From assembly GCA_945787735.1 (NCBI GenBank), contig CALZIQ010000016.1:1-41103 (forward strand): a stretch of DNA of 41,103 nucleotides. Reading direction: 5' to 3'. The first letter of the stretch is position 1. Every line of letters starts with the position of its first letter. A program made the position numbers and the translations under genes. A model generated the notes under the pieces. It searched no databases and was not told where the DNA came from. It saw nothing but the letters and a program-made list of their open reading frames with translations. This stretch comes from an uncultured Chromatiaceae bacterium (lineage in GTDB: Bacteria > Pseudomonadota > Gammaproteobacteria > Tenderiales > Tenderiaceae). Positions 1-41,103 of the stretch are shown piece after piece.

Positions 1-776
1 CCCATAAAGCCACTTTTCTCATTCAAGAGCTCGTTAATCTCTTGGTTGGACTTGTTCATTGCCTGTGCAAGATAAAACGGCACGGCGGGATCGAGATCAC
101 CGCAACGGCTGCCCATCATTAATCCTTCCAGTGGTGTCATACCCATCGATGTATCAACACACACGCCATTTTTGATTGCCGCCATGCTGGCGCCATTGCC
201 CAGGTGCAAGGTGATCAGATTCAGTTGTTCTGGGGGTTGATCAAGATGAAGCGCCGCCTGTTTTACAACATACTGGTGCGACGTGCCGTGAAAACCATAA
301 CGCCGTACTTGGTGATCGCGGTAGCAATTCTCCGGCAACGCATAACGGTAGGCATGCTCCGGCATGGTCTGATGAAAGGCGGTATCGAACACCGCCACTT
401 GGGGCACCTGCGGAAACAGCTCTCGGGTGACTTCGATACAGGCAAGGTTGATAGTGTTATGCAGTGGCGCAAGCGGGATAAGACGTTGGATTGCCTCGAC
501 CACTTCAGCATCAATCACCACTGGCCGGGAGTATATTTCACCGCCGTGCACCACCCGATGACCAATAGCCATCAATTCACGCTGGTTCAACAAACTGTTA
601 TTGATCAAACCATTGAGCACATCGCGCATGGCTGATGCATGGCTAGCAACGTGAGCATCACCACCGCCGATGTGCTCCACTCTGCCCTCCGCAATCACTT
701 TGTCATTCTCCACATCAAACAAACTGTATTTGAGCGACGAGCTGCCGGCATTAATTGTCAGAATTCGGTTCATCAT
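1..776 (-). CDS. ackA: Acetate kinase, N-terminal part (C-terminus beyond window)
   Basis: Acetate kinase interconverts acetate + ATP and acetyl phosphate + ADP in the cytoplasm. About 258 codons are open from ATG 776 (or the adjacent ATG 773) to the window edge, so the C-terminus is missing. The N-terminus carries the family's phosphate-binding start (ILTINAGSSSLKYSLF). Further on come GHRVVHGGE, the FDTAFHQTMPEHAYRYALP block, RRYGFHGTSHQYV, LHLGNGASM and MGMTPLEGLMMGSRCGDLDP, all acetate kinase signatures. No strong Shine-Dalgarno sequence is visible. The gene starts 23 nt after the patatin-like gene on the same strand, so cotranscription is plausible. No phosphotransacetylase gene is visible here; it may lie to the left. 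Confidence 0.95.
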   Translation of the reverse strand, partial: MMNRILTINAGSSSLKYSLFDVENDKVIAEGRVEHIGGGDAHVASHASAMRDVLNGLINNSLLNQRELMAIGHRVVHGGEIYSRPVVIDAEVVEAIQRLIPLAPLHNTINLACIEVTRELFPQVPQVAVFDTAFHQTMPEHAYRYALPENCYRDHQVRRYGFHGTSHQYVVKQAALHLDQPPEQLNLITLHLGNGASMAAIKNGVCVDTSMGMTPLEGLMMGSRCGDLDPAVPFYLAQAMNKSNQEINELLNEKSGFM

Positions 777-799
777 TACAGACACGTGTTTAAGATTTG

Positions 800-1732
800 T
801 TACCGCACTGGAACAGCGGACTTTTCGGCAATCAGCCGTTTGATCTCTGGCATCACAGCCAAGGTTGCCTTTTCACCTGCGACTAAGGCCTGATCGCGAG
901 TTCCGAAATCAGCAACAGACATCCCGCTCACCTCGGGCCTGATCACCACATCCGCCTCTTGCAACTCTAGGGTTGTGACTTTATGCGCCATGATGCTCAG
1001 GGCCTGTTGCATCACAGCTACCGTAGTCGCCAGCTGCTCGCGTTTAAAAAGCTGTTTCGAAACGTCGACGGCGATAATGATTTCGGCCCCCAGCTGTCGT
1101 GCCACCCTGACCGGCACCTGCGATACCAATCCCCCATCGACATATTCAGCGCCATTGATTTCGACTGGCTGTATCAAACCTGGGATCGCACTCGATGCCC
1201 GCACTGCCATGCCGGCATCACCACGATTGAAAGTAATCAATTCTCCACTTTCAAGATCGGTGGCCACGGCAACAAAGGGAACAGACAGCAGCTCAATCGG
1301 TGTGTCATGCAAAAGCTGATTGACGTATTGCTGAATCAGCTCACCCCTCACTACACCACGATTAGGAAAGATCCAGTCTGTCAAATGATCACGTTCCAGC
1401 TGCATGGCCGCCTCAACTAGGGCCTCACCGCGAATCCCGCCTGCATAGAGGATTCCCACTACACTGCCGGCACTGGTGCCAACCACCAGGTCTGCCTCGA
1501 TGCCGTGCTCATCAAGCGCCTTCAACACACCGACATGGGCAAAGCCTCGCGCCGCGCCGCTGCCCAACACAAACGCAACAACGGGATGCTCATTGTTTTC
1601 CAGCGTCTGCATTGGCACGCTGAGCGGTGGATTAGAGATGGGTTGTATGACGATAGAAGAGCAAGCGGTCAATAGCAGCAGCGCCGAGCACAGCCAAAAA
1701 ACGTTCATCAAGGATTTAATAACAGGTTGCAT
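800..1732 (-). CDS. Patatin-like phospholipase lipoprotein (RssA/NTE type)
   Basis: Predicted lipoprotein of 310 residues with a patatin-like serine hydrolase fold. From ATG 1732 the first 24 residues form a lipoprotein signal with lipobox LTAC and acylated Cys24. The patatin oxyanion block GSGAARGFAHVGVLKAL follows at about 57-73, the nucleophile elbow GTSAGS at 85-90 (Ser87), and the dyad aspartate in DGG at 199-201. All catalytic residues are present, so it should be an active acyl hydrolase. The substrate is unknown; phospholipids or lysophospholipids are typical. The reading frame is open further upstream to 1792, but that would overlap the channel gene and bury the signal peptide, so 1732 is preferred; 1708 is also possible. 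It lies 11 nt downstream of the GluR0-like channel gene. Confidence 0.88.
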   Translation of the reverse strand: MQPVIKSLMNVFWLCSALLLLTACSSIVIQPISNPPLSVPMQTLENNEHPVVAFVLGSGAARGFAHVGVLKALDEHGIEADLVVGTSAGSVVGILYAGGIRGEALVEAAMQLERDHLTDWIFPNRGVVRGELIQQYVNQLLHDTPIELLSVPFVAVATDLESGELITFNRGDAGMAVRASSAIPGLIQPVEINGAEYVDGGLVSQVPVRVARQLGAEIIIAVDVSKQLFKREQLATTVAVMQQALSIMAHKVTTLELQEADVVIRPEVSGMSVADFGTRDQALVAGEKATLAVMPEIKRLIAEKSAVPVR

Positions 1733-1743
1733 AATCAGGGGCG

Positions 1744-2832
1744 CTACATCTCGGCCTCGATACCCAGATAGTGCGCCAGCTGTTTCTGCCATGCGGCCGA
1801 TTCAAGCTGCTGTAACAACACCTGATCGACACGCTCTTTCAGCGGGCTATTCTGTTGCAGAGCAATGGCATAGTCCTGCCGCCGGAAGATCGTAGGTAGC
1901 ACATTGATGTCACCCTGAAATTTTGTTTTGGCCAGGTACTGCAACAAGGGTTGGTCATAGACAAAAGCACTGATCTCACCTTTGGCGACTGCAGCAAGGC
2001 CTGCATCGACACTTTCGAATAATACATTACCGATTTGTCGACTTTCCAGATAGGCTTCACTGCTCGATCCAAGCACCGTGCCGGTGCGCGCACGATAAAG
2101 ATCCTGCGGCCCTTCGATGCCGCTGGCCAATTGGCCGACAGTGAGCGAGGAAGCAATGGCCGCGGTAAACCCGGAAATGATGATAATGCTGGCGAACATC
2201 CACACCATCGCTACCAGCCGCCCTCCCAGCGTATTCGGTGCCTTGTCGCCGTAGCCGACCGTGGTCATAGTCACGGCCGACCACCACAGGCCGGAGCCTA
2301 TGCCATTGATGGCTGGGCCGCCGAACTGCTGATTGCGTTTGTGCTCAAACATCCAGACCAGCACCCCGACCAATAACAACAATAATAATAGTGCCGCCAC
2401 CACACTGATAAATTGCCAGGTGAAGAATCCCTTAAATACTGCCAGCCAAGCACCTTGCGGCGTGGCCTGTACTGCAATGCTCAAACCTGAATTATAGAAA
2501 GGGTGGCTGAAATCCATTTGTCGGGCACGATCAGCCGTCACAGTCAGGGCGCCAACCGCCACATCCAGCTCACCTTGCTTCAAACCATTGAGCAAACCAC
2601 CCAAATCTTTTTCCTGAAATCGATACTCAAGACCCAGCTCATCGGCGACTTGTTGCCAAAGCTCGACACTGATACCGCTCCAATGGCCATCCTCATGTTT
2701 GATGGCAAAGGGCGGTGCCTGTTTGACCCCCACTATCAGGGGAGAGCCGTGCTGCCCCTGCGCCATGGGACTCACTGCGATGGCGGGCGCGACAACCAAC
2801 AGCAATGCAACAAACAATGTAATGAGCTTCAC
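1744..2832 (-). CDS. GluR0-like ligand-gated potassium channel
   Basis: A 362-residue protein joining a periplasmic ligand-binding domain to a two-helix potassium pore. Residues 1-19 are a signal peptide. The first half of a type-3 solute-binding domain spans about 30-120 (ELDVAVGALTVTADRARQMDFS is the amino-acid-binding style segment). TM1 lies at about 142-162, the pore loop carries the potassium filter TVGYGD at 191-196, and TM2 lies at about 203-223. The second half of the binding domain follows at about 235-355. This split order is that of prokaryotic glutamate receptors such as cyanobacterial GluR0. The expected role is a tetrameric inner-membrane K+ channel opened by an extracytoplasmic amino acid or similar ligand. 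The ligand cannot be read from the sequence. It is cotranscribed, judging by spacing, with the patatin-like lipoprotein. Confidence 0.9.
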   Translation of the reverse strand: MKLITLFVALLLVVAPAIAVSPMAQGQHGSPLIVGVKQAPPFAIKHEDGHWSGISVELWQQVADELGLEYRFQEKDLGGLLNGLKQGELDVAVGALTVTADRARQMDFSHPFYNSGLSIAVQATPQGAWLAVFKGFFTWQFISVVAALLLLLLLVGVLVWMFEHKRNQQFGGPAINGIGSGLWWSAVTMTTVGYGDKAPNTLGGRLVAMVWMFASIIIISGFTAAIASSLTVGQLASGIEGPQDLYRARTGTVLGSSSEAYLESRQIGNVLFESVDAGLAAVAKGEISAFVYDQPLLQYLAKTKFQGDINVLPTIFRRQDYAIALQQNSPLKERVDQVLLQQLESAAWQKQLAHYLGIEAEM

Positions 2833-2903
2833 TCTGATATACCTTTTGTCATTAAATCTATAAATTCCGCCTTGCCTGACAACTCAATCAACGCGCTGAC
2901 CAC

Positions 2904-3956
2904 TCACATATTCAGCGCTGGCGAGGCGGGCTTGCGCGCAGCGATCCCACGTAACAGACGCCCCAGAATATCTGCGCCGGTAATCACCCGTTTCTGATCC
3001 GTCCAGACCAGCACAAGATCTTCATCAATCACGTCATGGCCAGAGTCATGAGAATAGACCTTTAACCTGGAGATCACCTTGCCCATCAGAATTTTGGCAT
3101 CCTTCACTACAATCGGCCGGTGGGAAAAGGCATAGGGATTCGCCCCCTTGCCACCCCATAGCGTTGCACGCAAAAAGTCATCGGCATTCAATACCAGGTG
3201 CGGTTCATTTTCGCTGTCAGTCACAATCACCCATTTCTTGCCCGAGGCGTTGACCTGCAGCAAAAACGGATCGGCCGGATCAGCGTCATAGGCAGGATAG
3301 ACCGGCCGACCATTTTCACAAGGCAGCACGATGACACTGGCCGGGTCGACCGGCTCTCCCTCGTCTGCCACCAACAAGTCATCCAGGGCGAGAAAATTAA
3401 GCGCGCCCATGCCTTCGATACGATCGATATCACTTTCATCCGCATCGATATGTTTTTTGATCACCGCGTGCATGTCACGCTCGGCGAAGTACTGAACGCC
3501 TTCCTTGCCCAGCCAACGGTCCAGCACCCAGGCCGAAGGTTTGGCCACAGGATAAAACAGATATTGATAAAAACGCAGTAGCGGCGCCAATAGCGAACCC
3601 ATGCGCAGGGCATTGCGGGAGAAATAGGCCTGCGGTGTGATTTCGCCAAAGAAAGTGATGATCACCGTCGAGAAGACAAAGGCACTGACCCCGGCCATAA
3701 CCGAATCAGAGAGCAGGGTTAACAATACATTGATGCTCACATTGCCCCACAGGATGGTGGTCAGAAGAAAATTTGAATCCTTGCGCAGCTGCAGAATTTT
3801 AAGCGCGGCCCGGTTATTGGACGAGGCCTCCACTTCCAGTTCCAGACGACTAATGCCAAACAGGGCCAAATTAAGCCCGGAGAACATCGCCGACTGGCTG
3901 ATGCAAAAAAGAATGCCCAGCCAGGTCAGCGCGGTGAGTGAGGAAGATTCGATCAT
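2904..3956 (-). CDS. CNNM/DUF21-domain transmembrane protein with CBS-like C-terminus
   Basis: A 350-residue integral membrane protein. Residues 1 to about 175 form a CNNM (DUF21) domain: several hydrophobic helices and the typical segments FCISQSAMFSGLNLALFGIS and FFGEITPQAYFSRNAL. A cytoplasmic part follows in which weak CBS-like units can be seen (about 180-345). Family members (CorC, YtfL, CNNM) are linked to Mg2+, Co2+ or Na+ transport and homeostasis; the ion here is not known. ATG 3956 is the only sensible start. The gap to the next gene (71 nt) is compatible with an operon with the GluR0-like channel, and the first 10 kb is rich in cation transport genes. Confidence 0.85.
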   Translation of the reverse strand: MIESSSLTALTWLGILFCISQSAMFSGLNLALFGISRLELEVEASSNNRAALKILQLRKDSNFLLTTILWGNVSINVLLTLLSDSVMAGVSAFVFSTVIITFFGEITPQAYFSRNALRMGSLLAPLLRFYQYLFYPVAKPSAWVLDRWLGKEGVQYFAERDMHAVIKKHIDADESDIDRIEGMGALNFLALDDLLVADEGEPVDPASVIVLPCENGRPVYPAYDADPADPFLLQVNASGKKWVIVTDSENEPHLVLNADDFLRATLWGGKGANPYAFSHRPIVVKDAKILMGKVISRLKVYSHDSGHDVIDEDLVLVWTDQKRVITGADILGRLLRGIAARKPASPALNM

Positions 3957-4193
3957 GTCAGTTTTATTCTAAAATCTAGAGGCCATTGCCTCGGGTGCCT
4001 GCAAATCAGTTTATAACATAACAAACACAACACTTGTTGCGCTTCCAGAGGCGTTGTAATGCACAAATTTTTTACGCACCAGGCCAGTATCTACAAAAAA
4101 GGAATTTGATGTAACAAAATACTCATAAGTTAAGTCTTAAGTTAACAACGCCATCGAAACCCGTTATAAGATGACAATAAATAAGCCTTTCAC

Positions 4194-4209
4194 AGGAGTC
4201 CAATGAATG
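4194..4209 (+). promoter_or_regulatory. Ribosome binding site deciding the ATPase start
   Basis: AGGAG at 4194-4198 lies 8 nt before ATG 4207. A second ATG at 4203 is in another frame and closer than ideal, so 4207 is taken as the start of the ATPase. Confidence 0.7.
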
Positions 4210-6945
4210 AGTCCCGACAAGAACCAGCCCACACACTGGCACACTCTTGAGACTGACAAAACGCTCGAAACGTTGCAATCCCGCTCATCAGGCCTTAGCG
4301 CAAGCGAAGCGTCAGAACGCCTGAAGCAGTATGGACCCAATCGACTGACCCCGCCCAAACAGCAAAGCCCCTTGATGCGTTTCTTGCGTCAGTTTCATAA
4401 CGTGCTGATTTATGTCTTGCTCGGTGCTGGCGTGGTCACTGCCGCCCTGCAGCACTGGGTCGACAGCGGCGTCATCGTTGCCGTGGTGGTGATCAATGCC
4501 ATTATTGGATTCATTCAAGAAGGCAAGGCGGAAAAAGCTCTGGAAGCCATACGCAACATGCTTTCCCTTGAAGCACTGGTGAAACGCGACGGCAAAAGCA
4601 TCATGTTACCCGCCGATCAGTTAGTGCCGGGCGACATCGTGCTGCTGCAATCGGGTGACAAAGTACCGGCGGATCTGCGCCTGCTAAACAACAAAGAGTT
4701 GCGCATCGACGAAGCCATGCTCACCGGCGAGTCGGTGCCGGCGGAAAAATCGACTCAGACCGTTGCAGAAAATGCCGTTGTTGGCGACCGCAAATGCATC
4801 GCCTATTCCGGCACCCTTGTTACTTATGGCCAGGCCAGCGGCGTGGTGGTTGCCACCGCCGACCAAACTGAAATCGGCCGCATCAGCGCCCTGCTGAGCC
4901 ACGTGCAAACACTGACCACACCCCTGTTGCGCCAGATGGCGGTGTTCGGCAAGTGGCTCACCATCGCCATTCTCATGATTGCCACAATCACCGCAGCCTA
5001 TGGAATTACGGTGTGGAATTACACGGCTGCCGAAATGTTTCTCGCCGCTGTCGGGCTGGCTGTGGCAGCGATTCCTGAAGGCCTGCCCGCCATCATGACC
5101 ATCACCCTCGCCATCGGCGTGCAGCGCATGGCCCGGCGCCACGCGATCATCCGCCGCCTGCCGGCGGTGGAAACCCTGGGCTCGGTTACCGTGGTTTGTT
5201 CCGACAAAACCGGCACACTGACCCGCAACGAAATGACCGTGCAATCGGTGGCCACCTCCACCGGCTTGTTCGATGTCAGTGGTGAGGGCTATAACCCACA
5301 TGGCTTTTTCATGCTTGATGGTGAGGAAATCAACATCAAGGATTACCCCATCCTCGATGAGCTCACCCGCGCCGCCACCCTGTGCAACGACGCTGCCGTA
5401 GAAAATGTCGACGGCCGCTGGCTGATGCGCGGCGACCCCACCGAAGGGGCATTGATCACCCTGGGATTAAAAACCGGCACGGATCTGAAATTACAACAGG
5501 AAGAGTGGCCACGCACCGATATCATCCCGTTTGAATCTGAGCACCGCTTTATGGCCACCATGCACCACGATCACGCTGGCCACGGCTTCATCTATATAAA
5601 GGGTGCGCCGGAGCGCATCTTAACCATGTGTGCTCACCAGCGTATGCGTGGTGAGGACTATCCGCTGGATGCTCGTTATTGGGAATCTCAGGCAGAGGCC
5701 ATTGCCAGCCGTGGTCATCGCCTGCTCGCCATCGCCTTTAAAAACGCCACCGACCATCATCGTGAGTTGAAATTTTCCGATGTGGAAACAGGCCTGACCC
5801 TGCTCGGCGTGGTCGGCATCATCGATCCACCCAGAACCGAGGCAATTCATGCAGTAGCGCACTGTCGTACCGCGGGCATCCGCGTCAAGATGATCACCGG
5901 TGATCACGCCACCACCGCGGTGGCCATCGGCAAGCAGATGGGCATCGGCGATGGCCAGCATGTGATCACCGGTGTCGAGCTGGATACACTGGATGAACGA
6001 CAGCTGGCACAGAAAATTGAACAGACCGATGTCTTTGCCCGCACCAGCCCGGAACATAAATTACGGTTGGTGCAGGCACTGCAGGCCAAAGGGCATGTGG
6101 TCGCCATGACCGGCGATGGTGTTAACGACGCGCCGGCGCTAAAGCGTGCCGATGTCGGCATCGCCATGGGACAAAAGGGCACAGAGGTTTCAAAAGAAGC
6201 CGCCGAAATGGTGCTCGCCGATGACAACTTCGCCTCCATTGCCAGTGCAATTGAAGAAGGACGCACGGTCTATGACAATCTGAAAAAGGCGATTTTGTTT
6301 ATTCTGCCCACCAACGGCGGCGAGGCGCTGACCCTAATCACGGCTATTCTGTTGGGACGTGCACTGCCCATCACACCGGCGCAGATTCTCTGGGTCAACA
6401 TGATTACCGCCGTCACCCTGGCCCTGGCCCTGGCTTTCGAACCTTCCGAAAGAAATGTCATGCGCCGTCCGCCGCGCGATCCCAGCAGCCCCATTTTGTC
6501 ACCCATGCTGATCTGGCGCGTTCTGTTCGTCTCTACCATCATCGTGATTGGAACCTTTGGGTTGTTTATCTATTTTCGCAATGCGGGCGCTTCACTTGAA
6601 TACGCCCGCACCGTCTCAGTCAACACATTGGTGATGTTCGAGATCTTTTATATTTTCAGCACCCGTTATTTGCTCGAGCCGGTACTGAACCGTGAAGGAC
6701 TGCTGGGTAACCGTTATGTGCTTTGGGCCATCGGCATCCTGCTGATTATGCAACTGCTGTTCACTTATGCTGGACCAGCACAAGCTTTGTTTGGCACCAC
6801 TGGGTTGGAGCTATCCAGTTGGTTATTGATTAGCGCCGTTGCCTCCAGCGTACTGATATTGGTGGAGATCGAAAAAATAATCATTCGACATCGGATGAAG
6901 CAGTCAGCCACAAATTACACGAGCAAGAGCTATACTCAGAATTAA
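4207..6945 (+). CDS. P2-type cation-transporting ATPase
   Basis: A 912-residue P-type ATPase. An N-terminal cation ATPase domain (about 8-75) is followed by the actuator motif TGES at 173-176, the transmembrane motif PEGLP at 290-294, the phosphorylated aspartate Asp333 in DKTGTLT, and the hinge TGDGVNDAP at 635-643. C-terminal membrane helices run from about 690 to 890. The layout is that of Ca2+/Na+/H+ pumps of class P2 (SERCA/PMR1/PMA1-like). In the TM6 region the conserved Asn is present (N731), but the aspartate four residues on, which binds Ca2+ in SERCA and PMR1, is Ala735 (NMITA). The transported ion is therefore uncertain and a simple Ca2+ label would be unsafe. It is monocistronic or followed by the small secreted protein 71 nt downstream. 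Confidence 0.95.
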   Translation: MSPDKNQPTHWHTLETDKTLETLQSRSSGLSASEASERLKQYGPNRLTPPKQQSPLMRFLRQFHNVLIYVLLGAGVVTAALQHWVDSGVIVAVVVINAIIGFIQEGKAEKALEAIRNMLSLEALVKRDGKSIMLPADQLVPGDIVLLQSGDKVPADLRLLNNKELRIDEAMLTGESVPAEKSTQTVAENAVVGDRKCIAYSGTLVTYGQASGVVVATADQTEIGRISALLSHVQTLTTPLLRQMAVFGKWLTIAILMIATITAAYGITVWNYTAAEMFLAAVGLAVAAIPEGLPAIMTITLAIGVQRMARRHAIIRRLPAVETLGSVTVVCSDKTGTLTRNEMTVQSVATSTGLFDVSGEGYNPHGFFMLDGEEINIKDYPILDELTRAATLCNDAAVENVDGRWLMRGDPTEGALITLGLKTGTDLKLQQEEWPRTDIIPFESEHRFMATMHHDHAGHGFIYIKGAPERILTMCAHQRMRGEDYPLDARYWESQAEAIASRGHRLLAIAFKNATDHHRELKFSDVETGLTLLGVVGIIDPPRTEAIHAVAHCRTAGIRVKMITGDHATTAVAIGKQMGIGDGQHVITGVELDTLDERQLAQKIEQTDVFARTSPEHKLRLVQALQAKGHVVAMTGDGVNDAPALKRADVGIAMGQKGTEVSKEAAEMVLADDNFASIASAIEEGRTVYDNLKKAILFILPTNGGEALTLITAILLGRALPITPAQILWVNMITAVTLALALAFEPSERNVMRRPPRDPSSPILSPMLIWRVLFVSTIIVIGTFGLFIYFRNAGASLEYARTVSVNTLVMFEIFYIFSTRYLLEPVLNREGLLGNRYVLWAIGILLIMQLLFTYAGPAQALFGTTGLELSSWLLISAVASSVLILVEIEKIIIRHRMKQSATNYTSKSYTQN

Positions 6946-7016
6946 TTGAATTATTCTCCACGACAGAAAGGGGCGCAATAATCTCACTGATAGCTGCTTA
7001 AACAAAGGAGGCGAGA

Positions 7017-7646
7017 ATGCTTATCCCAAACTATCTAATTCGATTTTCGTTGATATTATCTGTCATCGCATCTTTCTTCATCACAGAGGGAAATTACGCA
7101 TTTGCACATTGTGACACGCTCGATGGGCCCGTTGTACAAACGGCAAGAATAGCGCTTGAAAAGGGTGATGTAACACCACTGCTAAAGTGGGTTAAGGCCG
7201 ATGATGAAAATGAGATTCGAGTCGCTTTTCAAAAACCGCTTGCGGTTCGTGTTAAGGGTGACGATGCGAAGAATTTAGCTGACATGTATTTTTTCGAAAC
7301 ACTGGTTCGCATTCACCGAGCCGGGGAAGGAGCACCCTACACCGGCTTGAAACCTGGTGAAGCTGTGGACCCTGCGGTAGCCATGGCCGACAAAGCATTG
7401 GAAAGTGGATCCATTGATAAGCTAGTCGACATTCTGACAAAAGCGATGCGAAATGGCATTTATGAACGTTTCCAACATGCAACTGAAACACAGAAACACG
7501 CGAATGATTCGGTAACGGCCGGTCGTGAATTTGTTGAAACCTATGTTACTTATACGCATTACGTGGAAGGTTTGCACGCTATGATTCAATCGAGCGACGG
7601 TCATCATGGGGGTGGCGCGAGTGAACATGGTGGGCACGCAAACTAA
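7017..7646 (+). CDS. Secreted DUF6448-type protein with His-rich tail
   Basis: A 209-residue protein with a signal peptide (residues 1 to about 30, cleavage near AFA-HC). The mature part is a helical domain containing HCDTLDGPVV near the start and YVTYTHYVEGLHAMIQS near the end. The tail (DGHHGGGASEHGGHAN) is rich in His and Gly and could bind a metal. The overall pattern resembles the DUF6448 family, whose function I do not know. A near-perfect Shine-Dalgarno AAAGGAGGCGAG ends just before the ATG. It sits between a cation ATPase and a Trk potassium system. Identity is by pattern only. Confidence 0.75.
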   Translation: MLIPNYLIRFSLILSVIASFFITEGNYAFAHCDTLDGPVVQTARIALEKGDVTPLLKWVKADDENEIRVAFQKPLAVRVKGDDAKNLADMYFFETLVRIHRAGEGAPYTGLKPGEAVDPAVAMADKALESGSIDKLVDILTKAMRNGIYERFQHATETQKHANDSVTAGREFVETYVTYTHYVEGLHAMIQSSDGHHGGGASEHGGHAN

Positions 7647-7743
7647 GTATTTGGTTATACAACGTGCTTCAACGCGGATACTCCCCCGCGACGTCTGAGT
7701 TGTGTGGTTAAGCGTGATGATCGCTTTCTTTAATCTTATTATT

Positions 7744-7764
7744 CCCCATCCTTGAAGGAAGGGG
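7744..7764 (+). terminator. Possible weak hairpin after the DUF6448-type gene
   Basis: CCCCATCCTT is followed closely by AAGGAAGGGG, an imperfect hairpin with one internal mismatch and almost no loop. No clear T tract follows, so termination here is only a possibility. Confidence 0.25.
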
Positions 7765-7821
7765 GGTATTGTTCAATAAAATGATGTACTGATGTAATTC
7801 ACCCAATGACAAGGAGCCGCG

Positions 7822-9273
7822 TTGCAAGACGCTCTCAACTCACTCAGTTATGCAGTACGTCTGTCGGTGCTGGCGAAATACCTCGGCCTGCTCGCCCTCA
7901 TGTTGGCAGGCCTGGTGTTGATGCCCTTACTAGGGTCAATCTTGTTTGGTGATTATCACATCACCGAACGCTACCTGATTATTTTTGTAATACTGCTTGT
8001 TGCTGGCCTGCCTTCACTATGGCTTGACCACCCGACAGATCTGCACAATAACGAATCCCTCAGCATTACTGCACTAGCCTTTATCATCACCCCGTTGTTG
8101 ATGACTTATCCGATGATGGGCTCGGGCCTAAGCTTTCTCGATGCCTGGTTCGAGGCGGTATCCGCTGTTACCACTACTGGGCTCTCAACCGTGGCAAATC
8201 TGGAACAGATGCCACGCACCTTTCTTTTTGCCCGCGCCTGGATGCAGTGGTATGGCGGTCTCGGCATTGTCATCCTCTCCGTCGCCATTTTGATGAATCA
8301 CCACATTGCCCTACGACGGCTGGTGAGCCCCAATGGTGAGAGCATCCTCACCACAACCCGCGTCTATGCCCGCCGCACATTGGTGGTCTATCTAGTGCTC
8401 ACCCTGCTGGGGCTGGGCCTGTTAATGCTTTTGCTGGACAACATTTTTCTCGCCCTGACCCACACCCTGGCAGCCATCTCCACCGGCGGTTTCTCACCCC
8501 TGAATGACAGCCTCGGTGATCTGACCTGGCCAGCGCAATTGGGTATCAGTCTGCTCGGGCTATGTGGCGCTATTCCTTTCATCCTCTACTACCGTCTGGT
8601 GCGGGGCAGCTGGCACGAAGTCATCACGGATATCGAGTTGCGCGCCCTGCTCTTCATCACTCTGTTGATGGGTCTGCTGCTAAGCACATCACTCTCATTT
8701 TATATGGAGATGAACTGGCAAGAGGCCGCCCGCCACGGCGTACTGCTCGGCATCTCGGCCCAATCCACCACTGGTTTTGCCAGCCTCAACCTCGGCACAC
8801 TGGACAACACATCAATGGGGTTACTGATTGTCGCCATGGTCATCGGTGGTGGCGTTGGTTCAACCGCAGGAGGATTCAAACTATTGCGGCTGTTGATTCT
8901 GTTGCGTCTGATCCAATTAATAATCAGGCGCAGTGCCATACCCACCCACGCCGTGGTCGAACCGCACCTGGGTGACAAGATACTGCAAGGCGATGAAATC
9001 GAGCGGGCACTACTGCTGATTCTGCTGTATCTGATTGTGATCACCATCTCGTGGCTGATATTCCTCGCTTACGGTTATGCCCCTTTGCCCGCCTTGTTTG
9101 AGGTCACCTCAGCCAGCGGCACTGTAGGGCTTTCCAGCGGCGTTACCTCGCAGGCTCTGGATCCGGTTCTGAAAGTTGTGCTGTGCATCGATATGCTGTT
9201 GGGTCGACTGGAAATCGTCGCCTTATTGGTTGTACTGTATCCAGGTACCTGGCTGGGTAAACGAACGGGGTAA
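7822..9273 (+). CDS. trkH: Trk potassium uptake system membrane subunit TrkH
   Basis: A 483-residue inner-membrane K+ translocating subunit. Four pore-loop repeats can be read: TTTGLSTV (from 117), STGGFSPL, STTGFASL and SGTVGLSSG, each with the filter glycine, between pairs of hydrophobic helices. The start is TTG 7822 with AAGGAGC at 7811-7817; no ATG lies nearby in frame. Length matches TrkH/KtrB relatives. The stop is 2 nt before the ATG of the TrkA-like regulator, so the two form an operon and probably a complex. K+ uptake is expected to depend on nucleotide binding by TrkA. Confidence 0.93.
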   Translation: MQDALNSLSYAVRLSVLAKYLGLLALMLAGLVLMPLLGSILFGDYHITERYLIIFVILLVAGLPSLWLDHPTDLHNNESLSITALAFIITPLLMTYPMMGSGLSFLDAWFEAVSAVTTTGLSTVANLEQMPRTFLFARAWMQWYGGLGIVILSVAILMNHHIALRRLVSPNGESILTTTRVYARRTLVVYLVLTLLGLGLLMLLLDNIFLALTHTLAAISTGGFSPLNDSLGDLTWPAQLGISLLGLCGAIPFILYYRLVRGSWHEVITDIELRALLFITLLMGLLLSTSLSFYMEMNWQEAARHGVLLGISAQSTTGFASLNLGTLDNTSMGLLIVAMVIGGGVGSTAGGFKLLRLLILLRLIQLIIRRSAIPTHAVVEPHLGDKILQGDEIERALLLILLYLIVITISWLIFLAYGYAPLPALFEVTSASGTVGLSSGVTSQALDPVLKVVLCIDMLLGRLEIVALLVVLYPGTWLGKRTG

Positions 9274-9275
9274 TT

Positions 9276-9947
9276 ATGCGCGCGGTATTTGTAGGAGCAG
9301 GAAAACTAGCAGTGATGACGGCAAAATCGTTACTCAAACGCGGCCACGAAGTAGTCATCATCGAACGTGAGAAGAAACGCATCGCCACGCTGACAGAAAC
9401 GCTGGATTGCGGCATCCTCCACGGTGACGGCAGCCGCCCGGCCATTCTCAGAGAAGCCGATCCGGCCAATACTGACCTGCTGTTTTGCCTCACCGGCGAT
9501 GACCAGGCCAACATCCTCGCCAGCCTGGCCAGCCGTTCACTGGGCTACAAACGCGTGGTCACCAAGATCAACGACCCGGAGCTGGAACACATCTGCATCG
9601 AGCTGGGACTGGAAGACACTATCATTCCCGACCGCACTATCAGCCGTCTGCTGGCCGATAAGTTTGAAGGGCGTGACCCGTTAGAACTTTCAACCATGAT
9701 TCGGGAAGAAGCGCGCATTTTCTCTTTTGTGCTACCGGATAGTTTTGAAGGCGGTATCGCTGAGTTGGAATTGCCTGGCGATGCCCGTGTGGTCTGCGTC
9801 TATCGTCAGACTAAGCTGATCATTCCTGATGATCAAACCAAATTGAAGGCGGATGACGAGGTTGTTGTCATTGCTCATCGTGAAGCATTGAAATTACTAG
9901 AACAACGCTGGTGGCCGAAATCAAATGAAAAACCTGAATCAGACTAA
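9276..9947 (+). CDS. trkA: Trk system K+ uptake regulator TrkA (single RCK unit)
   Basis: A 223-residue cytoplasmic NAD(H)/nucleotide-binding regulator. The N-terminal RCK domain (about 1-120) starts with a Rossmann strand-turn (VGAGKLAVM, with Ala at the third glycine position of GxGxxG) and continues with VVIIEREKKR, GDGSRPAILREA and LTGDDQANILASLA. An RCK_C domain follows at about 140-215 (ELELPGDARVVCVYR...LKADDEVVVIAH). There is one RCK pair, as in KtrA-like or half-length TrkA proteins; E. coli TrkA has two. It lies directly downstream of trkH with 2 nt between them. Confidence 0.92.
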   Translation: MRAVFVGAGKLAVMTAKSLLKRGHEVVIIEREKKRIATLTETLDCGILHGDGSRPAILREADPANTDLLFCLTGDDQANILASLASRSLGYKRVVTKINDPELEHICIELGLEDTIIPDRTISRLLADKFEGRDPLELSTMIREEARIFSFVLPDSFEGGIAELELPGDARVVCVYRQTKLIIPDDQTKLKADDEVVVIAHREALKLLEQRWWPKSNEKPESD

Positions 9948-9983
9948 TAACCACATTGCATTACTTTCTTAAAGGAAGACCCA

Positions 9984-10382
9984 ATGACTGGTCTGAAAAA
10001 TACAACCGCGGGCAATCTTTGAAACAATAGTCAACATAATATTCAGCGTGCTGCTAGCATTCATCACCCTTGGCATTATCACTAGTGTTGGCGAGCTTTT
10101 TTATACCATCGTCGACATGTTCCTCAAACCCGGTATTGCAGACTACTATCTGAGAATGATTACAGATGTACTGGCATTGTTCGTGCTCATAAAATTGTCA
10201 CACTCACTGCTGGAACATTTCATCAGCCGCCGTACCCGAATAAAAAATCACTACCGAAGAAATTTTTACCATGAGCCTCTAGCTACTTGTGCTGGGATTG
10301 ATTCGCATCGGCGCAGTCTGAACCTATCTGCTCGGCAATAGATACGAGCACGATGGTAATTCGGCAACTGGGGATAATCAGC
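9984..10382 (+). pseudogene. Decayed PsiE-like small membrane protein gene
   Basis: ATG 9984 (AAAGGAAG upstream) opens a frame that stops after 12 codons. A +1 shift in the A run at 9996-10000 restores a good membrane-protein frame (KIQPRAIFETIVNIIFSVLL, then LAFITLGIITSVGELFYTI and YYLRMITDVLALFVLIKLSH). This frame runs to about 10240. After that the product becomes unrelated. A different frame from about 10270 gives LLVLGLIRIGAV and YLLGNRYEHDGN with stops between, which looks like the original C-terminus. So at least two frame changes and two in-frame stops are present. The hydrophobic pattern resembles phosphate-starvation PsiE-like proteins; that family call is tentative. The right boundary is approximate. 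Confidence 0.7.
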
Positions 10383-10392
10383 ATCAGTCAAA

Positions 10393-11003
10393 TCAGCTCT
10401 TGTTCAAACTGAACATATCACGCAATGTGCTGTGACCGGCCAGATGGTGCCGATATGCCACGAGAATGTGCGCAATAATTTAGATCCACATAAAAGTTAA
10501 GGCCAGCTCGTGAATCTCGGCGACCCCTCCGGCTGGCGATGTCAGTTTGGCGCCACCTTCAGGGATCAGGAAATACAGCAACATACCACTCAGCGCCATC
10601 ACGCCCGCTATCAACAAACCGAGACCATGCACCAGACCCACCAAACCACCGCTACGAGGCCCCCCGTTAATTTGCTTACCCATTTTTAGCTGTTTCAAGT
10701 CTTCGACTATCTGATGGCGACCGGCCGCCCCAACGGAAACAGTTCACTGAATCCGTTGTCACTCGCTTTGAATAGCCAAAACCAATGCACCAAGACAAAC
10801 ACAACAGCAATGATACTCATCATCTCGTGCAGTTCGAAGAAAGCAGCATCCGTTGTTTGTATCTTTTGCGGTGTATCCGGAAACTCCATCACCAAACTGA
10901 TCAACAACTGCAAACCAATCGATATGGCAACACCAAAGTGAATTAGTTTAGTAGGTAAACTCCATGTATTCGACACGTTTATCTCATATGCCCTGTTAAA
11001 CAA
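10393..11003 (-). pseudogene. Broken cytochrome b561-like gene
   Basis: Two adjacent frames together encode a four-helix cytochrome b561/b6-type membrane protein. The first part (11003-10707) has SLPTKLIHFGVAISIGLQLL and HEMMSIIAVVFVLVHWFW. The second (about 10712-10480) has VHGLGLLIAGVMALSG and VAEIHELALTFMW. Histidines expected to ligate heme are visible in both. The parts are separated by a frameshift near 10710; one missing base would give a continuous VAIQIVEDL. The second part then meets an in-frame TAA at 10480-10482. Beyond it the same frame continues as IIAHILVAYRHHLAGH and LRDMFSLNKS to a TGA at 10393, a plausible native C-terminus. The N-terminal start (TTG 11003) is also poor. Either the gene is dead or this stretch has sequencing errors. 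Confidence 0.75.
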
Positions 11004-11052
11004 ATAATCATATTCATAACCGTTTTTTGGGCAATCTCAATTATAAGAACGC

Positions 11053-11625
11053 TCAACCAAGGCGCCTTCGTTCGGCGGCATTGCTCCGATAAATGAATAC
11101 GCCCAAAATCAGCACGCCTACTGTTACCACCGTGACCATCACCTCGACTTCATAATGTTTGATCTCACCAAGCAGGGCCTCTTCACCACGACCGAAATAA
11201 AATCCGGCCAGCCCGACAACAACAGCCCACAGTGCAGCACCAATTAAATTCAGCGCGGCAAACCTAAGGTAAGGGATATTTCTCATGCCGATAGCGAACG
11301 GCGTCACCGTACGCAAGCCATAAAGAAAACGAAAACCCAGAATCAGTAACGACTGATGCCGCTGAATGATTTTAAACACACGCTCCGAACGCGCTTGCCA
11401 GGCAGGGCGGCGCGACAACATTCTGCTGCCATGACGCCGCCCGAGAAAGAAATAGAGCTGATCACCAATGACCGTTCCAAGGAAACCACAAATGATCACC
11501 CAGCCAATGGACAAATAGCCCATATGTGCCGCAACGCCCCCCAATATCAAAATGGTTTCACCTTCGAGGAAGGTGCCAAGTAACAGAATCGGATATCCGA
11601 ACTAATTCAGCAATGATTCAAGCAT
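11053..11625 (-). pseudogene. DedA-family membrane protein gene with premature stop
   Basis: From ATG 11625 the frame reads MLESLLN, then TAG at 11602-11604, then FGYPILLLGTFLEGE and ILGGVAAHMGYLSIGW, which is the classic DedA N-terminus. The remaining 165 codons are intact: GDQLYFFLGRRHG, RPAWQARSERVF, FRFLYGLRTVTPFAIGM and C-terminal helices. DedA proteins are inner-membrane proteins tied to lipid transport and proton-motive force. A single CAG-to-TAG change at codon 8 would explain the stop. Restart from a downstream TTG (e.g. 11550) would lose the first helix, so it is listed as a probable pseudogene rather than a short gene. Confidence 0.75.
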
Positions 11626-11759
11626 GATCGTGGACCATGACAATTAGTGGGAATTAATCTCAAAACCAGCGTTTGCGTTAAAAAACCGAAATCTGTAGTG
11701 CCATCACCCGAGGACATAGAGCCCAAGCAAGCTCTCTTCACGGCTCAAAGCTCATCTCC

Positions 11760-12653
11760 TTATTTGAACTGTTTGATTGCCTCCCAGGCTTGCTCCGCTG
11801 TATCCACATAACGAAACAACTCTAGATCATGACTATCAATCACCCCCTCTTCCACCATAGCCTCGAAATTAATGATCTTCTGCCAATACTGTTTGCCGAA
11901 CAACAATACGGGCACCGGTGTAATTTTTCCTGTCTGAATCAAGGTCAAAGTTTCGAACAGTTCATCCAAGGTACCAAAGCCACCGGGAAAGGCAACCAGC
12001 CCACGGGCACGTTTAAGAAAATGCATTTTGCGAATAGCAAAATAGTGAAACTGAAAACAGAGCTCGGGGGTGATATAGGGATTGGGCTTCTGCTCAAACG
12101 GCAACACAATATTCAGTCCGATACTCTTGCCGTCTACATCCGCTGCGCCACGATTGGCTGCCTCCATGATGCCCGGCCCACCACCGGTAATCACTACCAT
12201 TTTGCCTGTTTCGACATTCGAGTTCGCCTGAGTAATCAAGGCGGCAAGCTTGCGCGCCTCATCATAGTAACGGCTTTTCTCTAACACCCGGCGGGCGATT
12301 TTTACTTCACGTTTCAAGCCGGTATCAGTCAGCTCTGACTGTAACTGTTGCTCTGCCTTAGCCAGGCGTTTGCGCGCGGCCTGACTATCCGGTATGCGGG
12401 CACTGCCGAAAATCACAAGAGTCGATTCAATGCCCTCATCCTGCTGAACCAGCTCAGGCTTAAGCAACTCCAGCTGCAGCCGAACCGGTCGCAATTCGTC
12501 ACGCAATAAAAAATCATCATCTGTATAGGCTAGCCGGTAGCTGGGTGAACGAGTTTGCGCTGAATCCACCACCAACTCAGCATCTCTGGCATCTTTCTGT
12601 GCGCTTGGAAATGGACCCCGGCTCAAAGAAACGCTCTCTTCATCTACGGCCAT
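11760..12653 (-). CDS. LOG-family protein (TIGR00730-like Rossmann fold)
   Basis: A 297-residue protein of the LOG (lysine-decarboxylase-like) family. Members hydrolyse nucleoside 5'-monophosphates to free base and ribose 5-phosphate; some act on cytokinin nucleotides. The family motifs GGGPGIMEAANRGA (157-170) and PGGFGTLDE (223-231) are both intact. Residues 1 to about 75 are an extra N-terminal region not found in minimal LOG proteins. A further helical, charged insert (about 90-140) suits the longer bacterial subgroup. ATG 12653 has GAGGAG just upstream. It is separated from neighbours by about 130 nt and 210 nt, so is probably transcribed alone. The real substrate is unknown. Confidence 0.85.
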   Translation of the reverse strand: MAVDEESVSLSRGPFPSAQKDARDAELVVDSAQTRSPSYRLAYTDDDFLLRDELRPVRLQLELLKPELVQQDEGIESTLVIFGSARIPDSQAARKRLAKAEQQLQSELTDTGLKREVKIARRVLEKSRYYDEARKLAALITQANSNVETGKMVVITGGGPGIMEAANRGAADVDGKSIGLNIVLPFEQKPNPYITPELCFQFHYFAIRKMHFLKRARGLVAFPGGFGTLDELFETLTLIQTGKITPVPVLLFGKQYWQKIINFEAMVEEGVIDSHDLELFRYVDTAEQAWEAIKQFK

Positions 12654-12862
12654 ATCAGCTCCTCGACTTCTACTAAAACCTTGAACTCAATTTATGAGAA
12701 CGTCTGTTAGTAGAGTACCAAAAATACATACAACAGTAACATCTGGCACCCCGCACAAATGACTTGCCAGTCACTAAGCATAGCTTCAGACAGAAAACTT
12801 TGTCTCAGTTTTGGCACCACCAAGAATAGCAGCAAGTACACGGCGATGCTTTGGTCAATTGT

Positions 12863-13564
12863 TTAAACGGTAAGATACTTTTTCACCAGCTCTGAATCCA
12901 ACGATGCCATCTCGCCTTTTGCCACATTACGACCACGATCAAGAATCACAAACTGCTTACCAACGCGACGGGCAAACGGCAGCTTCTGCTCTACTATCAG
13001 GACGGTAATTTTCTCTTCTTCGTTCAGGCGTAAAATCACATCACCAATCTCAGCAACGATATTGGGTTGAATACCCTCCGTAGGCTCATCTAGCAATAGC
13101 ATGCTTGGATTAAGCATAAGTGCGCGACCAATCGCCAATTGTTGCTGCTGCCCACCCGAAAGATCACCCCCTCGACGGTTTAACATTTCTTTCAACACGG
13201 GAAACATGTCATAGACTTTTTCGATGGCATTGATGGATTTATCAGCGCGTGAACTCAACCCGATCTTAAGATTTTCTTCCACACTTAGCTGCGGAAAAAT
13301 CTCGCGCCCCTGAGGTACATAACCGATGCCAACACGGGCCCTCTGTTCGGCTGCTTGTTTGGTCAAATCCTTATCACCAAACATGATGATTCCAGATTTC
13401 ACTGGCAGCAGGCCCATAATCGATTTCAACAGGGTTGTTTTGCCAACACCATTACGGCCCATGAGACAAACACAGCTGCCCTGCGCGACTTCAAGATCAA
13501 TATCCCACAGGGTATGGCTTTCACCATAAAACTGGTTGAGCCCTTTAACACTCAGCACCTTCAT
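12863..13564 (-). CDS. urtE: Urea ABC transporter ATP-binding subunit UrtE
   Basis: A 233-residue ATPase of the branched-chain amino acid/urea ABC class. It has Walker A GRNGVGKTT, signature LSGGQQQQLAIGRAL, Walker B MLLLDEPTEG and a switch His region (LIVEQKLPFA). YVPQGREIFPQLSVEENL is typical of LivF/UrtE. The ATG overlaps the urtD stop by 4 nt (ATGA), so the two are translationally coupled. With UrtD it should drive the UrtBC permease. Confidence 0.95.
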   Translation of the reverse strand: MKVLSVKGLNQFYGESHTLWDIDLEVAQGSCVCLMGRNGVGKTTLLKSIMGLLPVKSGIIMFGDKDLTKQAAEQRARVGIGYVPQGREIFPQLSVEENLKIGLSSRADKSINAIEKVYDMFPVLKEMLNRRGGDLSGGQQQQLAIGRALMLNPSMLLLDEPTEGIQPNIVAEIGDVILRLNEEEKITVLIVEQKLPFARRVGKQFVILDRGRNVAKGEMASLDSELVKKYLTV

Positions 13565-14424
13565 TCTCCCAAATACACGCTGACTACACGTGGATCGTTT
13601 TGCACTTCGTCCATACTGCCCTCAGCCAATACATGCCCTTCGTGCAGTACGGTAACTGTGCGTGCAATCGAGCGGATAAACTCCATATCATGCTCGACCA
13701 CAACCACGGAGTGCTTGCCTGCCAGGCTGGTGAGTAGTTCTGCGGTACGTTCTGTTTCTTGATGCGTCATTCCTGCGATTGGTTCATCCACCAACAATAC
13801 CCGCGGGTTCTGCACCACTAACATGCCAATTTCAAGCCACTGTTTTTGACCATGCGACAACTGTGACGCACGCAAGTCGCGTTCTGCCTGGAGATTAATA
13901 ATCTCCAAAGCTTGGTCGATTTTATCCTTTTGCTCACCGCTGAGTTTAAAAAACAAGCTAGGCCAAACACGCTTGTCCGCCTGCAAAGCAAGCTCTAGGT
14001 TTTGAAATACGGTGTGTTCGGGAAAAATAGTCGGCTTTTGAAACTTGCGCCCAATGCCTGCAGCTGCAATCTCGTATTCGGACATTCGGGTCAGGTCCAT
14101 GGTCTGACCAAAAAATACAGTGCCGCTATCCGGTCTAGTTTTGCCGGTGATGATGTCCATCATGGTGGTCTTGCCTGCGCCGTTGGGCCCGATGATGCAA
14201 CGCAGCTCGCCGTCGTTGATATAGAGGTTCAGATCATTGATGGCCTTAAAACCATCAAAGGCAACATTCACCCCTTCAAGATAAAGAATCGGGCCATGGG
14301 TGGTGTCTACCACACCCTCAATGACTGCACGCGTGCCAGGCATGGCTGGTGCGTGTTTGTCCAGCATGAAATCAAACACCCGATCGCGGCGCATAGTTTC
14401 ACGCAAATTATCCAGAGCCTTCAT
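13561..14424 (-). CDS. urtD: Urea ABC transporter ATP-binding subunit UrtD
   Basis: A 287-residue ATPase, partner of UrtE. The nucleotide-binding domain starts after an approximately 45-residue N-terminal extension, as is usual for UrtD. It has Walker A GPNGAGKTTMMD, signature LSHGQKQWLEIGM, Walker B VLLVDEPIAGMT and the C-terminal block VVVEHDMEFIRSIA. It overlaps urtC and urtE by 4 nt each (ATGA). Confidence 0.95.
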   Translation of the reverse strand: MKALDNLRETMRRDRVFDFMLDKHAPAMPGTRAVIEGVVDTTHGPILYLEGVNVAFDGFKAINDLNLYINDGELRCIIGPNGAGKTTMMDIITGKTRPDSGTVFFGQTMDLTRMSEYEIAAAGIGRKFQKPTIFPEHTVFQNLELALQADKRVWPSLFFKLSGEQKDKIDQALEIINLQAERDLRASQLSHGQKQWLEIGMLVVQNPRVLLVDEPIAGMTHQETERTAELLTSLAGKHSVVVVEHDMEFIRSIARTVTVLHEGHVLAEGSMDEVQNDPRVVSVYLGE

Positions 14425-15563
14425 GATGCAGACTCCTCAAGCGGTTTCTTCCTTATGCCCCACTCTTTTTTCTCGGCCAGCTGCTTAATCAAGCCGACGA
14501 TTCCCTGCGGCAGAAAGATGGTGACAAAGATAAACAAGGCACCAAGGAAAAACAGCCAGATTTCAGGCGCAAAGCCTGTGAAAAAAGTCTTAGCAAAATT
14601 GACTACGATAGCGCCGACCACGGCACCCACCAAGGTGCCACGCCCACCAACCGCTACCCACACGACTAATTCAATAGAGTTAAGTGGCGAAAACTCACCC
14701 GGATTGATAATACCCACCTGAGGGGTATACAAGGCACCGGCAATACCCGCCAGCATGGCTGAAAAAACCCAGATCCACAGTTTGAATGATTCAACCTTAT
14801 AACCAACAAAACGGGTGCGATCCTCGGCATCACGAATAGCAACCACCACCCGTCCCATCTTAGACGAGACGATATATTTGGATACCAGATAACCCAACCC
14901 CAAAAACAACACCGTGGCAATAAACAAGCCTGCACGCGTGCCATCCGACTGCAGGTCAAAACCTAGAATATCTTTAAAATCTGTCAGGCCGTTATTGCCG
15001 CCAAATCCCATCTCATTGCGGAAAAAGGCCAATAGCAAAGCAAAGGTCAATGCCTGAGTAATAATGGAAAGATATACACCCGTGACGCGTGAGCGAAAAG
15101 CCAGCCATCCAAACACAAAGGCAAGCACCCCTGGCGCTAGCATCGCCATCAACATGGCAAACCAAAACATATCAAAGCCTGACCAGTACCAGGGCAGCTC
15201 AGTCCAATTAAGAAATACCATAAAATCCGGCAACTCGGGATTTCCATATACACCCCGATCACCGATCTGTCGCATCAGATACATGCCCATGGCATAACCA
15301 CCCAAAGCAAAAAAGGCCGCATGACCCAAACTCAGGATTCCACAATAGCCCCACACAAGATCCAAGGCGATGGCCAACAAAGCGTAGCTGAGATATTTGC
15401 CCAGCAGTGTCAGCATGTAAGTGGAAACATGAAAGGCTGAGCCTTCCGGAATCACCAGATTGCAAAACGGCACGATGATGCCAAGCACCATGAGGCTGGA
15501 TAAAAACCACTTGGCAGCTTTATCGTTGGCTAACAGATTGATGATGAAGCTTCTATTTTCCAT
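14421..15563 (-). CDS. urtC: Urea ABC transporter permease UrtC
   Basis: A 380-residue inner-membrane permease of the LivM type. Multiple hydrophobic helices and the family segments ALDLVWGYCGILSLGHAAFF, GVYLSIITQALTFALL, FGGNNGLTDFKDILGF and WVAVGGRGTLVGAVVGA are visible. ATG 15563 starts 1 nt after the urtB stop; the frame is open a little further upstream but would overlap urtB. It pairs with UrtB to form the channel. Confidence 0.94.
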   Translation of the reverse strand: MENRSFIINLLANDKAAKWFLSSLMVLGIIVPFCNLVIPEGSAFHVSTYMLTLLGKYLSYALLAIALDLVWGYCGILSLGHAAFFALGGYAMGMYLMRQIGDRGVYGNPELPDFMVFLNWTELPWYWSGFDMFWFAMLMAMLAPGVLAFVFGWLAFRSRVTGVYLSIITQALTFALLLAFFRNEMGFGGNNGLTDFKDILGFDLQSDGTRAGLFIATVLFLGLGYLVSKYIVSSKMGRVVVAIRDAEDRTRFVGYKVESFKLWIWVFSAMLAGIAGALYTPQVGIINPGEFSPLNSIELVVWVAVGGRGTLVGAVVGAIVVNFAKTFFTGFAPEIWLFFLGALFIFVTIFLPQGIVGLIKQLAEKKEWGIRKKPLEESAS

Positions 15564-15564
15564 A

Positions 15565-17199
15565 TCAGTGCTCCGCCGCCCGGCCACGTTGCGGGAATAA
15601 TCCCCGTGGCTTTTTCTGGATAAACAGAATAATAAAAACTAACACCAGAATCTTTGCCAATACAGCCCCGGCCCAGGGTTCCAACACTTTATTGATTACA
15701 CCCAGCGACATAGCCGCCACCAACGTGCCCCACAGATTACCTACGCCACCAAACACCACCACCATAAACGAATCGATGATGTAGGCCTGGCCCATGTTGG
15801 GTCCAACATTGGTCAGCTGGCTCAAGGCCACACCGGCTATCCCGGCTATACCTGATCCCAAACCAAAGGTCATGGCATCGACCCAGCCGGTGCGAATACC
15901 CATTGCCCTCGCCATGGTTCGGTTTTGTGATACGGCACGCACATGCAGGCCAAGTGATGTCTTTTTCAGAATCATTAACAAAGCGGCGAATACCAGCAAG
16001 CTGAAGATAATGATATAAAAACGGTTATAGGTCAGTGACAAGGCACTATTTATTTCAAAGGTGCCACTCATCCATCCAGGTGTTTCAACCGAGCGATTAA
16101 GTGGCGAAAAGATTGTGCGTACTAGTTGTTGCAGGATTAGGCTGATGCCAAAGGTAGCTAATAGTGTCTCCAACGGGCGGCCATATAAAAAACGGATCAC
16201 GCCGCGCTCGATGGCAATACCCACCAGACCAGCAATCAAAAACGCCGCCGGCACCGCCACAAATAATGAATATTCGATGTGAGTTGGCATCAGTAACTGA
16301 ACCACATAGGTGGTGTAAGCACCGATCATGATCAACTCACCGTGGGCCATGTTGATCACGCCCATCACGCCAAAGGTGATAGCCAAACCTATTGCCGCTA
16401 GTAATAAAACCGAGCCGAGGCTGATACCGAAATAGATAGTCTCAGCCCAGCTGTTGTATTTGAGCTTGGCATCAATACGGGCAAGGGCTTTTATAGACGC
16501 CGAGCGCAATTCCCTGTCTTGCAGAAGATACCGTCCCTTTTCGTTCTTTGCTACCAGCGGCAGCAATGCTCCGCGCGCTTCAGACTCGAGGCTATCCCCC
16601 AGCGTTTTAATGGCGCTTAATTTGGTTTGTTTATTTTCAGACTGCATCTCGAAAAGAGCTATACCAATCCCAATGGCATCTTTAACTTTGCTCTCAGTTT
16701 CAATGGCAAGACGCTGTTGCAACAGCTCGACCGTCTCGGCATCCATATTCTTAAAGGTATTTCGTATCGCAGCTCGGCGCACATCAGGATCGTTATTATT
16801 AAAACTGAGTTTGGCTATGGCGCTACGCAGAATACCGCGCAGTTTATTATTGACCTTAATCTTCTTCAGCTCTCGCTTGCCTACCACCCCTAAGGCGTGA
16901 CCCGAAATCACATCTGTAACTGCCACCCCATCTTCGGCCTTGTCTGCAAACACGATCTTGTTTGGAGACTCTTCCTGAAAATAGAGATCCCCCTCCAACA
17001 TATATTTAAAGATCTTGAGTACACGCTCATCATTAGCGGTCTGCAGCTGCTCAATAACTTCGGCCTTTTTTGAAAAGCTTTTTTGTTTCAGCCCATCCAG
17101 AATGACAGAAAATTCAGCATTATTTGCCTGAACTGAAAATGGCAAGAGAAAAAATGGGCCTAGCAGCAATACCAGAATAAACGTGGTGAGCCGTCTCAT
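15565..17199 (-). CDS. urtB: Urea ABC transporter permease UrtB
   Basis: A 544-residue permease of the LivH type with the N-terminal extension that marks UrtB. Residues 1 to about 25 are a signal-like hydrophobic segment (cleavage near VQA). About 30-240 is a soluble helical, HEAT-like domain. The membrane domain covers about 250-535 with LAITFGVMGVINMAHGELIM, ATFGISLILQQLVR and VVFGGVGNLWGTLVAA. The C-terminal tail QKKPRGLFPQRGR is typical. It is separated from urtA by about 110 nt holding a terminator-like hairpin, so urtB-E may be expressed less than urtA. Confidence 0.95.
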   Translation of the reverse strand: MRRLTTFILVLLLGPFFLLPFSVQANNAEFSVILDGLKQKSFSKKAEVIEQLQTANDERVLKIFKYMLEGDLYFQEESPNKIVFADKAEDGVAVTDVISGHALGVVGKRELKKIKVNNKLRGILRSAIAKLSFNNNDPDVRRAAIRNTFKNMDAETVELLQQRLAIETESKVKDAIGIGIALFEMQSENKQTKLSAIKTLGDSLESEARGALLPLVAKNEKGRYLLQDRELRSASIKALARIDAKLKYNSWAETIYFGISLGSVLLLAAIGLAITFGVMGVINMAHGELIMIGAYTTYVVQLLMPTHIEYSLFVAVPAAFLIAGLVGIAIERGVIRFLYGRPLETLLATFGISLILQQLVRTIFSPLNRSVETPGWMSGTFEINSALSLTYNRFYIIIFSLLVFAALLMILKKTSLGLHVRAVSQNRTMARAMGIRTGWVDAMTFGLGSGIAGIAGVALSQLTNVGPNMGQAYIIDSFMVVVFGGVGNLWGTLVAAMSLGVINKVLEPWAGAVLAKILVLVFIILFIQKKPRGLFPQRGRAAEH

Positions 17200-17230
17200 A
17201 TATAACCCTGTTTATTATTTATAATTTAAC

Positions 17231-17263
17231 AAAAAGAAGGGGCGGCTCGATTACCCGCCCCTT
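17231..17263 (-). terminator. Hairpin with U tract between urtA and urtB
   Basis: Read on the minus strand, AAGGGGCGG and CCGCCCCTT pair over 9 bp (positions 17255-17263 with 17237-17245) around a 9-nt loop, followed by CTTTTTG. It lies between urtA and urtB. As the genes are functionally linked, this is likely a partial terminator or mRNA-stabilising hairpin giving more binding protein than permease. Confidence 0.8.
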
Positions 17264-17309
17264 TTCAGTTTTAATCAGAACTTAATATTATTACGAACTT
17301 AAGCGTGGT

Positions 17310-18590
17310 TCAAAAGTTCTGACCGGAACACTTTTTGGTTTTGCTGTTGTAATTACCACACTTCAGCGTCACCCAGTCTGCTTCGATATCTTTGCTGCCG
17401 GGCAGAAAATCAGACCAGGCATCGCCAGGCACCAGGTCATCGGTTTCCCAAACCACTTCAAACTGACCATCGTCCTGGATCTCACCAATTAACACAGGCT
17501 TGGTGATATGGTGATTGGCCAGCATTTTGGAAACACCACCCGTCAGGTTGGGCACTTCAACACCGATGATTGCATCAGCAACTTTATCGGTATCTGTGCT
17601 TTTTGCCATCTCTACCGCTTTTACCCACATGTTGAAACCGATGTAATGGGCCTCCATAGGGTCATTCGTCACACGTTTTTTGTCTTTAATAAATTTATGC
17701 CAGGCTTCGATAAAGGCATCGTTTTCATCCGCTTCAACACTCATAAAGTAATTCCAGGCAGCTAGATGTCCAACCAGTGGTTTGGTATCAATACCTGAAA
17801 GTTCTTCTTCGCCAACGGAAAATGCAACAACCGGAATATCTTCCGCAGAAAGCCCCTGGTTACCCAGCTCTTTATAAAAAGGCACGTTGGCATCGCCATT
17901 AATAGTTGAAACAACCGCAGTCTTCTTACCTTCTGAACCAAACTTCTTGATATCAGACACAATGGACTGCCAATCGGAATGACCGAATGGAGTGTAGTTA
18001 ATCATTATGTCCTTTTCTGCCACACCTTTGGCCTTGAGATAGGCTTCCAGGATTTTATTTGTGGTGCGCGGGTATACGTAATCCGTGCCGGCCAATACCC
18101 AGCGTTTCACACCAATTTCGTTCATCAGGTAATCAACCGCGGGAATCGCCTGCTGATTTGGCGCCGCACCGGTATAAAATACATTCTTAGACGACTCTTC
18201 GCCTTCGTACTGAACTGGGTAAAACATCAAACCATTTAGTTCTTCAATCACTGGTAATACAGATTTACGTGATACTGAGGTCCAGCAACCGAATATCACA
18301 TCCACTTTTTCTTTTTCGATAAGTTCACGCGTCTTTTCGGCAAACAGCGGCCAGTTTGACGCTGGATCTACCACTACTGGCTCCAACTTTTTACCCAGCA
18401 GCCCACCCTTTTTGTTTTGCTCTTCGATGAGCATCAGTATTGTGTCTTTCAATGTAGTTTCACTGATGGCCATGGTGCCGGAAAGCGAATGTAAAACACC
18501 AACCTTTATCGTTTCAGCCGCCATTGCGGCTTGCATGCCTACAGCCAGTGCTGCGGCCGATACGAGTGAAACAATCTTGCTCTTCTTCAT
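17310..18590 (-). CDS. urtA: Urea ABC transporter substrate-binding protein UrtA
   Basis: A 426-residue periplasmic urea-binding protein. Signal peptide residues 1-24 (cleavage near AMA-AET). The mature start TIKVGVLHSLSGTMAISETT, then DVIFGCWTSVSRKSVLPV, LMFYPVQYEGEE, WVLAGTDYVYPRTTN and the C-terminal KCGNYNSKTKKC are characteristic of UrtA/FmdD-type proteins. An RBS (AAGGGAAC) precedes the ATG. A terminator hairpin of the porin gene lies upstream, so urtA may be reached by read-through from the sigma-54 promoter or have its own promoter. Confidence 0.96.
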   Translation of the reverse strand: MKKSKIVSLVSAAALAVGMQAAMAAETIKVGVLHSLSGTMAISETTLKDTILMLIEEQNKKGGLLGKKLEPVVVDPASNWPLFAEKTRELIEKEKVDVIFGCWTSVSRKSVLPVIEELNGLMFYPVQYEGEESSKNVFYTGAAPNQQAIPAVDYLMNEIGVKRWVLAGTDYVYPRTTNKILEAYLKAKGVAEKDIMINYTPFGHSDWQSIVSDIKKFGSEGKKTAVVSTINGDANVPFYKELGNQGLSAEDIPVVAFSVGEEELSGIDTKPLVGHLAAWNYFMSVEADENDAFIEAWHKFIKDKKRVTNDPMEAHYIGFNMWVKAVEMAKSTDTDKVADAIIGVEVPNLTGGVSKMLANHHITKPVLIGEIQDDGQFEVVWETDDLVPGDAWSDFLPGSKDIEADWVTLKCGNYNSKTKKCSGQNF

Positions 18591-18632
18591 AGTAGTTCCC
18601 TTTTAGAATGACACCCTGTTCATATTAAAGAA

Positions 18633-18660
18633 TCCCTCCTGTCATCGCTGACAGGAGGGA
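18633..18660 (-). terminator. 12-bp perfect hairpin between torF-like gene and urtA
   Basis: TCCCTCCTGTCA and TGACAGGAGGGA pair perfectly around a 4-nt loop. On the minus strand the stem is followed by TTCTTTAATATG. It probably ends or attenuates transcription after the porin gene. Confidence 0.75.
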
Positions 18661-18681
18661 TACCATCCCTAGCGCTGCTGT

Positions 18682-19359
18682 TTATAAATCGAAGCTTTTT
18701 GAATAAGTCACTTGGAAGAGTGGGTCTTCTTCGATAGCGGCCGGGTCTGTATCCGGAACATCATTGTCAGCAAAACTGATTGCAAACGAGAGCTCATCGG
18801 TGGCTGCATAGCCTATAGTCAAATGTCCATATTCATTTCCTGGCTTTTCAAGATCCCAAAAACCGTAGGTAAAACTCACCTTGTCCATTTCATAACTTAA
18901 GGTGAAATAGTTATCGTCATTGTTATCGCTATCAGTTTGCATATAAGCGCCGAAACCAAAACCTTCATAGGAAAGACCTACCACTAGCTCAGAGGCATCG
19001 GTATCAGAAAGGCCATCCATGGGAGCGGTGCCATTTTCAGGATAGAGATATTCCCAAAAGGAAATGTCGTAGCCAAGACCACCGGCTTCACCACCGAAAC
19101 CAAGATAAAGATCAGTCTCATGCCCCCCTGTCTCGGTAGATGTCCAGATACCTGCATAAAAACCACTTTCATGGCCATAATCCAGTGAACCGGAAATCGC
19201 ACCGCCATCCGGAGTAAGATTCTGACCACGCCACAGGTACATGTTGCTGGCAGCAAAGCTGGCACTCGTTTCGGCTTGTGCAGGCGTTGCAACCATACCT
19301 GCCGGAACAGAAAGAACAGAGGCAATAGCAACTGATATAAATTTCTTCTTAAGCTTCAT
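18682..19359 (-). CDS. TorF-family putative outer-membrane porin
   Basis: A 225-residue predicted outer-membrane beta-barrel. Signal peptide 1 to about 29 (cleavage near AQA-ETS). The mature part begins SASFAASNMYLWRGQNLT, the family's first strand, and alternates short aromatic strands with Gly/Asp turns. The C-terminus VTYSKSFDL gives a strand-like end without the classical terminal Phe. The frame also opens at TTG 19368, but ATG 19359 with GGGAG upstream is preferred. It is placed immediately upstream of urtABCDE, under a nitrogen-type promoter. This suggests it lets urea or short amides cross the outer membrane (inference). Confidence 0.82.
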   Translation of the reverse strand: MKLKKKFISVAIASVLSVPAGMVATPAQAETSASFAASNMYLWRGQNLTPDGGAISGSLDYGHESGFYAGIWTSTETGGHETDLYLGFGGEAGGLGYDISFWEYLYPENGTAPMDGLSDTDASELVVGLSYEGFGFGAYMQTDSDNNDDNYFTLSYEMDKVSFTYGFWDLEKPGNEYGHLTIGYAATDELSFAISFADNDVPDTDPAAIEEDPLFQVTYSKSFDL

Positions 19360-19459
19360 TCTTGTCAATCTCCCTAGGGTTAAACACGACTTAACTGACG
19401 CCTCAACAAATCACACACCCCACCGCATGATCTTTATTAATACGCGACGTCATTCAGAC

Positions 19460-19475
19460 AGCATATGCCGTGCCA
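19460..19475 (-). promoter_or_regulatory. Sigma-54 (RpoN) promoter for torF-urt
   Basis: On the minus strand the sequence TGGCACGGCATATGCT matches the sigma-54 consensus TGGCACG-N4-TTGCW at 11 of 12 fixed positions, with the invariant GG and GC exactly 10 nt apart. The start of transcription would be near 19449, about 90 nt before the porin ATG. Confidence 0.75.
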
Positions 19476-19580
19476 AAAGTATTAAAGGGAAAATATTCAG
19501 ATACTTAAATTTTTCATCCAGACTAACAATGAAGAATTAAGAAGGTGTCACGCTTTATTTTAGAGCATAAACAACCATGA

Positions 19581-19597
19581 AGAACCAATTTGGTGCA
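19581..19597. promoter_or_regulatory. NtrC-like enhancer site
   Basis: AGAACCAATTTGGTGCA matches the NtrC dyad TGCACYA-N3-TGGTGCA with a perfect right half and 5 of 7 in the left half. Its centre is about 140 bp upstream of the predicted sigma-54 start, the usual enhancer distance. Only one clear site is seen. Confidence 0.6.
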
Positions 19598-20168
19598 AGC
19601 TTGTTATTAACAGCATAACTTGTACCGTATTAATAATAAGACACTGCTGCGCATCACCATAATTCAGAGAAAATCTCATCATAGTTAGAGTGTAATTTTG
19701 GTGATTTACTTGGCCGTTCTTATGAAGCTTGTGAGTGAGACTTTCATTCACGCAGGATGATGAAAATAATATTCTTGATCTGTAGAACGACTAACACCTT
19801 GGAGAGATTATCGGTAACTGCTGAGAACGACCAATACTCAACCCTCTCTCAGGAAAGCAGTCATTCAGCTGGGTCAATAGTGGTCTGCCCCGTAATACTC
19901 TATTTGGCTGGGGATGGAGTTTTATATCATCCCGAATTACGTCGCACTCCATTCAGACCGGTCCCGTCCCGTAACCCACCAGTCTCATTCCTTAATATCC
20001 TGCGGTGTACTTTTTCGTCCTGTTGGCACCTTGGCTGGCTGATAGCCCAAACGGTCATTAATTTTCAATTTAGATTCGGTTCAGTTTGATTTAATTTTGT
20101 ATCTCTATCTTGGGTCCTGCAGCAGTTGGAATGCAACGCAAATTTCTACTTTCTCAGAGGACTACACT
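19598..20168. other. Non-coding stretch, no gene recognised
   Basis: About 570 nt with AT-rich sequence to about 19760. The remainder has only poor, short frames (one of 110 codons on the plus strand at 19757-20089 lacks family features). It may hold remnants of an old element, but I can support nothing specific. Confidence 0.4.
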
Positions 20169-20414
20169 ATGTACACCAACATCAGCATTTTGAACAGAGT
20201 TTTTAGAATCGCATTAAGCCTTGGGCTCATCTTCACTATACTCAGCATGAGTGGCCCGCTCGGAGCGATGTTGTATGCACCGTTTTTTTCAATATATGCA
20301 GGTATCACTGCCTTTATCGGGTGGGACCCTGTTAATGCGCTCATGAGCAAGGTACAAGAGTGGTTAACTGATACGACTACCCATGTTCATCACGGCGGGC
20401 TGGCGGCCCAGTAA
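20169..20414 (+). CDS. Small DUF2892-like membrane protein
   Basis: An 81-residue protein with AGAGG about 8 nt before ATG 20169. It begins with a short polar stretch ending NRVFRIALSLGLIFTILSMSG, then a second hydrophobic segment with FFSIYAGITAFIGWDPVNALM. This follows the two-helix plan and 'xxRxxRIxxGL' entry of DUF2892 (YgaP-like inner membrane) proteins, though the usual CPLY motif is replaced by WDPVNAL. The tail has HVHHGG. Role unknown. A strong terminator follows, so the gene is probably transcribed alone. Confidence 0.7.
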   Translation: MYTNISILNRVFRIALSLGLIFTILSMSGPLGAMLYAPFFSIYAGITAFIGWDPVNALMSKVQEWLTDTTTHVHHGGLAAQ

Positions 20415-20451
20415 GTTGGCTTTGGCCCTTATTGTGGTCTTTCCACAAGGT

Positions 20452-20485
20452 AGCGTGCACTAACCTGGTGGTGCACGCTGTTTTT
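20452..20485 (+). terminator. Rho-independent terminator after the DUF2892-like gene
   Basis: AGCGTGCAC and GTGCACGCT pair over 9 bp with a 10-nt loop and are followed by GTTTTTA. Confidence 0.85.
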
Positions 20486-20600
20486 ATATGGTTGGTGGCT
20501 GCTGGCAGAAGTTGTATTGATGTAGATGATATTCAGCGCAGCCATTTGAGGCTATTGGAAAACTCGTGGTCTGAATCAAACGAAGTGGAATCCGGGCAGG

Positions 20601-20918
20601 GTGGAAACTTCAAAACTTCCCGGCTTGCGTTTCACTTCACCCGAGCTGCTTTCTGAAATGCAGCAAATTAATACTTCGTCCCGTTTTTGTGTAGAAATAT
20701 CCACGCGACATCCTCAAGGGATTTTGCCTGGAGATCATCATCTGGATAATCCACCCAATCGCCTGGTGTTGTGTCGCCGATTTCAAGGTGCACCGCCTTG
20801 GTGGATAGTAGAGTTTCCTGAAGTGAAGGTTGGTTTAAAAGACTGGATCGAATTGGCCCCCCGATTTTTTATGCTCTCCAACTTTTTGCTGTGCTCAAAC
20901 GACATTACTCAGAATTGA
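20601..20918 (+). CDS. Doubtful ORF, 105 codons
   Basis: Opens at GTG 20601, with a weak GGGCAGGG upstream. The product contains WWIVEFPEVKVGLKDWIELAPRF but matches no family I know. The surrounding 710 nt (20415-21125) hold nothing else I recognise. It may be a real orphan, a fragment or chance. Confidence 0.25.
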   Translation: METSKLPGLRFTSPELLSEMQQINTSSRFCVEISTRHPQGILPGDHHLDNPPNRLVLCRRFQGAPPWWIVEFPEVKVGLKDWIELAPRFFMLSNFLLCSNDITQN

Positions 20919-21125
20919 GCTCGTCATGATGCTTAAGAAGCGATAAATGAAAAAGGTCGCGGGCGACTACTTATCACCCACGGATCTATTCTATGCGTTA
21001 GCAAATTGAGAGCCAGATTACGAATCAACGTTATTCGGTCTGATGAGCTATTTGCGACAGAGCCCCGTTGGGCCTATTATCCTTAGTTAAACCACAATGA
21101 CAATAATCAGTTCGAGGCAGCTAAG

Positions 21126-21914
21126 ATGGAATACGAAAATCACCTGTATCAGATTCTTTCACCTAACCAGGCGCTGATTGCCTCTCAAATGAATCCGGAG
21201 CAGTTCGCAATGCACTACGGCGCCGGCACAACCCGCTACTACCAGGGCAAGGTAATATTTGCGGAGATTGATGTTAATTTCCGCAATCCGTATTTCAACA
21301 TAGATAAAGGACTGGCCGCGCTTAAGCCTCACGAGGACGGCCGACCAAAAGCCACCAAGTTCATATCAAGCTATCGCACCTTGGAACATATCGATATTAG
21401 TGCGATAAAAAAGCTCTACCTCACCTCCCCAGAGGGCTACTGCATAGAACTTTCAGAAGCGCCCCATGATAAAGCGCACCAGGGGGGATTTCTCAGAATT
21501 TTTGCCGAGATCGCTCCGCTAAGAATGCTGGTAATGACCAGCCTTAACTTTGTCGAATTTGGCAAATACATTACCGACCCAATATATGGTAAAGGGGCAC
21601 CCAAACAGTTCTACACACAAATCGAAATGGATATCGAAGATTTCCTGGCGGACCTGGAGCAACGTCCCACCATGAACCCACCGGTACCAGGCCTGCATCC
21701 CTCCAAATTAAGAGACGCAATCAACGAACTTAAGAATGCCTCTGAGAAAAAAACGACAAAAGGTTTAAGTCTTTACAGCTCTATAGACCAGATAGGCTAC
21801 AGGCGTATTCGCCATGGATTTATGTTCGCATCTCAAGAGGAAACCAAGTTTTTCTCCATGCCATCACTTGACGAGATCGAAAAAATAAACCCGAAGTTCT
21901 GGCGCGCAATGTGA
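21126..21914 (+). CDS. Unrecognised 262-residue cytoplasmic protein
   Basis: A clean, soluble-looking ORF with no signal peptide or membrane segment; I do not recognise the family. Features: YGAGTTRYYQGKVIFAEID near residue 31, an alternating strand-rich N-terminal half (IDVNFRNPYFNID, KLYLTSPEGYCIELSE), a central LRIFAEIAPLRMLVMTSLNF, and a charged C-terminal half with KNASEKKTTKG and IRHGFMFAS. ATG 21126 is preceded by GAGGCAGCTAAG, a moderate RBS. Codon use resembles its neighbours, which supports a real gene. It is transcribed toward the hypF end and is closed by a 13-bp hairpin. Confidence 0.75.
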   Translation: MEYENHLYQILSPNQALIASQMNPEQFAMHYGAGTTRYYQGKVIFAEIDVNFRNPYFNIDKGLAALKPHEDGRPKATKFISSYRTLEHIDISAIKKLYLTSPEGYCIELSEAPHDKAHQGGFLRIFAEIAPLRMLVMTSLNFVEFGKYITDPIYGKGAPKQFYTQIEMDIEDFLADLEQRPTMNPPVPGLHPSKLRDAINELKNASEKKTTKGLSLYSSIDQIGYRRIRHGFMFASQEETKFFSMPSLDEIEKINPKFWRAM

Positions 21915-21919
21915 TTCGA

Positions 21920-21948
21920 GGACAACGGATCGTCGCGATCCGTTGTCC
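21920..21948. terminator. 13-bp perfect hairpin between convergent genes
   Basis: GGACAACGGATCG and CGATCCGTTGTCC pair perfectly around TCG. It follows the stop at 21914 by 5 nt and lies between genes that converge (the unknown gene and hypF). The T tract is short, so it may act as a bidirectional terminator with limited strength. Confidence 0.7.
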
Positions 21949-22119
21949 TTCAGCACCACAAAGCCGAGCAATCCCGCGCGGACATTTTTCGACTTAAACC
22001 AGTTCAACCTGCGCCCCATCTCACGAATTCCTGGTCCGGGCTGGTGATAGAATGAGCGCAGGCCTTGAGCCCTGATTAGTGCTTAGGCGATAGCGCTGGG
22101 GTCGGCAACTTTCTGGCGT

Positions 22120-22148
22120 CACATCCTTTGCCAAAGGCAAAAGGTGTG
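22120..22148 (-). terminator. Hairpin just after hypF
   Basis: CCTTTTGCC and GGCAAAGG pair (one bulged T) around TTT, flanked by CACA/TGTG, starting 9 nt after the hypF stop codon. No T tract follows on the minus strand. Confidence 0.4.
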
Positions 22149-22156
22149 GATGAAAT

Positions 22157-24472
22157 CTAAGCCTTGCTGTCCATCGCCACCACCGTCTGCCCCAGACTGA
22201 TTGCCCCATCACCCGCTGGAAAGAGGCTTGGAAACAGCACTTTTGTGCCAACTTGAGTAATCTGATCACTCACACCTTGCAACAGCAGTGAGTTTTGAAA
22301 CACGCCCCCCGCCAGCACCACCGTTTGTACCCCTTTTTCACGACTGAGCTTGATAGCCAGATCCGCTATAGCCCGAATCAGACCACGATGAAAACGGGCG
22401 GCAATCTCGCCTCTGGCAACACCCTGTTGTAAATCATCCAGCAACGCCCGCCACAGCGGTGACCAGGCCAGATACCATAGATTGTCGACTTGAACATAAT
22501 CAGCGGGATAAGCAGCCCCCGACAAACCCCTTGAAGATGCCATTACTTCTAATTCAATCGCGGCCTGCCCCTCGTAACTCACCTCATCGCGACAAATACC
22601 TAGCGCCGCCGCCACTGCATCAAACAGACGCCCGGCCGAGGAACACAAGGGGCTGTTGACTTTACTTGCCGCCATTTGTTGCAGAGTGGCAATGGGCTTG
22701 TCTTGCAGGTATTGCATCAACTCAAGATCAGCAAATTCATCAATCAGCTGAGGCCAATCAAACCAGTGCAGCAATTGGGCGATGATATTGCGCCAGGGTT
22801 CGCGCATGGCCTGATTGCCACCCAGCAAAGGCACGGGTTCAAATGAAGCCAAGCGCTTGAAACCACCATAGTCGGCCAATAAAAATTCGCCGCCCCATAG
22901 CTCACCATTCTCTCCCATGCCCAGCCCGTCGAGTGCGATGCCCAATACAGGCAGAGTATCCATTGGCAAACCATGCTCAGCCATGACGGCGGCGATGTGG
23001 GCGTGATGGTGTTGTACCTCGATGCAGTCAATGCCCTGCTCTTCTGCCAGCTGCCGCCCGTACTGGGTGGAAAGGTAATTAGAGTGACGATCGACCACGA
23101 TAATCTTGGGATGGTGTTGATAGAGGGATTGATAGAGCTGCAGCTGGCGGCGGTAGTCGGCCAGCACCGGCGCGCTTTCCAGATCACCAATGTGTTGCGA
23201 CACCAGCGCTTGGCCAGACTGGCTGACGCAAAAGGTGCTTTTTAATTCTGCCCCCATGGCCAGCATCGCGGGGCTGTTTTCAAAGCCGGGTGGTAGCGTA
23301 ATGGCCGAGGGCGCGTAACCCCGGGCGCGACGCACCATGACGGGCTGTCCAGAGAGGGACCTGAGCACCGAATCATCAACGCGGTTGACGATCTCCCGGT
23401 CGTGTAACAAAAAGGCATCGGCGATGACACCGAGCTTATCCAAGACCTCATCATTGCTGATGCACTGGGGCTCATCACTGACGTTGCCTGACGTGAAGAC
23501 TACAGAGGTTTCCAGCGCCTGCATCAACAAATGATGCAGCGGGGTGGCGGGCAAGGCAAACCCTAAATGCTTATGCCCCGGTGCGACACTAGCGGCCAGG
23601 GATTCACCCTGAGCTTGCAGCAACACGATCGGTCCGGCACTGCTTTGCAACAAGACTTGCGCTTGTTCATCAACCACTGCAAAGCGGCTGATCATGTCCA
23701 CATCCCGCGCCAACAGGGCAAAGGGTTTGTGGTAACGCCGTTTGCGTTGCCGCAGTGTACTCACAGCTGTTTCATTTGTGGAATCACAGGCCAGCTGAAT
23801 ACCACCAATACCCTTGATAGCGACTATCTGCCCAGCCTTGATCAAACGGGCAGCCTGTTCGATGGCATCGTCGCAGGCGATGCGATCACCCTTGTTATCC
23901 TGCAACCACAGCTGCGGCCCACACTCGGGGCAGGCGTTGGGCTGGGCATGAAAGCGACGATCGGCCGGATCATCGTATTCAGCCTGACAGGCCCTGCACA
24001 TGCTAAACGTGGCCATGCTGGTGTTGGCCCGGTCGTAGGGAATGGCTTTGACGATGGAAAATCGCGGCCCACAATGGGTGCAGTTAGTGAAGGGGTAACG
24101 GTAACGGCGGTTGTCAGGATCATTTACTTCGTCCAAACAAGCGGAACAGGTAACGGCATCGGCAACAACAGCAGTCTCCACCACACCAGCTTCACTGGCG
24201 ATGATTTCAAACCCCGTCCCTTTTTGTTTGCCGGTCAGCCGCTGTCGTTGTACGGAATCAATCTTTGCCAGCGGCGGCAATTGTGCATGCAAGCGCAGCA
24301 ACAATTCATCTATGCATGCAGCCTCGGCCCAAACCTCGACAAGCACGCCCTTGCCATCGTTGCGCACCGAGCCTACTAGGCTTAACTCATGGGCAATACG
24401 CCACAGCGTCGGCCGGAAACCCACGCCCTGCACGATGCCGCGAATACGAATACGTTCCCCATAAGTGCTCAT
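22157..24472 (-). CDS. hypF: Hydrogenase maturation carbamoyltransferase HypF
   Basis: A 771-residue enzyme that turns carbamoyl phosphate + ATP into carbamoyl-adenylate and transfers the carbamoyl group to the HypE C-terminal cysteine, the source of the CN ligands of the NiFe site. An acylphosphatase domain (about 5-92, GIVQGVGFRP) is followed by two zinc-finger units with C109/C112-C131/C134 and C159/C162-C181/C184. Then come a YrdC-like domain (about 200-380) and the Kae1-like carbamoyltransferase domain (HHHAHIAAVMAEHG, GIALDGLGMGENGELWGGEFL, VVLAGGVFQNSLL). Full length. It is last in the hypABCDEF row, 6 nt after hypE. Confidence 0.96.
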   Translation of the reverse strand: MSTYGERIRIRGIVQGVGFRPTLWRIAHELSLVGSVRNDGKGVLVEVWAEAACIDELLLRLHAQLPPLAKIDSVQRQRLTGKQKGTGFEIIASEAGVVETAVVADAVTCSACLDEVNDPDNRRYRYPFTNCTHCGPRFSIVKAIPYDRANTSMATFSMCRACQAEYDDPADRRFHAQPNACPECGPQLWLQDNKGDRIACDDAIEQAARLIKAGQIVAIKGIGGIQLACDSTNETAVSTLRQRKRRYHKPFALLARDVDMISRFAVVDEQAQVLLQSSAGPIVLLQAQGESLAASVAPGHKHLGFALPATPLHHLLMQALETSVVFTSGNVSDEPQCISNDEVLDKLGVIADAFLLHDREIVNRVDDSVLRSLSGQPVMVRRARGYAPSAITLPPGFENSPAMLAMGAELKSTFCVSQSGQALVSQHIGDLESAPVLADYRRQLQLYQSLYQHHPKIIVVDRHSNYLSTQYGRQLAEEQGIDCIEVQHHHAHIAAVMAEHGLPMDTLPVLGIALDGLGMGENGELWGGEFLLADYGGFKRLASFEPVPLLGGNQAMREPWRNIIAQLLHWFDWPQLIDEFADLELMQYLQDKPIATLQQMAASKVNSPLCSSAGRLFDAVAAALGICRDEVSYEGQAAIELEVMASSRGLSGAAYPADYVQVDNLWYLAWSPLWRALLDDLQQGVARGEIAARFHRGLIRAIADLAIKLSREKGVQTVVLAGGVFQNSLLLQGVSDQITQVGTKVLFPSLFPAGDGAISLGQTVVAMDSKA

Positions 24473-24478
24473 AATTCA

Positions 24479-25501
24479 TTAACAGATGCGCGGCAGCTGT
24501 TCACCGGCCAGCCAGTCGACCACCCGCTGGCCGCCAAAGCGGGTCTCCATCTGCACCAGATGATGTTTATCTTCGCTGACCTGGCCGATGATGGCAGCCT
24601 CACAGCCAAGCGGATGGTCACGCATCACGCTGAGCAGATTATCTGCATCTTCCTGGGGGCAGATGGCGATCAATTTGCCTTCATTGGCGATGTAGAGTGG
24701 ATCGAGCCCCAGCAGTTCACAAGCCCCCGCAACCTGGGGTTTGACCGGAATGGCCGCCTCCTTGAGCTGCATGCCGACGCCGGACTGTCCCGCCAGTTCA
24801 TTCAGGGTCGTGGCCAGACCACCGCGCGTCGGGTCGCGTAGGCAATGGATGTTTGGCACTGCACTGACCATCTCCGCTACCAGACCATTCAGGGCCGCAG
24901 AGTCCGACTCGATAGTGGTCTCGAATGCCAGGTTTTCGCGCTTGGACAAAATCGCCACGCCGTGAACACCCATGCTGCCACTGACCAGAATCGCATCGCC
25001 GGGCCGGGCCTTGTCACCGGAGATATTCACCCCCTCGGGCACCACGCCTACGCCGGTGGTTGTAATGAACACGCCATCACCCTTGCCCTGCTCTACCACC
25101 TTGGTGTCACCGCAGACCACGCTCACCCCCGCCGCCCTAGCAGCAGTGGCCATGCTGATGATAATGCGTTCCAAGTCGGCCAGCGCAAAGCCCTCCTCAA
25201 GAATAAAGCCTGCCGAAAGATAGAGCGGCCTGGCGCCGGACATAGCAACATCGTTGACCGTGCCGTGCACCGCCAGGCTGCCAATGTCGCCACCGGGGAA
25301 AAACAAGGGTGAAATCACATGACCGTCGATGGATATCACCATGCGACCGGCATTCACCTCAAAGCAGGCGCTATCGTTGCCTTGGCGCAACAGTGGGTTG
25401 TCCAGCTGTTTAATAAATAGCTCGTTGATCAGTTTGGCCATGGCACGGCCGCCGCTGCCGTGGCTCATGTCTACCTTGCCAGTTTTGATATTCAGATTCA
25501 T
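24479..25501 (-). CDS. hypE: Hydrogenase maturation protein HypE
   Basis: A 340-residue AIR-synthase-like ATPase that dehydrates its C-terminal thiocarboxamide to a thiocyanate for delivery of CN to HypC-HypD iron. It has DMSHGSGGRAMAKLI at the start, IDGHVISPLFFPGGDIG, VVCGDTKVVEQGKGDG and LRDPTRGGLATTLNE, and it ends PRIC with the essential terminal cysteine. The frame is open upstream, but ATG 25501 overlaps the hypD stop by 4 nt (ATGA) and gives the family N-terminus. Confidence 0.96.
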   Translation of the reverse strand: MNLNIKTGKVDMSHGSGGRAMAKLINELFIKQLDNPLLRQGNDSACFEVNAGRMVISIDGHVISPLFFPGGDIGSLAVHGTVNDVAMSGARPLYLSAGFILEEGFALADLERIIISMATAARAAGVSVVCGDTKVVEQGKGDGVFITTTGVGVVPEGVNISGDKARPGDAILVSGSMGVHGVAILSKRENLAFETTIESDSAALNGLVAEMVSAVPNIHCLRDPTRGGLATTLNELAGQSGVGMQLKEAAIPVKPQVAGACELLGLDPLYIANEGKLIAICPQEDADNLLSVMRDHPLGCEAAIIGQVSEDKHHLVQMETRFGGQRVVDWLAGEQLPRIC

Positions 25502-26625
25502 GCTTGATCGTCTCCTGACACCCCTCGAAAGCGACCATAACTCCAGTAGGCGGCGCAGGCTCCTTCCGAGGAGACCATGCAGGAACCCATCGGGTTTTCC
25601 GGTGTACAGACAGTGCCGAATAACTTGCAGTCGAGCGGTTTTTTCTGCCCGCGCAAGATGGCCGGACACTCACAGCCCTTGACGTCGGTCACCGGCTGCG
25701 CATGAACGGGAAAGCGTTTTTCCGCGTCAAAGCGTGCAAATTCAGGACGTATCTTCAGGGCGCTTTTCGGAATCAAGCCCAGGCCACGCCATTCGAAACT
25801 GTCACGTAACTCAAACACCTCGTCCACCAGATTCTGAGCCTTGATGTTGCCATCGCGGCTGACGGCACGGCTGTATTCATTCTCTACCTCGCAGCGCCCT
25901 TCATTGAGCAGGCGAATCGCCATCAAGGCCGACTGCATCACATCCAAGGGTTCAAATCCGGCAATGACGATCGGCTTGCCATATTGCTCGGCAAACTGTT
26001 CATAAGGCCGGCTGCCGATGACGGTGCTGACATGGGAGGGACCAAGAAAGGCATCGATATCCACCGGCTGCTCTGCATTTAATATTGCGCCGAGGGCGGC
26101 TGGTGTGAGCACGTGGTTACAAAAGACAGAGAAGTTATGTAGCCCTTCATTTTGCGCCTGTTTGATGGCGACGGCAGTAGGCGGCGTGGTGGTCTCGAAG
26201 CCGATGGCAAAAAAGACCACCTCTTGCTCCGGATTGTCGCGGGCGATCCGCAAGGCATCCTGGGTGGAATAGACCATGCGGATGTCGGCGCCGTCGGCCC
26301 TGGCCTGCATAAGGCTACGGCGCTTGCCGGCCGGTACCCGCATCATGTCGCCATAGGTGCAGAGGATCACGCCGTGTTTTTCCACCAGCTGCATGGCCTC
26401 GTCAATACGACCAATGGGCAACACGCACACCGGGCAACCGGGGCCGTGGACAAACTCGACGTTGGCAGGCATAAGATCCTGCACGCCGTAACGAAAGATT
26501 GCGTGGGTATGGCCGCCGCAGAACTCCATCAGCCGGTAATGGCGTTCAGGCTTGGCCTCGCGAGCAATGGCCGCGGCAATGGCGCGGGCCTGATCTTGAT
26601 CACGAAACTCGTCGATGTATTTCAT
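25498..26625 (-). CDS. hypD: Hydrogenase maturation iron-sulfur protein HypD
   Basis: A 375-residue scaffold with HypC for the Fe(CN)2CO group. The conserved FCGGHTHAIFRYG (Cys36) and GPGCPVCVLP (Cys64, Cys67) are present. The C-terminal [4Fe-4S] cysteine set is seen in GCECPAIL, KLFGTVCTPENPMGSCM and EGACAAYW. It overlaps hypC by 4 nt. Confidence 0.96.
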   Translation of the reverse strand: MKYIDEFRDQDQARAIAAAIAREAKPERHYRLMEFCGGHTHAIFRYGVQDLMPANVEFVHGPGCPVCVLPIGRIDEAMQLVEKHGVILCTYGDMMRVPAGKRRSLMQARADGADIRMVYSTQDALRIARDNPEQEVVFFAIGFETTTPPTAVAIKQAQNEGLHNFSVFCNHVLTPAALGAILNAEQPVDIDAFLGPSHVSTVIGSRPYEQFAEQYGKPIVIAGFEPLDVMQSALMAIRLLNEGRCEVENEYSRAVSRDGNIKAQNLVDEVFELRDSFEWRGLGLIPKSALKIRPEFARFDAEKRFPVHAQPVTDVKGCECPAILRGQKKPLDCKLFGTVCTPENPMGSCMVSSEGACAAYWSYGRFRGVSGDDQA

Positions 26626-26849
26626 GAATCCGACTCTATTAGGCCCGCCTCGGCAAACAACTCCAGCGTCTTCTGCGCCTCTTCCGGGCTGATCTTGTTG
26701 AGTGCATAACCGACATGGAGCAGAACGTAGTCACCTACTGCCACGTCCTCAACCAGGGCGAGGGAGATCTCTTTTATAATGCCGCCAAGCGAAACCTGGG
26801 CATTGTCACCGTTTATCTCAATGACTTCAGCAGGGATGGCTAGACACAT
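26622..26849 (-). CDS. hypC: Hydrogenase maturation chaperone HypC
   Basis: A 75-residue OB-fold chaperone that brings the iron group from HypD to the large subunit. It begins MCLAIPAEVIEI with the essential Cys2, and has GDYVLLHVGYALNKIS, the family's C-terminal motif. It sits 3 nt after hypB and overlaps hypD by 4 nt. Confidence 0.95.
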   Translation of the reverse strand: MCLAIPAEVIEINGDNAQVSLGGIIKEISLALVEDVAVGDYVLLHVGYALNKISPEEAQKTLELFAEAGLIESDS

Positions 26850-26852
26850 GGT

Positions 26853-27653
26853 TTATGCTTCCTCCCCATAGGGTGCGTTATACGCATCATTGATACTCTC
26901 GGATGGCACATGGTGCGCGGTGCGCACCCTACGCTCTTCGAGCCACGCATACCAATCGGCAAGGCCATCACCTTTGGTGGCCGAGACCTGGATCACGTCG
27001 ATATCAGGATTAACACGTTTGGCATAAGCGATGCACTTATCCACATCAAAATCGAGATACGGCAACAGATCCACCTTGTTGAGCAGCATCACATCGGCGG
27101 CATGAAACATGTCCGGGTATTTGATCGGTTTATCTTCACCTTCAGTCACCGACAGAATCACCACCTTATGCGCCTCGCCCAAATCAAACTCGGCCGGGCA
27201 GACCAGGTTGCCGACGTTTTCGATGAACAAGAAACTATTGGTTTCGGGCGCCAGTTTCTCCACGGCATGCCCCACCATATGGGCATCAAGATGGCAGCCC
27301 TTGCCAGTGTTAATCTGCACCGCGGCGACGCCCGTGGCGCGAATGCGGTCGGCATCATTGGCAGTCTGCTGATCACCTTCGATGACACTGATGGTCTGCG
27401 ATGCGATTAAATCGCTAATGGTGCGAGTTAACAAGCTTGTTTTTCCTGAACCAGGACTGGAAACAAGATTCAGCGCCAGAATGCCACGCTCGGCAAAAAA
27501 TGCTCGATTACGCGCGGCATATTCGTTGTTCTTAGCCAGGATGTCGGTCTCAATCCGAACCTTGCGGCTGGCGCTGATATGGGGATCATGGGCATGGTGA
27601 TGATGGCCATCAATGCTCACTTCATTTGTGCCACAACCACAGTCAATACACAT
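26853..27653 (-). CDS. hypB: Hydrogenase nickel incorporation GTPase HypB
   Basis: A 266-residue GTPase for nickel insertion. N-terminal high-affinity Ni motif CIDCGCG (residues 2-8) and a short His stretch ([10 protein letters not shown], 16-25). P-loop SSPGSGKTS at 65-73, [11 protein letters not shown] for the second metal site, [16 protein letters not shown] and [11 protein letters not shown] for guanine specificity. The start overlaps the hypA stop by one base. Confidence 0.96.
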
Positions 27654-27994
27654 TACTCCACCTCCAGTTCCTTGATCCGCAACGCTTCACCGCCGTTGAC
27701 CTGCAATTGATAAGCGCCACATTCGGGGCAGGCATCAAAACGCTGCCGGATCGTCACATTCTTCATACACTGACTGCACCAGGCCTGCCCCGGTTGATCG
27801 ATGATCTCCAGTCGGGCGTCCTCAGCAATAGACGCCTTCATCACTACCTCAAAGCCAAACCGCAGGGCATCAAGCTCGACACCAGCCAGGGCACCCACCT
27901 CCAGCCACACGGTTTTAACCTTGTGGTAGTTCTGAACAGCAGCCTGCTCCTCGATCACCCGCAATACACCTTCACAAAGGGATATCTCGTGCAT
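27653..27994 (-). CDS. hypA: Hydrogenase nickel metallochaperone HypA
   Basis: A 113-residue nickel chaperone. MHEISLCEG has the Ni-binding His2. The zinc site is made by WCSQC and CPECG. First gene of the hypABCDEF row; 214 nt separate it from the deacetylase gene upstream, so it may have its own promoter. Confidence 0.95.
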
Positions 27995-28014
27995 TTAATC
28001 TACTCTCAAAACAT

Positions 28015-28036
28015 ATGCCATTTAGGGCAATGGCAT
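28015..28036. repeat. 8-bp inverted repeat upstream of hypA
   Basis: ATGCCATT and AATGGCAT are separated by TAGGGC, 20 nt upstream of the hypA start codon. No T tract follows on the minus strand, so an operator or leader hairpin is as likely as a terminator. Confidence 0.45.
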
Positions 28037-28208
28037 AGTCGTTGCTCATTCCCAGTTTTAGTTACAGCCAGTATATCAGGCGGCCGCAGGCGGCTTCGAT
28101 TATGGTTAATCCCTGGGCATTTTTATCCACAACTGGCCGCGATGACCCAGCGTTAGTGTTTGTAGTGCAGATGGCTGCTGCATCCCTTTAATAAGCCGCA
28201 ACTAACAA

Positions 28209-29132
28209 TCAGCCTAGCAGCGCCCTCAGGTGTGCCGCGACACTGCGCCCTAGCGCCGGCAGAGCATATCCCCCTTCCAACACCGAGACGATGCGGCCAT
28301 CGCAGCAAGCATCAGCGATTGTTATAACCTCATCCGTTACCCAGGCGTAATCCTGTTCCGTGAGGTTGAATTCCGCCATCTCATCTTCCACATGGCCATC
28401 GAATCCGGCCGAAATCAGGATCAATTGCGGCTTGAATTCCGCCAACGGCTGCAACCAACGGGCTTGCACTGCGCGACGGAATTCTTCCCCTGTCGTTCCA
28501 GCCGGCAGGGGGACATTAATGATGTGGTCGTTGCTACTGCTCGCATCACTGTATGGGAAAAAAGGGTGCTGAAAGGTGGAGCACAACAACACACCGGCCT
28601 GATCTTTGAATATATCCTCGGAGCCATTACCATGATGGACATCGAAGTCGATGATTGCCACCCGCTCCAACCCCCAAGTCTCGAGGGCGTGGGCCGCAGC
28701 GACGGCGACGTTGTTGAAAAAACAAAACCCCATGGCCCGGTTGTGTTCGGCGTGGTGACCGGGTGGCCGCACACTGCAAAACGCGTTGGAAACCTCACCT
28801 TTCATCACAAGGTCTACGGCGCGTACCGCCGCACCAGCGGCACGCAGGGCTGCCGTTAGCGTGTGTGAGTTCATCGCAGTGTCGGGATCAATCCAGACCA
28901 GCGCCTCATCTGTAGGGGCAAGCTGAAAGATAGTGGCGATGTATTGCTCATCGTGAACACGACCAAGCTGTTCGCGGCTGGCGAGCGGGGCTTCATAATG
29001 GCGCAACAGCATATCAAGCCCGCTGGCGATCAATTGATCCGAGATTGCCGCTAAACGCGCCGGACATTCCGGATGGACCGCCCCCATTTCGTGGCGCGCG
29101 CAATCTCGATGGGATATGAAGGCTGTAGCCAT
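28209..29132 (-). CDS. HDAC-family (class II-like) deacetylase
   Basis: A 307-residue zinc amidohydrolase of the histone deacetylase/acetoin utilisation/acetylpolyamine amidohydrolase superfamily. Conserved blocks: AVHPECPARLAAI (about 18-30), RPPGHHAE with the catalytic His pair 126-127, DFDVHHGNG (Zn ligands near D164 and H166), SAGFDGH, and LEGGYAL with the catalytic Tyr. Full length with all active-site residues seen. The substrate could be acetyl-lysine proteins, acetylpolyamines or other acyl amides. It lies between the hydrogenase maturation protease and hypA on the same strand, so it travels with the hydrogenase locus. Confidence 0.92.
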   Translation of the reverse strand: MATAFISHRDCARHEMGAVHPECPARLAAISDQLIASGLDMLLRHYEAPLASREQLGRVHDEQYIATIFQLAPTDEALVWIDPDTAMNSHTLTAALRAAGAAVRAVDLVMKGEVSNAFCSVRPPGHHAEHNRAMGFCFFNNVAVAAAHALETWGLERVAIIDFDVHHGNGSEDIFKDQAGVLLCSTFQHPFFPYSDASSSNDHIINVPLPAGTTGEEFRRAVQARWLQPLAEFKPQLILISAGFDGHVEDEMAEFNLTEQDYAWVTDEVITIADACCDGRIVSVLEGGYALPALGRSVAAHLRALLG

Positions 29133-29197
29133 GCAATCTACCTGTGTGGAGGTATTTGTTTACGTGTAATAGTGTAGGTGATGAATTATTACCTGGC

Positions 29198-29656
29198 TCA
29201 GCAAATCTCTTGATAGATTGAATCCACGTAATCGTCAAGCCGACTCGCTAAAACATCTGATAGACCCAGGTTAAATGTGACCTGCTCCGGCTCGATGCCA
29301 TAAATCACAATCTCCGGCGGTAGCTCACCTAGTTGCCTTGCCAGCTCGAGGGTCTGCAACAAATCGCCCTCGTGAAGTGATAAGCGTGTCTGGACCTTGG
29401 CGCTGCATACCTCATCCGGCGTAAAGCGGCGTATCGTCGCTGGTGAGGCGTCCATGTAGGCGCAATCAACAAAAACCACCTTGCTTCTTCCGTGCAGTTC
29501 ATGAAGCACGCTCAAACCACCTGTGCCCAGGTCAACAACCTCTACATTAGCAGGCAGGTCAGCACATTGATGCAGGCGCGCAACCACGGCAACACCGATG
29601 CCTTCATCGGTCATCATGGGATTACCTAAACCTATGACGACCGTGGGCGCTACCAT
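29198..29656 (-). CDS. [NiFe]-hydrogenase maturation endopeptidase
   Basis: A 152-residue HybD/HyaD-type protease that removes the C-terminal extension of the hydrogenase large subunit after nickel insertion. VIGLGNPMMTDEGIG opens the protein. The residues expected to bind nickel are E18, D64 (VFVDC) and H95 (SLHEGD). The downstream GIEPEQVTFNLGLS matches the family. RBS AAGGAAA precedes ATG 29656. It is 41 nt after the large subunit gene, which fits a dedicated partner. Confidence 0.93.
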   Translation of the reverse strand: MVAPTVVIGLGNPMMTDEGIGVAVVARLHQCADLPANVEVVDLGTGGLSVLHELHGRSKVVFVDCAYMDASPATIRRFTPDEVCSAKVQTRLSLHEGDLLQTLELARQLGELPPEIVIYGIEPEQVTFNLGLSDVLASRLDDYVDSIYQEIC

Positions 29657-29697
29657 TTTCCTTTTATGCCAGTAGTATTTGAGCGGCCTGCAGTCTG

Positions 29698-30996
29698 CTA
29701 GACAAACTCAACATTCAGGAAGTGAGTTGAGCAGGATATACAGGGATCATATGAACGCACCAGCATCTCCATCATCAAACGCACCTCATCCTGCTCCCTG
29801 TCGATTATTTGCGGCACAAAGGCTTCAAAGTCTTTCTGGATATTGGCATGATTCTGATTAGTAGGGATACAGATGTTGGCACGGGTGCAGATGCCTTTGT
29901 CGTCAAACTCATAGCGGTGAAAAAGAATACCGCGCGGCGCTTCAACAGCACCGGCACCGTTGCCGGCCTTTGCTGTAACATCAGGCCGTTCATACTGGAT
30001 ACCACTGGTGAGCAACTCGTCAATGATCTGCAAGGAGCGCTCAATCACATGAACAATTTCGACCACCTGGGCCACATTGTTCATAAATGGATTGGCGCAG
30101 CCTCGCTCCAGACCGAACATCTTTGCCGTTTCACTGGCCAACGGCAACAAGTTATCCCCATTGACGTTGAAGCGAGCAAGTGCACCAACACAATAGGCAT
30201 CACGATTCCAGCGCGCCCACTTGGCCGTTGATTGCGCCACGACATACTCATTAGCGACCTGCTCGAAGTCCCCCACAGGCACCGGCTCATCAACGTCGGT
30301 ACTGCCAATCTGCCCATGGTAGAAGGGGTAGGACTTACCATCTACCAGCGCAACATATTCAGTATCGCGGCTGAAGTCAGGCAGAGCACCAGCAAGGCTA
30401 TGCACAAACTCGCCCAGTTTTTTTGCTTCAGGGATGATCGATTCAATCATGGTTTTCAGCTCGCGCAGATCTGCCGTTTTGGGCAACATGGCAAAACCAC
30501 CCGGCACCAAACGCACGGGATGGGTCTTGCGCCCGGCCAGCTTTTCCATCATGGCGTTGCCTACTTTGTGAATGGCAATCACAGTCTTGACTACTTCAGG
30601 ATGGCTGGTTGCCAAGGGCACAACAGACTTTTGGCCGAGCAAATCCGGCGCAACTAAATAGCCAACATGCAGGCTGTGGCTTTCGATTTGCTCACCATAG
30701 TGCGTAAGAATACGAAGCTTGTCTGTCTGTTCCGAGATCTGTACATCGAGCGCGTCTTCGACGGCCTTAATGGCGGCAAGGGAGTGCGTGACTGAACAGA
30801 TGCCGCAAATGCGGCTGACGATGGTCTGGATATCCTCGTAGTGGCGGTTCACCACCATGGCCTCGAAATAACGCGGCGCCTCCGGCACCTGCCACTCGTT
30901 CTTCTCAATCACACCATCACGGGCCCGAACCACAATATTGCCGTGTCCTTCAACGCGAGTGACGTGTTTTACATTGATATCAACAGTACGGGTCAT
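29698..30996 (-). CDS. hydA: Group 3b [NiFe]-hydrogenase large (alpha) subunit
   Basis: A 432-residue catalytic subunit carrying the Ni-Fe(CN)2CO site for reversible H2 oxidation. L1 motif RICGICSVTH supplies C64 and C67; L2 motif DPCISCSTH supplies C419 and C422. H425 is the expected cleavage point, leaving a C-terminal extension of only seven residues (FLNVEFV). GHGNIVVRA and RYFEAMVVNRHYEDI at the start fit cytosolic NAD(P)-linked hydrogenases. The ATG overlaps the small subunit stop by 4 nt. Confidence 0.95.
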   Translation of the reverse strand: MTRTVDINVKHVTRVEGHGNIVVRARDGVIEKNEWQVPEAPRYFEAMVVNRHYEDIQTIVSRICGICSVTHSLAAIKAVEDALDVQISEQTDKLRILTHYGEQIESHSLHVGYLVAPDLLGQKSVVPLATSHPEVVKTVIAIHKVGNAMMEKLAGRKTHPVRLVPGGFAMLPKTADLRELKTMIESIIPEAKKLGEFVHSLAGALPDFSRDTEYVALVDGKSYPFYHGQIGSTDVDEPVPVGDFEQVANEYVVAQSTAKWARWNRDAYCVGALARFNVNGDNLLPLASETAKMFGLERGCANPFMNNVAQVVEIVHVIERSLQIIDELLTSGIQYERPDVTAKAGNGAGAVEAPRGILFHRYEFDDKGICTRANICIPTNQNHANIQKDFEAFVPQIIDREQDEVRLMMEMLVRSYDPCISCSTHFLNVEFV

Positions 30997-31739
30997 AACT
31001 TCTGCTCCTGAGCACTACCAAAGAGAGCCATTTTACTTTTCAGGTCATCGATGGTTTTGCCATACTGCTCCATCACAACGGCTGCGGCTTCAAGATTAGG
31101 ATCATCCACATAGCCTCGACAACCAAAACACCAGAAGCCATTGGAGGGACAGCGCGCATCGCAGCCGGCCCGCGTGACTGGCCCCAGGCAAACTTCCCCG
31201 TATTCGTAGCGGCAACCGTTCTCTTTCATTTTGCACTCAACGCAAACGGGATAGTCGGGCATCACAGGTTGCTTACCGGCAAGCAGGCAACGTACAACAT
31301 GAGTCAATTCATGGGCATCGATGGGGCAACCGTGCACCATGTAATCGACGTTGACTACTTCGTGAATCGCTTGCGCGGGTGTTGACGCCAGATGTGGCAT
31401 GTTTGCGGCATCACCATAGACCATTATCTGGACATCTTCGATAGCAAAATTGTTCTGTAGTTTGTTGACGCCGCCGATGGTCGCGCATGCCCCAAGCGCA
31501 ATGACGTAATCGGCAGATTCGCGAATCTTTTGCAGGCGTTCCGCATCTTCGTCCCGTGTAATCGAGCCTTCAATGATGGCGATATCGTAATGATCACTTT
31601 TGTCAGACATTGCTTCGCGCCACTCGACCGGATCTACCAGCGACAATAAATCGAGAAGTTCTTCTTCCATGTTGACGATTTGCAGTTGGCAGCCTTCACA
31701 GCAAGAAAAGTCAAAAATACCTATCTTTGGTTTGGCCAT
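30993..31739 (-). CDS. hydD: Group 3b [NiFe]-hydrogenase small (delta) subunit
   Basis: A 248-residue iron-sulfur subunit that carries electrons from the NiFe site. Proximal cluster ligands appear in FSCCEGCQLQ (C14, C17), ALGACATIGG and VHGCPIDAHE. Further cysteines in VCVECKMKENGC, EVCLGP, AGCDARCPS and WCFGCRG fit medial and distal [4Fe-4S] clusters. No Tat signal, so the enzyme stays in the cytoplasm. It overlaps hydG by one base and hydA by four. Confidence 0.94.
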   Translation of the reverse strand: MAKPKIGIFDFSCCEGCQLQIVNMEEELLDLLSLVDPVEWREAMSDKSDHYDIAIIEGSITRDEDAERLQKIRESADYVIALGACATIGGVNKLQNNFAIEDVQIMVYGDAANMPHLASTPAQAIHEVVNVDYMVHGCPIDAHELTHVVRCLLAGKQPVMPDYPVCVECKMKENGCRYEYGEVCLGPVTRAGCDARCPSNGFWCFGCRGYVDDPNLEAAAVVMEQYGKTIDDLKSKMALFGSAQEQKL

Positions 31740-32593
31740 TAGATTGCCTCCCTCACGTCGACAATGTCGGCATAATTAAACACAGCCCCTTTTTGACAGG
31801 CATAGAGACCGTTGATTTGACAGTGGCCGCACTTGCCCACCGCACAACGCATGTGGCGTTCGAGCGAGACATAGATCTGGTTGATATCGACGTTTAATTT
31901 GCGCAGCTCAAGCAGCACGAATTTGTACATAATAGGCGGACCACAGATCACCACGACGGTTTTTGTCGGATCGATGTGAACCTGTTTTAGCAAGGTAGTG
32001 ATGACGCCAACTGTGCCGCCCCAGCGCTTATCGGCTGTATCAACAGTCTCGAGAAAGTTGACATCACTGCGGGTTTTCCATTCATAAAGCTCTTCGGTAA
32101 ACAAACGATCCTCTGGACTCCGCGTTCCTGACAAGATCGTCACCTGACCATAATTTTCCCGATGATCGAGCACGTAATGGATTGCTGAACGCACAGGCAC
32201 CAGGCCTATGCCGCCGCAGACAAACACGATGTCCTTGCCTTTCATGCTCTCCTCGACAGGAAAGTGAGTGCCATAAGGTCCGCGCAGACCCACTGGTTCA
32301 CCTGGGACCAGCGCATGTAACGCTGTGGTGACATTACCGGCCTTGCGGATGACCATTTCGAAAGTGGTGTCATCCGTGCGCGTGGGCGAAGAGCTTATCG
32401 ATATGGGTGCCTCACCGAAACCGGGTACCGAGACTTCCATAAACTGGCCCGGCATATAAGGAAGCGCCTCACCTTCCTCAAGATGGAAGCGGAAAAACTT
32501 CTCCGTCGCCGTCATTGAATATATCTCTGTCACCGTGGCCTTTTGTGGCAGGTAGATATCCTTCACCCTGGACAACTCGGTGGCTGACATCAT
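31739..32593 (-). CDS. hydG: Group 3b hydrogenase FAD/NAD(P)-binding (gamma) subunit
   Basis: A 284-residue diaphorase subunit. FAD domain (about 15-110, PYMPGQFMEVSVPGFGEAPISISS), NAD(P) domain (about 110-235, VFVCGGIGLVPVRSAI and VVICGPPIMYKFV), then a [2Fe-2S] site with C250, C255, C258 and C266. It passes electrons between the hydrogenase and pyridine nucleotide, as in ferredoxin-NADP reductase-like HydG/ShyC. It overlaps hydB by 4 nt. Confidence 0.93.
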   Translation of the reverse strand: MMSATELSRVKDIYLPQKATVTEIYSMTATEKFFRFHLEEGEALPYMPGQFMEVSVPGFGEAPISISSSPTRTDDTTFEMVIRKAGNVTTALHALVPGEPVGLRGPYGTHFPVEESMKGKDIVFVCGGIGLVPVRSAIHYVLDHRENYGQVTILSGTRSPEDRLFTEELYEWKTRSDVNFLETVDTADKRWGGTVGVITTLLKQVHIDPTKTVVVICGPPIMYKFVLLELRKLNVDINQIYVSLERHMRCAVGKCGHCQINGLYACQKGAVFNYADIVDVREAI

Positions 32594-33627
32594 TGTTGCT
32601 CCTCTGAAAGCTGATTGAACACCTCCACGGGATTGGCAATATTAGTTGTGCAGGCGCTGATGCAACGACCGCAACCGACACAAGCAATTTCGCCGATCAT
32701 ATCCCAAACGTACTTGCCTTTACGGTAGTAGCGGTGCCGATAGCGAGCAGCTTTTTTGTCACGAAAATTGTGGTTGCCTGTAACCGTGGCAAATCCGGTG
32801 AGCATGCAGCCATCCCACTGACGATAACGTTGACCAGTGTCCATGTCCCAGTTCAGTTCATCCTCGACAGTAAAGCAGTAACAGGTGGGACAGACCAGAT
32901 TGCAAGAACCACATGAGTGGCACAGCTCTGCTTTTTCTGCCCACAAGGGATGATCGTAGCTCTTCTCCAACAGTGCAGGTATTTGCTCCGGCGTCATCTC
33001 AAGCTTGTGCTTCTGCAGCTGCTCACGGTTGCGAGCCCATACTTGTTTACGTTGCAGCAAGCATGCTTCGTCTGCATCCATGGTGCTGGACAGCAGTTCG
33101 GTGAGCACCTCACCCTTTTCGCTGCGAGTATCGACCACATAACTGCCATCATCCAAACGCGTCAACAACACATCGTAGCCCTGGCGGTTTTCCACCGTGG
33201 CATTGCCCATGCAGCCGGCGAACACATCGGCTGAGGCAATTTGTACGTCACTGACGACAACTGTAGCCGCTTCCTTTCGAGCCATGTAATGAACATCGTA
33301 GTTGTCTTGCTCAAATATGGTATTCAACTGATCCATTGCCACGAAGTCATACGGATGCACACCAAACAGCACGAATGGCTCATGGGCAATGACACTTTCG
33401 AAATTTCCTCTGCGATCAAATTTGATCAAGACTTCTTTTTGCGGCAGGAAATACTTTTTTGGCGGCAAGATACTAACGTCGTAATCCAATCTCAGATCTT
33501 CGGATGCTGTCAGCTGATCAAATGCAAAGCGATCTTCCTTCGCTTGCGGCGCATACATTGTGTGTTTTGGGATCAGCGCCTCCACCCAGGCAGAAAATTC
33601 TTTTTCCGTGACTCGTTTGGTGTTCAT
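32590..33627 (-). CDS. hydB: Group 3b hydrogenase iron-sulfur (beta) subunit
   Basis: A 345-residue ferredoxin-type subunit with two [4Fe-4S] clusters: C236/C239/C242/C246 (CHSCGSCNLVC) and C316/C319/C322/C326 (CVGCGRCISAC), each completed by downstream or upstream cysteines. The N-terminal part (FVLFGVHPYDFVAMDQLNTIF) matches sulfhydrogenase beta and anaerobic sulfite reductase A-type proteins. First gene of hydBGDA; promoter expected in 33628-34158. Confidence 0.93.
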   Translation of the reverse strand: MNTKRVTEKEFSAWVEALIPKHTMYAPQAKEDRFAFDQLTASEDLRLDYDVSILPPKKYFLPQKEVLIKFDRRGNFESVIAHEPFVLFGVHPYDFVAMDQLNTIFEQDNYDVHYMARKEAATVVVSDVQIASADVFAGCMGNATVENRQGYDVLLTRLDDGSYVVDTRSEKGEVLTELLSSTMDADEACLLQRKQVWARNREQLQKHKLEMTPEQIPALLEKSYDHPLWAEKAELCHSCGSCNLVCPTCYCFTVEDELNWDMDTGQRYRQWDGCMLTGFATVTGNHNFRDKKAARYRHRYYRKGKYVWDMIGEIACVGCGRCISACTTNIANPVEVFNQLSEEQQ

Positions 33628-34158
33628 CCTTTTTTCCTTTTACTGCACTCGCTGTCAGCCCACAGTTATAAATTTACTCCCCATGGCGCCTATATACAAC
33701 ACGAGATTAACTGCTGTTTTATGGTGGTGCATGTAACTTTTATGACAATAAAGAGCACTGCGAATGGCCAAGCAATAATGATGTGAAGCATTTACATTAG
33801 CAGACTGTTTAAGTCTTAGCAGACTAGCTCGTTAACACTTGAATTTAATAGTTGAGCATTACCCTCTGGATTAGTTTGGCTCGGTTTGAACAGCTACAAG
33901 CACCACGAACAAGCTCGCCAAAAAGCGCACTGTTTTTCATGCGCAATACAGAACTGTGGCTACGTTAATATGCTACGATAGTGGGTAGATGGGGCTTTGA
34001 ATTTTAACTTGTGCCAGCAGTATCGCACGTTGATTGAACATTAAGTGCGATCAAGCTTACCTAGGTTGTATTGTGTGGATTAGACCTCGATCTCAAACCC
34101 TTAAATTGGCAAGTTAAACAGTCGATCTCAACACCAGATAGTCCGAGGGAGAAAACTG
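33628..34158. other. 531-nt divergent intergenic region
   Basis: Lies between hydB (minus) and the cNMP-binding-domain gene (plus), so should hold both promoters. I found no convincing FNR dyad or sigma-54 site. GAGGGAGAAA just before 34159 is the RBS of the plus gene. Confidence 0.5.
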
Positions 34159-34638
34159 ATGGACATCAAAAACATTGAAAAAGTTGTTAATGAACACCCT
34201 TTTTTCAAGGGTATGCAAAAAGAATACATCAACGAACTTATCGGTTGCGCCTCCAACGCCGGCTTCAAGACAGGAGAAAACATTTTTCGTCAGTCCGAGC
34301 AGGCGAACCATTTTTATATCATTACCACGGGACGTGTGGCAGTTGAGATCGAATCAGCCGACCGAGGTGCCATCACCATACAGACCGTCGAGCCAGGCAA
34401 TGTGCTTGGTTGGTCTTGGTTGTTTCCACCCTATATCTGGCATTACGATGCTCGTGCTTCGGAAGCGACTGACACCATCGCCTTTGATGCGCGTTGCCTG
34501 GTCGGCAAGTGCGAAAGCAATCCCGCGCTGGGTTACGATTTAATGAAACGGTTTTCGGGCGTGGTGATCGAACGTCTCCAGGCCACACACCTTCAGCTCA
34601 TGGACATGTATGGGGCGAATAAAAAGCCAACGACTTGA
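34159..34638 (+). CDS. Stand-alone cyclic-nucleotide-binding-fold protein
   Basis: A 159-residue Crp/Fnr-like sensor domain without a helix-turn-helix. The beta-roll is clear: FFKGMQKEYINELIGCA (16-32), FKTGENIFRQSEQANHFYIITTGRVAVEIE (36-65), TVEPGNVLGWSWL (77-89). The phosphate-binding cassette of cAMP-binding proteins (GE-L-x6-RxA) is replaced by GWSWLFPPYIWHYDARA (84-100), so the ligand may not be cAMP or cGMP. The last third is helical. It is 163 nt upstream of the acyl-CoA synthetase/acetyltransferase on the same strand and divergent from hydB, and may act as a detached regulatory domain of that enzyme. Confidence 0.88.
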   Translation: MDIKNIEKVVNEHPFFKGMQKEYINELIGCASNAGFKTGENIFRQSEQANHFYIITTGRVAVEIESADRGAITIQTVEPGNVLGWSWLFPPYIWHYDARASEATDTIAFDARCLVGKCESNPALGYDLMKRFSGVVIERLQATHLQLMDMYGANKKPTT

Positions 34639-34801
34639 TCAATACGAGATATTGGCGCATGGCAGCTGTGTGTCGGACGGCTGTTTATCGAACGACTGGC
34701 CACATGAGTAATATCGCCTATTCGACAACACATAATCCTCTGCATGGCAAAACATTAAAAAAACACGCATAACGAGAAATACACCCTTAGGACCTACATC
34801 A

Positions 34802-37549
34802 ATGAATTCTCCTCCTCCCCCCAAAAAACTTGGCACTGAAACTGCCCATAACATTTATCAACCCCAGGCCCATTCACTGGATGTTTTCTTCAAACCCAAA
34901 AACGTTGCGGTAATTGGCGCCACCGAGACTGAAGGCAGCGTCGGCCGCACCACACTTTGGAATCTCATCAGCACGCCCTTTGGGGGCACAGTGTTCCCAG
35001 TTAACCCCAAGCGCCCCAGCGTGCTCGGCATTAAAGCCTATTCCAGTATCAAAGAAGTGCCTGCGGAAGTTGATCTGGCCGTGATAGTTACGCGCGCCAC
35101 AGCCGTACCGGACATCGTTGGCGAATGTGCAGACGTTGGTGTAAAAGGCGTTATTGTAATTTCCGCTGGCTTTAAGGAGCTTGGGCCTGAAGGCTTAGAG
35201 CTGGAACACCAACTCATGGCGGAAGCACGTCGTGGCGGTATTCGCATCATTGGCCCGAACTGCTTGGGACTCATGTGTCCGCCATCCGGGGTCAATGCCA
35301 CATTCGCGGCGGGTATGGCGCGTCCCGGTAATGTTGGCTTCATTAGCCAGAGCGGTGCTTTATGTACAGCCGTATTGGACTGGAGTTTCAACGAAATGGT
35401 CGGCTTCAGCGCCTTTATTTCCATGGGGTCGATGGTTGATGTGGGTTGGGGCGACTTGATCAACTATTTAGGCCAGGACCCAAAAACACAGAGCATTCTT
35501 ATTTATATGGAATCGGTTGGCGACGCCCGTGCATTTCTGTCGGCAGCTCGTGAAGTGGCGCTGACCAAGCCCATCATCGTCATTAAAGCGGGAAGCACCA
35601 GCGCCGGTGGCAAGGCGGCCGCCTCCCACACTGGCGCACTCACCGGTAGTGATGAAGTATTGGATGCCGCCTTCAGGCGCGTCGGCGTTTTGCGAGTAAA
35701 CAATATTTCCGATCTATTTAACACCGCCGAGGTGCTGGCCAAACAGCCCCGGCCGAAAGGTCCACGTCTAACCATCCTCACCAATGCGGGTGGGCCCGCC
35801 GTGTTAGCCACCGATGCGTTGGTATCCGCAGGTGGTGAGTTGGCGGAATTGTCACCTGAAACAAAAACAGCTTTGGATAGTTTTCTGCCTCCGCACTGGA
35901 GCCGCAATAATCCCATCGACATTCTCGGGGATGCAGATGCAGACCGCTACGCTAAAGCGTTGGAAGTGGCAGCAAAAGACCCCAACAGCGATGGTCTTCT
36001 AGTGATACTCACGCCACAGGCAATGACGGATGCCACCCAGACGGCCGAGTTGCTGAAGCAATACGCAAAACTGGGCAACAAACCAATCCTTGCCACTTGG
36101 ATGGGCGGACCCGAGGTGGCTGCCGCCGAGAAAATCCTCAATGGCGCGGGCATTCCAACATTCAGCTATCCGGATATGGCGGCCCGCGCCTTTCATTACA
36201 TGTGGTCATATAGCTACAACCTCCGAGCGCTGTACGAAACACCGACGCTGCCTTCAGGCACGGCAGACCGAACCAAGGTTCGCGACATCATCGATCATGC
36301 GCGGGCAGCAGGGCGAACACTACTCACCGAACACGAATCCAAACAAGTGTTGGCGGCCTATGAAATCCCCACTGTGGCTTCGCAAATAGCCACGACCGAG
36401 GACGAGGCTGTTGATGCCGCAGAAGCAATGACGTATCCGGTTGTTATTAAGTTGCATTCAGAAACCATCACCCACAAGACTGATGTCGGCGGTGTACAAC
36501 TCAATCTGCAAGATGCTGATGCGGTGCGAGTCGCTTTCCAGACAATACAAAACGCTGTTGCCACGCACGCCGAGCCAGAGGACTTTTTAGGCGTCACCGT
36601 ACAACCGATGATCCAGGACTACGGCTATGAGTTAATCATCGGCAGTAGCATTGATCCGCAATTTGGGCCAGTGCTCCTGTTTGGTCTGGGCGGTCAGCTG
36701 GTGGAAGTGTTCAAAGACAAGGCCTTGGCGCTGCCGCCTTTGAACACCACACTGGCCCGTCGCATGATGGAACACACCAAAATCTATACTGCGCTCAAAG
36801 GGGTCAGAGGTCGCAAACCTGTAGATCTTGCAGCACTAGAGGCGCTGATGGTTCGGTTTAGTTTTCTCGTCGCCGAGCAACAGTGGATAAAGGAAATCGA
36901 TATCAATCCGCTGCTAGCCTCCGAACAAGGATTGATTGCGCTGGATGCACGCGTGGTACTGCACGATGCAGATAGCAAAGAGGAGCAATTGCCGCAACTG
37001 GCAATTCGTCCTTATCCAGCTCAATACACCAACACATGCAGCTTAAAAGACGGCATGCTAGTAACGATTCGCGCTATACGCCCGGAGGACGAGCCTCGCA
37101 TCGTCCGTTTCCACGAAACACTGTCGGAGCGCACGGTGTATTTTCGCTACCTACAGACCTTGCAGCTTACGCAGCGCGTCGCCCATGAGCGCCTCACCCG
37201 GATTTGTTTTATTGATTACGCCCGCGATATGGCGCTGGTGGCAGAGCGAAAAAACCCTGACAGCGGCGAAGTGGAAATCGTTGCTGTAGCTCGTTTCCAG
37301 CGTGAACGAGATTTAGAGAACGCAGAATACGCTATTGTTATCAGCGATGATGCTCAGGGCAAGGGACTTGGCAGCGAACTTATGCGGCAGCTTGTGAACG
37401 TCGCACGTGCCGAAAAAATTCGGCGCTTGTCTGCAGAGGTGCATATCGAAAACAACGCAATGCAAAGAATCTGTGAAAAACTTGGCTTCACAATTTATCG
37501 CGAACCAAATGAATCGACCGTCTATGTTGAATTAGCGTTGGACGACTAA
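34802..37549 (+). CDS. NDP-forming acyl-CoA synthetase fused to GNAT acetyltransferase (Pat/YfiQ type)
   Basis: A 915-residue protein. CoA-binding Rossmann domain (about 28-150: [20 protein letters not shown]), two succinyl-CoA-synthetase-like domains (about 170-470) with the phospho-histidine motif SHTGALTGS (His276), an ATP-grasp domain (about 500-725: [30 protein letters not shown]) and a C-terminal GNAT domain (about 755-915) with acetyl-CoA motif QGKGLG at 852-857. Pat proteins with this plan acetylate lysines of metabolic enzymes such as acetyl-CoA synthetase. In E. coli PatZ and Salmonella Pat the ligase part is catalytically dead. Here the His motif is kept, so ADP-forming acyl-CoA synthetase activity is possible. 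The cNMP-fold gene upstream is probably in the same operon. Confidence 0.92.
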
Positions 37550-37802
37550 GTCAACCTGCTATATGAGCATCATATGCGGAATTCGTCGTACATTTAGATT
37601 GAAGTACAACAAGATCTTCACACTGCAATAGAAGAGCAGGAGGGGAAAGGATGGACATCTGAAACAAGGACAATCTACTCTTCCGGGGTCGGACGCAATA
37701 TTTAAAGGGCGTTCTTGGCTGGGTTATAGCTTCCACCCTTGGTCTTCAGGGCGGTGGTTTGGCGGTAGCGTCAATACCTGAAGTTGCGTTCAGCCAAATA
37801 GA

Positions 37803-39170
37803 CTATGAATTTGCTCGCAAGGATCTTGCAATGAGGTAGGCGTTTGCCACGCAGTCATTAAGTGACACCCCTTTGTAGGCATTTCCGGTTAGGATAAGGC
37901 CCGGGTGTTTTTTCAATAAAGACTCGATTGTGGCCAGTCGCTGCGCGTGTCGGACCACATACTGTGGGATGGATTTTGAATGTCGATACACCGCGACGAA
38001 CTCCGGTTCCATATCAATACCCATGATTGATGCGATTTCACTTCGTGTCAGGTCTACTAGCTTGTCCTCTGGAAGTTGTGCTAACTCTGATGATCGAGCT
38101 CCTCCGATCATCGTACGGAACAGCGCGTACCCTTCAGGGGCGCGATTGGGAAAGATGCTTGCATCCCACAGCGTCCCAAGTATTTGTCGCCGCTCTCGGG
38201 AAGGAACAAGAAAGCCGAAGCCGTTTAAGTCGCGTTTGATCTTCTCGCGTTTGTAGCCCAGACAACAGATGGCAAGCGAAGGATAGGGGATATTATCAAG
38301 CAAGCCTGCAATCTCTGGCGCAAGCTCACGCAGCATCGTGGATTGCGCGTAGGCAGGCGCGGCCAGGATGACTCGCTCTGCCTCTTCTTGACGGCCGTCG
38401 GACAGGTGGATGGTATAGCGAACGCCCTGGCGTGTTATGGAGGCTACCGGCGTCGCAAACTGCAAACGATCCCCGAGTTTGGATGCAATCGCTGTCGTTA
38501 ATACTGACATGCCACCCGAAAATGAGGTGAGCTGCCCAGATGGCCCCGCGCTTGGGAGCTTGCTTTCCCTGTTAGCGAGCGCTTTTAGCTGAAGCCTGAT
38601 CAATCCGAGGATCAGGCTTCGATATTCGTTCTCGACTTCATGGATGCGTGGAAAACAACTCTTGAGACTCAGTTGAGTTGCGTCACCAGCATAGACGCCA
38701 GATGCCATTGGGTCGATCAACTTCTCGAAGGCCTCTCGCCCCAGTCGCCGCGTCGCAAACTCAGCCAGGCTCTCATCGGACTTGTTGCCTCTGGGAATCA
38801 CGGTTTCGAGTGCCACACGAAGTCGTCCAGGTAGGCTCAACAAGTTGGAGGCTAGGAAGGCCGGAGGCGAATCAGGTAATTGACGTAGACAACCCTCTGA
38901 GTAAACGAAACGGTTGCGCGAGGCATCACAGCTGGCCAGGGGAGAAAGCCCGAGCTTGGCCACCAACTCGAGCGTCTCTGGTTTGTTGTTCAGAAATGCA
39001 TTGACGCCCCGCTCGCACAGAAAACCCTCAGAAGACTTATCGGTCCACACCTTCCCACCCGGGCGGTCTGAAGCCTCCAAGACCTGCAGCTCAAGGTCCG
39101 GTTGCTGCTCTAACAGTGCATGGGCCGTGGCAAGCCCTGAGATCCCTGCACCGACAATCACGGTTTTCAT
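37803..39170 (-). CDS. hemY: Protoporphyrinogen oxidase (HemY/PPO type)
   Basis: A 455-residue FAD enzyme of the oxygen-dependent protoporphyrinogen oxidase family, for late heme synthesis. FAD motif VIVGAGISGLATAHALLEQ (4-22), then RPGGKVWTD, DPMASGVYAGDATQLSLKSCFPRI (family signature), SFSGGMSVLTTAIA and the C-terminal GLILTGNAYKGVSLNDCVANA, which closes the FAD site. Length and order match PPO rather than amine oxidases. It stands alone: 253 nt to the Pat gene (convergent) and 567 nt upstream non-coding. The related desaturase family shares the fold, but the above signatures favour PPO. Confidence 0.88.
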   Translation of the reverse strand: MKTVIVGAGISGLATAHALLEQQPDLELQVLEASDRPGGKVWTDKSSEGFLCERGVNAFLNNKPETLELVAKLGLSPLASCDASRNRFVYSEGCLRQLPDSPPAFLASNLLSLPGRLRVALETVIPRGNKSDESLAEFATRRLGREAFEKLIDPMASGVYAGDATQLSLKSCFPRIHEVENEYRSLILGLIRLQLKALANRESKLPSAGPSGQLTSFSGGMSVLTTAIASKLGDRLQFATPVASITRQGVRYTIHLSDGRQEEAERVILAAPAYAQSTMLRELAPEIAGLLDNIPYPSLAICCLGYKREKIKRDLNGFGFLVPSRERRQILGTLWDASIFPNRAPEGYALFRTMIGGARSSELAQLPEDKLVDLTRSEIASIMGIDMEPEFVAVYRHSKSIPQYVVRHAQRLATIESLLKKHPGLILTGNAYKGVSLNDCVANAYLIARSLRANS

Positions 39171-39737
39171 TGTCGAAACCTAATAGAGACAGGTTGTCTG
39201 CGTTTCAATTCCATTCTGGCACACAAGCAATTGCACCAGCAAGCGGTTGAAGTTACTCGGTGACACCGTTCCATCATCTTTCAACAAGGAGACGATATGA
39301 ATATCTTCGTATAGTCCGTAAATGCCTAACTACTATGTTTGTCCTTGAAGTAATGCTGGCACCCTCATAGTTTACGCGTTCACGATCGCATCATTGGTTT
39401 GAGCTCCTTTTATCAATTGACAGCTGTAATGCAGATGATGCTAAAGAAATAAGCATCTTTGACAAAGGTGCAGGTAATTATCAACTTGAAGCTTGGACAG
39501 GTGGTGAACTGATTTTTTTTTGATAATGATACAAAAGGATTTTATACAAAAAATACAAGGTCATACTAAATTCAAAACAACCAGAGAAACGCGGATTCAA
39601 GTAATAAGTGCAACTCGGCCGCTTAAGTATTGAGCACTCATTCAACTAGAGCTCTATAATCGATTTCTTATAGCCTCGAAAGGATATTTAACGCCTCAAA
39701 ATAATGTCTACTCTGGGGACGACGAGTTCCTTGGTGC
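39171..39737. other. 567-nt intergenic region
   Basis: AT-rich with short open frames only. I see no gene, tRNA or clear terminator. It should carry the promoter for the protoporphyrinogen oxidase gene. Confidence 0.45.
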
Positions 39738-40547
39738 TCATGCGCGAAGCATCTTAATGATGTAACCGCCTGACTTCTCGTCACGCTCCAGCTCCAGCAA
39801 TTTTCGTACTTGTGCCTCTTCCAGCAATTGGCTAAAGGTGCGAAAACCATGATAGGTTTCGTTAAAACCAGGCTTACGTCGTTTCAAGGTCTGCTTAACC
39901 ATCGACCCCCACACCTTCTCCTCCTCGCCACGCTCTTCAATCAAGTCCGCGATCGTGGCCAGCACCAGATCCAGTGCCGCCTGTTTCTTCTCCTCCTCGG
40001 GCTGAGTCGCCGTCTTGCGCACTGCCTTTTTTGCTGCCGTCTTGGGCTTCGCCTTGCGCTGCTTTTCGGACTCGCGCACCAGGTCATCGTAATAAATAAA
40101 CTCATCGCAGTTGGACGTCAGCAGGTCAGAGGTCGAATTCTTTACACCAACACCGATCACCACTTTGTTGTTTTCCCGCAGTTTGCTAACCAGCGGTGAA
40201 AAGTCCGAATCGCCGCTGATGATCACAAAAATGTCGACGTGAGACTTGGTGTAGCAGAGATCCAGCGCATCCACGACCATGCGAATATCGGCCGAGTTTT
40301 TGCCGGACAGACGCACATGAGGGATCTCGATCAATTCAAAGCTCGCCTCATGCATCACTGTCTTGAATTCCTTGTAACGCTCCCAGTCGCAGTAGGCCTT
40401 CTTGACGACGATATTGCCCTTGAGCAGCAGGCGCTCAAGCACCTTTTGCATATCGAATGCGGCATACTTGGCGTCCCGCACACCAAGCGCAACATTCTCG
40501 AAATCGCAGAATAGAGCCATATTCTGGGTCTTGGGTTTTGCGCTCAT
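39738..40547 (-). CDS. NYN-domain putative nuclease with OST-HTH/LOTUS-like C-terminus
   Basis: A 269-residue protein. NYN (PIN-like) domain at about 8-150 with acidic residues expected in the metal site: CDFENV (D15, N18), SADIRMVVDALD and ISGDSDFSPL. A Lys/Arg/Ala-rich linker (about 155-190) leads to an OST-HTH/LOTUS-like domain (about 195-265: ADLIEERGEEEKVWGSMVKQTL, FRTFSQLLEEA). This pairing, as in LabA/Limkain-type proteins, suggests an RNA-directed nuclease. Start ATG 40547 has GGAGG upstream. The frame extends to 40577, but the ATG chosen overlaps the CBS stop (ATGA). Confidence 0.88.
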   Translation of the reverse strand: MSAKPKTQNMALFCDFENVALGVRDAKYAAFDMQKVLERLLLKGNIVVKKAYCDWERYKEFKTVMHEASFELIEIPHVRLSGKNSADIRMVVDALDLCYTKSHVDIFVIISGDSDFSPLVSKLRENNKVVIGVGVKNSTSDLLTSNCDEFIYYDDLVRESEKQRKAKPKTAAKKAVRKTATQPEEEKKQAALDLVLATIADLIEERGEEEKVWGSMVKQTLKRRKPGFNETYHGFRTFSQLLEEAQVRKLLELERDEKSGGYIIKMLRA

Positions 40548-40891
40548 AGTGCCTCCGGTTGCCATTCCCACCACCAAGCATGCTTGACCTGCCTGCGGCT
40601 AAATCTGCACGCCAAGGTATCGAGTAGCGTCTTCTCCTCTCTCAGCGTGACAAGATCTGTGTTCATATAATCTTTAAACGTTACTGCATCAAGCGGTACT
40701 TCTTGTGCAAGCACTTCGATAACAAGATTGCGATCTGTAATAAATCCGACGGGTATATTGTCTTCGCCTTTTTTGTTTACCACAACCAAATTACCAACAT
40801 GGTGTTTACGCATCTGCTTTGCGACTTCAATGATAGAGATATTTGATTCGGTAATGACAACATTCCGGTTACAGTGTTTTCCAGCTGTCAT
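40544..40891 (-). CDS. CBS-domain protein with truncated second CBS
   Basis: A 115-residue protein starting at ATG 40891 with AGGAGGTG 7 nt upstream. The first CBS unit is complete (CNRNVVITESNISIIEVAKQM, HHVGNLVVVNKKGED, PVGFITDRNLVIEVL). The second starts well (DYMNTDLVTLREEKTLLDTL) but then turns into FSRRQVKHAWWWEWQPEAL and stops, some 25-30 residues short of a normal pair. A one-base shift at about 40574 would read VKHALVVGMATGG and run in frame into the NYN gene. So this may be a truncated gene, a sequence error or a lost fusion. Ligands of CBS pairs are usually adenine nucleotides. Confidence 0.75.
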   Translation of the reverse strand: MTAGKHCNRNVVITESNISIIEVAKQMRKHHVGNLVVVNKKGEDNIPVGFITDRNLVIEVLAQEVPLDAVTFKDYMNTDLVTLREEKTLLDTLACRFSRRQVKHAWWWEWQPEAL

Positions 40892-40920
40892 GTGATCACA
40901 CCTCCTGGTAATTTAATGGT

Positions 40921-41084
40921 TAAAACTCTCGTGGTGACTCAGTGGGGATCTCAACTGGCGCCTCAAAAGGCTCTTCATCCGACTCCGTCTCCGGCACGCC
41001 CATGGTTCTTCTCCCTCCGGGCTTGCTGGTGGTGAGTGGGGCTCAATCTCTGGTGCTTGCTTTTGCCTTTCTCCACCGTTCGGG
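40921..41084 (-). other. Two overlapping very small ORFs at the window edge
   Basis: On the minus strand, ATG 41084 opens a basic 37-codon frame (MSRTVEKGKSKHQ...). ATG 41002, with GGAGGGAG upstream, opens an acidic 27-codon frame (MGVPETESDEEPFE...) that stops just before the CBS gene leader. Either could be a small protein, but no family is recognised. Boundaries approximate. Confidence 0.25.
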
Positions 41085-41103
41085 ACATTGATAAATCCTA
41101 TTG

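Follow-up and report, generated by a model that had tools for sequence, protein, structure and literature searches.

A putative NtrC-activated, sigma-54-dependent control region ahead of a TorF-family porin gene and a urea-transporter cluster in an uncultured Chromatiaceae bacterium

A 41,103-nucleotide stretch of DNA from an uncultured Chromatiaceae bacterium, referred to here as the window, very probably carries an NtrC-activated, sigma-54-dependent control region for a small porin of the TorF family and a urea-transporter cluster (Table 1). This reading was reached by comparing the two candidate regulatory sites with their counterparts in the same genome and ahead of related porin genes.

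Table 1. Features of the porin and urea-transporter region, in window coordinates
Feature	Position	Strand	Basis
urtE, ATPase	12863..13564	-	TIGR03410
urtD, ATPase	13561..14424	-	TIGR03411
urtC, permease	14421..15587	-	TIGR03408
urtB, permease	15565..17199	-	TIGR03409
urtA, urea ABC transporter substrate-binding protein	17310..18590	-	TIGR03407, 579.5 bits
13-bp hairpin between porin and urtA	18632..18661	-	z -2.18 against dinucleotide shuffles
TorF-family (TIGR02001/PF09694) outer-membrane porin, 225 aa	18682..19359	-	Profile matches, predicted structure
Sigma-54-type -24/-12 promoter, TTGGCACGGCATATGCT	19460..19476	-	Pattern scan; conserved ahead of TorF genes
NtrC-type enhancer palindrome, minus strand TGCACCAAATTGGTTCT	19581..19597	.	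10 of 12 consensus bases; in phase with relatives

Sigma-54 promoters follow the consensus YTGGCACG-N4-TTGCW and NtrC sites the consensus TGCACC-N5-GGTGCA; these two sequences and a weighted promoter score were applied throughout. The candidate promoter TTGGCACGGCATATGCT has GG and GC at -24/-12 with the exact standard spacing and flanks near consensus, its single deviation from this consensus being an A in place of the first T of TTGCW. The initial annotation had described a sigma-54 site with this spacing about 90 nt before a torF-like gene, and an enhancer about 140 bp above the predicted transcript start. Both were found. The inner edge of the promoter lies 100 nt from the porin ATG at 19359 (the mechanically called TTG start of the reading frame is at 19368) and the predicted start lies about 12 nt past the GC, giving a leader of about 90 nt. 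The palindrome has two mismatches to the NtrC consensus; measured from the outer edge of the promoter it is 121 bp further up, and measured from the predicted start about 140 bp. A second NtrC-type palindrome, TGCACCGCCTTGGTGGA, with one mismatch, was observed at 20789–20805 of the window, about 1.2 kb above the first; it has no assigned sigma-54 site.

The source genome is a fragmented assembly (3.06 Mb in 170 contigs, 88.6 % complete, 5.7 % contamination). Profile searches identified one RpoN above its cut-off and eight NtrC matches above 250 bits, only one of which exceeded the NtrC cut-off, in a genome with many response regulators. The NtrC-type pattern with up to two mismatches occurred at 135 places genome-wide compared with 71 for the control, and an NtrC-type site by itself was dropped as evidence because this is only a twofold excess. 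The strict promoter pattern TTGGCAYR-N5-TGCW was found eight times in the genome and not at all as the reversed control. Four of these eight promoters had an NtrC site (up to three mismatches, within 200 nt above), namely those before torF-urt (offset 121), glnK-amtB (offset 110, one mismatch, in phase), a NirB-like flavoprotein gene (offset 104; the NirB match covers only the available part of the gene and does not reach the cut-off set for the full length) and the gene for a 411-aa porin (offset 121; a weak porin match). The other four (L175, L177, L181 and L182) were without an NtrC match at up to four mismatches, and L177 falls inside an opposite-strand open frame of the window. The non-random element is the pairing of both sites at a set distance.

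A scan of orthologous torF-urt upstream regions, which the initial annotation had put forward as a check, showed conservation of both sites. UrtA was searched for in 56 genomes, including that of the window, and matched in 24; a TorF-like gene was present within 1.5 kb of urtA in five loci, the window's among them (tblastn), and in all five the porin gene was preceded by a sigma-54 site. The first set consisted of 37 TorF loci from a scan of named genome contigs, with two more from the window's genus. The 37 upstream regions (at least 300 nt each, window included) comprised four loci, L040, L042, L053 and L072, whose contigs had also come up in the urtA search. Sigma-54 scores of at least 7 were obtained for 32 of them, whereas shuffles averaged 0.7, the opposite strand gave 0 of 37 and other 400-nt windows from the same loci 19 of 631; the remaining five TorF genes had no site at this threshold. 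An NtrC site (up to two mismatches, 50–150 nt above the promoter) was detected in 15 of 29 non-redundant loci, this being the promoter-bearing set minus the near-copies L055, L067 and L071, compared with 0.2 in shuffles and 0 of 29 for each of five scrambled palindromes. Allowing three mismatches within 190 nt, no NtrC site was present in nine of the 32 sigma-54-bearing loci, among them L040, the closest urt-linked relative (77 % identical porin).

The family is widespread: of the 369 genomes sampled from the class, 192 gave a TIGR02001 match. A second set (L082–L171) was drawn from these as 30 loci of best matches and 60 selected manually from further down the ranking, with more matches existing than were listed. 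The combined sets comprised 131 distinct TorF genes, 126 of which had at least 300 nt upstream. Among these listed matches, a sigma-54 site was present in 91 of 126 and an NtrC palindrome (up to two mismatches, within 170 nt above the sigma-54 site) in 57 of 126, compared with 16 of 968 anchors placed at random within these loci. Starts were set by script with a profile, and any wrong start would lower the site counts. For urt-linked genes with enough upstream sequence, the sigma-54 site was found in 21 of 23 and the NtrC site in 10 at up to two mismatches or 15 at up to three. The proportion with a sigma-54 site for the other downstream partners was 50 of 67 (amt), two of two (formamidase), 0 of two (urease) and 15 of 29 (none of these), the urease-linked genes counting against a uniform rule. 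The proposal of sigma-54/NtrC control of the porin was thus upheld by site conservation and by the presence of RpoN and NtrC in the genome, and nitrogen control of the porin is well supported at the level of sequence. Two TorF loci from the window's genus (L080 in G005 and L081 in G002) have no urt, amt or urease genes beside them in the available stretch, yet both carry the promoter together with an NtrC-type site. In two Phycisphaerae assemblies (L075 and L076), TorF is followed by an ammonium transporter; sigma-54 scores were 9.0–9.25, and no NtrC site was present at up to three mismatches.

An activator that loops the DNA to reach polymerase from one face of the helix is expected to be placed at distances differing by steps of about 10.5 bp. 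Observed site-to-site distances fell at about 67–69, 76–80, 88–91, 99–102, 109–112, 120–124, 132–136 and 145, with one at 115. For a period of 10.5 bp, the resultant length R was 0.60 (set L082–L171, each family represented by a single gene, with 32 of 34 families inside the 60–150 bp range), a value matched by none of 20,000 random draws; when each distinct distance was counted once, R was 0.58 and again no random draw was as high. The window offset of 121 is in phase (5.5, mean of the others 6.06). This phasing argues that both sites function together. Two alternatives can be weighed on these data. That both sites are chance matches could draw on the twofold genome-wide excess of the NtrC-type pattern alone, but is extremely improbable given the phasing and the shuffle, scramble and reversed-control statistics, on which this reading was rejected. 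That a sigma-54 activator other than NtrC drives the porin promoter would fit the several NtrC-like proteins in the genome and the imperfect site of the window; the in-phase palindrome above glnK-amtB and its family-wide recurrence count against this, and it is considered quite improbable.

The porin is the sole TIGR02001/PF09694 member in the source genome, with 65.3 bits against TIGR02001 (cut-off 47.15) and 52 against PF09694 (cut-off 24). A signal peptide is likely, and the predicted structure has an N-terminal helix at residues 4–21. The structural model, built with 19 sequences (mean pLDDT 80.1, pTM 0.73), contains 12 strands, so that the protein is predicted to be a 12-stranded outer-membrane beta-barrel. 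The best structural match was KdgM (4pr7; Z 15.7, rmsd 2.3 over 155), and NanC (2wjq) matched at Z 14.0 among other small barrels. Both are 12-stranded monomeric porins, but their identity to the window porin is only 5–8 %; their known substrates are acidic sugars, and likeness of fold shows no function. The best E value in a Foldseek search was about 1e-4, and the KdgM sequence family was absent among the matches listed for the window porin in profile searches. The TorF family label presumably derives from SO4694 of Shewanella oneidensis. This protein, annotated as a porin of the TMAO system (PMC5955497), has the label in common with the window porin. A TMAO-related role was rejected as a reading of the name, since no TMAO genes were seen adjoining the window porin gene and a name does not equal a function. 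Two loci in two genomes, L087 and L109, have frames of 480 and 468 aa in which two TorF domains are apparently fused; the two genomes belong to one family.

The five urt genes follow the porin in the order urtA, urtB, urtC, urtD, urtE on the same strand, each scoring above its NCBIfam cut-off. About 250 N-terminal residues of UrtB precede the TIGR03409 permease match and lie outside it. Nitrogen control of the porin and urtABCDE as one regulon, as first suggested, gained partial support. The genes lie side by side in the same orientation, and of 24 torF-urtA intervals 23 are without a second sigma-54 site, one having its own; against this, a stem of at least 8 bp was found in 21 of the 24 intervals and a T-rich tail (at least five T in a stretch of ten bases at the stem end) in 12. 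The scan detected no stem in the interval of L042, yet one resembling a terminator can be seen on inspection. In amt-linked intervals, a stem of at least 8 bp was present in 46 of 55 and a T-rich tail in only nine. The stems and tails could be taken to mean that the hairpin is a full terminator, or that urtA has its own start, in which case the porin would be transcribed alone and linked to urea by position only. This is unlikely: the stem in the window is followed by ATTCTTTAAT, which is not a clean T run, and a sigma-54 site of their own is absent from nearly all of the torF-urtA intervals. A single regulon is the likely arrangement. Given the stems and tails, read-through into urt may be partial, and the hairpin in the window is possibly an attenuator or a stabiliser of an mRNA end. 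The recurrence of a hairpin between porin and urtA indicates that the porin and UrtABCDE are probably produced at different levels. The simplest reading would be a single promoter, with either partial read-through or stabilisation of the porin message.

No urease genes adjoin the urt cluster of the window, whereas 20 of 25 urt-linked relatives have urease just upstream; this counts against the preferred reading. A urease remnant beside the window cluster was considered and rejected; the only notable match was a weak UreG-like one at 27464–26961, which may by its resemblance be a HypB-type GTPase. The urease alpha subunit is encoded on two contigs of the genome (G000), and these near-equal genes (C130 1592–3286 and C46 7548–9242) may be paralogues, a strain mixture or contamination. 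A gene for HypF (hydrogenase maturation) is located at 22157–24472 of the window.

The genes downstream of TorF vary across the family. Of 131 TorF genes, 69 were followed by glnK/amtB, 25 by urtA, three by urease genes and two by formamidase, while two had a divergent urtA, one had urease only upstream and 29 had none of these; the classes depend on cut-offs for position and on reference proteins taken from the loci. Example loci were used to check the identities of formamidase, P-II and the ammonium transporter. The class with none of these partners includes L074, where the next gene encodes a D-Ala-D-Ala carboxypeptidase. Plasmid-borne members were found within a choline ABC cluster in Azoarcus, next to genes for heavy-metal efflux, sensor kinase and response regulator proteins in Marinobacter, and in Halomonas close to a cation transporter accompanied by a regulator of the Cd/Pb type, indicating that not all family members are nitrogen genes. 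In a tree of 129 proteins, the urea/amide-linked copies required seven changes compared with 29.4 for shuffled labels; the tree is unrooted and gain and loss are indistinguishable in it. The window porin fell in a set of 11 (ten urea/amide-linked and one amt-linked; support 100), separate from a larger group linked to urea. That all urea-linked copies form one branch was rejected (p-AU 0.00086) in a quick tree of a 55-protein subset, made up of 30 of 33 urea/amide rows and a manual selection of 25 out of 69 amt rows, with L049 (amt-linked) counted inside. On this topology, urea pairing is present in at least two branches.

These distributions bear on the substrate. The initial annotation had offered urea or small amides, and neighbouring formamidase and urease genes favour this, but most of the family precedes glnK/amtB, which suggests that the promoter marks nitrogen demand rather than urea in particular. 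Urea is a plausible candidate for the porin's own substrate. A competing explanation, which falls somewhat short of an even chance, is that the protein is a general nitrogen-starvation porin, for which NtrC control is correct but the channel is not tuned to urea and the inner-membrane neighbour is interchangeable. The predominance of glnK/amtB partners and the rejection of a single urea-linked branch agree with such a porin; the clustering of urea/amide copies fits tuning of branches instead, and common descent would also suffice to produce it. Several urt clusters without TorF have a different porin of about 360–400 aa, presumably resembling FmdC. Three of seven examined had a sigma-54 site (score 7.25–8.25) 68–80 nt before the assigned start and the other four had none, in scans of the 123–335 nt available upstream and with the start of L013 uncertain; the two tested gave no Pfam family match at 1e-5. 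A sigma-54-controlled porin before urt may therefore have arisen with unrelated barrels.

A literature search covering few subscription journals returned no published description of a urea-linked TorF porin. The closest precedent for the window cluster is, by analogy, the nlmA-glnK-amtB operon of Herbaspirillum seropedicae. According to PMC3023670, this operon is NtrC-dependent, with an amtB fusion 21 times higher under nitrogen limitation, and NlmA is most probably periplasmic and of unknown function. Like the window, it combines NtrC-type control with a gene for a membrane-associated protein before a nitrogen transporter; it differs in having glnK-amtB as the partner rather than urt. Another comparable system is FmdC of Methylophilus methylotrophus, a porin whose substrates are short-chain amides and urea (Mills 1997, cited by PMC5877670). 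In Burkholderia cenocepacia, NtrC controls urea ABC genes, urease genes and several porins (PMC5491218), and the NtrC dependence of the urea ABC genes counts for NtrC control of the window cluster. Deleting the B. cenocepacia porin BCAL3473 had no effect on the use of urea or ammonium (PMC10117139), which calls for caution in inferring substrate from regulation.

Under the preferred reading of NtrC and sigma-54 control, phosphorylated NtrC would bind the palindrome during nitrogen limitation, loop about 120 bp of DNA and open RNA polymerase–sigma-54 at the promoter. The transcript would begin near 19449 and encode the porin first, and the small barrel would raise outer-membrane permeability for small nitrogen compounds, possibly including urea. 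The hairpin would then make the porin more abundant than UrtABCDE, through a partial transcription stop or protection of the porin message. With read-through, UrtABCDE would move urea across the inner membrane to the urease encoded elsewhere in the genome.

TIGR02001 is a common family, yet its annotation goes no further than a putative porin, under a label connected with TMAO respiration. It now gains a candidate regulator, along with a few substrates to consider. At a likelihood just under even, TorF barrels may constitute an exchangeable outer-membrane gate of the NtrC regulon, in which the promoter-enhancer module travels with the porin, the inner-membrane partner (AmtB, Urt, a formamidase cluster or urease) has been swapped more than once and a hairpin sets the porin excess. 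The evenly phased enhancer distances form a ready-made data set for studying the limits that DNA geometry places on NtrC, and the findings raise the question of why nitrogen-starved cells would need a special outer-membrane door for solutes the size of ammonium or urea.
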